DNA of 64,000 bases from Zygaena filipendulae (taxonomy: Eukaryota; Arthropoda; Insecta; Lepidoptera; Zygaenidae): positions 5,235,501-5,299,500 of the forward strand of contig OU015670.1 in the NCBI GenBank assembly GCA_907165275.2, in the 5' to 3' direction. Under the pieces are notes generated by a model. The model had not been told where the DNA came from, made no database searches, and saw only the letters and a program-made list of their open reading frames with translations. Positions 1-64,000 of this stretch are shown here, piece by piece. The first letter of the stretch is position 1. Each line of letters begins with the position of its first letter. The position numbers and the translations under genes were made by a program.

Positions 1-174
1 ATACCTACCAAATAGCTGTTGTCCGCGTTAGCATACGCGTAAGTTTCGAGTCTCCCTCGGGAGCTCTTTGTTCTGGAATATAAAGAGTATGACACGTAGA
101 GATACTGTAAGACTGTTGTTGGTAGTAATATTCTGTAATCTGTTTTGTGTTCAACAAAAAAAAAATATGATCAA

Positions 175-375
175 CTAGCTGTTCCCTGCGGTTCACCCGC
201 GTTTATTCAGAGTTTCCGCGGGAATTCCCGGATAAAAAATCCCCAATGTGTCATTCTGATGTATAGCTATATTATTGAAAAGTTTCATTAAAATTCATTC
301 AGTAAATTTTGCGTGAATAAGTAACAAACATACATCCATACAAACAAGCTTTCACGTTTAGGTACCTATAACATT
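175..375 (-). mobile_element. Helitron-like (Lep1-type) short element
   Basis: Reading the minus strand, the element ends in a GC-rich hairpin region followed by CTAG at 175-178, the 3' structure expected of Helitrons. The body carries the 'gggataaaaa' and 'gtaacaaacatacatcca' blocks seen in about twenty other copies in this window. The far boundary is approximate. Confidence 0.55.
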
Positions 376-882
376 AGTAAGGATTTAGTTTAGGTACCCC
401 TTCAAAAACGCACTTTTACCTCTTTATTATTGTAGGTAGGTAGTTTTCTTATTTTTCTGTATAACTAAAACTTTTCTTTTAATTAAATAAAAAATAAATA
501 AATAAAATAAAAATAAATATATAAATAAGGACCTTCACGTTTGACGTGTTGTTCTCGCTTGAATGCAAAGTTCAGATAATCTATTAATCTATTTCTTAAT
601 TCAGATAATAATTAATCTATCGGACGAAATAAAAACGTCTTTATTTCGTCTGAGTCGTGCAGTAAGCAGTTTTCGCGCGTTTCTCGTATAAACAAAAAGA
701 CGATTAATAGCAAAGCAACGATAGTAAGTAACGATATATTATAATTATAGCCGCTGGACTGGTACCTCATTAATAGTATAGGTATTAGCATGGACCAATT
801 AAACTGTATTAGGCATAGGTACCTATAACACAAATTCCACGAATACAAATTTTGTGAACACAAATACCAGTGGGATTGTTTC
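376..882. other. AT-rich intergenic stretch, no feature seen
   Basis: This stretch contains poly-A and poly-T runs and an (aaataaat)-like tract at 480-530. No convincing exon, RNA gene or element boundary was found. Confidence 0.5.
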
Positions 883-934
883 ATTTTTAACCGACTTCCA
901 AAAAGGAGGAGGTTCTATGTTCGATTGTATTTTT

Positions 935-973
<39 letters not shown>

Positions 974-1790
974 ATGTTCATCGATTACTCGAAGACGGTT
1001 GGACCGATTTCAAAAATTCTTTTTTTGTTTGAAGGGGTATACTCCCAATTAGGTCCCATTGCAACCAAGTCGGGATCTGATGATGGGATCTTGGAGAAAT
1101 CGAGGGAACTCTTCAAAAATTATAGGCACACCTATAGCGATTTGGGTATTTTTTATAGTAAATCGTTCATTTGCTTTTGGAAAGCAAAATTTGAAGAAGT
1201 GGAACTGATGATGAAGACCACAGATGGTCATCGGAACTACTCAACAATAATACGTATTTCACGGGTTCCGATTGGAGCGATTTCGAAAATTGCTTTTTTG
1301 TTTGAAAGGGGATACTCCCATATTGATTCCATTATCACCAAGTCGAGATCTGATGATAGGATCTTGGAGTAATCGAGGGAACTCTTCAAAAATTATAGGT
1401 ACACCTATAGCGATTTTTATATTTTTTATAGTAAATCGTTTATTTGCTTTCGGAAAGCAAAATTTGAAGAAGTGGAACTGATTATGAAGACCACAGATGG
1501 TCATCGGAACTACTAAATAATAGGTATTTCACAGATTCCGATTCGTTAACTTTAATGTGGTTTCTAAACAATTTATGTTCGTCACAATGTATATGGTGAA
1601 GTGGAACTGATGGTGGTGTACCAGCAGAACTCCTCAAAAATTAACGTCCCTGCATCGGGAAAAGCAATATTTTGTATAAGGTTACGAGCAGTTGACAGTA
1701 GGCTATTGTAACTTAGATAAATTACAAACCGACTCACTAAAAAGCAAGAAATAAACAAATTTTTAACAAAAAAATTAAAACCGACTTCCA
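883..1790 (+). repeat. Interspersed repeat family A, copy 1, with internal tandem duplication
   Basis: It begins with 'taaccgacttccaaaaagg' and a long T run at 934-969. Two tandem subunits of about 270 bp follow (about 1000-1255 and 1262-1530), each with 'gggatcttgg(a)g', 'acctatagcgattt' and 'gaagaccacagatggtcatc'. Related copies lie at 11830-12960, 18893-18960 and 49160-50000. The open frames here are repeated non-coding shadows on both strands. The family is unclassified. Confidence 0.7.
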
Positions 1791-2144
1791 AAAACACAAA
1801 ACTAATAAAAAGCTAAAAATAAAAAGCTAAAAATAACAAAATATCGAATTAATCCAAATGACAAAAACACGCGTAATATTATTATTGGTTTGTGCTACCA
1901 CTGATCGGTATGAAGTCGGTGACAAGCCAAATATGGAGGGTAGATGAGCTAAGTCGACTTCCGCCACCAGCTCTTCGTGAGCACAACCCAAGTGGGCAGA
2001 CACCAGCGGGCTTGTCGCCGAATTCAAACCGATCAGTGGTAGCACAAACCAATAATAATTACGCGTGTTTTTGTCATTTGGATTAATTCGATATTTTGTT
2101 ATTTTTAGCTTTTTATTTTTAGCTTTTTATTAGTTTTGTGTTTT
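1791..2144. repeat. Long foldback (inverted arms of about 119 bp)
   Basis: The arm 1791-1909 is almost the exact reverse complement of 2027-2144, with a loop of about 117 bp that is itself partly inverted. Right-half relatives of the same sequence occur at about 12528-12745 and 50478-50600 without the left arm. It therefore looks like a family A tail that became an inverted duplication here. Confidence 0.75.
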
Positions 2145-2184
2145 TTTTCTTTCCTTGTTATTTAAGAAAACTCTGACTAATATT

Positions 2185-2557
2185 ATAAAGAGGAAAGATT
2201 TGATCTTTTGTTTGTTTGTTACGATATAACTCAAAAACTACTGGGCCAATTTCAAAAATTCTTTCACCATTAGAAAGCTACATTATCCCCGCGGGAACTC
2301 CTTAATTATCGCGAGTGAAACCGCGCGGGACAGCTAGTCTAAACTAAATTTATAAAGGGGAAGATTTTATTTTTTGTATGTTTGTTTGTTTGTTACGATT
2401 TAACTCAAAAACTACTCCCGGATCGATTTCTATAATTCTTTCACCTTAGAATGCTACATGATGAGTAACATATTATCTAGTTCTAGGTTATATTGTTACT
2501 CAAAATTTCCGTGGGAACTTCGAAATTACTGCGGGTAAAACCGCGGGGAACAACTAC
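2185..2557 (+). mobile_element. Two adjacent Helitron-like copies
   Basis: The first copy ends in a GC hairpin and CTAG at 2334-2337. A second copy follows directly and ends in a decayed CTAC near 2557. Both carry 'tttgtttgttacgat' and 'actcaaaaactactggg'-like blocks in the same order. Confidence 0.55.
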
Positions 2558-2841
2558 TATATTATCGATAATAACAGTCAAACAATGATAAATAAAAACA
2601 ATACGAGTCACAATAATTATTATGATAACAAGTAAGTAGGCGGAGTTGGTAGGTAGGTAAATTGCTACATGGAAATTCCATGAATGAGATATCGAGATAC
2701 GTCATAGGAGAACACGCCGTTTTTGTGTATTATACATGATTATACTTATAATCTCACAATCAGTCGATGTCCTATATAAATATAATATGTGAGACTAGCT
2801 GTGCCCCACAGTGTCACCCGCGTGAAACGTTTTCATAATAG

Positions 2842-3337
2842 GGTACTTGCATGAATTTTTTTTTTCAGTCTATTTTAAAGAAATACCGGCCTACTTAAAC
2901 AAAGCAAGAAAAAGAAAAAAATATTATATGCATAAAATAATTAAATAGAGCGTCTCAAAGTTCCTACTTTAGACCTTACCGCCGAAACGCGGAATAACGT
3001 CACTTGTTCAAAATTACGCCTTATTAATCTGTGATAAAAATGTCACTGTCGTATTGACAGGGTCATGTGACTCTGACAGACAGATAACTTCAATATTCAA
3101 AAGTGAAATTATGGTTGGATTGTGTCGATTTACTTCCAAAAGTTCCAGTAAAGAATCGAAATGCATCTTACCGATGCATTTTAAAGTAAAAAACTTCAGA
3201 AAATGGAAAATATGCGTTGTCTGTATGCACTTAGTTTCTTTTGCCTTCTCTGAAAGAGGTAAATGTTTCCTAAAAAAATTAAAGTGACGTCATGTGTCAA
3301 GCTTGGCTGTGATTGGTGTTTCGTTGCAACTTTCCGA
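2842..3337. repeat. Dispersed repeat family L with 'agggtacttgcatgaa' end
   Basis: The block 2870-3337 is closely matched at 36065-36660, and its 3' part at 25735-25930. The outer sequence 'atagggtacttgcatgaa' recurs inverted at about 36765-36783 and near 26035-26170, suggesting terminal inverted repeats. A more diverged branch of the family lies near the zinc-finger genes (37010-37400, 41680-41900, 52960-53769, 59300-59405). Confidence 0.55.
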
Positions 3338-4128
3338 ACTGAAGGACATAGAGTACTTTTTTCCCGCAACCTCCGCGGGAACTCCGAAATTACCGCGGAT
3401 GAAATCGCGGGGGACAGCTAGTCTAATATATATAAATCACGGGTCACGTTGTTTGTCCGCGATGGACTCCGAAACTACTGAACGGATTTTGATAAAATTT
3501 TGCAACCATTTATAATATGGTCCAACTTAAAAGACAGGATAGTTTTTATCCCGGAATTCCCTCGGGAACTGAACTAAACATAGAGTACTTTTTTCCCGCA
3601 ACCTCCGCGGGAACTCCGAAATTACCGCGGATGAAATCGCGGGGGACAGCTAGTCTAATATATATAAATCACGTGTCACGTTGTTTGTCCGCAATGGACT
3701 CCGAAACTACTGAACGGATTTTGATAAAATTTTGCAACCGTTTATGATATGGTCCAACTTAAAAGATAGGATAGTTTTTATCCCGGAATTCCCTCGGGAA
3801 CTGAAGGAACTGCTTATCACCGTAAACTACAGCACTTTTCCCGGAATTCCCGCGGGAACTCCGAAATTACCGCGGACGAAATCGCGGGGGACAGCTAGTC
3901 TAATATATATAAATCACGTGTCACGTTGTTTGTCCGCGAAGGACTCCGAAACTACTGAACGGATTTTGATAAAATTTTGCAACCATTTTTAATATGGTCC
4001 AACTTAAAAGACAGGATAGTTTTTATCCCGGAATTCCCTCGGAAACTGAAGGACATAGAGTACTTTTTTCCCGCAACCTCCGCGGGAACTCCGAAATTAC
4101 CGCGGATGAAATCGCGGGGGACAGATAG
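3338..4128 (+). mobile_element. Head-to-tail array of four Helitron-like units
   Basis: Four CTAG-type 3' ends occur at 3421, 3653, 3898 and 4128 (the last reads GATAG). Each is preceded by a GC hairpin, with spacings of 232, 245 and 230 bp. Each unit holds the blocks 'cacgttgtttgtccgcg' and 'ggtccaacttaaaaga'. An inverted array of the same subfamily is at 8309-9080, and two further units are at 16881-17246. Confidence 0.7.
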
Positions 4129-4924
4129 TCTAATATAAATGTTAGAAGATAATAACTATTATGATTTTTTTTATAGAAGGTTTTTTTATATACTTGTAAA
4201 GTTTTATGTACTGTGGCATAGGAATGAATAATAATACATACCTAACTGAATATTTTATTCCAAATATATACATATTATGTCAGACTATTGGTCAGACTCC
4301 ACTCGCGCAGGCGAGCCGGTAAGAACCTATTGTAATACTTTGACGTCCTCTTGTGGTCACATTACACATTCATCATAGATTCTAATGGCTAATCATCGGT
4401 CAGCAAATTTTAAATTTTTAAAACGTTAATCGGCAGGGAAACGTATTCAGTCAGAAAATATAGTAAGTGCCATGCTACCTATTATTACCGAAACTGCCGA
4501 AACCTAACTATGGTCACAAAAATATAAATTTTGGTAGACTGAAAGTCTGATAAGGAAGATTCGTTTTGTTTTTGGCTTATCGCCGGCCACTGCCTAACCT
4601 ACAATGTCAGGGGTGCCCAGGATGTCCTGTATCTCATTGAAGTTGTGGACAAAAGTACATTTCAATCAATAGTACTCCAATAGTAATCAATAGTAGTCCA
4701 GCTGGTAATACAAATGATACAACCATGTATCACTAGAACCACCAGTAGGGAACAAGCGAATTTTCCTAAAACTATATATGTACCTACCTGTCTACATAAT
4801 ATATTAGTAATTAGATCAACAGCGAGTGCTTCAAAACGATTCCTAGATCCACATGACTCAGGATTGGTCCACCGCGCATCATGAGACAGCTGGGAACGGG
4901 ACCCTATTGCCCCCCCCCCCCTAG
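4129..4924. other. Intergenic, short repeats only
   Basis: No gene was seen. The segment 4675-4745 (with 'acaaatgatacaacc' and 'tatcactagaac') is repeated at about 5605-5675, where it can fold on itself. A run of C occurs at 4911-4922. Confidence 0.4.
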
Positions 4925-4972
4925 TTGTGGTGATACAGGCAAGGATCTACATCCTTGCCTGTATCACTACAA
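4925..4972. repeat. Short hairpin with 22-bp stem
   Basis: 4925-4946 is the reverse complement of 4951-4972 with a single G/A difference (a G:U pair in RNA) and a 4-base loop. Whether it is transcribed cannot be seen here. Confidence 0.8.
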
Positions 4973-5097
4973 CTTCCGGTTAGTACTAGCTCAGAGTAAA
5001 TATACTACGTGTACTAGTGACCCTCCGTATTCGCTCTGTATCAGAGTCAGATTCAGAAGCTAGGAATTCAGATCACGTAGTGATTATCTATCTATCT

Positions 5098-5338
5098 ATA
5101 TATATTAAATCCTTTGTCCTGAATGACTGATGGGTTAGGTTAAACGCACAGCCTAAACCGCTGACCGTTGAGAGCTGAAACTTGGAGGGTGTTTTCTTTG
5201 TATAACGTAGGCATCCGATAAGAAAGGATTTTTGAAAATTCAACCCCTAAGGGGATGAAAAGGGGTTGAAAAGTTTGTATGGAACAATCCCGCGGGAACT
5301 TCGAAATTATCGCGGTTGAAACCGCGCGGGACAGCTAG
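5098..5338 (+). mobile_element. Helitron-like element
   Basis: It ends in 'ccgcgcgggacagctag' at 5338. The body contains 'gggttgaaaagtttgtatgg', a longer variant of the family. Confidence 0.55.
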
Positions 5339-7756
5339 TATTATCTATGATTCAGATAACGAATGTGTCAGAATACAAAATAAAAATAGAAAAAAAAACA
5401 CATACGCTTCGAATTGAGCACCTACCTCCTCCTTTTTTGAAGTCGGTTAAAATAAAATAATTTGAAATTTAAAAAAGTACCTAATGAAAATTAATAGAAA
5501 TGAGGCAGGATATCGTAACGAGTAGATTGGTCCATGCGAGTGACATACGACCGCCGGGCGCCGACAGTACCAGAGAGAAGGTAATCACTACGTTTTAGTA
5601 CTACAGAGACTACTAGTTCAACTGGTAGTACAAATGATACAACCTTGTATTGTATCACTAGAACTACCTACCTACCTACCATTATTATTTACGAGTTAAC
5701 CGGCAGAGTTAAAATACGGCGCGAAATGGGCGCGAACGACTCCAAAAATGGATTTGTAAGTAGGTGCCTACCTGCTACTGTTATTGTTCTGAGTGCCTAC
5801 CTACATACTCAACGACGATCGAGAGCGGACGAGTGACGCGCACGCTGGCCCGCAGCTAGCTACTGCGTATAACGGTGCGTTCACATTCACACTGCATAAA
5901 AGAACATGTCATATAACATGTTATGTTACAGATAATGTGGAAACTGAATGTTATATAACATTATGTATATATTATTATGTTATATTAATTAGGTTCGTTT
6001 TTTTTATCTTTTGTTATTTAAAAGTACAACAGTTGCTGACGCAGCTAGTGAAACGTCCTCTCAGTGGAGTCATTGTTGATAGCATAGCACTGCAGAACGA
6101 GAAACGACAATGGTTTGCATTGTTATTCTAATGTAGGTATACAGTTTTGTTTTATGTTGCAATGTTGTATAACGATGTTACATGATGTGTACCTACATTT
6201 TATAGGTATAACATGTTACCTACATAGTTTGTAGGCACCGTAACGAAATTATGGCTCAGTAAAATAAGCACCCGCGATTTCGAGCTTCATATTTTTTATG
6301 TGTGTGGGATTTTGCATAATATAACTTCACATAAAATCCCTAATTACGGAAACTCATCATTTTCAAGAAAAAAAAAATTACTAAAGTTTTCCTATTTTCA
6401 TAAAAAACTCCGCGACGTGTCAACCATTTGCCATAGACTTTGTAAGAATTGTGTTTCGTTTTACGTTCGGACAAAGTGTTAGCGAATTTTAATGTTTGTT
6501 AATAATGTTTTTCAGTTTTACTATCTTTTTTATTACAATTTTTTATTATTATGACAATTTTAACAACCCCCCCCAATAATGGAACGTAATTTTTGGAATC
6601 TGTCTGTTCTTCTTCTTCTACTTCTTTAATGATGGCGTCTATTAGTATCATGTATTGATAAAGTGATTATATTATTTTCTTTGATTATTATAATTTGCTA
6701 ATAAAAATGAAAATTTGTTAAACTTGAGTTGGTTAGGTTAGGTCTGCACTGTTGACCAAATCGCGCGAGCCGAGCGAGCGTAGTTGCCGCGGTAGCGAGC
6801 GGCCGGCGAAGCGCCAAAGTCAAAATATTATCGTAAATTGAGTAAGGTTTTTAATTATTTTTTTTCTCGAAAATTATGCATTTCCGTAATTTGCGGATTT
6901 GAGAAATACACTATAAACACACTATTCTATCCAAAAAAAAAAATTGTAGGTAACTATTAAAAATCGAGGGTGCCTAATGTACCTACAGTCCTTCCGATAT
7001 TGTAATGATTCCTTCAAATTTTTTTTTAATTTTATTACTTAATTTTTTTATTATGAATTAAAAAAAAATTAAACCTCTCATCTCTTCTAAACGAGCGCTT
7101 GAACCCTCGATCAACCTTGAACAAAAATAGGTATGTAGATTACAACGGGAAACGAAATACATATAGGTAGGTATAATATCTACACACCACACGTACACTT
7201 ACCGCACTCGGCATCGTTACTTGTTAGGTAGTTATATATGGCCAGGTATATAACTACATAGCTAAATAAATATTCGCTGAATTTATAAGTACCCAATTAC
7301 CTAAAAAAATATCGGCTTCCCAAAGTAAAGAAATACATACCTAATAGGTAGGTACAGTTCACTATTCATTGTTCACATTCCAATTTCTAGATAAATTGTA
7401 AACATTAAGTATTAAGTATAGTTATTGCTTGTTATTAAACATTACTAAAATTACGATCAGACAGTAGGTAGGTACCTAATTGTTGATTGTCGAAAAATGG
7501 AACGAAACTAATTCACTTTTTGTTTTTAATTACCTACTTCACTAACAGTATCACTATCAAACACTCTATCACTATCAATCACTCTATCACTATCAAAATA
7601 ATATGTTTAAGTGCGTATTTTTAATTAAAATAAATATAATTTTTTGCTAGCGTGAGCGGGTGCGCGCGCCTTTTCCCCTGATGCATAGTGAGTACTGAGT
7701 AGGTACTGAATAAATAGCCCGAAGTACCGAACACTGAACTGAATGATTTATTTTAT
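5339..7756. other. Intergenic region without a recognisable gene
   Basis: It is mostly AT-rich sequence with lepidopteran-type 'ggtaggtacctac' microrepeats. A copy of the dispersed 23-bp motif 'cagagagaaggtaatcac...' lies at 5571-5593. A small GC-rich patch at about 6755-6810 resembles the sequence at about 29330-29365. Open frames in this stretch have no coding character. Confidence 0.45.
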
Positions 7757-8022
7757 ATTAGCTTTGCCCCGCGGTTTCACCCGCGTTAATGTCGGAGATT
7801 CCGCAGGAATTCCGGGATAAAAAGTACCTACCCTATGTCCTATTCTGTACCTCTGACAACGTGTAGTAGGTATGCAGTAATTAATTCTATTTCACACGCG
7901 TTAATTTCGGAGATCCCGCGAGAATTCCTAGATATCCATCATTCATCATTCCATCATCTTTGTAATACATACTATTGGTGTATGATCAACGTATGCAAGG
8001 ACACAGATAATATTATAATACT
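7757..8022 (-). mobile_element. Helitron-like element, minus orientation
   Basis: It starts with 'tagctttgccccgcgg', the reverse of the CTAG-type 3' end, followed by a second partial copy at about 7890. It abuts repeat family T at 8023. Confidence 0.45.
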
Positions 8023-8308
8023 GGCGAGGATAAGAGCTCGAAAGCGCATTTTCATCCGACTTGCTTCAAATTTATCGTCACTGCTCAGCCCCTATGTGTC
8101 TTAAGCGTTATATTATGCAGGAGTATGGACTACAATCGTACCAAGTTTGGTTAAAATCCCTTCAGTAGTTTTTGACCCATGCGTGCACACACAGACAGAT
8201 AGGCAAAAAATTTATCAGTATCGATCACCATTCATCGTCCAATATTAATTTTGAATATATTATATTCAATGTACAGAACTGACCTCTACAGTTTTATTAT
8301 AAGTATAG
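8023..8308 (+). repeat. Interspersed repeat family T, copy 1
   Basis: It runs from 'gaggataagagctcgaaag' to 'tattataagtatag'. Highly similar copies are at 30626-30909 (inverted) and 58772-59094 (same orientation). In all three cases a Helitron-like copy lies directly beside it, so the two may form one composite element. Confidence 0.65.
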
Positions 8309-9080
8309 ATTTCATCCGCGGTAATTTCGGAGTTCCCCCGGGAATTCCGGGAAAAAAGTACTCTATGTCCTTCTTTGTACCCCTGCCAGTAGTTTACGGT
8401 GATTAGCTGTTCCCGCAATAATTCCGGAGTTCCCGCGGGAATTCCGGGATAAAACCTATCCTATCTTTTAAGTTGGACCATATTATAAATGGTTACAAAA
8501 TTTTATCAAAATCCATTCAGTAGATTCGGAGTCCATCGCGGACAAACAACGTGACACGTGATTTATATTAAGACTAGCTGTCCCCCGCGATTTCATCCGC
8601 GGTAATTTCGGAGTTCCCGCGGGAATTCCGGGAAAAGTGCTGTAGTTTACGGTGATAAGCAGTTCCCCGCATTAATTCCGGAGTTCCCGCGGAAATTCCG
8701 GGATTAAAACTATCCTATCTTAAGTTGGACCATATTATAAATGGTTACAAAATTTTATCAAAATCCGTTCAGTAGTTTCGGAGTCCATCGCGGACAAACA
8801 ACGTGACACGTGATTTATATTAAGACTAGCTGTCCCCCGCGATTTCATCCGCGGTAATTTCGGAGTTCCCGCGGGAATTCCGGGAAAAGTGCTGTAGTTT
8901 ACGGTGATAAGCAGTTCCCCGCATTAATTCCGGAGTTCCCGCGGAAATTCCGGGATTAAAACTATCCTATCTTAAGTTGGACCATATTATAAATGGTTAC
9001 AAAATTTTATCAAAATCCGTTCAGTAGTTTCGGAGTCCATCGTGGACAAACAACGTGACACGTGATTTATATATATTAAG
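8309..9080 (-). mobile_element. Head-to-tail array of Helitron-like units, minus orientation
   Basis: Unit ends (CTAG read on the minus strand) are at 8574 and 8826, 252 bp apart, with a further truncated unit from 8309. The units share 'aagttggaccatattataaa' with the plus-strand array at 3338-4128. Confidence 0.7.
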
Positions 9081-9095
9081 ATTTATATAAATATA

Positions 9096-9442
9096 CAACG
9101 TGTTAATGAATTAACTGAAAACCTGATACACCCCATTTAAAAAAATAAACAATAATATGATTAAAATGTATTTTATGTCGAAAAAATTTATACTTTAAAA
9201 GTTATTCAACATTAGTTTGGAGGTGACCTATCTAAGAAATTCCAAGCGCTACACCGGCGCCTGCCGGTTCGAATTTTTTTGCTGCGGGCGGCGTACGCGC
9301 CAAATATTGTATTATAAATAATTTAGACATGGGCTAGTAAAAATGAAAAAATTTAACCTATATTAAAACATAGTGCGTTCGATTCGCTAGTAGATTCTGA
9401 GCAAACCACTTTCTAGTTTTCAGTTAATTCATTAACACGTTG
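9096..9442. mobile_element. MITE with 27-bp terminal inverted repeats
   Basis: The left end 'caacgtgttaatgaattaac...' is matched exactly by the inverted right end 'gttaattcattaacacgttg'. Both sides are flanked by TATA (9092-9095 and 9443-9446), consistent with a TA-type target duplication. There is no ORF. Confidence 0.75.
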
Positions 9443-10616
9443 TATAATATAAATGTAAGTATATCTAAGTATAGAAATATACATAGATAGGGAGATAGAT
9501 AATTGGTAAAATTAAAAAAAAATATCGATTCATTACGTAGGTCTAGGTACTTATATACCTATTCATCTTTTCATTTCTCTTATAATCATTTAAGTACCAA
9601 TGACTATTGGTACATAACCATGGACCAATTAACCTAGTTTAATTGGTCCATGTACAGAATCATAATATCGATGTACATGCGCGTGTAGGGAATATCGATA
9701 TGTCGATGCCCTGCAACCAACCTCTGTCTGATAACGCGCCTACATTGAGGATAAACTGAGATAAAATACCAATAGTTTTTTTTTTTTTTTTATCGGGGAC
9801 AAAGCCAGCGATACCGACCGAGATACAGACCGACCATAAGTCAGTGTTATAGCCGAGTACCAGTGCATAATGTAGCGAACGCGAACGTCTCAATAGGTTA
9901 CCGGTGCCGGTGATGCCACTCGTCTCGGGAAATGATAGAGCGACTCGACAGTCGCGCCGCGCGCCTTCGCCACTGCAGCGCTCTTGTCGCTACAACAATC
10001 GCAGATATGCAAACGTACGCGGCCACAACCAATGTTATCCTATCTATTAAAGGAAGGTGCTTCATATTACATTAAGTATATTATTTTATATTAATATTCA
10101 CAGTTAACTTCACAACACAGATCGTCTTGACCCTACACTAAGCTATAAGCTCGTGTCGTGGAAACCAAACCATATACAAGATGTCACGGAAAGGTGTAGT
10201 CATGAACTGTTTTTGCAGTTGTGATGAAAATATGGGGCACAGCTAGTAAATAATAAAAAGGTTTACGATCAATGATAACAATTGATATTCCTCCTTTAAT
10301 ATTTATAACATCTTTGAGCGGAATGCTATACGTTATGTACTGCATCGTAACAATTTCGATGTAGGTAAAATTATAAGTATGGAGGGCATTGTTATATTCC
10401 GTTTTAACCTATACTATTTGCTCAAGTATATTTTATACCCATCTGTTTAATCGTGGAGTAATGTAGTTTTTATACATATATTCTGTAGTTGATGTACATA
10501 AACAAATTAAAATTAATGCGTCATAATTATCTATTTTCTTTGTCGTACCTACCTACTATTAAATTAGATAATTATTATTTTTTTGCTGATATAAAAAAAA
10601 TATAATTTAAAAAGTT
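9443..10616. other. Intergenic, one small hairpin
   Basis: A perfect 14-bp hairpin ('catggaccaattaa' against its complement) lies at 9619-9652. A partial SINE tail is seen at about 10110-10165. The GC-rich patch at 9900-10000 shows no gene. Confidence 0.4.
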
Positions 10617-10622
10617 TTTATT
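10617..10622 (-). terminator. Polyadenylation signal AATAAA of RpS26
   Basis: AATAAA on the minus strand lies about 60 bp beyond the RpS26 stop codon. Confidence 0.65.
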
Positions 10623-10682
10623 TTATAAACATTATAGATACAACAGGTTGTAGTGGTGTATTGGGGCGCGCGACTCGCGAGC

Positions 10683-13600
10683 CTACGTCTTGCGCTGCGC
10701 GTTCTGATTGCGGTTGGCGTCGCGCTGGTAGTTGTTCTTGGGCGGTGTGCGGATGCGGCGGTCCTTCTTGCTTCGGTTGCGGACCACCTTACTGTGGATC
10801 GCGCACGACACGCAGTAGTGCAGCTTGGCGTACAGCTTCGGCAGCTGGAACGCTGCGGCGACACAAACACATTTACAGTGAGCTACGCCTGTGAAGCAAG
10901 GGGGTGGTATGGTGATGCCCCCCTGCAAAAATTTACACCATTGAAGATTTATCGTTTTTAATTTATGATCAAAATGGGGAAGCAGGGTGGGCACTGGGCA
11001 GTTAAGGTAGGCGCCCACTGGCCCGCGCCGGCCCAGTGTTGGCATTAATCGATTAATTTTTTAATCAATTAGTTAATTTGATTAATTTTAATCAGATTAA
11101 ATTAATCATGATTAGAATTAATCACGATTAAAAAAGTAATCATAATCATGATTATTGACGTTAATCATTAATCATAATCATTAATTTGATTAACGTGATT
11201 AAAAAAAAATACATCCATGTTATTAATTCTATGTAAAAGAAAATATGAAAAATAATGACACAGATTTTTTAAAATATTGTTAATTATTATTCAAAGAACA
11301 AACAAACAAATAATTTCTAACGTTCAAATACACTGAATTCTAGTTTTGAAGTATATTTTCAATCAACCTAAGTACCTCCAATTTTTACAATATTTCTTGA
11401 TGTTCAAGTTACATATTTTCATAACTAATCTTTTTTCAAATAAATCATCAGATAATTTATGTGCCCTAGGTTTATTTAGCATACTAGCTGTGCCCCGCGG
11501 TTTCACACGCGCTAAAAGTTTTTATACAACAACTTTTTTTCCTGACATCCGATTTCAATGAAACAAAACCTATATGTAGCTCCACCTGTGAAAACTGCAT
11601 GACAATCTGTTTAGTAGATTCGGAGATTATCGCGAACAGACAGACAGACAGAAAAGATTTATTAAAAACTTTTTTTGTGCTTGGTTACTTACTCTTCTTT
11701 TGCCACTATTTATATTTATATTTATTTTATTTTACTATTTCTTCACTCTTTTATCATTATTTTAGGTAAAAATATTCAATGTACAGAATCGAGGATTCTA
11801 CTCTTTTATTATAGAAGATACATAGTTGAATAGTCTTTTGGATTCAATCGGTATTTTGTTATTTGTATCTTTTAGCGCAGGGCATTTTTGTATTTTTTTA
11901 AGTTGGTTTAATTTTTTTGTAAAAATTTTGTTTATTTTTAACCGACTTCCCAAAAAGAGGAAGTTCTCAATTCGACGCGTATGTTTTTTTTAATGTTTGT
12001 TACCTCATAACTTTCGACTGCGTGAACCGATTTTGATGATTCTTTTTTCGTTTAAAAGAGTATACTCCCACTTAAGTCCCATTGCTACCAAGTCGGGATC
12101 TGATGGTGGGATCTTGGAGAAATCGAGGGAAATCTTCAAAAATTATATATACACCTATAGCGATTTGGGTATTTTTTATAGTAAATCGTTCATTTACTTT
12201 TGAAAAGTAAAATTTGAAGAAGTGAAACTGATGATGAAGACCACAGATGATCATCGGAACTACTCAACAATAATACGTATTTCACGGATTCCGACGAAAA
12301 TTGTTTTTTTTGTTTGAAAGGGGATACTCCCAAATTGATTCCATTGTCACCAAGTCGAGATCTGATGATGGGATCTTGGAGAAATCGAGGGAACTCTTCA
12401 AAATTTATAGGCACACCTATTGCGATTTGGGTAGTTTTTGTGGTAAATCATTTGTTTGCTTTCGGAAAGCAAAATTTGAAGAAGTGGAACTGATGATTAA
12501 GACCACAGATGGTTATCGGAACTACTCTACTAAGTCGGTGACAAACCAAATATGGAGTAGATGTGTAGTTGGGTCAAGTCCACTCCCGCCACGAGCTCGT
12601 CGTGAGCAGAGCAAACTAAATGGGCAGAACAAGCGGGCTTGGCACCGAATTCAAACCGATCAGTGGCAGCAAAAACTAATAATAATATTACGTGTATTTT
12701 TGTGTTTTGGAAGAAATCGGTATTTTGTTATTTTTAGTGTTGTGTTTTTGGAAGTCTGTTTTAATTTTTTTTGTTAAAATTTTGTTTATTCGCTTTTAAG
12801 GGGGCTGGTTTATAATTTATCAAAGTGACAACTCAACAAATCTAAGTAACCTTTTACAAAATATTGCTTTTCCCGATGCAGGGACGTTAATAATTGAGGA
12901 GTTCTCCTGCTACTCCACCATCAGCTCAACTTCACCATATGCATTGTAACAAATAAATTGCTTAGCAAGTATTTTAGAATAATCGAATCTCAAACTGTGA
13001 AATTGTATTTAATATTCAGTACTTCAGTAGTTCCGGTAACAATCTATGATATTCATCATCAGATCCACTTCATCAATTAGTGATTGTCGAAAAAAAGGAA
13101 CATCGTGTTAGTACTAAACTTCTTGTTTTCGTGTTGTCTATGTGATCACGTGGTCAAATTTTCAAAAGCTTATATCTCAGAAACTACGAATCCCAGACCC
13201 ATCGTGTTGGTACTCAAACTTCTTGATTTCGTGATGTCTATGTGATAACGTGATCAAATTTTTAAAGTTCATATCTCGGAAACTATGAGGCGTAGATCCA
13301 TCGTGTTGGTACTCAAACTGCTTGTTTCCGTGTTGTCTATGTGATCACGTGGTCAAATTTTCAAAAGCTTATATCTCGGAAACTACGAGTCCCAGACCCA
13401 TCGTGTTGGTACTCAAACTTCTTGTTTTCGTGTTGTCTATATGATCACGTGGTCAAATTTTCAAAAGCTTATATCTCAGAAACTACGAATCCTAGACCCA
13501 TCGTGTTGGTACTCAAACTTCTTGTTTCCGTGTTGTCTATGTGATCACGTGGTCAAATTTTCAAAGGCTTATATCTCGGAAACTACGAGTCCCAGACCCA

Positions 13601-16600
13601 TCGTGTTGGTACTCAAATTGCTTGTTTTCGTGTTGTCTATGTGATCACGTGGTCAAATTTTCAAAGGCTTATATCTCGGAAACTACGAGTCCCAGATCCA
13701 TCGTATTGGTACTCAAATTTCTTGTTTTCGTGTTGTCTATGTGATCACGTGGTCAAATTTTCAAAAGCTTATATCTCGGAAACTACGAAACCCAGACCCA
13801 TCGTGTTGGTATTCAAACTTCTTGTTTTCGTGTTGTCTATGCGATCACGTGATCAAATTTTTAAAAGCTTATATCTCGGAAACTACGAATCCCAGACCCA
13901 TCGTGTTGGTACTCAAACTTCTTGTTTCCGTGTTGTCTATGTGATAACGTGGTCAAATTTTCAAAGGCTTATATCTCGGAAACTACGAGACTACGCTTTT
14001 AAAAATTTGACCACGTGATCACATAGACAACACGAAAACAAGAAGTTTGAGTACCAACACGATGGGTCTGCGCCTCATAGTTTCCGAAATATGAGCTTTT
14101 AAAAATTTTATCACGTGATGACATAGACAATACGAAAACAAGAAGTTTGAGTACCAACACGATGAGTCTGCGCCTCATAGTTTCCGAAATATGAGCTTTT
14201 AAAAATTTTATCACGTGATGACATAGACAATACGAAAACAAGAAGTTTGAGTACCAACACGATGGGTCTGCGCCTCATAGTTTCGGAGATATAAGCCTTT
14301 GAAATTTTGATCACGTGATCACATAGACAACACGAAAACAACAAGTTTGAATACCAACACGATGGGTCTGCGCCTCATAGTTTCGGAGATATAAGCCTTT
14401 GAAAATTTGACCACGTGATCACATAGACAACACGAAATCAAGAAGTTTGAGTACCAACACGATGGGTCTGCGCCTCATAGTTTCCGTGATATGAGCTTTT
14501 AAAAATTTGATCACGTGATCGCATAGACAACACGAAAACAAGAAGTTTGAGTACCAACACGATGGGTCTGCGCCTCATAGTTTCGGAGATATAATCCTTT
14601 GAAAATTTGATCACGTGATCACATAGACAACACGAAAACGAGAAGTTTGAGTACCAACACGATGGGTCTGCGCCTCATAGTTTCGGAGAGATAAGCCTTT
14701 GAAAATTTGACCACGTGATCACATAGACAACACGAAAACAAGAAGTTTGAGTACCAACACGATGGGTCTGCGCCTCATACCGCCGCACTCAGAGTCGACT
14801 TTAATGATTACTTAGTTAAGTATAGATTTTTAAAACAAAACTGCCGCAATCAGACAAGTTCAATAAATTAATGTTAATTGGCATTTAACTAATTAAGTTA
14901 CATCTCATTAAATGCCAATTAACATTAATTTACTGAACGTCTCTGACTGCGGCAGTTTTGTTTTAAAAATCTATACTTAACTAAGTAATCATTAAAGTCG
15001 ACTCTGAGTGCGGCGGATAGTTTCCGAGATAGGAGCTTTTAAAAATTTGATCACGTGATCACATAGACAATACTAAAACAAGAAGTTTGAGTACCAACAC
15101 GATGGGTCTGCGCCTCATAGTTATCAGCGGACAACTAAATGAAACGAGTCAGCGGACAACTAAATGAAACGAGTGTGTACATACTCGCTCTCGCCAGGAT
15201 CGCTCGGGGTATCTCGGCGAATGTGTATACTGTATAGTCGATAGATAGATTTATTTATTTCGCTTCAACATCATTTACAGTATATACATGATATACACAG
15301 TGTATAAAAACCACACCGAACCGATACCCCTCGACTCGGCTTCGAACGTGCCTGCCTCGGCCGAGGCATGTCTACACGGACCCCACAGTCAGTCGTTTGC
15401 CGAGCGAAGCCTGCCTCGCGCGGCAAACGACCGACTGCTCACCCGATCCGACCCGGTTGGCTCGGCTTCTTACCCCTTGGCCACAGTCCTGGCGGTGGCG
15501 GTGGCGGTGGCGGCAGCGGCAAAAACAAATGGTAGACAACATAAGAAGTAGGCCACAGCTCGCGGAAGTAGGCCACAGCTATCGGCGGCGCGAGCTGTGG
15601 CCTACTTCTTATGTTGTCTACCATTTGTTTTTGCTGCTGCCGCCGCCGCCACCGCCGCCGCCGAGTCTGTGGCGCCGTCCTTGCGAGCTCGCCCGAGACA
15701 GGCGTATGCTCCCCTTCAAATAAATTAAATAAATAAATACGTAGTTATTAGTTAATCAAACAATCAAATTAACGATTATTGATTATGATTAATAATCTTA
15801 ATCATTTTAAATCTGATTATGATTAATTAATCTTAATCAAATTTTTTGATTATGATTTTTAATCATTAATTTTTAATCGTTAATCAGATTAACTTTGGGC
15901 CAACACTGCGCCGGCCGCACCGCACGCACATTGCTCATAAATGCCGGTGTACGGTGCGGGCGGCGCGGATAGTGCACGCAATGCTATATGAAATCATACA
16001 AAGCAAACTAAAATCCGTTGCGTGCCGTGCGTGCGGTGCGGGCGACGCGGTCGAAAAGCCGCCTGTCGCCTACCTTTATGCAAGAGGCCATATTATTATG
16101 GTAAACAGCAAAGTTAATGAAGTAGGTAAATTATTTGTTTTAAACATCATTAATTAAGATCACTGATTACATGACTGTGGTTAGTTCAGTTAGCTACGGC
16201 AATGGGCTATACAATAGAGAATTTTTGTGTTTATTTTTTATTATTATTTCCTTTGTGTATTAGTAATATAATAGCATTATTCTTTGACAAATATCTTTTG
16301 TACTTTCAGAGATATGATGACTCTTTAAAAGTTCAAGTTGGACAGGGAAAGCGCTAGTCCTATAGTGACGTCACGCGGCTTGTAAAGCCCTACAACCGCC
16401 ATACAAAATTTCGTTTTAGAAAGACACAGACATAGTCAAAATTAAACAGTTTATAACTATTTATAACTATATTTTGTCGCTTATGTTATGCTTATCCATG
16501 ATATTTTCGAGTGTAATAATTGGATATCAACATTTCAACAGTGAAATAGGCTATTATCACATATAGGGGGCTGTGAGTAGGGTTGCCAACCAGACAACAA

Positions 16601-18629
16601 TGAGAACCCCTGGAAACCGCTCTTGATACCGAGTACAGAACTCCACCTCATTTTGACCCAAAAACTATACATAAAACAACACAGTTTAAAAAAATACGCT
16701 CGAGTTTTCATGGTACATACGAATAAGGCACAATTAAAATTCGACCTTATTCCTATGAGATTTGAGTTCAATGTTCAATCCATTCGACCGTTTATTTATT
16801 TTCTATCATGAAGTTTAGAGTTCTGTTTTTTCGTTTACCATTGCCAATACTATCGAATTGATAATATATATGTATGTATACTAGCTGTCGCCCGCGATTT
16901 CATCCGCATTAATTCCGGAGTTCCCGAGGGAATTCCGGGATAAAAACTGTCCTATCTTTTAAGTTGGACCATATTATAAATGGTTACAAAATTTTATCAA
17001 AATCCGTTCAGCAGTTTCGGAGTCCATCGCGGACAAACAACGTGACACGTGATTTATATACATATACTAGCTGTCCCCCGCGATTTCATCCGCGGTAATT
17101 TCGGAGTTTCCGCGGTAGGGATAAAAACTATCCTATCTTTTAAGTTGGATCATATTATAAATGGTTACAAAATTTTATCAAAATCCGTTCAGTAGTTTCG
17201 GAGTCCATCGCGGACAAACAACGTGACACGTGATTTATATATATTAAGATTAGATTATAAGATAAGATAGGGTATGTTTACAGTATCAACTCGAATATTG
17301 ACCTCAAACTCTGTCGCTCGCCGCGCACCGGCCGCGTGAGCACTGAGCCCTATGAGTTACGAGTTACGACTTACGCACACACACTACATGCGTGCAGACA
17401 AGCCGGCCGCCCACAGTGGTAGTAGGGAGTTAAATAATTAATAATATCAAATAATATTACAATAATAATGCTTGGACATTATCACACTTCACCACCTGGT
17501 CTCAAACAAAGCAGTTTCTACAACAGCTAGTAGTAGATAGTATTTTATTATAGTATTCATCCAATTAAGGTGTGTACTAAACACCCAGAATCAGAAAAAA
17601 AACACTAATGTTAATAACATAATAAATTTTACTTTACTCTGATGCGGAGATCGAACGTGTGACACCCGGCATAGTGATCAATTACCATTATACAAACAGT
17701 GCTGTTGGTTTGCTTGTATGGAGTGTCACTGGTGTACCAGCGGTGAAAACTTACAGGGAGGATATACTGAGGCCTCATTGATGTCACGAACGGCGGCCGC
17801 TTCAACAATGTTCCTTATGACAAACTTCTTGATGGCCTTGTCTTTGGGCACACAGCGCGCGCAGTTGGTGCAGCGCACCGCCTTCACATGGCCTCGCCCA
17901 TGCTTGGACCGTCCTCCGTTGCGCCGTTTGCGAGTCTGATACATATTTTAAAAAGTATAGATATGAGAGAATTTTAAGAACCAATTGTTTTTCTATTGTA
18001 AAATCAAACAATGTCTAACCAACTAATAGTTATGCTTGTAACTCTTCTAACTGTGAAATTGGCAGAATCATCATTGGAGGATTGCAGTCATTAAACATTA
18101 AATTGGATGCAGGGATCAAACCCACTACACCTAGGATGGTAGTCAGATTTGCTAATCACTACACGAATGGTGTTGTCATGTCAACAAAGTTGTCTACACT
18201 AATATTCAGAAGTAAAGTTTGTTTCATCAGATGTAACAAACTTTACAGGGTAATCTCTGGAACTACTTAACCAATTCAAAAACTTCTTTCACCGATAGAA
18301 AGATACAGTATTTCTAGGTAACATATGATACTTTTACGAGTTCCCGAAAGAACCCGAAATTCGCGCGGGTACCCTGGACCAGTTATAGAAAAGAAGTGAG
18401 AATAGCACACTATGTCAGCAAGACACCGGATGAAAAAATAAAAACCTATAAAGCGTAAGTAATTTTGAAACCACATGCTGGAAAACACTATCCGCGATGT
18501 TTTGTGTTTATTTAACACTTATATAGAATTTTCATATTTAACTGTTTATGCACTCAGACCAATAACTTTACTATTATTGATATTATGATTAGCAATTTTT
18601 TTAGTAATTTCAACACGAATACATACCAT
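10683..18629 (-). CDS. RpS26: 40S ribosomal protein S26 (eS26)
   Basis: This is a structural protein of the small ribosomal subunit, located near the mRNA exit channel. Three coding exons read on the minus strand: 18627-18629 (ATG only, donor GTATGT), 17755-17935 and 10683-10852. The spliced product is 117 residues, in line with the family. Exon 2 encodes '[19 protein letters not shown]' and exon 3 '[19 protein letters not shown]', which together supply the zinc-binding cysteines of eS26. Introns are phase 0 right after the ATG, a common ribosomal-gene layout, and phase 1 after codon 61. The open frame continuing from exon 2 into 'VYPPCKF' is read-through into intron 2. That intron is 6.9 kb and is filled by a hAT element and a satellite palindrome, an odd load for a housekeeping gene. 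The C-terminal tail is basic and lineage-specific. Confidence 0.95.
11484..11660 (-). mobile_element. Helitron-like element nested in hAT-1
   Basis: The start 'ctagctgtgccccgcggttt' is the inverted CTAG end with a GC hairpin. The far end is near the 'gacagacagacag' run. Confidence 0.6.
11830..12960 (+). repeat. Repeat family A, copy 2
   Basis: It has the same order of blocks as 883-1790, including the tandem subunit (about 12010-12260 and 12300-12530). The foldback-derived tail 'ccgaattcaaaccgatcagt' follows at about 12645. The 'gcttttcccgatgcaggg' segment at 12860 is inverted relative to copy 1. Confidence 0.65.
13102..15119. repeat. Head-to-head 100-bp satellite palindrome
   Basis: Nine direct copies of a 100-bp unit (containing 'tgatcacgtggtcaaatttt' and 'atatctcggaaactacga') run from 13102 to about 13989. 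Nine inverted copies then run to 15119, interrupted by a 237-bp insertion. The 100-bp register is exact in the left arm. The array lies wholly inside hAT-1 and therefore inside RpS26 intron 2, so a primary RpS26 transcript would contain both arms. Short open frames in it are periodic artefacts. Confidence 0.9.
14780..15016. mobile_element. Foldback element inserted in the satellite
   Basis: The element has near-identical inverted arms of about 108 bp and begins ccgccgcactcagag. It interrupts a satellite unit whose uninterrupted neighbours read 'ctcatagttt'. Here ATA is present on both sides (14777-14779 and 15017-15019), giving a 3-bp target duplication by direct comparison with the empty neighbouring units. 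Confidence 0.8.
15125..15174 (+). repeat. 25-bp direct repeat, two copies
   Basis: 'cagcggacaactaaatgaaa'-type unit, repeated exactly back to back at 15125-15149 and 15150-15174. Confidence 0.8.
15386..15675. repeat. GC-rich foldbacks
   Basis: An inverted repeat of about 45 bp per arm (about 15521-15566 against 15592-15637) is flanked by inverted GGCGGT/GCCGCC runs out to 15479 and 15675. A smaller hairpin, 'cagtcgtttgccg' against 'cggcaaacgaccgactg', sits at about 15389-15437. Proline- or alanine-rich frames here are composition artefacts. Confidence 0.7.
15909..16880. other. Rest of RpS26 intron 2, left part
   Basis: The GC-rich flank to about 16073 ends in 'cgcctacctttatg', a partial inverse of 'ttaaggtaggcgcc' at 11003-11016. 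An older element may therefore have hosted hAT-1. The remainder is AT-rich without recognisable features. Confidence 0.35.
16881..17246 (-). mobile_element. Two Helitron-like units in RpS26 intron 2
   Basis: CTAG-type ends are at 16881 and 17067. The units are the same subfamily as the arrays at 3338-4128 and 8309-9080. Confidence 0.65.
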
Positions 18630-18639
18630 TTTTATGTTT

Positions 18640-21485
18640 TCCTAACCTCGAAACGACTGAGTTCCACTTTACACTCAAAACAGAAAGATTTTTTTTTGTT
18701 TTTTTTTTTTTATTCACTCCTAGAAACCAAGAAGGAGAAAAAAACATAATATCGATACTAAATAAATCATCGATAGTATCGAGCATATCGAGTATCGACA
18801 ATACCTGCTTTCGCTTTCGGATAAGCCGATAAGGACTCGCATATTAATGTATTTAGCCAGTTTCAAGTAAAATTAATTATTAGATCAAGGTATTTTTAAC
18901 CGACTTCCCAAAAAGGAGGAGATTCTCAATTCATCTGAATGTTTTTTTTTTGTATGTTTGTTCTAATAAAATGCTTCGTTGTACGGTTTGAACTTGGAAA
19001 CCACGGTACTTATAGCTTGCAATCTAGAACTTTTTCGGAAACCTTAAAGGAAACCGAAGAAATCAGCTCGAAATGCCATATATCTTCTTGAGCACATAAA
19101 AAACCGCCACTCTGAAAATTATTGTCCAATACAGCATCTTGTAACACTACAAAATCCATTTCTAACCATTTTTTAACGACATGAAAATAAATAACCGAAC
19201 CGCCATCTTTGTTTCCCGCCAAAAAACTCTATTACCCATCTTACTTATCGAAATTTTTTTTCTTTCACTTTAGTAGAAGCACCGTAGACGAAGAAGTCTA
19301 CTAGTACGGGAGATACCGATGCTAATTCGGGATTAACTCGAGCGTTTTTGCAGATTAGGAGATATAAACAAAATAAGGTTATATGATGTTTTTTCATTCA
19401 CCGGTGGGTTTAGCTTCTACAGGCTTTCAAAAATGTAAAAAAAAAATAGTAAAATGGAAATACTCGAGCGCGTCAGATATTGTAGTTTTGATACTCCAAG
19501 GTATCTCTGATATCAAAAATATATTCATGTGCCGATTTGCGTGGTGGGGGTGAAAAAAAAAAAAAATTACTCCAGCGCGTCAGATATTCAATGGGGATGT
19601 TAAGTGAACCCTAAAAATGCTCCCCTTCGAAAATCTGCCGATTCGGTGGTGACGCAAGGTAGTAGCGAATTTTTGAAAATGCAAAGAAAAAACCTCAATT
19701 TTGAAATACTCAAGCGTGTCAGATTATTTTACAGAAGGTTCAGCTTGCAGTCCAAGTTATGTTGGCTTAAAATCTGACAATAATTTTGAGGGATATTATT
19801 AATCTGACTGCTAGAAACAAAAATTATGATTTATTTTTAAGATTTTTTTTTCTTTCTGACGTAAGTTTAATAACTTTATGAGCTATTTCTTGTTCACAAA
19901 AAACACACTTTATATTTCTATGAAATATGTAAAAGCTCACATATTATTCACAAAACTAACTTTAAAGCACAAACAAGCCAGAACATCTTACATATAATAA
20001 CATGAACGCGTTGTTTTGTGATGAGCTGTAAAGTAAAATGGCGTCATGGCGATGGACAGCAGCGTGGGAATATGGTGTGAGAGAGTCAGAGATACACAAA
20101 AAGTGAAAGGGAGAGAGAGGCGCAGAGCGGAGTAATACACCTAATGTGTTGACACGTATTTTTTTTCTTTTTTTACGTAAGCAAAAAATAACGGAGTTAC
20201 GATGAGTCGAAATGTCCCGTGACGTCACAAGCAGGTGCAGTTTTTACCTGCATACGACGTTACGAGCCCCCACTCCCAAACTTTAACGCACTTTATCCAA
20301 GTATATTTTCATTAATTTTATAAAGCAAAATATACTTGTGTATAGTTTTTTTTTACCTGACAAACTAAATAGAATTTAGAAAGAAAAATTAGTCAAATAG
20401 CCTATTATTTATAGATTGCCCTACGTTAGTTACTTATCATATTTGAGCTCTCAATATGGTTAAAGATAACACATTATCTGACAAATAAACTTGTTTGTTA
20501 CTAAAAATATTTCCAATACGCTCACGTCATCGCATATAATAATTTTAACTATAATACTATAAATTCGAGTGTGAGTTTGTTTCTATGTTTCGCTTACACA
20601 CCTTAACTAGGACATAGGGAGACTTTTATCCAGAAAAAAGTACTGTTTCTAAAGTAAATAAAATTGATAGACGTATAGACGTCTACATATGTATACGCAA
20701 GTGAAGCCGTGGGCATTAGTTAGTACATTATAATGAAGCAATATCCATTATGTATTTTTTATGTTAAATTACAAAGTTAGTAAAAGGTTATAGGTTAACC
20801 TATAGTTTGATGTAATACTTACCTTAACTTATTTTAATATGTAGGTATTTTAACCGACCAAAAAAAAGTTATAATTGGACACGTTTGGCGCCGTGATATA
20901 CTGTGATGACGTTATGGCGACGGAAAGTAGTGTGAGGTCGGTGCGAGAGAGTGAGAGATAGAGAAAAAGTAAAAGGGAAAGAAAGACAGAGATATAAATC
21001 TCTAAAGACGATTTTTGTTTCTTCGGCTTATGAAAATCGGCAGATTATATTTTTCCCGCTATCCTTGAGTTATTTACTTCAAAATAAAAAATAAATCAAC
21101 CGCGCTCGAGAATGTCGAGGTTGCGTTTTTTTTTGCAAGTTTGTGATCCTCTAACTCCCTTACGTCACGTTCAAATCATCAGATTATTCATATACACACT
21201 TCTCATCATGTAATTAACCCACCATATCTTAATCTGACGCGCTCGAGTATTTCGAGTTATCGATTTTTTTTTACTAATCTGATCGGTTATTCTAGACGCA
21301 CCAAACGTAGTGATTACCTTCTCTCTGGACGCACCCACCAGTGTAGAGGGCCTATATTTGGTGGAGGCCGTATATATTGTATTATCTATGGTGGAGGTAC
21401 TCAGCATGGTGCAAGGTACCCCCTTATGTTCATCTGACGCGCTTTAGCTAATCCACAAATCCCCTCTTGGCGGTCCGTACTATAC
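18640..21485. other. Intergenic between RpS26 and RpL34: dispersed repeats
   Basis: No gene was found. A family A start lies at 18893-18960. The motif 'ctcgagcgcgtcagat' or close variants recurs at about 19461, 19565 and 19710, and inverted at about 21235 and 21428. Segments 20035-20130 and 20900-20995 are similar ('gagagagtcagagata'-like). The block 20180-20370 is matched at about 51945-52140. Confidence 0.5.
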
Positions 21486-21637
21486 GGGAAGCACGAATTT
21501 TTTCGCTCTCGTCGTAATAGCAAAGCAGTTTTGTTGTATGAAAAATGAGCGACACTTGATAGATGGCGTTGTTTATTTTCCACACAAAAAAAAAGCTCGA
21601 TATCGGAAGGACGAGAGCGAAAAAATTCGTGCTCCCC
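21486..21637. repeat. Foldback with 28-bp arms
   Basis: 'gcacgaattttttcgctctc' and its flanks at 21486-21513 are the near-exact reverse complement of 21610-21637, separated by about 96 bp. Confidence 0.8.
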
Positions 21638-21801
21638 GTAGACATGGGAATCGTATCCGGAAGCGGAGTTGTTACAACTCCTTTACTTCACTTGTCAAAT
21701 ATTAAACATATCCCATATCCAACCTACTCCGACCACTGCGAGACCAAAGAGCTCATCCCTATTTACTTTGTGGTGATATAGAATTAAATCCCTCTCTTAT
21801 T

Positions 21802-23384
21802 TAGCGATGGGCGATTGTTGAAAAAAAAACAATCGACTGAATCGATGATTCAGCTACTGAGCATTCGATTGTCGATTTAGTAATTCCCCACCATTATTAT
21901 TCGAATAACAATCGACGAACTACTAACTACTGACTACTAATTTGTAAGTACTAACTGCGATGCGTGCGTGTCGTGTTGCGTCGATTTTTTGAACTACTTA
22001 TTTAGTCGTATAGTAATAACAATCGACGAACTACTAACTACTGAAGTACTGACTAGTGATTACTAAGTTGTAAGTACTAACTGCGGAGCAGTGTGGGCGG
22101 TGTTGCGCCGATTGTGCCACTGCGCCATCTTTTGTAACTAAATATTAGTATTTAGTAGTTTCTACTTTGTATTTAGTAGTATAGGTGCGCGCCAATTAGT
22201 AGATACCTAGTTAAAAGTTTATTGACTAACATCAATAATTGCTATCTACTTTTAAGTTTTAATTAGATAACAATTTTGGTTTATTTATAAGAATATTAGT
22301 TAAAATTTTAAAATAATTATTTTACAGAATCACAAAGCACCAAATATAGATCTAACGCCCTCTTGTGGTGCTGGTGTGAGTTTATATCTAAATGCACGAA
22401 GCTAGCTAGATAGGCACCTACTTGAATAGTTTAGACTTCAGAGTACTGTTTAGATACTATAGGTGGAGTTAGAGTTGTACTGGCAGCATTATGCCGCCAT
22501 AAAAGACTCTTACCTAAAAAGTAATGTTGAATACTAACTACTATTTAAGTATTGCATAATGAGCCCTATACTTAACTAGAGTTGGAGATTCATAGTTAAA
22601 ACAATTAATTTAACCTTTTTTTTTCTTATGTTATTTGAAACGAGGTTTATCGTTAAAAGTTACAAAAGAAATCGTATTAAAATTCTAGACATGAAAAGCA
22701 TAATAATAATGGTCGGACCTCAACCTTACGACTGTTTAACACAAACACTGAAATATTTAGTGTTTTAATGTTAAAACGTAGTTTTTTAAAAGTAATTAAA
22801 AAGTGCTTTTAAACAAACTACTTTTTAACACAAATACAAAATATTTTCGTATATACTTTGAATAATTACAACTTTTTTACTTATTTTATATTTTACTCTC
22901 AAAGAAACTCCTACCGTCGACGAACCAATAAACGAATAGTCATTAGATTTATACAACTTAATTTAGACCACTGAATAATCAGTGCCAACTACCAATCGAT
23001 AAAGAAGTAATAACTGCAGTCGCAAGTAGTGGCGCACGAATTTATAAACTGTAGTAACTATTGACAGTAACTATATCAGCGCACGCCAACTACATTTATG
23101 TAACTACTTATTTTAGTAGTCCGTAGACGTACGACTACGAATCGATACTCTTACGAACTACTTAACTACTAAATACTATTTTTTTTACTGACTACTTTTT
23201 TTTTTACTAACTAGTAGTTAGTAACTACTGAATTAGTAGTTACTAACTAGTAGTTAGTAACTACTGAATTAGTAGTTGAAGTAGATACTGAACAATCGAC
23301 TAATATAGATTATTATCGACTTTTATCGACTAAACCGAACAATCGACTAATTCGATAAATTTTAGTAATAATCGCCCATCGCTA
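21802..23384. mobile_element. hAT-type non-autonomous element (hAT-2)
   Basis: The 15-bp terminal inverted repeat TAGCGATGGGCGATT is exact at both ends. The flanking 8-bp direct repeat is CTCTTATT (21794-21801 and 23385-23392). The interior is non-coding and rich in 'actactaa' and 'aatcgacta' repeats, with a short tandem duplication at about 23208-23275. Confidence 0.9.
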
Positions 23385-23790
23385 CTCTTATTATCTTTAA
23401 ACGAGTCATTCTTGTATATACCTATAGGTATATGCATATAATCTGAATCTCGGAAACAGCTTTAACGATTTTCATTAAATTTAGTATGTTGCGGTTTCGG
23501 GGGCGATTAATCGATCTAGCTAGGTTTAATTTTTAGAAAACGTCGTTTTATCCATGTTTTCATGCAATGAAAAATTAGTATTTTACTACTAACAACAGAT
23601 GGCGCTGTACACAACAAGCGAAGCTCGATGAACCAGATATTTAAACATTTTGTCTACTCAAATGATCATTAAAAAAATTTGCATACACATTGCCATGGGT
23701 ACAGAAAAAGACGGTACTTTTCATCTCGGAATTCCTGCAGCAACCCCAAAATCAGATAAATGAGACAATCATTTAAATATTTTAAAACCT

Positions 23791-23796
23791 TTTATT
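23791..23796 (-). terminator. Polyadenylation signal AATAAA of RpL34
   Basis: AATAAA on the minus strand, 12 bp beyond the TGA stop codon. Confidence 0.7.
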
Positions 23797-23807
23797 TAGA
23801 AACTACT

Positions 23808-25205
23808 TCATTTCGCGGCCTTTTTGACAGCCTTGACGCCTGACTGCGCTTTCAGCACTTTAACAATCTTCTGCTCTTCAATGAGGAAGGCTCTGACAAT
23901 GCGTTGCTTCACGCATTTGTGGCAGAGAACACCACCATATGCACGCTTGACAGTTTTTTTGCGGTAACAGAGGCGAGACCGCTCAGAGGGACGTGCAGGC
24001 TGGATTCCACGCAGCTTGCTCTTGCATTGACCACATCTAGGGACCTTCTTCGGTTTCTTTGTGTACTGGTAAACCAGACGTCCACCGGGTGTTCTTATTC
24101 TGTGTACACACAACATTAAAAATTTATTATCTGCATGATTAGTCTTCACTCTTCTGAGGTACAGGCCTAATCTAATAGGGAGTATATGGAATACTTCACC
24201 TTTCACACTGTTTAGTGCAGATAGGCAGAGTTCAAAAATGCTCTCAAATTGCTTCATGTGGGTGCAGGTTTTCTAACAATGGTTTCCCCTGCAGGAAATT
24301 TCTAACCTTATGTCTAATTGAACATTATCAGCTTAACCAGAATGTATACATTTTATTGTGTATTTTAATATGCAAACTTATATACTTAATTATAATTAGA
24401 AAGAGACTTTTATTGAATTTATTTAGTATAAAATTGTTGATATTTTAAAGAGTACAGGCATGTTACATGTATTCACATGATTCATTGATTTTATTTTAAT
24501 TGTATTTCATTATTAATATTATTCATTTTGATTTATTTTTTTAATTTTAATTGTAAGGTTTTTATATTGATTTTACTTTGTTACAATATTTATGATTACA
24601 ACTTGGGAAACTTGCACGCCAATATCGCAATGTGCTTATTGCTTTACTAATCAAAAGTACCAAATTATTGAAAATAAATGAATTTAAAGTTGTGAGAATT
24701 TGAGTCAGTATCTGTTTTATTCAGACAAATACTTGGTGCATGCCGATAACAACCTTACAAGGGCCACATTAGATTCAACGCAATGTTAATGAAAAAATGA
24801 TAGAATAGAATTATTAAGATAGAGTATACTAGATCACGAATTATTATTATCAATGTTGATATCTTATTCTTTAATATTAATGAGTTTAGTCTAATGAGTC
24901 TTACTGAAATCGATATTTAGAAACAAGAGAAATTAAAATATAATGATTAACTTCGGCTTTCTGATTGCCCGCGTGGAGCCATTACAACCACAACACAATT
25001 TGAGGTTATGTATGGTCAGTCCTAAAATTCCAAACCTTGTAAGCTTGATCTTGATACAACTTCTAGATAATTATTAACAAAGTAGGTTTTATCGAAAAGC
25101 AGATATTTATTTCTAGAAATATTCACAAAAATAAACTCACATTCTTCTTTGATTCGATTTTGTGTTGTAGGACAAGCGTCGCCTGAACGTGAGTCGCTGA
25201 ACCAT
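23808..25205 (-). CDS. RpL34: 60S ribosomal protein L34 (eL34)
   Basis: This is a structural protein of the large ribosomal subunit. There are two coding exons on the minus strand: 25141-25205 (starting MVQRLTFRRRLSYNTKSNQR, donor GTGAGT) and 23808-24099, joined in phase 2 as 'RRIIRTPGGRLVYQY'. The spliced product is 118 residues. Exon 2 shows 'VPRCGQCKSKLRGI' and 'YGGVLCHKCVKQRIVRAF', the paired CxxC motifs of the family, and ends in a lysine- and alanine-rich tail. The longer open frame reaching 24257 is intron read-through. A 'ctttttccag'-like acceptor directly upstream of the ATG suggests a further non-coding 5' exon. Intron 1 is about 1 kb and AT-rich, with nothing recognisable in it. 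Confidence 0.96.
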
Positions 25206-25382
25206 TTTGAAGCTGGAAAAGAAATTCAATTACGTGGAATCATTAAATTTCGGTAAATATCACTATATAATCTTAATTTATTAAAAATACTCACGAAATA
25301 TATTGATTTTAAACTTTAAAAAAATACACGCATTTCCTTACGAAATGTCAAAATTTAAAGAGAAGTACTAGGCAATACGGAA

Positions 25383-26190
25383 TAGGGATGTGAAGAAAAT
25401 TAAAAACTAATCGATTGTTTTAAGCGATTCTTTTTTTAAATAGGTAATAGATTTTCAATAACCGATTTTTCTTTTAACAAATATCGATGATGGAATCTTG
25501 GAGAAACCGAAGGAACTCTTCAAATATTACAGGCATACCTATAGCAATTTGAGTATTCTATAAAGGTAAAACGTAGTGATTATATGATCTTTGGTACCTA
25601 GTAAATTATTCAATTTCTTTCGGAAAGCACCGTTTGGTGAAATTGAATTGATAGATAAGATAAGATGGCCATCGGAACTAGGTACTCAATAATAAGTATT
25701 TCATGGATCGCGATTCTATTATTTTAATATGGTTTCTACCGATGCATTTTAAAGTAAAAAGCCTCAGAAAAAGGAAAATATGTGTTGACTATATGCACTT
25801 AGTTTCTTTTGCCTTCCATGAAAGAGGTAAATGTTTCCTAAAAATATAAAAGTGGCGTAATCGTAGACGGAGAATGAAATAAATGTTAAGCATGGCTGTG
25901 ATTGGTGTTTCGTTGCAACGTTCGGTTTCACAAAATTAAAAGTTGAATATTTTGGAAATTATTGATTAATTTTTTAAGAAAACCTTTCACGATGCTTTTG
26001 CTCTATTTTTGAAATATTGACACAATTTCTTATTATAAATTTCATGCAAGTACCCTATGCATTGTGCAAGTACATTATGCATATATTTTTTCCTTCTTCT
26101 TACTTTATTTAAGTAGGCCATATATCTTTGAAATAGACTGAAAAAAAAAAATCATGCAAGTACCCTATTGTCGGTTTTTGGTTTTTGGCT
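25383..26190. repeat. Mosaic of repeat fragments upstream of RpL34
   Basis: 25383-25480 matches the left end of hAT-3 ('tagggatgtgaa' then 'atcgatt' repeats), but no right end was found. 25490-25740 is a family A fragment and 25740-26170 is family L. The dispersed motif variant 'ccaaagatcatataatcact' (minus strand) lies at 25570-25594, about 365 bp upstream of the RpL34 start codon. Confidence 0.5.
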
Positions 26191-26499
26191 GAGGTTTTTG
26201 GGCACGCATCAGGGAATCGCCTGTGATCGCGTTGAGGTGTCCACATTATCGTCGATCACACGAGAATAGATCTATTCTCCGTCTACGGTGATGCGTCACT
26301 GCGAAGTGCGAGGGTTGCTATAAGAGATTTTATATTTTGTTCTACAAAAGTGGTTGCACAAACTACTTAGAGATACTACCGAGTGGTTCTCATTCTTTAT
26401 TTAGGTTTAAAACGTTGTGCGTTGCCGTTGTAGTATAATACTAGATTCGCCCTGTGCGCGAGCTGCGAGCAGCTCGCGAGGCTTGGTCGCCCTGTGCCC

Positions 26500-27508
26500 G
26501 GTTGCCCCCCATTGACCTCTATTTGTTCGAGCACCCCCCACCTGACTCTTTTAGTTTCGGAGATAATCGAGTTTGAATTTTGTTCGGCGGCCATGATTTT
26601 TTCCGCCATTTTGAAAAAAAAGTTTCACTATTGAAATTTGCCCAAGGTGTGCATCAAACTTTGTAAGTAACAGTTTTACTTTTGATGGATAGTTTCGGCG
26701 GGCAGTCAACTCACTACCTGATGAGGAGCAGGAATCGAAGATGTCAAGGTTTTCCCACAATCACAGAAACCTCCTTTCCACATCTTAAATACATTATATC
26801 GACCTAGAGATGCTCCTTCTGGGAGAACAATTATGCTTAACTTTTTTTCGCCAGCCATTTCGAATCCGTCCGCCATCTTGGAATTATTTATATCCCGATA
26901 GAAGAAGATAGTGCACCACCAACTGTACAAATTTTTTTTCAATACCCACGGCCGATAGTTTCCGAGCCAGGGCCAAAACAATTTCCCCATACAAACAACT
27001 AATGTTCGGCGGCCATCTTGAAAAATGACGCAATCGAAAAACTGATTCGATATTCGGCATCAGCGACCCTAAAAACCCCCGGATGCCGAACCTCACCCGG
27101 ATCGGATCAACTTTTTTTTCGGCCGCCATTTTGAATCCGCCATTTTGGATTTTTACCACGCCAGGCGGTTGCCCCCCATTGACCTCTATGACATTTGTTT
27201 GAGCACCCCCTACCTGACTCTTTTAGTTTCGGAGATAATCGAGTTTGAATTTTGTTCGGCGGCCATGTTTTTTTCCGCCATTTTGAAAAAAAAGTTACAC
27301 TATTGAAATTTGCCCAAGGTGTGGATGAAATTTAGTTAGAAACGTTTTCACTTTCGATGGATAGTTTCGGCGGGTAGTCGACTCACTACCTGATGAGAAG
27401 CAGGAATCGAAGATGTCGAGGTTTTCCCATAATCACCGAAACGTCCCCTCTACATGTTCCATACATTATATCAACCTAGAGATGTTCCTTCTGGGAGAAC
27501 AATTATGT
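26500..27508. repeat. Direct duplication (copies of about 335 bp)
   Basis: 26500-26832 and 27167-27508 are highly similar ('ggttgccccccattgacctc' to 'ctgggagaacaattatg'). They are separated by about 335 bp that holds further 'ggcggccat(c/t)ttgaa' blocks. Open frames are present on the minus strand but have no recognisable protein similarity. Confidence 0.7.
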
Positions 27509-27856
27509 CAATGAGTGAGTGGCAATCCAGCTTTATATATTATAATAATATTATCTGTGCCATTTTGTCGGAGACCAATTTAGGAAATCGGAAGGTGTAA
27601 TCGAAGTTAGAACAGTTGGTTCCGATTTAGGATCAGTGATTGAGAGAGAGCGAGTGATTACACATGATCACATGGGTGATCGATTTAGGGTAGTGTAGTC
27701 AGAGAGAAGGTAATCATTACGTGAGTGTAGTGTGATCACTCGCTCTCTTTCTCTCACTCATTGATCCTAATGGGCTTATTATACTATTTCCAATTTAGGG
27801 AATCCAAATCGGATACAATTTAGGATCAGTGAGTGTGAGAGAGCGAGTAATTACAC
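27509..27856. other. Intergenic, inverted 'gagagagcgag' blocks
   Basis: 'gatcagtgattgagagagag' at about 27625 is inverted at about 27738-27768 and repeated directly at about 27825. One copy of the 23-bp dispersed motif lies at 27700-27722. Confidence 0.4.
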
Positions 27857-28412
27857 AGAGGAGGACATAGGGTACTTTTCATCCCGAAATTCCCGCGGGA
27901 ACTTCTAAATTACCGCGGGTGAACCGCGGGGCATAGCTAGTTACCTATAAATGTGTTTGGATGTTTGTTACTCAATCACGCAAAAACGGCTGAACGGATT
28001 TGGATGAAATTTGGCATGCACGTTGTCAGGGGTACAGAGAAGGATATAGGGTACTTTTTATCCCGGAATTCCCGCGGGAACTCTGAAATTACCGCGGGTC
28101 ACAGCTAGTATATTATAAATACGAAAGTGAGTTTTTTACGCTTCACGCCTGTTGCTCAGCGGATCATAATATGAAGTCATGAAATTTTGCATACACGTTT
28201 TCAGGGGTACAGACATACAGAGAAGGGCATAGGATATTTTTTATCCCGAAATTTCCGCGGGAACTCCGAAATTAACGTGGTTGAAACTACATTAAATTTT
28301 TCATACTACAAGTTGTCAAGGCAGGGTAGGTACAGAAAAAAATATAGGGAAGTACTTTTATCTCTGAATACCCACGGATTAACGCGGGTGAAACCGCGGG
28401 GAACAGCTACTT
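27857..28412 (+). mobile_element. Cluster of Helitron-like copies
   Basis: CTAG ends lie at 27940 and 28108, with decayed ends near 28294 and 28412. Each follows 'cccgcgggaactc' and a GC hairpin. Confidence 0.55.
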
Positions 28413-29571
28413 GTGGAATAATGTCTGATATTTTATTATTAATGACCCCCTCGAAAATTTTAGGCTGCGATCGCGCTTGGCTCCCAACTTCATTTTCTAT
28501 CTTTACGAGACTCGAGTGCGAGAATTGCAATGAAACCGAAAATAATCATACTTGAGTGTGGATCCATGACAGTTCTTGCTGTGCCGCGATTCTCGTCGAG
28601 AAGTTACGGCGAAATACCCCCATGAAGTGTAGAGCGCGCTTAATAACTATGCGGGTGAGAAAATATGAGAATTGAACTTTCTTTTCTGCCGATGTTCTTC
28701 TTCTTCTTCTTTGGTTTATGGCTTCGTGTTATTTGGATGAAATTAGTCACACAATCAACACACAATAGAATACTTGGGCACAGATAATATAATACTATAC
28801 TTGGGGAACAATCTAACATTGTCATTGGCGTTTCGCCATAATTGAAGAAGTAGATGAAGAAAATTTTATCACTAAGAAACGTTGTCATTGGCAAATTATA
28901 ATTATAGACGCCATTATTAAAGAAGAAGAAGAATACAGTATGAATTCGTTAACCTTAATACTGCAGATTCTGACTCTGATAGTATTCTGACTCTGATAGT
29001 ATTCCAGAAAGCACGCAAGAAAACCGCGGGGTACTTATTTATTTTTTATTTAAGAATACAACATATTTCTTAAATCTGTCAAACTGAAAAACAGTTTATC
29101 GGCAGTAAGGTCTATATTTGAACTATTTATTTAAAGACAAAATACTAAAATATCAATTTGCATTTATTTTCATAGGAAAAAAATAATATACTTAATATAC
29201 TAAGTAAATTTTATAAACTAAACCATAAACTAGTCATTTATTTACAAGTGGTTTAAATCTATCAACAATATGATGGACTACTCAAACTGCGAGTAGCCCC
29301 GTCACGCGTCGTTTGAACAACTTCAAGCACTACAGAGCGGCCGGCAGAGTTCCAAAGTCAAAAGATAACATTATTGATGTGAATTAATTAATTACCTAAA
29401 ATAATATTATTTCATGACAATGCAAACATGCCATTTTGTTTTTTTTTTTCATAGTGGTGTACTACTGAGTAGAAGTAGTATGGGACCATCTTGCGTATGT
29501 TACACTTTTCGAGGGCGTCTCGATATGGCTCATAAATCTAGGTATTCCAATCAAATTATTAATTATAATTT
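28413..29571. other. Intergenic, downstream of NOP58
   Basis: No gene was recognised. 29325-29365 resembles the GC patch at about 6790-6820. Repeated 'cttcttcttc' runs are low complexity. Confidence 0.4.
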
Positions 29572-32500
29572 CTATTCTTCTTCGACCTTCGACTGTCGTT
29601 TCTTCTTCTTTTTCTTCTCGCTCTTTGGTTCTTCCGTGGGTGCTTCCGCCTCCACTTCCGGCTCCGCTTGCGCCTCTAGCGACTTCTTCTTCTTCTTTTT
29701 CTTCTTCTCTGAAACTGGCTCGACTGATTCACCATCCTCTATCTTGATTTCTTTTTTAGGCGTTTCCTGTTGACAGAAATGATGATGATTATTATTAGAT
29801 GATGAATGATTACATTGAGCTGTCATTTGTATCACACGCATGTAGTTATATCTCAAGATTCCTTTGGGCACTCTTTTTTGTACTTGAGCAAAAGTACCCT
29901 AAATTATACGCATTTCGCGCGTTCAAACATACCGATTATCGATCAGCTGAACTCACCACTTCCAATTTGATCCTCTTGGAGGAGGACGGTCCAGCGCCTT
30001 CACCTGCATCAGCCTCGTCCCTGTCCTGCGGCAGCTCACGCTTCATCGGCCTTTGCTCCAGCGTATTGTCCCCGGCTACTGCGTAGTTGAACACCTCGCT
30101 GCAACCACAAAGCCGTGTCAAAATATATCGACTGATTCACAGGTCAAAAGGGTCACGGGGTATAACGGTCGTTTTCCATTTTTTAACAGACTTCCCAAAA
30201 AATGTTTTTTTTACTCAAGAGTCCCAACCAACTGATTTCAAAATCCATAGAGGATCATAATGGTAAATTTTAAGGTTAAAAACACACAGTTGATGCGACG
30301 AGTTGTTTATTACCTATATATCAGGATAATATCATCCTATTCCAAGACCTAAAAAGTACACAGTAAGTAGCTGTGACCATGCAGTTAATATGTAAATTGT
30401 AGATACAAAATATGATCATTGCATAAACATGAGGCAGGGATCAAACCCGTGGCACCATGTGGTTAGCTAACCACTAAATTAACAACCCGATTGGCGCATT
30501 TGACGACCCGATTGGCGCAGTAGGTCACCATGCCTGCCCGCTAATCAAGGGGTTCCGGGTTCGATTTACGGCGGACTTTGTGTGATGAACACAGGGTTCC
30601 ATTTTCCAGTCTGGGCGTGTATCTTATCTATACTTATAATAAAACTGTAGAGAGGTCAATTCTGTACATTGAATAATTGAATATTCAAAATTAATATTGG
30701 AGGATGAATGGTGATCGTTACTGATGTCAAAAATGCAATCAGTAAATTTTTTGTCTGTCTGTATGTGCATGCATGGATCAAAAACTACAGAAGGGATTTT
30801 AACCAAACTTGGTACGATTGTAGTCCATACTCCTGGGCAGGTTATAGGCTATATAACATAACGCTAAGACACATAGGAGCTGAGCAGTGACGATAAATCT
30901 GAAGCAAGTCAAAAACGTTTACTCAATCACGCAAAAACGGCTGAGCGGATTTGGATGAAATTTGGCATGCACGTTGTCAGGGGTACAGAAAAGGACATGG
31001 GATACTTTTATCCCGGAATTCCCGCGGGAACTGAGAAATTACCGCGGGTGAAACCGCGGGGCACAGCTAGTATTATAATATATACTAGCTGTGCCCCGCG
31101 GTTTCACCCGCGTGTGTTTCGGAATTCCCGCACGAACTCCCTTTAGGGGGATGAAAAATAGATAGTAGCAGATTCTCAGGCTTACTGAATATGCATAAAA
31201 AATTTCATGAGAATCGGTCAAGCCGTTTCGGCTCCTCCGAAACGGCTTGAACGAACATTGTGACACGAGAATTTTATATATTAGATGTATGTAATAATAT
31301 GTAGTATATACTACGTTTGCTTAGGTTCCACGACACAAGCTTATTACTGTGTGGAATCAAGTAGATCTGTGTGTTGTCATGTGAAGTGAATTATTATTAC
31401 TAAATTAAAAATACTACCAATAAGGACACTCACGTCTTGCTGTGGTACTTTTCGAACTTGGCCTTCGCCTTGCCGGTACCGCTGATCCTCCGACAGTTGC
31501 CCTCCTCCATGGCACGCAGCTTCGCCTCCAGCTTCACCTTGTGTTCCGCCCCCAGCTCGAAGGTGACGTCCTCCCCGAAGGCGTCTACGCGGGTCGCGAG
31601 CGCAGCCTTCGCCGCCAGCATGCGCGCCATCTTCCCCTTGTTCTTGGTGCTGCATTGGCCTACCAGCTGCGCGTGGTATATCAGCCCGTACTTGGGTGTG
31701 TCTTTCTTCGTCTTCAACGCCCTGAACAAGGCCTTCTCTGCACCGAATATCTGTACTGTGGACGCCGGGTGCTTCGCCAGGTTCATCAATGAGCCAGCAT
31801 GGGCTATCAACCTCGCGCCCACATGCTCTCCGATCAGCACAGTTAGGTTCGGTGCCATTGCCATCATTCTGGCCTTCAAGTAATCTGTCAGATGTGTCCT
31901 ATAGTCAGTTATGGAAATTATTTCATCACACAAATTCTGTATATTCATGATATCGTCCTCAGATATCTCTGTGCCCATTGAGATCTCAGCTGCCTCCTTG
32001 ACAGTCTCCTCTAGATCTTGCGGTAGAATGTCTGACAGGTCTGTGTTAGATGCGTTCTCCCGCATGCCGATCAGTTTGACGACTTTGACGAACAATGTGT
32101 TATCTGTTACAATCTTGCCTAGCTCAGGGAAATGCCAGCCATACCACTCTCTCGCTCTCATGATGTAGTTGTTGAGCTCTTTGTCTAAGTCATCTAACAA
32201 GCATTGTGCTTGGACTATCATTGTATCAATCTTGTCGGGAGAGAATTTCAGTTTGTATCTAGATAGCGAATGTGCCAGACCCAAAGCCATTGCGGTCAAC
32301 TCTTTCTTTGGCAGTCCACTGAGTAAACTGTCTAACTGAGATCGGATGCATCTCATCAGTTCCTGCACATTTGAGTTGGAAACACACTGTACATTAAATT
32401 TCTCTCTGATGGCACTGCCCAACTTGGCATCTCCGACCAGCAGCTGATCCTGCACCTCCTTAATGACATGTTTCTTTAGAGTCTTCTTTAGCTGTTTGGA

Positions 32501-35500
32501 GATCTTGCCTTCAATGGTGGCTGTTGTGGCAGCAAGAGCTTCTGTTGTGTCCTCGAACTTGACAAAATTCTTAAGCTTAACTCTGCAAACATAAACAGTT
32601 TACATAGGCTTGTTTAACTTATCGTTTGGCAAGATACACACATGAGAAGTCACTAATTAACATTTCGAAATTGTAATTGTTTTTTTACACAGATGACAGA
32701 ACTCCTACTCATAAATCAAGAAGACTTCCGAAGTCAAAGTACTTTTAAGATATTTCAAGAGTGATTAAGAGAGAAATGAGACTTGGCTGATCCAATTTTA
32801 ACTTTTTTTTGGTTCACTGAATAATGCTATTTCTAGTAACAAAAAACTAGTGACAGTAGATATTTGCCAAAATTATGTCTGTAATCACAAAGAACAAGAA
32901 AAAAGAAAAATTACAAACGAAAACAGTACTAGCTTTAGTAAATACATGAGAAAGCTATGATGACTAGACAACCCGACTGGCACAGAGGTCACCATGCCTA
33001 CCAGCTAATCAAGGGGTTCCGGGTTCGATTCCCGGTGGGGGTGGACTTTGTGTGATGAACACAGGTTTCCATTTTCCAGTCTGGATGTGTTTATACAGAA
33101 TGTTGTTTTGGTCAGCAACGCGCGTAACGGAGGTAGTAATATAACTAATATGGGTTCTAAAAAAAATATAAAAAAAAAATATTTTTTATAATTCGGAACA
33201 TTATTTAAAAGAAAATCTCTGCACAAGATATCTAAAAATGTTTACATTAAATGGTAATTGGTAAAGCCTTAGCGCGTAGACTAGAGCTACGACATCTACG
33301 CGCTACGAGCAGCTACATCGCGCGTCGCGTCGTCGCCGGTACCTACTTAGGTAGGTACCTACTTTTGCACAAACGTTTTACCTATTTAGATCACGGTAAG
33401 TAAACAACACATTTTAGACTCTCTTTCCCTCCATACTTTACTGGGCTTAGGACCGGCAAAGGAACTGAATAATTTAGAAATTATTAAATTAGAAATGACA
33501 TTTTTATCCATTAATAATATCCATTAAAGTTCTATGGCGCTGTTATTAAGTACCTTTGGCGTATTTAAAAAGGTGAACGAACTTATTTACAATCATTAAA
33601 CGTGATTTACAAATTATTGATTACACATAACACGAAGTCTTCTAAAAGTTTTTTTTATTTACACTGATTTTACGTTAACGGTTTATCTGTTCAGTGTCTA
33701 CCGCGTTGCGCGATGCACACAGAAGCACGACATCGCAAATTGTCTTTTAATCACGATAAAACAGTTTCATTCTTCGTAATCACTTCTAAAGCGTTCAGTA
33801 TCTCTTGTTTTAATGTGTCGGCGTATTCGTCATGCGTACCACTTTACGTCACCCCACAAATAAAAGTCCAATTGAGTTAGATCGGGTGAACGTGGTGGCC
33901 ACGGTATGGGTCCACCTCTTCCTATCCAACGATCACCAAACTCCGATGTTAAATGGTCAATGCCAAAGCTTCGCCCAGCATCCCAGGTAGGTATTCGCGC
34001 GCGGCTGCGCACGAAAGTAGGTATTCAAGGACTGCATCTTGAACATTAACAGGGAGCCCAGATTGACCTCTACCTGTTGTGTGACGAGGTGTAGCGAATG
34101 TTACCCATTCCCTGAGACTAAAAACAACAGTCCTTATGGTGTAACGAGTTTCACTTGGACGAGTTGAAAACGTCGCACTCCACTCGGCCACACTATTCGC
34201 TTCATCTTCGCTATTACTAAATACTCAATAAATCGTAAATTTCACTATTGGTTAATCCTGCGAACGACCGAGCCATTTTAGCATAGAAACAACGCACGCG
34301 CAATAGCCGCGGCTGTGGGAGGCAGACTGGCTGGCGCCTGGCGCTGGCCGCTGGCGCTAGCGCCGGCGGGCGGGGGTGGCACATCGCCGCGCCCCCCGGC
34401 CCCCGCCGCCCGCCCGCCCCGCCGCATTCGCCCGCGTTCCCACCGAGGCGGGGTGTATGTAGGTACTATGTACGACGTACGTAGGTACTATTGCATGCCA
34501 TATGATGCGCGCCGCGCCGCGCGGTCAACGACCGGTAGCGTAGGCTCGCCCGCTTGTATAAACAAAATAAATAATTTTTTCGGATTTTCCTTGAAAAAAT
34601 AATTATTTTTTTTTATATTTTTTTTGACATCAGTATCGTTAGTACAACCACCTCTGTGACGGGCGTTGTTGACCAAAACAACAGCTTGTATATCTATTGT
34701 ATAATATATAAGTAATTCTATGTAGTATATACCACGTTTGCTTGGTTTCGACAACACAAGCTAATAATAGCTTACTGTGGGATCAAGTAGATCTGTGTGT
34801 TGTAATGTGGGTAAAAAAAAAAAGCTGCTAGTCTAAAGTCTAAACATAATCAACGTTATATTGAGTGCTATCATCCAACCCGTAACATTATTCTAGATAG
34901 CAAAAATTACAAATATTCAGTCTGCCATAAGACGTGTTGTCTGTGAATTTCTTCAAGTGACACTTCACTTCTTTAATTGTGACTGCTATTGTGACTAGCA
35001 CTTAAGTGATTCTTCTGTAGGTGTGAAAACAATTATCAGCTTGTTGGGGTCATGATTGATCTAATGGTAATATCTAGGAAAATGTAACCAAAACATGGTA
35101 TCCAACAAAGGTAGATCATATTAAAAACGAGTTTGCTGAACGCTCTGCTAGTCCACTCACCTGACACTGATATAACTATATATTTGCCAACAGATTGAAT
35201 GCCATTGTGTTTCTGAGTCAATCAGACTATCTAACACTGTAGTTTCTTGGGTGTAAACCTGTATTTACGGCGTAAATATACATAAATAGTGCCCAACAAT
35301 TGCGTTTGTGAATACACAATCAATAGTTCTATTGAACAGTCTAGACTCTAGAGACTAGACAAATATACTTACATGGAGGCTGCTCCCTCGGGCGTATTGA
35401 ACTCCTGGTGAAGGTCATCGATCTGGGACAGCTTGGAGTCATCCAGCAACTGTAATGAGATGTTATTTTAATCAAACAGTGCAATGGAAAGAAAGTTCAG

Positions 35501-35719
35501 AAAAAATATTGTCAGAAACTATCAATATATTGAGATTGAATAATTAAAGTACATTTAGGAAATTAATTCAACAATTAACACACTTTCAATACATAAGAGC
35601 GCATGCTTTCTAATAAATAATGGTTTAAAGGCTGTCTTAAAAATATTAGGTTATAAAAGCACGTGTGTATTTACCTTAAAAATGGCGAATCCCGCCGGTG
35701 TTTCGAACAAAACCAACAT
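29572..35719 (-). CDS. Nop58: Nucleolar protein 58 (NOP58/NOP5), box C/D snoRNP core
   Basis: Core scaffold of box C/D snoRNPs, acting in the nucleolus with NOP56, fibrillarin and 15.5K to guide rRNA 2'-O-methylation. Five exons on the minus strand: 35675-35719, 35373-35449, 31434-32582, 29957-30098 and 29572-29766. All have GT/AG borders and compatible phases, giving 535 residues (family size about 530). Residues 1-60 form the NOP5 N-terminal domain (start MLVLFETPAGFAIFK). The NOSIC region includes 'REWYGWHFPEL' at about 185. The Nop-domain signature 'IGEHVGARLIAHAG' is at about 291-304. The C-terminal exons encode the typical acidic and poly-lysine tail (two KKKKKKK-type runs). The first-exon codons are easily missed because the long central exon is itself open. 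Introns 3 and 4 are packed with SINE, Helitron and mariner-related sequence. Confidence 0.97.
30485..30625 (+). mobile_element. tRNA-derived SINE copy in NOP58 intron 4
   Basis: The head has an A-box-like 'tggcgcagtaggt' and a B-box-like 'ggttccgggttcgattt', followed by 'gaacacagggttccatttt'. Other copies are at 32967-33100 (split), 47455-47730 (inverted) and 47845-48005. Confidence 0.65.
30626..30909 (-). repeat. Repeat family T, copy 2
   Basis: Inverted relative to 8023-8308, with the same end 'ctatacttataataaaactg'. Confidence 0.65.
30910..31285. mobile_element. Inverted pair of Helitron-like elements in NOP58 intron 4
   Basis: One copy ends at CTAG 31067-31070 in plus orientation. A second begins at CTAG 31085-31088 in minus orientation, so the two GC hairpins face each other with 14 bp between them. 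A SINE 3' part follows at about 31290-31382. Confidence 0.6.
33101..34683. mobile_element. Mariner-related element with terminal inverted repeats of about 50 bp
   Basis: The left end 'tgttgttttggtcagcaacg' and about 30 further bases are inverted at 34630-34683 with few mismatches. Inside is a broken transposase (minus strand, 33830-34276). A GC-rich segment at 34300-34560 differs sharply in composition from the rest. No TA duplication is evident at the borders. Confidence 0.7.
33830..34276 (-). pseudogene. Internally deleted DDE transposase (mariner-related, HTH type)
   Basis: The minus strand starts MARSFAGLTNSEIYDL and meets stop codons almost at once. A second frame carries an N-terminal helix-turn-helix-like part ('TGRGQSGLPVNVQDAVLEYL'). 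It jumps straight to the C-terminal catalytic block 'WPPRSPDLTQLDFYLWG' in another frame. The central catalytic region is missing and several stops are present, so it is non-functional. The family assignment rests on the WPPRSPDL-x(3)-D motif. Confidence 0.8.
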
Positions 35720-35908
35720 TTTGATAGCACTAAACACACTACGAATAGATTTCAATTATTAAATGGAGTCAAATAAGTTCTTTTTGACGAAAAATAAATG
35801 CACCGGAACAGCACGTCCCCGTTCACAAAATACAAATTCTAGTCGCGTTCACAAATTAACTAGACATATGTCGCGTTGCCCACAATGACACTCCCACAGA
35901 GTACAAAC
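35720..35908 (-). promoter_or_regulatory. NOP58 5' UTR and proximal promoter (inferred)
   Basis: 189 bp separate the NOP58 start codon from the hAT-3 target duplication. Transcription must start here or within or beyond the transposon. No TATA box is obvious. 35850-35872 is the inverse of 37492-37514 (23 bp, 'acaaattaactagacatatg'). Confidence 0.35.
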
Positions 35909-36971
35909 TAGGGATGTGAAAAAATAATCGATTTTTAAATAATCGATTAAAAATCGATTATTATTTTTAAAAATCGATTTTAATAACTGATTTTATTTTT
36001 AAGAATAATCGATTAATAATCGATTTTTTTTATAATCGTTCAATCGATTTTTATCCTGGGATTCCCATGGGAAGGCCTATTTAAGCAAAGCAAGAAAAAG
36101 AAAAAAAATATATCCATAAATTATTTAAATAGAGCGTTTCAAAATTTATACTTTAGACTTTACCACCGAAACGCGGAATGACGTCACTAGGTCAAAATTA
36201 CGCCTTATTAATCTGTGATACAAATGTCACTCGTATTGAAAGGGTCATTTGACACTGACAGACATATAATTTCAATATCCAAAAGCGAAATTAAGGTTGA
36301 ACTGTATCGAGTTACTTCCAAAAGTTCCAGTAAAGAATCTGTAAGTACATATGCACTGTATTTAATGCCAGATGTGACACGAAATAAACCCTGCTGGGTT
36401 TTTGCGTCTGACCTTGTAAAAATTTTGTACTTTTTTTCTGAGTAGATAAATAAAAAAAAAAAACAAAAAAATCGAAATGCATCTTACAGTTGCATTTTAA
36501 AGTAAAAAACTTCAGAAAATGGAAAATATGCGTTGACTGTATGCTCTTAGTTTCTTTTGCTTTTTTTGAAAGAGGTAAATGTTTCCAAAAAAAATAAAAG
36601 TGAAGAGTGAAATGTGTTAAGCGTGGCTGTGATTGGTGTTTCGTTTCAACGTTCAGTTTCACAAAATTAAAAGTTGAATATCTTAGAAACTATTGAATTT
36701 TTTTTGTTAATCTTTCACGAAAACGCTTTTCTAAGGCTCTGTTTTTGAAATATTTCTTATAATAAATTTCGTGCAAGTACCCTATTGTTCAAATTATCCT
36801 CAGAGTTTTATTGCTAAAAGCATGCAGATTTTCATCGTAAAAAATCGATTTTATATAAAAAATCGATTTTTTTCCTCATTTAAATCGATTAATCAAAAAT
36901 CGATTATTTTTAAAGAGACAAAAATCGATTAATATAAAAATCGATTTTTTTCTCTCAATGTCACATCCCTA
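35909..36971. mobile_element. hAT-type non-autonomous element (hAT-3)
   Basis: The terminal inverted repeat is TAGGGATGTGA, with 8-bp direct repeats GTACAAAC at 35901-35908 and 36972-36979. Both subterminal regions are arrays of 'aatcgatt' motifs. The interior is a family L copy (36065-36790). That copy is interrupted at about 36340-36470 by an A-rich-tailed insert of about 130 bp, absent from the 2870-3337 copy. Confidence 0.9.
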
Positions 36972-37009
36972 GTACAAACGAACACAGACGCACAGCACAG
37001 ACGATTAAG

Positions 37010-37400
37010 AGATTTTTTTTGGTGAAGTTTACCCTTGTCGGGGAAGGCAGAAGGAAACTTAGTCCATATAGCCAATTCAGTGGTATTATTTCTTCTTCTG
37101 AAGTTATTTACATGCAAATGCATTGGTGAGATGAATTTCGAAGCTTTACCGGAACTTTTGGCGGCAAATCTTCACAGTTGAACCTTAATAGGACGCTCTG
37201 TGGGAAATTCTATAGTAAAACGAAAACCTCCCGATGAACGCCCTATTTCATCTTATTTCACTGTTTCCGCACACTGTTCACTAATGGATCACTATTATGC
37301 AAAATCCACCATATTCACACAACATTAATCACGACAAACTAATTTGCAAAACAAAGAAATAAAACTGACATCCACTCTGCTAAAAATCCCTGTCACTATT
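37010..37400. repeat. Family L, zinc-finger-associated branch, copy upstream of ZAD gene 1
   Basis: The block from 'gaagtttacccttgtcgggg' to 'ctgacatccactctgct' is matched at 52960-53769 and partly at 54777-55000, 41680-41900 and 59300-59405. It is not recognised as a known gene. Confidence 0.6.
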
Positions 37401-37717
37401 GACAAATGAAAAAAATATAAAAAAAATGCCATAAAAAAATATAAAAAAATGAAGAAAAAAATAAAAAAATAAATAATTATTTTCGTATACGGACATATGT
37501 CTAGTTAATTTGTGATACGGACTACGGAGCAACGTAGTGATTACCTTTTCTCTGCTACGGAGATTTTGGAGATTATTTTTGTTGAGAGTTGGTGCTGTTG
37601 TGTATGTGTGGTGGAGTGGTGGTGATATACTGCTGTGATAAGAGTTTTCAAAATTTTCAAATTACGGAATTTAAAATAGGTACCTACTAGCACAGATATA
37701 TTACTAGTAACCTGATA

Positions 37718-37905
37718 CTAGCTCCCTGTGGTTTCAATCGCGGTAATTTCGCACTTCGCAGTTCCCGCAGGGATTCCAGGATAAACTATAACTATAGAGT
37801 GTAAATCTTCCCCTGGAATTGATTTATTGGTGAAGACCGCATGAAAATCCGTTCAGTAGTTTTTGAGTTTATCGCGAACAGACAGACAGACGTGGCAGAG
37901 GACTT
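37718..37905 (-). mobile_element. Helitron-like element just upstream of ZAD gene 1
   Basis: The CTAG end is at 37718-37721 and the body ends at 'gaacagacagacagac', about 40 bp before the start codon. It probably contributes the 5' UTR or promoter. Confidence 0.55.
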
Positions 37906-37941
37906 TGTTTTATAACCAACACTTAACATTAAACACATAAA

Positions 37942-40900
37942 ATGGTATTTTGTGCAACGTGCTTGGCTAGTGATAGAACTGTTGTGGCACTCAGCAACTC
38001 AAATATTATAAGAAAAACTGCTCAGTATTTAAGAATTCAAGTAAGTACTTACCTTTAAAAAAAGTTATTATAGTTAGTTTACTATCGTTCTAAGGTTCAC
38101 TTATAAAGGACTTTCAGACAAAGTTTGATCTGAGTTTACCTTCGTTCTAAGGTTCATTTATATAGGACTCTCAGACGAAGTTTGATCTGAGCTGAGGGTA
38201 AAATATGTGCTGCTATGGCATACAGACAGACAGACGGATGGACATAACGAAATTAAAAAGGTACTGTTTTTTTCCATTTTGGCTGCAAAGTCCAAATAAA
38301 GAAGATTGTTAGTTCATAAGGTTCATAGGTACTTTTTGTATGTTACATGCTTCATTAATGTGTATTGTGTGTTCCATCACATTTGAGACAGATTATGGTT
38401 TTCTAACTATGTAAATAATACAATTTTTGTTTCAAACGTTAATAAGTTATTAACATAGGAATCATGGACTTTTCAAGCATGTCTGACATTAAGGTACAAG
38501 TATCATATTTTATGAAGAGGAAATTTTTTTTTTTAGTTGACAAATATTTTTGAAGTGTGTTGGGAGTGCCACAGGAGGATTAAGAGAATGGAAGAATTCA
38601 GAAAACAAGTAACTCTTGCCCAATCTATTTTAAAAACACATTCATTTGATCTGGTAAGTCAATTATTAGGGACTAGCTGTTCCCTGCGCTTTCACTCATG
38701 TTAGTTTCGGAGTTCCTGCAGGAATTCCGGAATAAAAAGTACCCTTTGTCCTTCTCTTTACCCCTAACAATGTGTATGCAAAATTTCATGATGATTGGTT
38801 GAGCTGTTAAGGCTGGAAAGTGTGACAAACAAACAAACAGACTCAACTTTGCATTTATAATATAAGTAAGGATTATGGATTACATTCCAAAGATGATTTA
38901 TAGAGTTGCAAAGATTACAATTTCCCTGGATATTTTTTTACAAATATTTCATAACACACACATCTACTTGCTGGTATTAATAGTATTAAATATGGAAACT
39001 AGCTTGCCTGACTTAAAAAAAAAATCAATTTTTCAGTCTATAGAAAGAATTCAAAGCTTATCCAACCTCAGCAAGGTGAATAAAATCGGATTTGATATGG
39101 TATGTGACCAAAGTCACTCTGATTGTAACCACAAGAGCCAGCAAGATATTAATAAAATGAAAACAGAATTTATAAAAGTTGATTTTGCAGTTCAAACTCC
39201 ATTTGTAAAAAATGAAATGCTCAGTGACATCCATAGTGATAACGACACAACATCAATAACAAGTGAGTGTGATGTTAAAGTTAAAGCCAGTGTTAAAGCT
39301 GATGTCAAAGAAGAAAAAAGTTATCATGAAAAGTTTCCAGTTGAGATAACAAAGAAAGAAAAGAAACAAGAAGAAATAATGGAACAAAATTCTTTTCAAC
39401 AGCTTTTTGATGTATCTGTAATGTCAGAAGATGAAATGCAACTTGCCTGGGTTTCAGGAAAAGAGAGGCACAGATATAAGCTGAGCACATACAAATGTGA
39501 GAAGTGCTTTAGTGGTTTTTTTGACTTAAAGAAATATAAGAAGCACATTGAATTAAGACACAGTGAGGTAAATCTTTTATTTTTCTAAGTAAAAAAGAAC
39601 AGTATTCACCAAACAATCTCTATTAAGTATTCACCTTTTTTAAAGAGACTCGCTGTTCCCCGTGGTTTCACCCACGGTAATTTCGGAGTTCCCGCGGGAA
39701 TTCCGGGATAAAAAGTAGTAAGTACCCTATGTCCTTCTCTGTACCCCTGACAACGTGCATGCCAAATATCAGCAAAATCCTTCACCCGTTTTTGCGTGCA
39801 AATATCCAAACATCCACACTTTGACATTTATAATATTAAGTAGGATTAATATGCTTTTATATCTTTACTATTGTTAAAGTGAATGTTTATTTTTGTTTGG
39901 TTTTTTTGCTTTCACACTTTAACTACTCAACCAATTGTCATGAAATTTTCCATAAAACTTGCCACGGTACATAAAAGGACATACTTTTATCACGGAATTC
40001 TCGCGGGAACTCCGAAACTAACGCGAATGAAACCGCAGGGAACAGCTAGTTTAAAATAATAATTTTAATAGGATACCTAGTCCCCAGATGATAGCTCAGT
40101 GGTTGGTGCGTTCGGATCAAACGCCGCGAGGCGTAGGTTCAAACCCTAATAATGAGCTTGAGCTGTTGGTGAAGGAAAACATCGTGAGGAAACCATAGTA
40201 TGGTGGTAGGGCACTTTCTTAGTGACCGGCTGGCTAGCTACCACCTTCAAGTTGTAAATCTATCGCCAAGCACCTCACGGTGTGTTCCGGCAGCCCCACT
40301 TGAAACTCAGTTCCCATCCCCATTTCAGGTCGGGAACCCACCTGCATGCCTTTTGGTGTTGCAGATGTCTATGGGCGGCCCTTATTCACTATGATCAACA
40401 ACATTCCTTGCCCATAACGCGTGTCTCAAAAACGCATTTCCAAACGTTCTAGACGCCAAGATATTAGAAATTATTATTCTTTGTGCCACAAGAAACGTTG
40501 TAAATATATATTTTCGCAATAAAACTTTGATTACGAGGGAAAGATAGTTTTTGCGGCGTCTTATCTTAGCGCGGCGTGTTATGGTCATAGTGAATAAGGG
40601 CCCAGGTGTACCACTTGCCCGTTTGCCCCCTATGACATTAAAAACAAAAAAAATTGGGATTATGAGTCAATGAATAGTTGTAATTCGAGTCACGTTCATC
40701 GTGAGACGGTGACAGTGAGTGATGTTGCAGAAGGCTGGGTCGCACCCTTGCGACGTGTGCGGGGTGCGGTTCCGCAGTGACGACACGCTGCGGCGGCACC
40801 GCACGGGGCACTACCAGCGCTACGGCTGCCGCGCATGCGCGTACTCGCACCACAGTCTCGCCGCCATGCACGCGCATCTCCGCACGCACGACGCGCTGCT

Positions 40901-43900
40901 GTACGTGTGCAACGCATGCGGGGATGCCTTCAGGTGCGCACCTGCCAGCTGACATGCATCTTAATCTAATATATAAAATTCTCGTGTCACAATGTTCGTT
41001 CCCATACTCCTCCGAAACGGCTTGACCGATTTTTATGAAATTTTGTATGCATATTCAGTATGTCTGAGAATCGGACAACATCTATTTTTCATCCCCCTAA
41101 AGGGAGTTCCTGCGGGAATTCCGAAACTCACGCGGGTGAAACCGCGGGGCACAGCTAGTTATGTATGAAATAACAAAATTCGTGAGTTATTTCAAGAGAT
41201 GTATTTAGCTAGGTAGCTAGTTGAGAAGTAAGTCACGCTCATGTCACAATCCTTAACTACCAAAGGTGTTATAAGTAGTAAAATAATCATTGTTAACTAC
41301 CTATATAATTCACTTTATCGAAACAATAAAAATGTACCCACACTAAATTATATAATATCTGCCTCAATTATTCCGTGTTCTTTAATATAAGTACCATCAT
41401 GGATGTATTTCGTTTACAGTATGGCGTCTCACCTTAAGACCCACCGAAGTGTGGTACATTTGCAAAGCGGGGTTAGGCCGCCGTTAGAGTGCGACCATTG
41501 CGGCAGACTGTTCAAGTGTAAAAAAGGCATTGAGAATCACATTGTTAGGTATGTATGTATAATAGTGATAGAGTGAAATAGGATGTTCCTCGGGAGATTG
41601 TAGTTTCCTCGCCAACAACCTGTTTATGGGTTGGTGAGATATACCTATCATTTTGTATATTTGTGGAAAATTAAAAAAAACAAACTATACGACTTTCCGC
41701 AGAGCGTCTTATTACAGTTCAAATGTGACAAGTTTCTTAAAAAGGTTCCGGTAAAGCATCGAAATGCATCCCACCAATCTATTTTAATGTACATATTAAA
41801 TAACTTAAAAAAGAACAACGTCCGACCTGGCTGTATGAACCGAGATTCCTCAGATTCCTCTGCCTTTCCCGAAGGAAGTAATAACCTAGCAGGAATCTCA
41901 AAAAAGTGCGTGATGCCCCTCGCCTCTAGTGAGCGCCCCCCCCCCCTCCCTCCCCCGCAGCGTGCACATGGCCCGCGGCCGCCTGCGCGTCGCGTGCCCG
42001 CAGTGCGGCAAGCTCTCCCGCAACTTGCGCGCGCACCTCGCCACGCACGCGCCGCGCGCCCGCGACGAGGCCGCCTACTGCGTAGAGTGCGACAAACAGT
42101 ACCTCAGCGTCGCGCTCTATAAGAAGCATCTGAAGAATACTATGAAACATAGAAAATCGGAGACGATAAAGTGAGTTTTATTTTTGCATAATGACAAATT
42201 TATCAGATTAGATAGATTTAGGCAGATGTATAACATAAAAACATAATATAGGTCTTTTAATATCTATTAGATCCCTCTTTTATTAATTATCTTCTCATTC
42301 TATAAATCTTTCATTAATTCCGTATAAGAATAAGAAAAAGTTATAACTTGTGTGCGAGTTCAATTTGAAGATACCTACTGTTGTAGATATAATGTTGACG
42401 GGTTTTTAATCGTATACAGCTTTAAAAACTTTTAAACAAACATGTTCATCCAAAATAAGTTATACCTATTAAGCAATTTACGTCTTAAAAAAAACTTTCT
42501 ACAAAGAGCATTGGTAAGACAATTGAAACTGTCGTTTGGCAGACGTAAGTGTCCGCACTGCGATGCGCTCATCCACTACATGTACATGAAGAAGCACATC
42601 AACAGGGTACATCTGAGGGAATATGCGCACAAGTGTACCGTGTGCGGGAAGGTACGTGACGTAGTCGGGGCTTGGAAAATCTGGTATTTTTATTTTGCCT
42701 ACCGTTTAAATTGACCTCGGCAAGTTACCGGGTTCTCAATTGGAACCAGTGCCAAGACGTGGTTAACGGGTATCAACCGATGTGATTCATGGATACCAAT
42801 ATTACAATATCGGCATAACTTAATCGGTATTATACCAGTAATATTAACTGTAGGATAACAAATCGCACCTGTTATACAACAATGTAACGAGAACTGTTAA
42901 GGGTGCCAGTAAATTAAGTTAAAGTACCCATTTTTGTAAAATATCGATATCCAGATCACAAATCAAAAATACCTGTATAAAAATCATTATTTTAAAGGTA
43001 TTATTGGTGCCGATAGTAAATCTTGGTCGTTATTAATAATTATTTATCTTGCTGACTAGCAAATTGGTCTGAAACTTAGGTACTTATATGTACTACGTGA
43101 TAGGCAAACGCATGTGTTCCAAAATATTGTACACCTAAATTAAAAACACTTTATGTGGATGATTTACATACACACATGATCTTTTACGGTGGCCGTTAGT
43201 CGATAGATCGTCTAAGCTAAGAACGTATGAAAATGATCGAGACCATCAATCCCATCCACAATCTTCTACGACATGTTCGTCGTTTTTAGTTCTTCGATAC
43301 AATATCGTTCCGATAGATTCGAATTGACGTTAAATCTCGATCATAGGACTCGATAGTAAAAAGATTGAAACGTTCGAATATCGTCAATCAGAACAATCAC
43401 TCCATAAATATAATATTTAAAAGTTGACATTCGTATTTCGTATAGTTTAGCCTCATTCGGATACTGAATTGGCCTAAAACAAGAGTACTTGTTACGCTAA
43501 GCATCTCGTTCCATGTGCATTCTATTGCAGGGCTTCGACCGCAAGAGCAGTCTGCAGACGCACGTGTTAGAGAGGCATGAAGGTGTGACAGTTCCTAAAA
43601 AGCGCGTGTTATGCAACTACTGCGGCAAGGGATTCACGGTGCGTATCATCACGAGGTTTTCATATGACGGTTTGGCGACCAAAAAGTAGGTAGTAAAGAT
43701 TACACAATTTCTTCAGAAGAGATGCCAGAGAGAAGATCGTCTATGTAAAACAAATTGGCCCTATAATATAGTTAATGAGGATTTGCACTAAAAGTTTTTT
43801 ACGCTGTCTTGTATTACTGAATTTTAAATTTAACTGAGGAAATAAGTCACTAAACTCCATTTCATAAATATCCAGGAGGAATTCTTGTTTTTCTTGGTTT

Positions 43901-44121
43901 AGGATTAGGATCCAACACAGCAGCACATTTAATAAAATAAAAGCATTTTTTGTTGAATGTTTTAGGCTAAAAGTTCACTCCAGCAGCACGTGAACTCCCA
44001 CCTGGGCCGGCGGCCGTACGAGTGCGCGACGTGCGGCGACAATTTCAGCTACTCGGGCGCCCTCTACACGCACATCAAGCTCAAGCACGGCGGTAACAAA
44101 CAGCCGCCACAGGGCACTTAA
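37942..44121 (+). CDS. ZAD-type C2H2 zinc-finger protein (gene 1)
   Basis: Putative sequence-specific DNA-binding nuclear protein. Nine exons: 37942-38040, 38537-38653, 39037-39567, 40731-40933, 41420-41548, 41961-42170, 42543-42651, 43531-43638 and 43966-44121. All splice phases agree, giving 553 residues. Exons 1-2 form a zinc-associated domain (ZAD) with the cysteine pairs 'CATCLASD' and 'VCWECHRRI'. Exon 3 encodes an acidic and lysine-rich linker, then the first C2H2 finger. About eleven C2H2 fingers follow, split across exons. Examples are 'CDVCGVRFRSDDTLRRHRTGH', cut after F, and the canonical last finger CATCGDNFSYSGALYTHIKL. Some fingers are irregular (a shortened C-to-H spacing in exon 6). 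The later exons are much GC-richer than the linker. Target genes cannot be inferred. Confidence 0.9.
38673..38866 (-). mobile_element. Helitron-like element in ZAD gene 1 intron 2
   Basis: The CTAG end lies only 19 bp downstream of the exon 2 donor site. The body holds the usual 'tccttctctttacccc' block. Confidence 0.6.
39649..40049. mobile_element. Two opposed Helitron-like elements in ZAD gene 1 intron 3
   Basis: The minus copy is about 39649-39846 and the plus copy 39860-40049 (CTAG at 40046-40049). Their bodies are tail to tail. Confidence 0.55.
40081..40680 (+). mobile_element. SINE with tRNA-like head, split by a MITE
   Basis: The head 'gatagctcagtggttggtgc' and 'aggttcaaaccct' are A- and B-box-like. 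The tail 'cacttgcccgtttgccccct' near 40612 resembles common lepidopteran LINE/SINE 3' ends. The sequence 40377-40602 interrupts it. Confidence 0.6.
40377..40602. mobile_element. MITE with 20-bp terminal inverted repeats
   Basis: Ends GGCCCTTATTCACTATGA and its exact inverse; 226 bp, no ORF. The GGCCC-type end suggests a PIF/Harbinger relative, but no TWA duplication is evident at the borders. Confidence 0.65.
40963..41158 (+). mobile_element. Helitron-like element in ZAD gene 1 intron 4
   Basis: It starts 30 bp after the exon 4 donor and ends at CTAG 41155-41158. Confidence 0.6.
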
Positions 44122-44166
44122 GGGAGGCCGCAACGCGAGAGGTCAAGACCCAATGATTGGAACCGT

Positions 44167-44291
44167 GGGAGAAATGCCCGGCCCAATGATGGGAGAAATG
44201 CCCGGTTCAAAAATGGGAGACATGCCCGGCCCAAAAATGGGAGATATGCCCGGCCCAAAAATGGGAGACAATATGCCCGGCCCAGTCCAAA
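44167..44291 (+). repeat. 24-bp minisatellite in the ZAD gene 1 3' UTR
   Basis: Five units of 'gggaga(c/t)atgcccggccc' plus 'aaaaat' follow the stop codon and lie before the AATAAA at 44414. The repeat reads as M-P-G-P-x-M-G-D in one frame but is not connected to the coding exons in phase. Confidence 0.75.
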
Positions 44292-44413
44292 GGTGCGAGA
44301 AACTCTCGGTCCTACGTGGGAGTGGAATCCGGCTCAAATGTGGGAGATGAGTCTGGTTCAAAAATGAAGTACGCCTGATCCTGAGGTGAAAGATCATCCC
44401 GGGCAAAGAAAAT

Positions 44414-44419
44414 AATAAA
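44414..44419 (+). terminator. Polyadenylation signal AATAAA of ZAD gene 1
   Basis: AATAAA on the plus strand, 293 bp after the TAA stop. Confidence 0.6.
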
Positions 44420-45541
44420 CTCATGTTTACACAATATGCAGTTTACTTACGATAAATCCATGCAAAAAAGATTGATAAACAAGTGTGGTAAGTGATTAAA
44501 TACATCCTCGCTCAAATTGAAGACATTATTTTCATCAATAAATAATTATAGGATGAAAAAATCTCTTAAAAATTCGCTTTTCGACGAAGATTTCTTTTTC
44601 TTTTCAGTTTTCCGTCAATTTTTGTACTTTTTTTTTTCACTTTTGGTACCGAAAATAAAAAAAAAACATATTTGTGTAACATAATGTCTTTTGTGTCGAT
44701 TAAAATGTCGATTAAAATTATCACTTCGTAAAATTATAACATTTCATTTAGTGTAATAATATATTCCCGTTTCAAAAGAAAGCCGCAGTTTTTTTAACTT
44801 CGAATAAAATAGATAATAACAAAAAGAAGATCGATAAAACAGATGTTTTCCTTTGTCATTTAGACGAGTGACTTAGAACCCGTAATAGGATAACTTAAAA
44901 GAGTCTCGTTCAACTTTCAAACCTTACACTCCTAGGGTTATAAATCATATTAACATCTCATGTTAAGAGTTTATTTACGTGTGGATGGATGGAAGAAAAT
45001 AAGTTTTGTAAATTTTTATTGTACTGTTTTATTGACGTAAGTATACCTACTATAATAAGATATTATTGAAATCACATTTATTATTATAGAATTAAAATAT
45101 ATTAATAAAATTCTTTACGTAATAATTAAATTTTATATGTATACATTTAGACCAACGACCTGACTGACTGGACATTCCTGGAATAAGAACTAGCCCACCT
45201 GAAGTTTCATGTCTAATATTAATAATTAATTATTTAAAAAAAAGAGTTCATAATATTTAGATGGTTTGTATTTGTTTCTTTAACTTATTTACCAAAACAA
45301 AATTTATATAATAAAAACAACTGATATAGCTCTTCTTAAGAGACCACTAAATATGTTTATGGAAAAGTTTCTATTTTACCCCATAGGTAGATAGAATTTC
45401 AGTTTATCTTAATGATATAATTTAATGTGTGCAATATGACCATATTTTATGGTGTGGTGTATGTAGGAATTAGTTTGATAAAGATATATATTGCTAGCTG
45501 AATTTTAAAAACTCCGTGCACTTAAATGTGCGGTGCGGTCT
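44420..45541. other. Convergent intergenic gap between ZAD genes 1 and 2
   Basis: AT-rich sequence with no element or RNA gene recognised. It must contain the 3' UTR of gene 2, for which no canonical AATAAA was identified. Confidence 0.4.
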
Positions 45542-48500
45542 TTAGTGCCGGTCGTCGGGCGTCGCTCGCCTCGCCCCCGAGTGGTGGCGGTGTTTGCGGT
45601 TGTTATGTAGCTGCAGCGCGCTCTCGTTGGTGAAGTCCACTTGGCACGAGATGCATTTGAAGGGATCTCGGCTCGGCTGCGGGGTGCGTTTTGTTGGATC
45701 ATTCTCAATTTATTGTCTCGGGTCTCGAGTAGTGATTAATGGGAAATTTTGTGTAGATATTTTTTTATAATTACCTAAATTGGTTTTCCCTTGTGCTTAA
45801 AGAAGTTTCACTTAAAAAAAATACATTTACAACGTGTCTTAAGGCATACATGATTAATTTACAATATTAATTTACAGGCATATTAATTTACAATATTTTG
45901 GCATCTGGATTGTTTGGGATTGTGTTTTTGGGACGCGCGTTATGAGCAGGGAATGTTGTTTGTCATAAGGAACAAAGGCCAAGTAGTGGTTACATGGTGG
46001 TGAGACCGGTTTGAGTACCAGATGTGAGACTCACGGGGCGGGCGCGGCGCGGCGCGAGCTTCTTCGTGCGTCTCTCCCGCGGGACACGCTGGCTGTGCGT
46101 CAACTTAGTGTGGAAGGCTAGCTCGCTTTCGGTGCTGAGCAGTACGAAAAGTTTTACGACTTTTAAGGGGCTACCACTCTAAATGTCCGCTATGTCTCCA
46201 GCGAGCGGTGACAAATGCGATTTTTTTCAATGGATATTGTCTAAAAATTCCAAGTTATCCCCGTCATCGGTGATAAATTGGATATACATATGGACTAAAT
46301 GGAATAGACCGCGGTAGCAGGAATGCTATCGCGGTCTATTTCATTTAGTTCTATCGATAGTTCGACGTGTAGAACTACAAGAAACAAAACATCCAAATTG
46401 GATAAAACATCCATACTGTTCTATTGTAATGTGGGATAGAACAGTATGGATTATGGAATAATAAGTTCTAACGCTCGGTTTGAAAAAAATAATAACCTAC
46501 AAACTGTTTTAAGGACCTTTACTGTTTTAACAAAGTAAGTTTTACTGTTTTCATAGCTAGTAGTAGGTTGAAATATTTTTAGAGTTCTAACTAAAAAGAA
46601 AAATGAAATCCAAAATTATTATTATTAAGTCCTCTGAAGTACCTACTAAGCCTGTTTTTTATTATTCCCTGTAAGGTTCAATTTTTTTTACCGTTACCGC
46701 AACATTAGGTTAATTTCTTACCGGAAACGGCCTGCACAGCAGCGGCACTCCAGCCGGCCGGTGGCCCGCGGTGTCACGTGATCCCGCGTCTGATGGTCAA
46801 ACACTAGGTCCGAGGTGCGAGCCAGGTATCCGCACACCGTGCACATCATCATCCTGTATGCAACGGGGACAGTAACCGTAAAAGGCCTTTTGCACATTAT
46901 CAGACAAGTTAAGTTTTAGTATGCGCGTGTTTTATCCGACATAAGAAAGAAATCTTTTAATATGTAGGTATGGTCTAATTCTACTAATATTATAAACGCG
47001 AAAGTTTGTTAAAAATTATGGATGGATGGATGTTTGTTACTCTTTCACGCAAAAACTACTGAATGGATTTAAATGAAACTACAATAATATAGCTTATACA
47101 TCAGATTAACACATAAGGTACTTTTTATCCCGGAATTCCCGCGGGAACTCTGAAATTAACCGCGGGGCACAACTAGTATCTCATATATATCAAATCGACT
47201 AGATGTTTATAAGACATCCTACTATTCAACTAATATTATAAACGCGAAAGTTTGTAAGAATGTATGGATGGATGTTCTGGATGAATTTAAATGAAATTTT
47301 ACAATAATATAGCTTATACATCAGATTAACACATAGGATACTTTTTATCCCGGAATTCCCGCGGGAATTCTGAAATTAACGCGGGTGAAACCGCGGGCCA
47401 CAACTAGTTAATTATAATGTGCAAAAGGCGTAATAATAATAATAATCCATTTCACAACACACAGACCTACATGATCCCACATTAAGCTATAAGCTTGTAT
47501 CGTGGAAACCAAGCAAACGTGGCATATACTACATACATATTATATTATATGTATGTCTTATAGACAATGATTAGAATGTCTTTGATTATAGATATAATAT
47601 TATACACACCCAGACTGGAAAATGGAACCCTGTGTTCACACAAACTCGACCACCCCCACCGGGAATCAAAGCCGGAACCCCATGATTAGCGGGTAAGCAT
47701 GGTGATCTACTGCGCCAATCGGGTCGTCGTCGTAAAAAATACAAAGCTGCCCCCTTACGTTCCTTAGTTTTCTATAGCGCGAGCGTTACCGTAAAATAGA
47801 TTGTTAACTTGGCTAAGGTGGCTGGAACTGGATCAGATAGGCGACGACCGGATTGGCGCAGTAAGCCCCATGCCCACCCGCTAATCAAGAGGTTCCGTGT
47901 TCGAATCTGGGCGCGATTACTATAGTATACAATAATATATATTATGTATCGAACGTGTTGTTTCTACGACACAAGCTTGTAGCTTAGTGTGTTGTGAAGG
48001 CTTATAATTTCTGTCAAACAAATAATCGAGACAAGTCTTCATAATGACAAATATTCCATTTATGAAGTACTAGCTGTCCCCGCGGTAATTTCGGAGTTCT
48101 CGCGGAAATTCCAGGATAAAATATAGATATAAACCTTCCTCCACTCTTTGGTGAAAACCGCATGAAAATCCGTTTCGTAGTTTTGAAGATCTAAGCTTAC
48201 ACAGGGACAGACACCGGGAAGCGACTGTTTTATACTATGTAGTGATGATGAATATAATATGTATAGATTACTTACACGTCGTGTTAGGCAGAACAGCTCA
48301 TTCTCTTTTGTTAAACTTACTTGTAATGCGTATTACGATGTGCTATAGCTGCTGCGGCATCTTTGAACCTCAGTTCGCAGATTTGACACACTTCTGGCCC
48401 TTCGTCCTGTAATTTACGTTGACAGGACATCGTCAGGACAAACAATTATGTGACGGAACATTTATGTTTTTAATTTTATTTCAGTTTTTAGTGTACCTAT

Positions 48501-51500
48501 GTTTTTTAAATATTATATCGACGGTTGAGAGGCTATTTGAGGTAAACATCAAAAAATGGAAGTTGCGGGAGAGCGATTTAAATTTGATTTGAGGAAACAA
48601 AAAAAAATTACAAAAAGTACCGAGTATAATTAGTAGAAAAAATTGAGTAGTTTTCCTTAACGATAAGCAAGCAACTCACCTCATGTTGCAGCATATGATC
48701 TTGATATACATATTCATTTAAAAACCCGAGTATGCAAGTTGTGCATTTAAATGTGGCGTTCTTATACAAAACACTCTCCCTCTCCCGTTGTCTTATATTT
48801 AACATCTCTTTCTCATTTATAATTCTCTCTGCTATATTCTCTTTAAATGCTAATCTTTTCAATGCCTTTTTAATCTGCGGCCTCGATTTCCCTTTTGTTC
48901 TATTCATCTTTTTGATAACTGTAGTAACAGGTTTCTTCTTTTCTTCGTTGATAATCTTCTGATCTTTATGTGCCTTCATCATAGTTTCTTCTAAATAACT
49001 TTCTTTAAATACTACGGCGCAATCGTTTTCCACAATCTTAACTTCAACGGAAAACTTGTCTGTAAGTGGTTTTAAACCTACGAAATCAATCGTCTCTTTT
49101 CTGGCGCACGGTACCTACTGCTTTCTGCTACTATTTCTTTACGTTTTCGTTTGTTTAAATCCCTTTTTAACTGACTTAAAAAAGGGGGGGTTATCAATTC
49201 GTCTGTATGTTTTTTTTTGTACATTTGCACGGTTACTCAAAGACGGCTGGACGGTTTGAAAAAAGCTTTTTTGTTTGAAAGGGTTTCCAGTTGGTTCCAT
49301 TGTAATCTTGTCTGGTCTTGGAGTCTGATGATGGGATCTTGGAGAAATTAAAGAGTTCCTTAAATATTATAGGGACACCTATAGTCCTTTCCTCGTAAAG
49401 TACCTTTTTATAGTAAACTGTTCATTTGCTTTCGATGAAGTTAGGTTTGCCATCCGTCCGGGTTTCCCCGGATTTGTCCCAGGGTTTGAATTTTTGTAGT
49501 TTTTGATCGCCGAGCGGCAGTGCGACCCGCGCGCCATTTGAGTAGCTAGGTATATTTTTTATTGTTTTAAGAAAACAACTTAAAGAAAGTTCCTGTTTGG
49601 TTCCTTTACTTTTAAGAAGAGCATATTTAGCTAAGTTTCTTTAAGATATTTTATGTTCAAAAGTTATGTTGTCGTGTCGTGATTTTACGCTTTTTGTCCT
49701 GGTTGCGATGGCATTTTTGAGATGGCAACCCTAGATGAAGTGGAACTGATGATGAAGACCATAGATGGCCACCGGAACTACTGAATAATAAGTATTTCAC
49801 GGGTTGCAATTCGACTACTTTAAAATGCTTGCTAAGCAATTTATGTGTCACGATATAATATGGTGAAGTAGAGCTGATGGTAAAGTAGCAGGAGAACTCA
49901 TCATTAACGCCATTGCATCGGGAAAAGCAATTTTTGGTTAGGTTATGAGTTGTTGACGTTAGGCTATAAATTATAAACCTCTCGCCCTACCAACATGAAA
50001 TGTCTCCTTACTTTCACTTTCTCCCCATTCGTAAAGAAACTAGCTAAATTTATAGAAGCTAACAAGTTATATTTATGAATGCTCTTTGTGTTTATGTATA
50101 TTATATTGTGTAGTTAGTACTATAAAATAATTTTTGCCTCTCCCGCCTCTCCTCAAGACCCCCTTTGTGGTATAACACCTTAAACGTACCATCCTTCACT
50201 AACTATATCTACTAGCTTTCGTGTTGTCTTTTTTTTGTAGGTAAACTCAGGCTCTTGGTAAATATCATTCCCACCAAAAACTCTTGTACTCCTTCGTTTA
50301 CTTTCAACTACGTGACATTGGCGGAGTCACTGTGAGTAAAGCAATACAGTTTAAAAGAAGAAGAAGAAATTATAAACCAATTGGTTTGGTTAAAGAAAAA
50401 TAAACAAAATTTTAACAAAAAAAAAATTAAACTGACTTCATAATAGGTAGAACACGAAAATGCGCTTCAAAAAAAGTTAAAGTTGGCACCGAATTTGAAC
50501 TGATCAGTAGGTAGGTCGTAGGTAACATCCCAAAAATAATATTACGTGCATTTTTGTCTTTCGGACATTTTCAGATTGGTATTTTGCCATATCTAACTTT
50601 TAGTGAAGTGCATTTATGTATAATTTGAAATCTGTTTAATTTTATTTTGGTTTAAATTATGTTATTTCACTCAATTTTCTTTTCTTGACTCCATCTCCTT
50701 TTGCTACTCTTATTAATTTATTATTGCTTGCAATTTTACCAGCTAAATCCCTAAATGTATTCACACCAGAATTTTCATCTGTATATTCCGTTTCAATTCT
50801 TCTTTGTGCACTTAGCTCTTTATCATTCTGATTTCCAATCTTCTTTTCTGCCTTGTTGTCTATGTTGACATTATTATTTTCCCCATCAATTTTAATACTT
50901 ATATGAGTCATATCGCAAATCTTAATTGTTTCATTGTTTTCATTAAATTCTTTAGCTTTTAACAAAATTTCATCAAGACTTAGACCCGTTTTAATTTTTT
51001 TCGATGATAGTTCTTTATTGGAAATTCTTTTTAAGTATATGGGTTGAATAGTCAAAGGTTTACTTAAATCAATAAAATCTTCAACTGGTTCTTCCTTAAT
51101 ATCATCCTTATCAGAATTATTGTATATAATTAGAGAATTATTATGTTCAAATGAATTAGAATTGAATTTATTTTGAGTATCGGGAATAGCTTCAAAACTA
51201 TCATAGTCAACTTTGCTAGTTTTTAAATTTGATAAACTCCTTATGATAATCTGAAAAAGATATAAAATAAAATGCTACTTTTTATACATTGTAATGACAA
51301 ATAAATATTAGTAAACAGTTTAGAAAATGAAAGTAAAGAGAGTATGAAATATAATTGTAAAAGAAATTAAAAAAATCTTATGGTAAAATCAGATTCCTAA
51401 GTTAGAGATATGTGTTGAAAACCACATTGATGTTATCATAACATCCTAGACTTAGACCAATTTGATTTGTAGATTACAGTGTAAAGACAAAACACACACA

Positions 51501-52802
51501 TTCTGATTTATAAAAGAAAGTTTTAAATAAATAAAATATTAGGGCCATGCAAAAATTGTGGCTTAAGAAAATTTGTAAGTACTTATTAAGAAAGTGAATA
51601 ATTGAGATTGGTTTAGAACAAAAAGAGTTGAGATGTTACAGAGAGTGTGCATTCTGGCAGATTTTAGTAAGTAAATGTAACCCTCACCTGGCCTTGGAGA
51701 GCTGCCTGTAGCTGATGCTGAGCGTTCACAGCACGTTGGTGGAACTGCCAGAGTTTTATGAGCAAAGCTTTGCACTCCCAGCATATTTTATCCTCGTTTA
51801 TATTTAGCTGGCAATAAAAGATATTTTAGCTAGGATTTTACATGTTTAGCTTGAATTTATTTATTTATTTAATAATGGGCTAGTTGACTATTTTTTTTTT
51901 GGTTGGTATTGTAGATTTGCATTTCTTCTTTTTTTATGTAATCAAAAAATAACAGCGATACATTGAGTTGAAATTTCACATGATCTCACTAACCGGTGCA
52001 GTTAGAGGCTTATAGAGGTTAATGACTTCACAAGCCCCCACCTCAAACTTTAATGCGCTTTATCTCTGAATATTTTCATTAATTTGAAAAAGCAAAAAAT
52101 ATGTCTGGTTTTTTTTCTGACAGACTAAAAAAAACTTGTATAAAAGTAAACATGTACAAGGGTCATGCTTATTCCATAAGTGGAATTTCTTCCAGCAGAC
52201 CCGCAACAGGAAAATGGATTAGAATAGGTTGATCTAGTGTGCCTCAGTTTGATATATAAAATATACATAAATAATAAAACGAAATTCAAGAAATTTAGAT
52301 TATTTATGTATGTGTTTTCAAGTTCCAGAATGAGCAACTCTATTCTATCTATCTAACAGCCTCCTATATTATAAGCCAGGGGCACGGAACGATGATGATG
52401 CACTCGCAAACAACCCACCAAACAATGAGGCTGGATATTTATTAGGAAAGATGTATTTTGTAGATTGATGATTGAAAGTTTCCGCATTTCTACTTAAAAT
52501 GAATATAAATTATAAACGATAAACTATAATGGATAGATGTTCACCTCCACTAAGTTAATTAAAATGTAATGAAATATTATTACCATACTTTTCTATTTCT
52601 TACATTGGTAAAAGGCTCTCCCAAATCTGGATGAGAACAGAAACGGGACCTTTACCATTGTGTTTAGATTTACCTGGATGGCAGGTATGAGATGCAATAC
52701 ATATTGAATTTTCCAAAGGCTGGAAAGTTCTCTATCACTGCTCAGACAAGTGGAGCACACAACAGATTTCCAATACATTAACGTTCCTGTAAATTGATTC
52801 AT
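45542..52802 (-). CDS. ZAD-type C2H2 zinc-finger protein (gene 2)
   Basis: Putative nuclear DNA-binding protein, convergent with gene 1. Eight exons on the minus strand: 52674-52802, 51688-51807, 50671-51250, 48680-49059, 48321-48406, 46722-46853, 46035-46134 and 45542-45676. They are phase-consistent and give 553 residues. Exons 1-2 form the ZAD ('VVCSTCLSSDREL' and 'KICWECKALLIKLWQ'), with the intron at the same place as in genes 1 and 3. Exons 3-4 form a long polar, lysine- and asparagine-rich linker. Five C2H2 fingers follow, beginning 'FKCTTCILGFLNEYVYQDH' and ending with the finger CISCQVDFTNESALQLHNNR. The exon 3 donor (A|GTGAAA) is weak but is the only phase-compatible GT before the TAA, so this junction is the least certain. 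An alternative start is the internal Met at codon 9. Confidence 0.87.
46294..46349. repeat. Hairpin with 26-bp stem in ZAD gene 2 intron
   Basis: 46294-46319 and 46324-46349 are inverted with two G/A differences that would be G:U pairs in plus-strand RNA. The loop is 4 bases (ggaa). Confidence 0.8.
46409..46451. repeat. Hairpin with perfect 16-bp stem in ZAD gene 2 intron
   Basis: 'atccatactgttctat' is inverted exactly at 46436-46451, with an 11-base loop, 59 bp downstream of the preceding hairpin. Confidence 0.8.
46979..47406 (+). mobile_element. Two tandem Helitron-like copies in ZAD gene 2 intron
   Basis: CTAG ends are at 47173-47176 and 47403-47406, with near-identical bodies ('ataatatagcttatacatca'). 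This looks like a local duplication. Confidence 0.65.
47455..48005. mobile_element. Two SINE copies, inverted to each other
   Basis: The minus copy is 47455-47730 ('tgcgccaatcgggtcg' at its head). The plus copy is 47845-48005, with 'gattggcgcagtaa' and 'gaggttccgtgttcgaat'. Confidence 0.65.
48070..48243 (-). mobile_element. Helitron-like element in ZAD gene 2 intron
   Basis: It begins 'ctagctgtccccgcggtaat' and ends near 'acagggacagac', about 75 bp from exon 5. Confidence 0.55.
49160..50650 (+). repeat. Repeat family A, copy 3, in ZAD gene 2 intron 3
   Basis: The blocks 'gatgggatcttggagaaatt', 'gaagaccatagatggc' and 'ttgcatcgggaaaagcaat' occur in family order. The tail 'ggcaccgaatttgaactgat' follows at about 50482. 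It is more diverged than copies 1 and 2. Confidence 0.55.
51940..52140. repeat. Repeat shared with 20170-20370
   Basis: Both stretches run through 'aaaaaataac(a/g)g', 'cacaagccccca', 'caaactttaa(t/c)gc' and a final T run. Confidence 0.55.
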
Positions 52803-52959
52803 CGCAATTCGCGAATCAAAGAGTATATAACCAGAAAGAAGGTAATCACTACGTGTTTATAACCACTATCGCGAATGATGAAATTGATGAATTCGTATTT
52901 CGTGTCGAATTTGTACTTTTAGGTTTTTTTTTTTTTCCGTTCACCAAATTTTCTTTTTT

Positions 52960-53769
52960 TTTTTTTGGGTGTAAAGTTTACCCCTTTCGGGGATGGCAGA
53001 AGGAAACTTGAAGTCCATATAGCCAATTCAGTGGTATATTTCTTCTTCTGAAGTTATTTACATCGAAACGCATTTCAATGCTTTACCGGAACTTTTGGCA
53101 GCTAATCTTCACAGTTGAACCTTTAATAGGACGCTCTGTGGGAAATTGTACAGGTGTGCGTTCCGTGGCTTCGCACGAATGCACTCGAACGCGCTCGAGC
53201 GCGCTCTAAACCCGTTCCGTGGCTCAGAGTGCAGCAACCAAACAACCATCTCCGAAGCAGGTTAATTTTCACTCTGACAGCTATGTATTGTTTAAGAAGT
53301 GTCAAAGTTTGCGCCAAAAACCGGATTCGTCGAAAAAAAAATTAATCGTAGTTCTTACGAACAAAGGGGAGGTGTCGTAGTCACAAAAGTTTATAATTGG
53401 ATGTAAAACAGTTTTATTTGCAATGTGAGTTGAGAGAAAACAAATGGCGCCTGTAATTTAAAATATTTTGAGGTTATAAAAACAACTCGATCGTTCTGTG
53501 GCTTGGTTGCAACTCAAACGAGTGAAATTTTAACCGAACAACTGCGCCCAAATCCACGGAACGCACACCAGTAAAACGAAAATCTCCCGACCAACGCCCT
53601 ATTTCATCTCATTTCATTGTTTCCGCACACTGTTCATCTACTACACTAATGGATATTAAGAAAAATAACCATATTCACACAATATTAATCACAATAAACT
53701 AATTTGCAAAACAAAAAAGTAAAACTCACGTCCACTCTGCTAAATATCCCGCCAAAAGTCCTCTCCAAT
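52960..53769. repeat. Family L copy upstream of ZAD gene 2, split by a MITE
   Basis: It matches 37010-37400 through 'gtccatatagccaattcagt' and 'gggaaattgtaca', then resumes at 53570 with 'agtaaaacgaaaa'. The right end abuts the hAT-4 target site. Confidence 0.65.
53153..53569. mobile_element. MITE with 16-bp terminal inverted repeats
   Basis: Ends GGTGTGCGTTCCGTGG and exact inverse. The empty site is visible in the paralogous copy at about 37203-37225. Alignment to it leaves at most a single duplicated A. Confidence 0.75.
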
Positions 53770-53777
53770 ACTACCGT

Positions 53778-55288
53778 CAGTGTTGCCAACCCTTAAAAAT
53801 ATTTACCCCTAAAAGTTAAGTCAAAAACCCCTAAATGCCCCTAAATACAATAATATTATTTAAAAAAAAAACTTCTTTAGTAAACAGCAGCGCCAAGATT
53901 TTTGCCTAGTTTCGAAATCATTAAGGTGAAATTATTGGTCTTATAAAAACAATTTAATCAAAAGCAAAAATGTCTCTTATTTTTTTTTACGACCAATCTT
54001 TTTTCGTAATCTTTAATACAAAATGAAGATTTATCCACTGGGACCACCAAATCAATAACGTCTTATAAGGATCGACTCTTAAAATTTAAAATAATTTCGT
54101 TAGAAAAACGTCGTGTATTATTGGATCTTATGTTTCTTTATAAAATTTTGCGTAATCAATTGGATTGTCCACAGCTTCTGGAAGAGATTTGCTTTTATGT
54201 TCCCAGACATTACCCTAGGAAATATCTTAAGCCCTTATGTTCACCGCTGCGGAGGACAGTTTTAGGAGCCAATTCCGGAGTTCCCAGGCTAAGTGCATTA
54301 TATAATAATTATAGTGAATCGCTTGATGTGCACTTTGACTCCATCTATACCTATCGTAAGAGATTAATGAATCTGATCAATCACATTATATAGTTGCGTT
54401 GTTTGGCTTAACTTTCTTTGGCTTTGCTTATATGTATAGTGCTTTTATTAGTTTAGTTTTGCAGCTGTGGTCTGTTTTATTGTGCAGCTTGAGCACAGCT
54501 GATTATTATTACATAATTACTTAAAAAAATAACGAACACTTTGCATGCAGTGTTTACCTTAATATAGTTGTACAATTATAAGGATTAATTTGTAAATTAA
54601 TTAAGAGCATGAATTGTTGTTACAACTGTTGGTGAACCGAATAAAATAAAATAAAAAAATAAAAATAAAATAAAATTTATCATCAAAATGCTAATTATGA
54701 AATTCTTAATTTTTCGAAATTACGGCTTTCCTATTGATTGTTGTAAAAATATCGTAGTAAAAGTATCGATCGTAATAAACCTTAGTAGGACGCTCTGTGG
54801 GAAGTTGCATATAACGACAAACTCCCAACGAACGCCCCATTTTATCTTACCTATTGCACTGTTTCCGCACACTGTTCATCAGTAATGAATCACTATTATG
54901 CAAATTTGACCACACTCACGCAATATTAGAAAAGGTAAGTAAAACAAAAATAAAACTGACATCCATCCGTCCGTTTCTGCTCAAATCCCGCCAAAAGTTC
55001 TAAGCATAGACAACGTAATCACCTTTACCTATTATGTTTATGGTCAACACTGACAATAAGAAAACTAGATGTCGCTAAGCAGTTAGATCAACAAATAAAC
55101 ATGATTGGCTGGATTGCTTTACTTCAGGCCCTATATTTTAACCCTCTATTTTTCTCGATGAATAAAATATAAGAAATATAAATTTGAAAAAAACATTATA
55201 TACTATAAGTCAAAAAACCCCTAAAAAAGTCCCATCGCATTCATTTTCCCCCTAAATCTAGGGGAAAACCCCTTAATTGGCAGCACTG
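53778..55288. mobile_element. hAT-type element (hAT-4) carrying a LINE fragment
   Basis: The terminal inverted repeats are CAGTGTTGCCAA at the left and TTGGCAGCACTG at the right (one mismatch). The 8-bp direct repeat ACTACCGT flanks it at 53770-53777 and 55289-55296. Subterminal 'acccctaaa' repeats are present on both sides. The interior holds a LINE 3' end (54010-54675) and a family L fragment (54777-55000). It has no hAT transposase. Confidence 0.88.
54010..54393 (+). pseudogene. LINE reverse transcriptase C-terminal fragment
   Basis: The open frame reads 'SYKDRLLKFKIISLEKRR', 'DLMFLYKILRNQLDCPQLLE' and 'ICFYVPRHYPRKY', the pattern of the extreme C-terminus of jockey/CR1-type reverse transcriptases. 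It is followed by a 3' region and an A/T tail of (aaaata) type at about 54640-54675. It is severely 5'-truncated and therefore dead. Confidence 0.75.
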
Positions 55289-56204
55289 ACTACCGTATGT
55301 CTCTATAACATAACAGTTTATGTTTATTCCAATATACCATTTCCTTTTCTTTCCATAGTAACCTAAACCTAATCCAATCCAGTAATCCCGTTCTGTCAAA
55401 ATTCCTTTATTTTTTTTTAACAATGCTTCCTAACCTTTGCTTCCTATCGTCTTAAACCAAAAATGAAAGTGGCAAATAACACTAAGTGTTGAGTCCAAAA
55501 AGAAGAAAAAAAAAAACATAACAGTATGTTCTCTTATTCCAAAGATCATATAATCACTACGTTTTAAGATATGGGACTCCCATACTGTGAAATGGAATGA
55601 CGCGAATTGTCAAAATTTTTGCCCTAGCAATCATGGCCGATTCCCACAGAAATAGTGCTGTTCTGCTTATAGCGAATGGTCGTCATATCGATATCGATAA
55701 AAAAAATCAGGACTACTACGGTTCTTCATAGTTTTTTTTTTATTATTTTATAGCTACAGAAAAAAGCACCAGTGACGGCTTAATTGCGGTCGGTTAATAT
55801 TGAACTTAATGTAAGCCATCATTGGTGCCTTTTTCAGCTGCCTCAAATAAAGAAAGTAGCTGGTTGGGAGTGAGACACAACATTTATTTGAAAAAGGTAT
55901 TTTTTTGTATTTATTGAAACACCGTCTTGTGGAACATGTTCAAGTTGACTACTTGACTAATACGGGTCACGGTTTTTCTTCCTGCGCGTGGGTGTTTTCC
56001 AAGGTTTCTTTTTGTCAACCGGTCACTCGATTACTGGAATAAATTAAAAAATTCTAAATTCAAGAAAATAAAATCGAATGACAATGTAGCATAAACAAAT
56101 CGTTAGGTTCATTACCAGTATCGGCTAGCTGCAATTTTATGTACTCCTGAGTAAGCAACTGATTCTTGCAAAAAATCAAGTGTCCAGCTCAGGGAGAACA
56201 CTTA
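55289..56204. other. Intergenic, no gene seen
   Basis: One copy of the dispersed motif variant 'ccaaagatcatataatcact' lies at 55539-55564. The rest is AT-rich sequence of unknown nature. Confidence 0.4.
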
Positions 56205-56619
56205 GGCCCGTATTCCAAAAGGTTACTCAAGTCATGAATCTTGTTTTAAAACTAATTTCAAGTAAAGCTTTAATTTTAAAACCTTACTTGAAACTAGATT
56301 CATCAATCAACAATCAGCTGAATTATTTCCTTATTCTAGAACGACGCTTGAGTACTAATCTATACTCAAGCAAAGATTTGATCTTTGTTTACATCTGTCA
56401 TGTCAAGACCACTCAACCAATCAGAGTTCAAAATCTCTACTCAAGACTAGTTTCAAGTGATTAGAACCAATCAGAGTTCAGAATCTCTACTAAAGACTAG
56501 TTTCAAGTGATTAGAACTTAAAACGCATTCTATAATAAGATGTACGCTTGAGTTATGATTTGAGCTTAAAACTAATCTCAAGAGAAACGTGATCTGAGTC
56601 ACCTTCTGGAATACGGGCC
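56205..56619. mobile_element. PIF/Harbinger-like MITE
   Basis: Ends GGCCCGTATTCCA and TGGAATACGGGCC are exact inverses, flanked by TTA on both sides (56202-56204 and 56620-56622), the 3-bp target duplication of Harbinger. Inside, a unit of about 49 bp with 'aaccaatcagagttca' is tandemly repeated. Confidence 0.8.
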
Positions 56620-56782
56620 TTAAACATACAACTTTGCCCATAGTTTAAAACTATTATAAGAATAATCACACGGTCACCCGGTAGAAACAGCACGAATAAA
56701 AAAGAATTACTTATTGACTTTGACTTATTTTTTCTTACTCAATTGTGCTATTTTATTTTGATCTGCATTCAACTGCTCTATT

Positions 56783-57120
56783 TTATTCGATGGAGTTGTT
56801 CGATTGGTAAATAGGCCAATTCTTTTTAGTCTTAACCCAACTCTTGCACCTAAAACAAAAATAATGGATTTATCGATATCTGTAAAAAAAATCTGTATAT
56901 GTATTTTCCGCACTATTTACATATTCTTTCAAATCACTTAATAAATTTACAAAACACTATTTTTGTTATTTTAAGCACTGAATAAGAATAAAAACAACTA
57001 TAAATTGAATAAAATTTACGTACCGGACTGGATCAAGAGGAAATCTTGAAAGAAAAGTCCTTTTTACACCATTTTCATTCTTCGATTTTACTCCGCAAAT
57101 TCACACGTTTTATAAGACAT
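56783..57120 (-). pseudogene. Frameshifted THAP-domain remnant
   Basis: The minus strand has an ATG at 57120 and the exon 57024-57120, with a good donor (GTACGT). An acceptor at 56849 opens a second exon in compatible phase. One frame starts MSYKTCEF and hits a stop. The next frame carries 'CGVKSKNENGVKRTFLSRFP', continuing across the intron as 'CKSWVKTKKNWPIY', a THAP-like C-x2-C ... FPLDP ... W pattern. A single missing base in a T run separates the frames. It is either a pseudogene or a sequence error. It points away from the intact THAP gene at 57621. Confidence 0.6.
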
Positions 57121-57620
57121 CTTATTCGATGGTTCACTTACAAGACAAAACAAACGTACTAAACTAAAAAAAACACTGAAATACTATTAAATTAACAAAT
57201 AATAACACAATAACAATTAATTTTTCTTTCAATTGAACCAGGCGCCAAAATTTTTACCGCTAAGACAGCGACTGAGTACTGACTGACATTGCCATAGTCT
57301 ATAGAGCGAGAAGACCGAATGCCACCATTTCAACTTGGACACAATCCATACATTTTTTCTGAAGTATGGAAGTTGCGACAGCCTGTCTTATTCGTCTGTG
57401 GTCTCTATCATAAGTCTAGTTAATTTGTGGTCTCTATTTCGCTAATCGCTAGTGATTACCTTCTCTCTGAGTTAATTTGTGCTCTCTGGCTTCAGTGGCT
57501 TCAGGTGTCATAAGTCTTATTAATTTGTGGTAGTATCTCTAAGTAGTTTGTGCTTCAGGTTGCAAGCAGGAATCTGTATAATTGGTGTAATTTAGTGAAA
57601 AAACTAAGAATAAAATAACA

Positions 57621-58499
57621 ATGGATTCTTCTGCTGAAGAAGATATTATTATCCTTTCAACAAGTGAATCTAGTACTATTTCTAAACGAAGAAAAGTAGC
57701 AGTATCATGTTTTGTTCCTGGGTGCCCGTCAAGTTCAATTAAATTTCCTAATAAAATCTTTTTAACAGTACCCAGAGAACCTAGTTGTCGAAAACTGTGG
57801 ATGCAGGCCGTTAAAAGAGATGATCTTTCTCCAAAATCGATTGTTCGATGTTGTGAGGATCATTTCGATGTAAGTTTACAAAACAATAAAAATACCACTA
57901 AGTAATTTAGGTACCCAGTTTATACCTAGATAACACTTACAATTTTTTTACAGATGGAAAATGATATCGAAAACTGGATAAAATATAAATTAGTGGGATG
58001 TCCATTGCATGTAAAGAAAGGCATTGTTCCACATATTTTCAATGGTGAAGAAACAGTTCTGGAATCAAAACTCTCATCAGATCAATTAAAATTCAGAAGT
58101 CATAAAGTTCATAAAAGTATTCTAAATGAACAAGGTAAGACTTGTTGATGAAATTTTCAAACAATTTCACTTTTGTTATTATAAAGTTTCTAAAAATTTT
58201 CAGAAAATATTGAAGATAACCAAGGAAACTTAAGGGGTAAATGTATGCAAGTTGCAATTTACCCTCACAAACGAAGTAAACAAGTTCAAGCACCAATAAA
58301 GATCGCAACAAACACTGTCACAGTTTTACCAAATAAAGTTTTGACGAAAGATCGTAGATCTCCATTAAAATTAAACACTTACAGTTTAATGTATTCTGAT
58401 AGTGACAGCAAGAAAAGTTGTAACAGAGAGACTGAAGGTGACTTTGGTACTATAATATCAAGCTCTATTGTTAACAATTTCACTTTACTCCATAGGTAG
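57621..58499 (+). CDS. THAP-domain protein
   Basis: THAP domains are C2CH zinc-binding DNA-binding modules found in P-element transposase and in many host regulators. Three exons (57621-57869, 57954-58134 and 58204-58499) join in phase to give 241 residues. After an acidic N-terminus comes the nuclear-signal-like 'SKRRKVAV'. The THAP signature 'CFVPGC' ... 'FLTVP' ... 'LWMQAV' ... 'CCEDHF' follows, with 'GIVPHIF' closing the domain in exon 2. The remaining C-terminal part is basic and serine-rich, with no transposase domain. The protein is therefore either a stand-alone regulator or a truncated relative. Exon 3 ends in a clear TAG. A GT immediately before it could give an alternative splice form, but that form does not read in frame into the downstream ZAD exon. 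One dispersed 23-bp motif lies about 150 bp upstream. Confidence 0.83.
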
Positions 58500-58612
58500 A
58501 GGTAAAGAAAGACTATCTGTTACTTTATCTTTCGAATCAAACATAGGACTGTTAATGCCATAGAGCATGTCAGGTGGTTAAGGATATTATGTTATCCTAC
58601 TAATATTATAAA

Positions 58613-59269
58613 CTAGCTGTGCCCCCTGGTTTCACCTGCGGAAATTTCGGAATTCCCGCGGGAATTCCGGGATAAAAAGTACCCTATGTCCTTCTCTTTA
58701 CCCCTGACAATGTGCATGCCAAATTTCATCCAAATCCGTTTAGCCGTTTTTGCGTGATTGAGTAAACATATACGAGGATAAGAGCTCGAAAGCGCATTTT
58801 CATTCGACTTGCTTCAAATTTATCATCACTGCTCAGCTCCTATGTGTCTTAGCCTTATGTTATATAGCCTATAACCTACCCAGGAGTATGGACTACAATC
58901 GTACCAAGTTTGGTTAAAATCCCTTCTGTAGTTTTTGACCCATGCGTGCACATACAGACAGACAGACAGACAGATAAAAAATTTACTGATTGCATTTTTG
59001 GCATCAGTATCGATCACCATTCATCCTCCAATATTAATTTTGAATATATATTCAATGTACAGAATTGACCTCTACAGTTTTATTATAAGTATAGAAGATA
59101 TGAAAGTGTGGATGTTTGTTACTCAATCACGCAAAAACACCTGATTTGGAAAAATTTGGCATGCACTTTGTCAGGGGTACAGAGAAGGGCATAGGGTACC
59201 TACTTTTTATCCCGAAATTCCCGCGGGAACTCCGAAATTACTGCGGGTGAAACCGCGGGGCACAGCTAG
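58613..59269. mobile_element. Composite: Helitron-like (-), family T, Helitron-like (+)
   Basis: The minus Helitron copy is 58613-58768 (CTAG at 58613-58616). Family T copy 3 is 58772-59094. The plus copy is 59097-59269 (CTAG at 59266-59269). The whole has Helitron-like 3' ends facing outward on both sides. Confidence 0.6.
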
Positions 59270-59299
59270 TTTTGTTATTTATGTTTAGCTCATCACACC

Positions 59300-59405
59300 A
59301 ATTCATTTCGGCGTAAATAACTTCAGAAGAAGAAAAATACAATTGAATTGGCTGTATGGACTTAACTTCCTTTGCCTTCCCCATTGGGGTAAATTTAACA
59401 AAAAA
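59300..59405. repeat. Family L fragment upstream of ZAD gene 3
   Basis: It is the inverse of the 37025-37120 block ('taaataacttcagaagaaga', 'gaattggctgtatggact'). Confidence 0.6.
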
Positions 59406-59467
59406 AATCTTGGTTGCTTGTTTGTTTTAATTCTGTTTGTTTCAATTTAGCAAAAAACAGTTCGAAA

Positions 59468-62400
59468 ATGTCTGAAACAAGAAGCTATGTGTGCCAAACA
59501 TGCCTGCGAACAGAAAGTGAATTGTGGCCTCTTGCTAGTTTATCAAATTTGTTACGAGAAATACGTTTGTGGGAGGTTAGTACCTAGGAGATAAATGATT
59601 GGTCTCCGCTGCGCTCCGACTAGATACCGCACTACCTGAGAACAGTAGCTCTTTGAATGCGGCACCTCTATTATTGTAGTGTGCATTGTCTATTTGCAAA
59701 GATGCTTGTGTGCGTGAAGGGACAGTGTTGTCAACTTTCAAACTTTTACCCGGTTATTGGCACAATTTATTTATGATGTAACTCTATTATGTACGAAAAA
59801 TATAAATATATATATAAACTGATATTAAAGCATTATTTGATTATTTAATTACAAATTACATTCCACTGACTTGCACTAGTTTCCGATACATCTGTCTTTT
59901 AGATTTTACATATTTTTGCAAGTTTTCCCTTTTCGTTATGTAATGAAGTCGAACTTGTAAATACTTTTCGACTATTAGCCGAATCAAATTAATTTGATGA
60001 ATAGCACCATTTACATGACTTGCACCAAAGTCAAAATATTTTCTAGACTCCGTTCCAATAAATCTCTTCATTATATCAATAACCATTTTTTTATAAATTA
60101 AATTTGATTTTATGTCTGATACTTTTTCTATATTCTGAATAACGGATTCGGACATCATACATATTAAAAATACATCTTCCGAGGCATACGTTAATCCACC
60201 TTTGTCTTTCAAAGTTACGAACTTGTGGAACCAAATGGGACTGTTTGAAGTTAAATTATCAATACAATCAAAACATTTCAATTTCTTTGTTAATGACTTT
60301 ACAACAAAACCGGCTATATAACCAATAACATGATTTTTAAAATTCGACATACATGGAATATCTAAAAATTCTGTAATTTCGTGAAATTCAGCTTCAACAG
60401 TCTCTAGTGCACTTAATAACATCGAATCTTCTTCATTGAACCGCTCAGACATCGTAGTTTTATTAATGCACGTAAGCGCTGAAGAGCAATTTAGCACAGC
60501 AATATTTTGTAATGGAATACAATTTCCAGTATCGCTTGTTTTTAATTCTAAATGACATAACAGTTTCCTGTATATGCCTTTGAATTGTTTAGTGTTGGGG
60601 TTATCGTTAAAACCACCATGCATTCTGATTGCACTAAACAATAATTCAATATGATCCTGATTAATTTTATAGGTTGAAATGAATTTTAGTATACCTTCAT
60701 CTAAGTATTTACATAAATATTTGAGACTTTCTATACACACTAACATTCCTAAAAATCCTGTACTTGCTTGAGTATTCAAAACAGGTTTAAAGCTTTTGAT
60801 AACTATTTTCATTTGTTGATTGTGCTCTTTATATGAACGTTTTCTAGAATGTTTTATATTTAAGTTTATAATATATTGTTGTGCATTGTCTAAATAAGCA
60901 AGAATGTAGTCTTTATTGCCATTAAAAATAGGGTGACTAAATTCATGCTGTTTCAAATCTCTAGTATTAAATATATCAAATAAATTATTCCATAATAAAA
61001 TAAACTTCTCCGTAGCTTCACTGCTTTTAAACTCAGGTAAATAAAGATCTTCTCTACAAAACTTCAGCGCAGTTGCAACGCTCCTGCTTAACAACTGTGA
61101 AGCAAGCTTTACCTTCATTATATTATTACGAAACTCTAAATGTCGTTTTGTTAATTTATTGGCTAAGTGAAGGCCTTCTTTTTCCTGCAACTCATGTAGT
61201 TTTTCCAGATAACTCCAATTAATTTCATTTTCATCATCATCTAGAAAAATCTTTTTGCTTTCGAAATGATTTCTGATTAATTTACACATATGAACAGGAT
61301 CAAGGAAAACAGCTACTTCTTCATTTGACGACGGGTGCTTGAAGGTAGTTTTCAACTTTTTGTGATCTTTTATTTGACATCCCAATATTTCCATGGCAGA
61401 TATATTTGTGGGATGTCCATCAAAGGTAACTGTTATAACACGCACGCCTACATCATGGCATTTCCTTAAACATAGTGAAATTAAATTCGATTTTTGTAAT
61501 CCTGATAGTCCATGCACTAAAAAGTAGCCTATAGGAAGTTTCCAGTGCTCAGTTAAACACACTAATAGGAAAACATATGCCTCTGATGCTAATACAGAAT
61601 TGTCACTTGTACCAGTGCCCATATCAACATACCCGTGGTTATGGTTTTGATCCCATATATTTTGTTGGCGTATGGCCATTTCGTCCGCCATTAGTGCGCA
61701 AATAACTTTGGCCTTAGCAGCTTTTAGTTTTAATAATGTGAACGCTTCTTCAGTAAAACCCGGAGCGCCATCGACGTTGCGATACCATTTGCCTAAAGTT
61801 TTTTTATGAGGTAAACATGTACTAAATTTACTCCTCACATAATCGTATGCTGATGGAGAGTAAAAATTTAAAGTTAGACAAAATTTCTTAAGTTCCGTAG
61901 TATATTTTGGCGTAATTTTCTTTGCATTTTTATGTTTTTTATATATATTACTAAACAAGTCTGCCGCGATAATATTTTTACATAAAATATTATATATATC
62001 ATTATCAATGAATCGTTCTTGCTTTAAAGACCTGATGATACTTCGTAAGCTACAATTAGCTTTTTTCAGTCGAAGATTCTTTTCACGCAAGGTTTTTATT
62101 ATTCTTGCATGTTTAAATTGCAAAATAGTCTTATCGCGAAGCTTTTTCTTTAGTTTTATTCTTCTTGGTGTATCAAAAATAGAACTGATATCGGAATAAT
62201 CATCAATTGGCGGAGTTTTAGCACCAGAAGCTGTAATTGTTTCTTTAATAACTGGTGTACTTGTACTTGTGTTTGGTTCTGCTACTACCGTACTGTTATT
62301 ATAAATGTTGTCGGATGGTACAGAAGACAAAAATAATGCATTCTGTGGGACAACTCCCTTAGACAATCTTTTTAAACCACTTTTTGTGGAGTAGAAATCG

Positions 62401-63657
62401 CTCTCATTGAAATGAGCTGAACATATTACACTGCGTTTCCCTGGTTTCCACCAACTTTCCTGTCGACTGAGTTGTACAATAGCAGTCCAACGATAAAAAA
62501 TAGCAGGATCAGCAGGAAATCTAAAACAAGCGAATGTAATAATAATTAATAAGACTGCATGCATATTTTATTGCATATAGTTACAACAAACAAACGAAGA
62601 TCGTTGTAATTCCACACACGTGAAGTTGATTGAACATTAAAATTTAAATTAAAAAATATTACAAAGACTTGCCTTAAATAATGAAATAATAAAATTCTTT
62701 TCTGAAATCCTAAATGAATATAGTAAGATTATTGTATGTAATATATATACTTATTCATTTTAATATTGAATGATGGAACAATCATTATTTCAAATATGGG
62801 GAAATGAATTTTATGGCACGGCAACACTGAATAGCAATATGTCACAAATTGTTATTGTTTATATTTCTAGTTGTTTAACGTTGAAATTAACAAAATACAG
62901 AATACTTACTGATGGTATGTGATTCCTGTGTCTTTCTTATTTTTTGTAGTATTATTTTTACACAACTTGACTACACAACCCGGCATTTTTCTTTGTGTTT
63001 TTCGTCAAGTTTAACAGAACACGTGACACGTCAACGCGACACTTTGGTTGCAACAAGACTGACTCGAGTACGCCAGAATAGGCGTAGTATCTGTTGCCGC
63101 ATTTTACTAGTGCACCGGCGGTATCTAGTCGGAGCGCAGCGGAGACCAATCATTTATCTAAGGGTAGTTAAGATGAACTAGATGTTCTTTGCATTTTACC
63201 CGCGTCTCTCGCGTAAATTCGAGAACAACAGGATGAAAATTCTTTGTTAGCTGGCGTCAGCATGGCGTAAACACTCCCCATAGACTTATTAGATGCCAAA
63301 TATCAGTTTTAAATATCTTCACACAAACAGGACCCCTATTTCACTCCCTTACAGGTCGAGTTTGGAAAATCCTTCTTAAGTGCTTGACTACACTATTTCA
63401 GAAACTTTTTTGCCAAATTTTTAGGTACCAGAGTTAGTGTGTTATAGGTATGCCTCTGGAAATTAAAAATTTAGTGTTTTTTGTACCCTTAACATAATTT
63501 TGTACTTTTTAATTAACTTATTGATACCAACTCATTGTTTCAGCTGAAGAGCACATCAGGTGGTGTCTGTATTGAGTGTAAGCAGATAATGACAAACTTC
63601 AACAGTTTCCGAGAGCAGGTTCAACGAGTACAAGATACTCTGCATGATGTTAAGGAG
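59468..63657 (+). CDS. ZAD-type zinc-finger protein (gene 3), N-terminal part
   Basis: The first two coding exons are visible: 59468-59575 (MSETRSYVCQTCLRTESELW, donor GTTAGT) and 63544-63657 ('VCIECKQIMTNFNSFREQV', donor GTATAC). Joined in phase 0 they give a complete ZAD, with CxxC in exon 1 and CxxC in exon 2 and the intron at the same position as in genes 1 and 2. Later exons, presumably linker and C2H2 fingers, lie beyond the right edge. The 3968-bp ZAD intron is almost entirely a P-element-like transposon whose left end begins 13 bp after the donor site. An acceptor-like 'ttcaatttag' 18 bp upstream of the ATG suggests a non-coding first exon. Confidence 0.82.
59589..59630. repeat. Left terminal inverted repeat of the P-like element
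   Basis: Exact reverse complement of 63118-63159 over all 42 bases. Confidence 0.95.
59856..62986 (-). CDS. P-element-like (THAP9-type) transposase
   Basis: DNA transposase acting on the enclosing element. Two exons on the minus strand, 62910-62986 and 59856-62520, join in phase 2 across a 389-bp intron and encode 913 residues without internal stops. Residues 1-88 are a full THAP domain (MPGCVVKLC ... FPADP ... W37 ... C59SAHF ... VVP84), with zinc ligands C4, C9, C59 and H62. A leucine- and lysine-rich coiled-coil follows at about 155-200. The RNase-H-like core shows D305 in 'ALMADEMAIR', D393 in 'TVTFDGHPTN', a 'FLDPVHMCKLIRNH' block near 431 (the insertion-domain region in P transposase) and E651 in 'HIELLFSAIRMHGGFNDNP'. 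These match the acidic catalytic positions of P-family enzymes as far as can be judged by eye. The open frame continuing upstream of 62520 (MHAVLLIII) is intron. An ATTAAA at 59844-59849 may serve polyadenylation. Confidence 0.95.
63118..63159. repeat. Right terminal inverted repeat of the P-like element
   Basis: Partner of 59589-59630; ends 385 bp upstream of ZAD gene 3 exon 2. Confidence 0.95.
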
Positions 63658-64000
63658 GTATACCTAGTACTTTTATTAAAGTTAAATGGTGCCCATAAAA
63701 TTAATAGATGTAGAACCACTTTTGGTACAGACAGAGTTATGCAATCTCACTGGTGCTTTAAACAAAGCTACCACATATCTGTGCAAACATTACTTTGCAC
63801 AAGTTTTACACACATTGCTTCTGTGGTTCCATTTCAAATGAAAGGAACTAACTCTATGTGTAATAATATGTCAATGTTGCTGACTATGTATGAATCAAAT
63901 TAGGGTAGCGCAGGCATAAAAGACTATTTAAAAGAAGATTTTTAAAAGCCTCAGACATTTCCTATTTAGTACTTAATATGGAAATATATAAACTTGTGTT
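63658..64000. other. Start of ZAD gene 3 intron 2
   Basis: The open frame running through the donor to 63903 is intron read-through. No further exon was recognised before the edge. Confidence 0.5.

Follow-up and report, generated by a model that had tools for sequence, protein, structure and literature searches.

The window, by which we mean the whole analyzed stretch of 64,000 nucleotides, harbors a P-like element inside an intron of a predicted host gene. The host gene lies on the plus strand and is represented by a predicted start-codon exon (59468..59575, 36 codons) and a next predicted coding exon (63544..63657, 38 codons), which meet at an in-frame junction across a predicted intron of 3968 nt (59576..63543; 397 nt without the element). 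Joined, the two exons encode a 74-aa peptide that matches zf-AD with E = 7.2e-6. A preliminary description of this DNA had spoken of an intron of a ZAD zinc-finger gene; the intron of a ZAD-type gene is borne out, but the zf-AD match, at 26.6 bits, stays below the curated 28-bit cut-off, and the zinc fingers, if there are any, would fall beyond the window.

The element occupies 59589..63159 (3571 bp), an extent defined by perfect terminal inverted repeats (TIRs) and an internal transposase gene on the minus strand, antisense to the host gene. The left TIR (59589..59630, plus strand) flanks the transposase gene on its 3' side and the right TIR (63118..63159, minus strand) on its 5' side, with 3487 nt separating them. 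The two repeats are complementary at 42 of 42 positions, as had been claimed before, and a perfect pair of this length is not credible as a chance occurrence. The TIR begins AGATAAATG; the element ends do not start with CA, the usual start of P element ends. A stretch of 13 nt separates the host exon from the left TIR (GTTAGTACCTAGG), in agreement with the distance to the host 5' splice site given earlier. The host donor GAG/GTTAGT is intact, with its hexamer GTTAGT not touched by the element; an effect of the insertion on splicing of the host gene, as proposed before, is possible.

The idea that the TIR is a repeat common to other sites of the window was rejected, as the next best ungapped 42-mer match carries 18 mismatches out of 42. 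Elsewhere in the 64-kb window, no second blastn match of the element was found at E <= 0.01. Nor did the window contain convincing other pieces of transposase; the single tblastn match (52092-52223, E 0.093) was set aside. Nothing reached the gathering score in the Rfam search, scans of viral contig collections and one scan of prokaryotic genome contigs returned no relative, as expected there, and the top match in a viral fold library had an E value of just 0.044. Repeats of other kinds are present in the window. An abundant short repeat (CCGCGG...CACAGCTAG type) occurs at 59119-59282 and in more than 20 other places, and is also found in or beside the tandem arrays at 3346-4137, 8389-9072 and 16877-17241. 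A 100-bp minisatellite (13101-13989, 8.9 copies) is directly followed by an array (13998-14779, 7.8 copies) that looks like the same 100-bp unit, inverted.

The transposase gene is predicted to consist of two exons on the minus strand. Exon 1 (62910..62986, 77 nt) starts with the ATG at 62986 and carries 25 codons plus 2 nt, encoding the first part of a THAP domain. Following a predicted intron of 389 nt (62521..62909, minus strand), exon 2 (59856..62520) encodes the remaining part of the THAP domain, a long helix that probably forms a coiled coil, a helix-turn-helix (HTH), a split RNase H domain with a GTP-binding insertion, and a C-terminal domain that ends in a stop codon. Joined, the exons give 913 amino acids in a frame without internal stop. 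Both the two-exon, 913-residue transposase and its 62909/62521 junction had been proposed previously, and both are upheld: the frame is open from the ATG to the stop at 59856, and the predicted splice sites fall exactly on GT-AG intron boundaries.

If the intron is retained, the frame stops directly after codon 26; for this reason, splicing is a possible off switch for the transposase. The candidate switch would then be the intron of the THAP domain, whereas the switch of Drosophila P is its third intron. The intron is in phase 2 and lies just ahead of the conserved FP of the THAP domain, the place at which human THAP1 has its first intron. Four listed relatives start with short stretches ending in ...RFP, which we read as the ends of unspliced introns, and several full models, e.g. 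Chilo P0016, P0018 and P0034, run H-[KR]FP over the intron point. Judging from these sequences, the phase-2 THAP intron seems to recur in relatives. The frame of exon 2 is open upstream into the intron, which contains an in-frame ATG; translation from this ATG could yield a protein without the beginning of the THAP domain, and the relative P0002 has a similar start.

THAP, HTH, the N- and C-terminal halves of RNase H and the GTP-binding insertion all exceed their Pfam cut-offs, which confirms the earlier statement that the THAP domain is intact. Residues D305, D393 and E651 align with D230, D303 and E531 of the Drosophila P transposase (residue names from PMC7776569), so that the catalytic acidic residues are indeed preserved as claimed. 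The three are invariant in 11 of 11 aligned sequences; among 72 aligned sequences, two of them are invariant and the first is conserved in at least 90%. All eight named GTP-contacting residues are identical to those of the Drosophila P transposase. Along with the domains and the catalytic and GTP residues, the fold of the transposase is supported by computation. With homology extending over THAP, HTH, both RNase H halves and the GTP-binding insertion, the predicted protein is a clear member of the P/THAP9 superfamily. In its C-terminal part, encoded by exon 2 and located past the stretch aligned to 6p5a, C775 and C778 are invariant and H861 and H867 conserved in at least 90% of the 72 aligned sequences; these four residues could constitute a zinc site.

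The element can be compared with described P systems. With Drosophila melanogaster P (PDB 6p5a, 6pe2), it has in common the THAP, HTH and split RNase H domains with the GTP-binding insertion, an identical catalytic triad, the eight named GTP contacts, and perfect TIRs. The two differ in the length of the TIR (42 bp here, 31 bp in P), in overall size (3.57 kb versus 2.9 kb) and in the number of introns (one predicted here, three in P; PMC7776569), and the transposases are 25% identical in the aligned core. The preliminary description had regarded P-like sequences outside Drosophila as mostly immobile or degraded, which is overstated, as full-length P relatives outside this genus are already known. 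In Anopheles gambiae, seven subfamilies contain autonomous elements that combine TIRs and coding capacity with perfect 8-bp duplications (PMC1562414); like these, the present element is full-length with TIRs and coding capacity, although the Anopheles TIRs measure 27-31 bp. The zebrafish system likewise combines a full-length transposase with a THAP domain and P-like element ends, and zebrafish Pdre2 was excised, but not transposed, by zebrafish THAP9 (PMC10983969). Pdre2 differs by its 13-bp TIRs, 12-bp subterminal repeats, 400-bp spacers and 8-bp duplications (PMC7776569). P elements have been listed for the moth Helicoverpa armigera (PMC7764229). Among the open-access titles and beginnings of abstracts listed for this topic, none describes P-element ends in Lepidoptera, which is not evidence of absence, and the passages considered from PMC6327564 and PMC6562904 do not describe P ends.

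The protein search returned 121 relatives at E <= 1e-3, of which 120 were listed. Closest among the listed matches is a transposase-like protein of Colias eurytheme (P0001) with 75% identity (77% in the multiple alignment), followed by P0002-P0011, including Plutella xylostella, with 50-55%; for the sequences without a name and Plutella that come next after Colias, the range is also given as 50-58%. P0001-P0011 span 75-97% of the query and possess the same transposase domains, except that P0001 as listed is without the THAP domain; the relatives are known here only as predicted proteins. Further relatives among the 120 listed come from other moths and butterflies, a beetle, aphids, a mayfly, spiders, ants, fish and coral. 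In a tree of 72 transposases, the window and Colias sequences are sisters (support 1.0, distance 0.26) within a group of 28 that likewise has support 1.0. Those of its members that bear a name come from Colias, Plutella, Chilo (two) and Heliothis, all of them Lepidoptera. The smallest of the eight other distances printed is 0.96, and the other named Lepidoptera measured lie at 1.03-1.65.

The proximity to Colias raises the tentative possibility of horizontal transfer into either the window or the Colias lineage, a reading compatible with the identity of the element as a P element. The two transposases are more similar to each other than would be expected from the single host gene compared, NOP58 (31430-32599). 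Among the 120 matches listed, the NOP58 protein is 88-92% identical to that of named Lepidoptera of many families and 79-83% identical to that of other named insects, which marks the window as lepidopteran. A NOP58 tree (44 of the 120 listed) puts Colias with Leptosia and Pieris, and the window sequence elsewhere. NOP58 distances are 0.16 to Colias and 0.446 to Tribolium, and the transposase distance to Phaedon is 2.0; scaled by the beetles, NOP58 predicts a transposase distance of ~0.7, and the measured 0.26 is about a third of that. However, the comparison is based on one slow host gene, the host branch of the window is long and poorly placed (supports of 12-56 at the printed nodes around it), and the Colias species differ between the comparisons (eurytheme for the transposase, croceus for NOP58). 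Paralogous transposases may, in addition, predate the split of the hosts, and the comparison with the Colias copy is one of protein distances. The long branch of the window NOP58 among the Lepidoptera compared is odd for such a conserved protein and may reflect a fast lineage.

Just inside the TIRs, the nonamer AATGCGGCA occurs as an exact inverted pair, at 59656..59664 (plus strand, bp 68-76 from the left end) and at 63095..63103 (minus strand, bp 57-65 from the right end). The window contains exactly these two copies, one near each element end, located 25 and 14 bp inside the TIRs, which amounts to an offset of 11 bp between the ends. The pairing is weakly significant, with a control that depends on the zone chosen. 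Within the first 100 bp inside the TIRs, a pair of at least 9 bp arose in 37 of 600 shuffles and 34 of 600 random window pairs; for bp 43-80, a zone picked after seeing the pair, the counts were 11 of 3000 shuffles and 26 of 3000 random pairs. Drosophila P has its THAP sites at bp 53-63 of the 5' end and bp 41-51 of the 3' end, while those of Galileo lie ~70 bp in (PMC3688188), so that the sites are unequally placed both in P and, as candidates, in the present element. The spacing in Drosophila P has been given as 9 bp at the 5' end and 21 bp at the 3' end and likened to the 12/23 spacing of V(D)J signals (PMC7776569); the two sources disagree on which P end has the longer spacing, and the 12-bp offset is the same in both. 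The resemblance of the AATGCGGCA pair, with its 11-bp offset, to the P-element THAP sites is suggestive only. As a textbook THAP site, AATGCGGCA was rejected, and it agrees only in part with the published THAP1 and P sites: it holds a GGCA core and fits TXXGG, but is without the T of the human THAP1 site TxxxGGCA (PMC4177242) and misses the third G of the consensus TXXGGGX(A/T) (PMC3464256). The SELEX motif of the zebrafish THAP domain was likewise not found in the zebrafish element (PMC10983969).

Unlike at Drosophila and Anopheles P elements, an 8-bp target-site duplication is not recognizable at the window copy. The best match at symmetric offsets from -12 to +12 is 5 of 8, a level reached by 11,487 of 20,000 random placements. 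With 7-mers, a comparison without control, the best match outside the TIR interior is 5/7 (CTAGGAG/CTAAGGG, at +2), and a 6/7 match at +12 lies wholly within the TIRs and is due to a near-palindrome there. No exact direct repeat of length 5 or more is common to the two 31-bp flanking stretches compared. Decay of a former duplication is an unlikely explanation because the TIRs are perfect: under a simple equal-rate model, the probability that both TIRs stay identical while three or more of the eight duplicated positions come to differ is at most 7e-4. The duplication was therefore either lost by an event or never made. A nested insertion splitting the duplication was rejected: the sole recurrence of the left 8-mer, with one mismatch, is at 63661 on the far side of the next exon, and 58501-59588 contains no copy of the right 8-mer. 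Ectopic recombination of the kind described for Galileo, in which flanks are exchanged (PMC2775673), would have parted the host exons; these stay collinear and in frame, which makes a large rearrangement between the ends unlikely and, we think, leaves only a local event. Among Galileo copies with preserved ends, ~89% have identical duplications (PMC4168063), so that by subtraction ~11%, or roughly one in nine, do not. This makes a local event the first choice, and we give an about even chance to a short deletion or other local change in the intron, beside one end and after insertion.

The missing duplication could also reflect a variant P architecture, in which a 42-bp TIR and subterminal sites offset by 11 bp go together with another kind of target duplication, or none, throughout the lineage. 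It is consistent with this reading that the duplication is not recognizable despite perfect TIRs, that the 42-bp TIR exceeds in length the TIRs of P (31 bp) and Anopheles P (27-31 bp), and that the best imperfect candidate outside the TIR interior, the uncontrolled 5/7 match, has a length of 7 bp. Yet duplications of 7-8 bp accompany Drosophila P, Anopheles P, zebrafish Pdre and Galileo (PMC7776569, PMC1562414, PMC4168063), the present element has a conserved GTP site and catalytic core, and a single copy says little, given the fraction of Galileo copies that lack identical duplications. We consider a variant architecture quite improbable. Still further from our expectation, and very improbable, is a domesticated P-derived gene that the host retains as a regulator, in the manner of vertebrate THAP9, with the TIRs as fossils. 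An unbroken 913-aa frame with every catalytic residue would suit such a gene, as would the unrecognizable duplication. Fossil TIRs would drift, however, and those at the window copy are identical over 42 bp; the loss of TIRs expected of a domesticated THAP9-type gene is not seen, and human THAP9 is without flanking TIRs (PMC7776569). The relatives are moreover many and divergent, with several rows from one moth species among the matches listed.

Taken together, the element is very likely a cut-and-paste transposon of the P/THAP9 superfamily, inserted in antisense orientation in a coding intron of a lepidopteran ZAD-type gene. The P-type classification applies to the protein rather than to the insertion event, because a duplication is the scar of one copy and superfamilies are assigned by transposase. 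By its sequence, the element is structurally near-complete and probably autonomous. The perfect TIRs and the open frame point at a young or selected copy, and recent activity, as envisaged before, is possible, but the ordinary P duplication is missing. By analogy with Drosophila P, the spliced 913-aa transposase would bind the two subterminal AATGCGGCA sites via its THAP domain and the inner TIR via its helix-turn-helix, and would dimerize. GTP in the insertion domain would position the element end, making strand transfer GTP-dependent, and D305, D393 and E651 would cut and join the DNA, thereby rendering the element mobile.

As it stands, the finding comprises a single copy from a known superfamily, in which the duplication is missing for an unexplained reason. 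Full-length P relatives with intact ends in hosts other than flies offer a way to study the pairing of unequal ends by GTP-dependent P transposases, and might become gene-transfer tools in Lepidoptera. A more far-reaching idea, which we hold to be unlikely, is that P elements of a lepidopteran lineage follow an end grammar of their own, comprising long TIRs, THAP sites 25 and 14 bp inside them, a difference of 11 bp, or one helical turn, between the ends, and the absence of an ordinary 8-bp duplication. The 11-bp offset would then stand beside the 12 bp of Drosophila P and the 12/23 spacing of V(D)J signals, and unequal end spacing would be both old and general among P transposases. Should other copies show the unequal spacing of THAP sites too, P elements and RAG would be more closely linked in their way of pairing ends.
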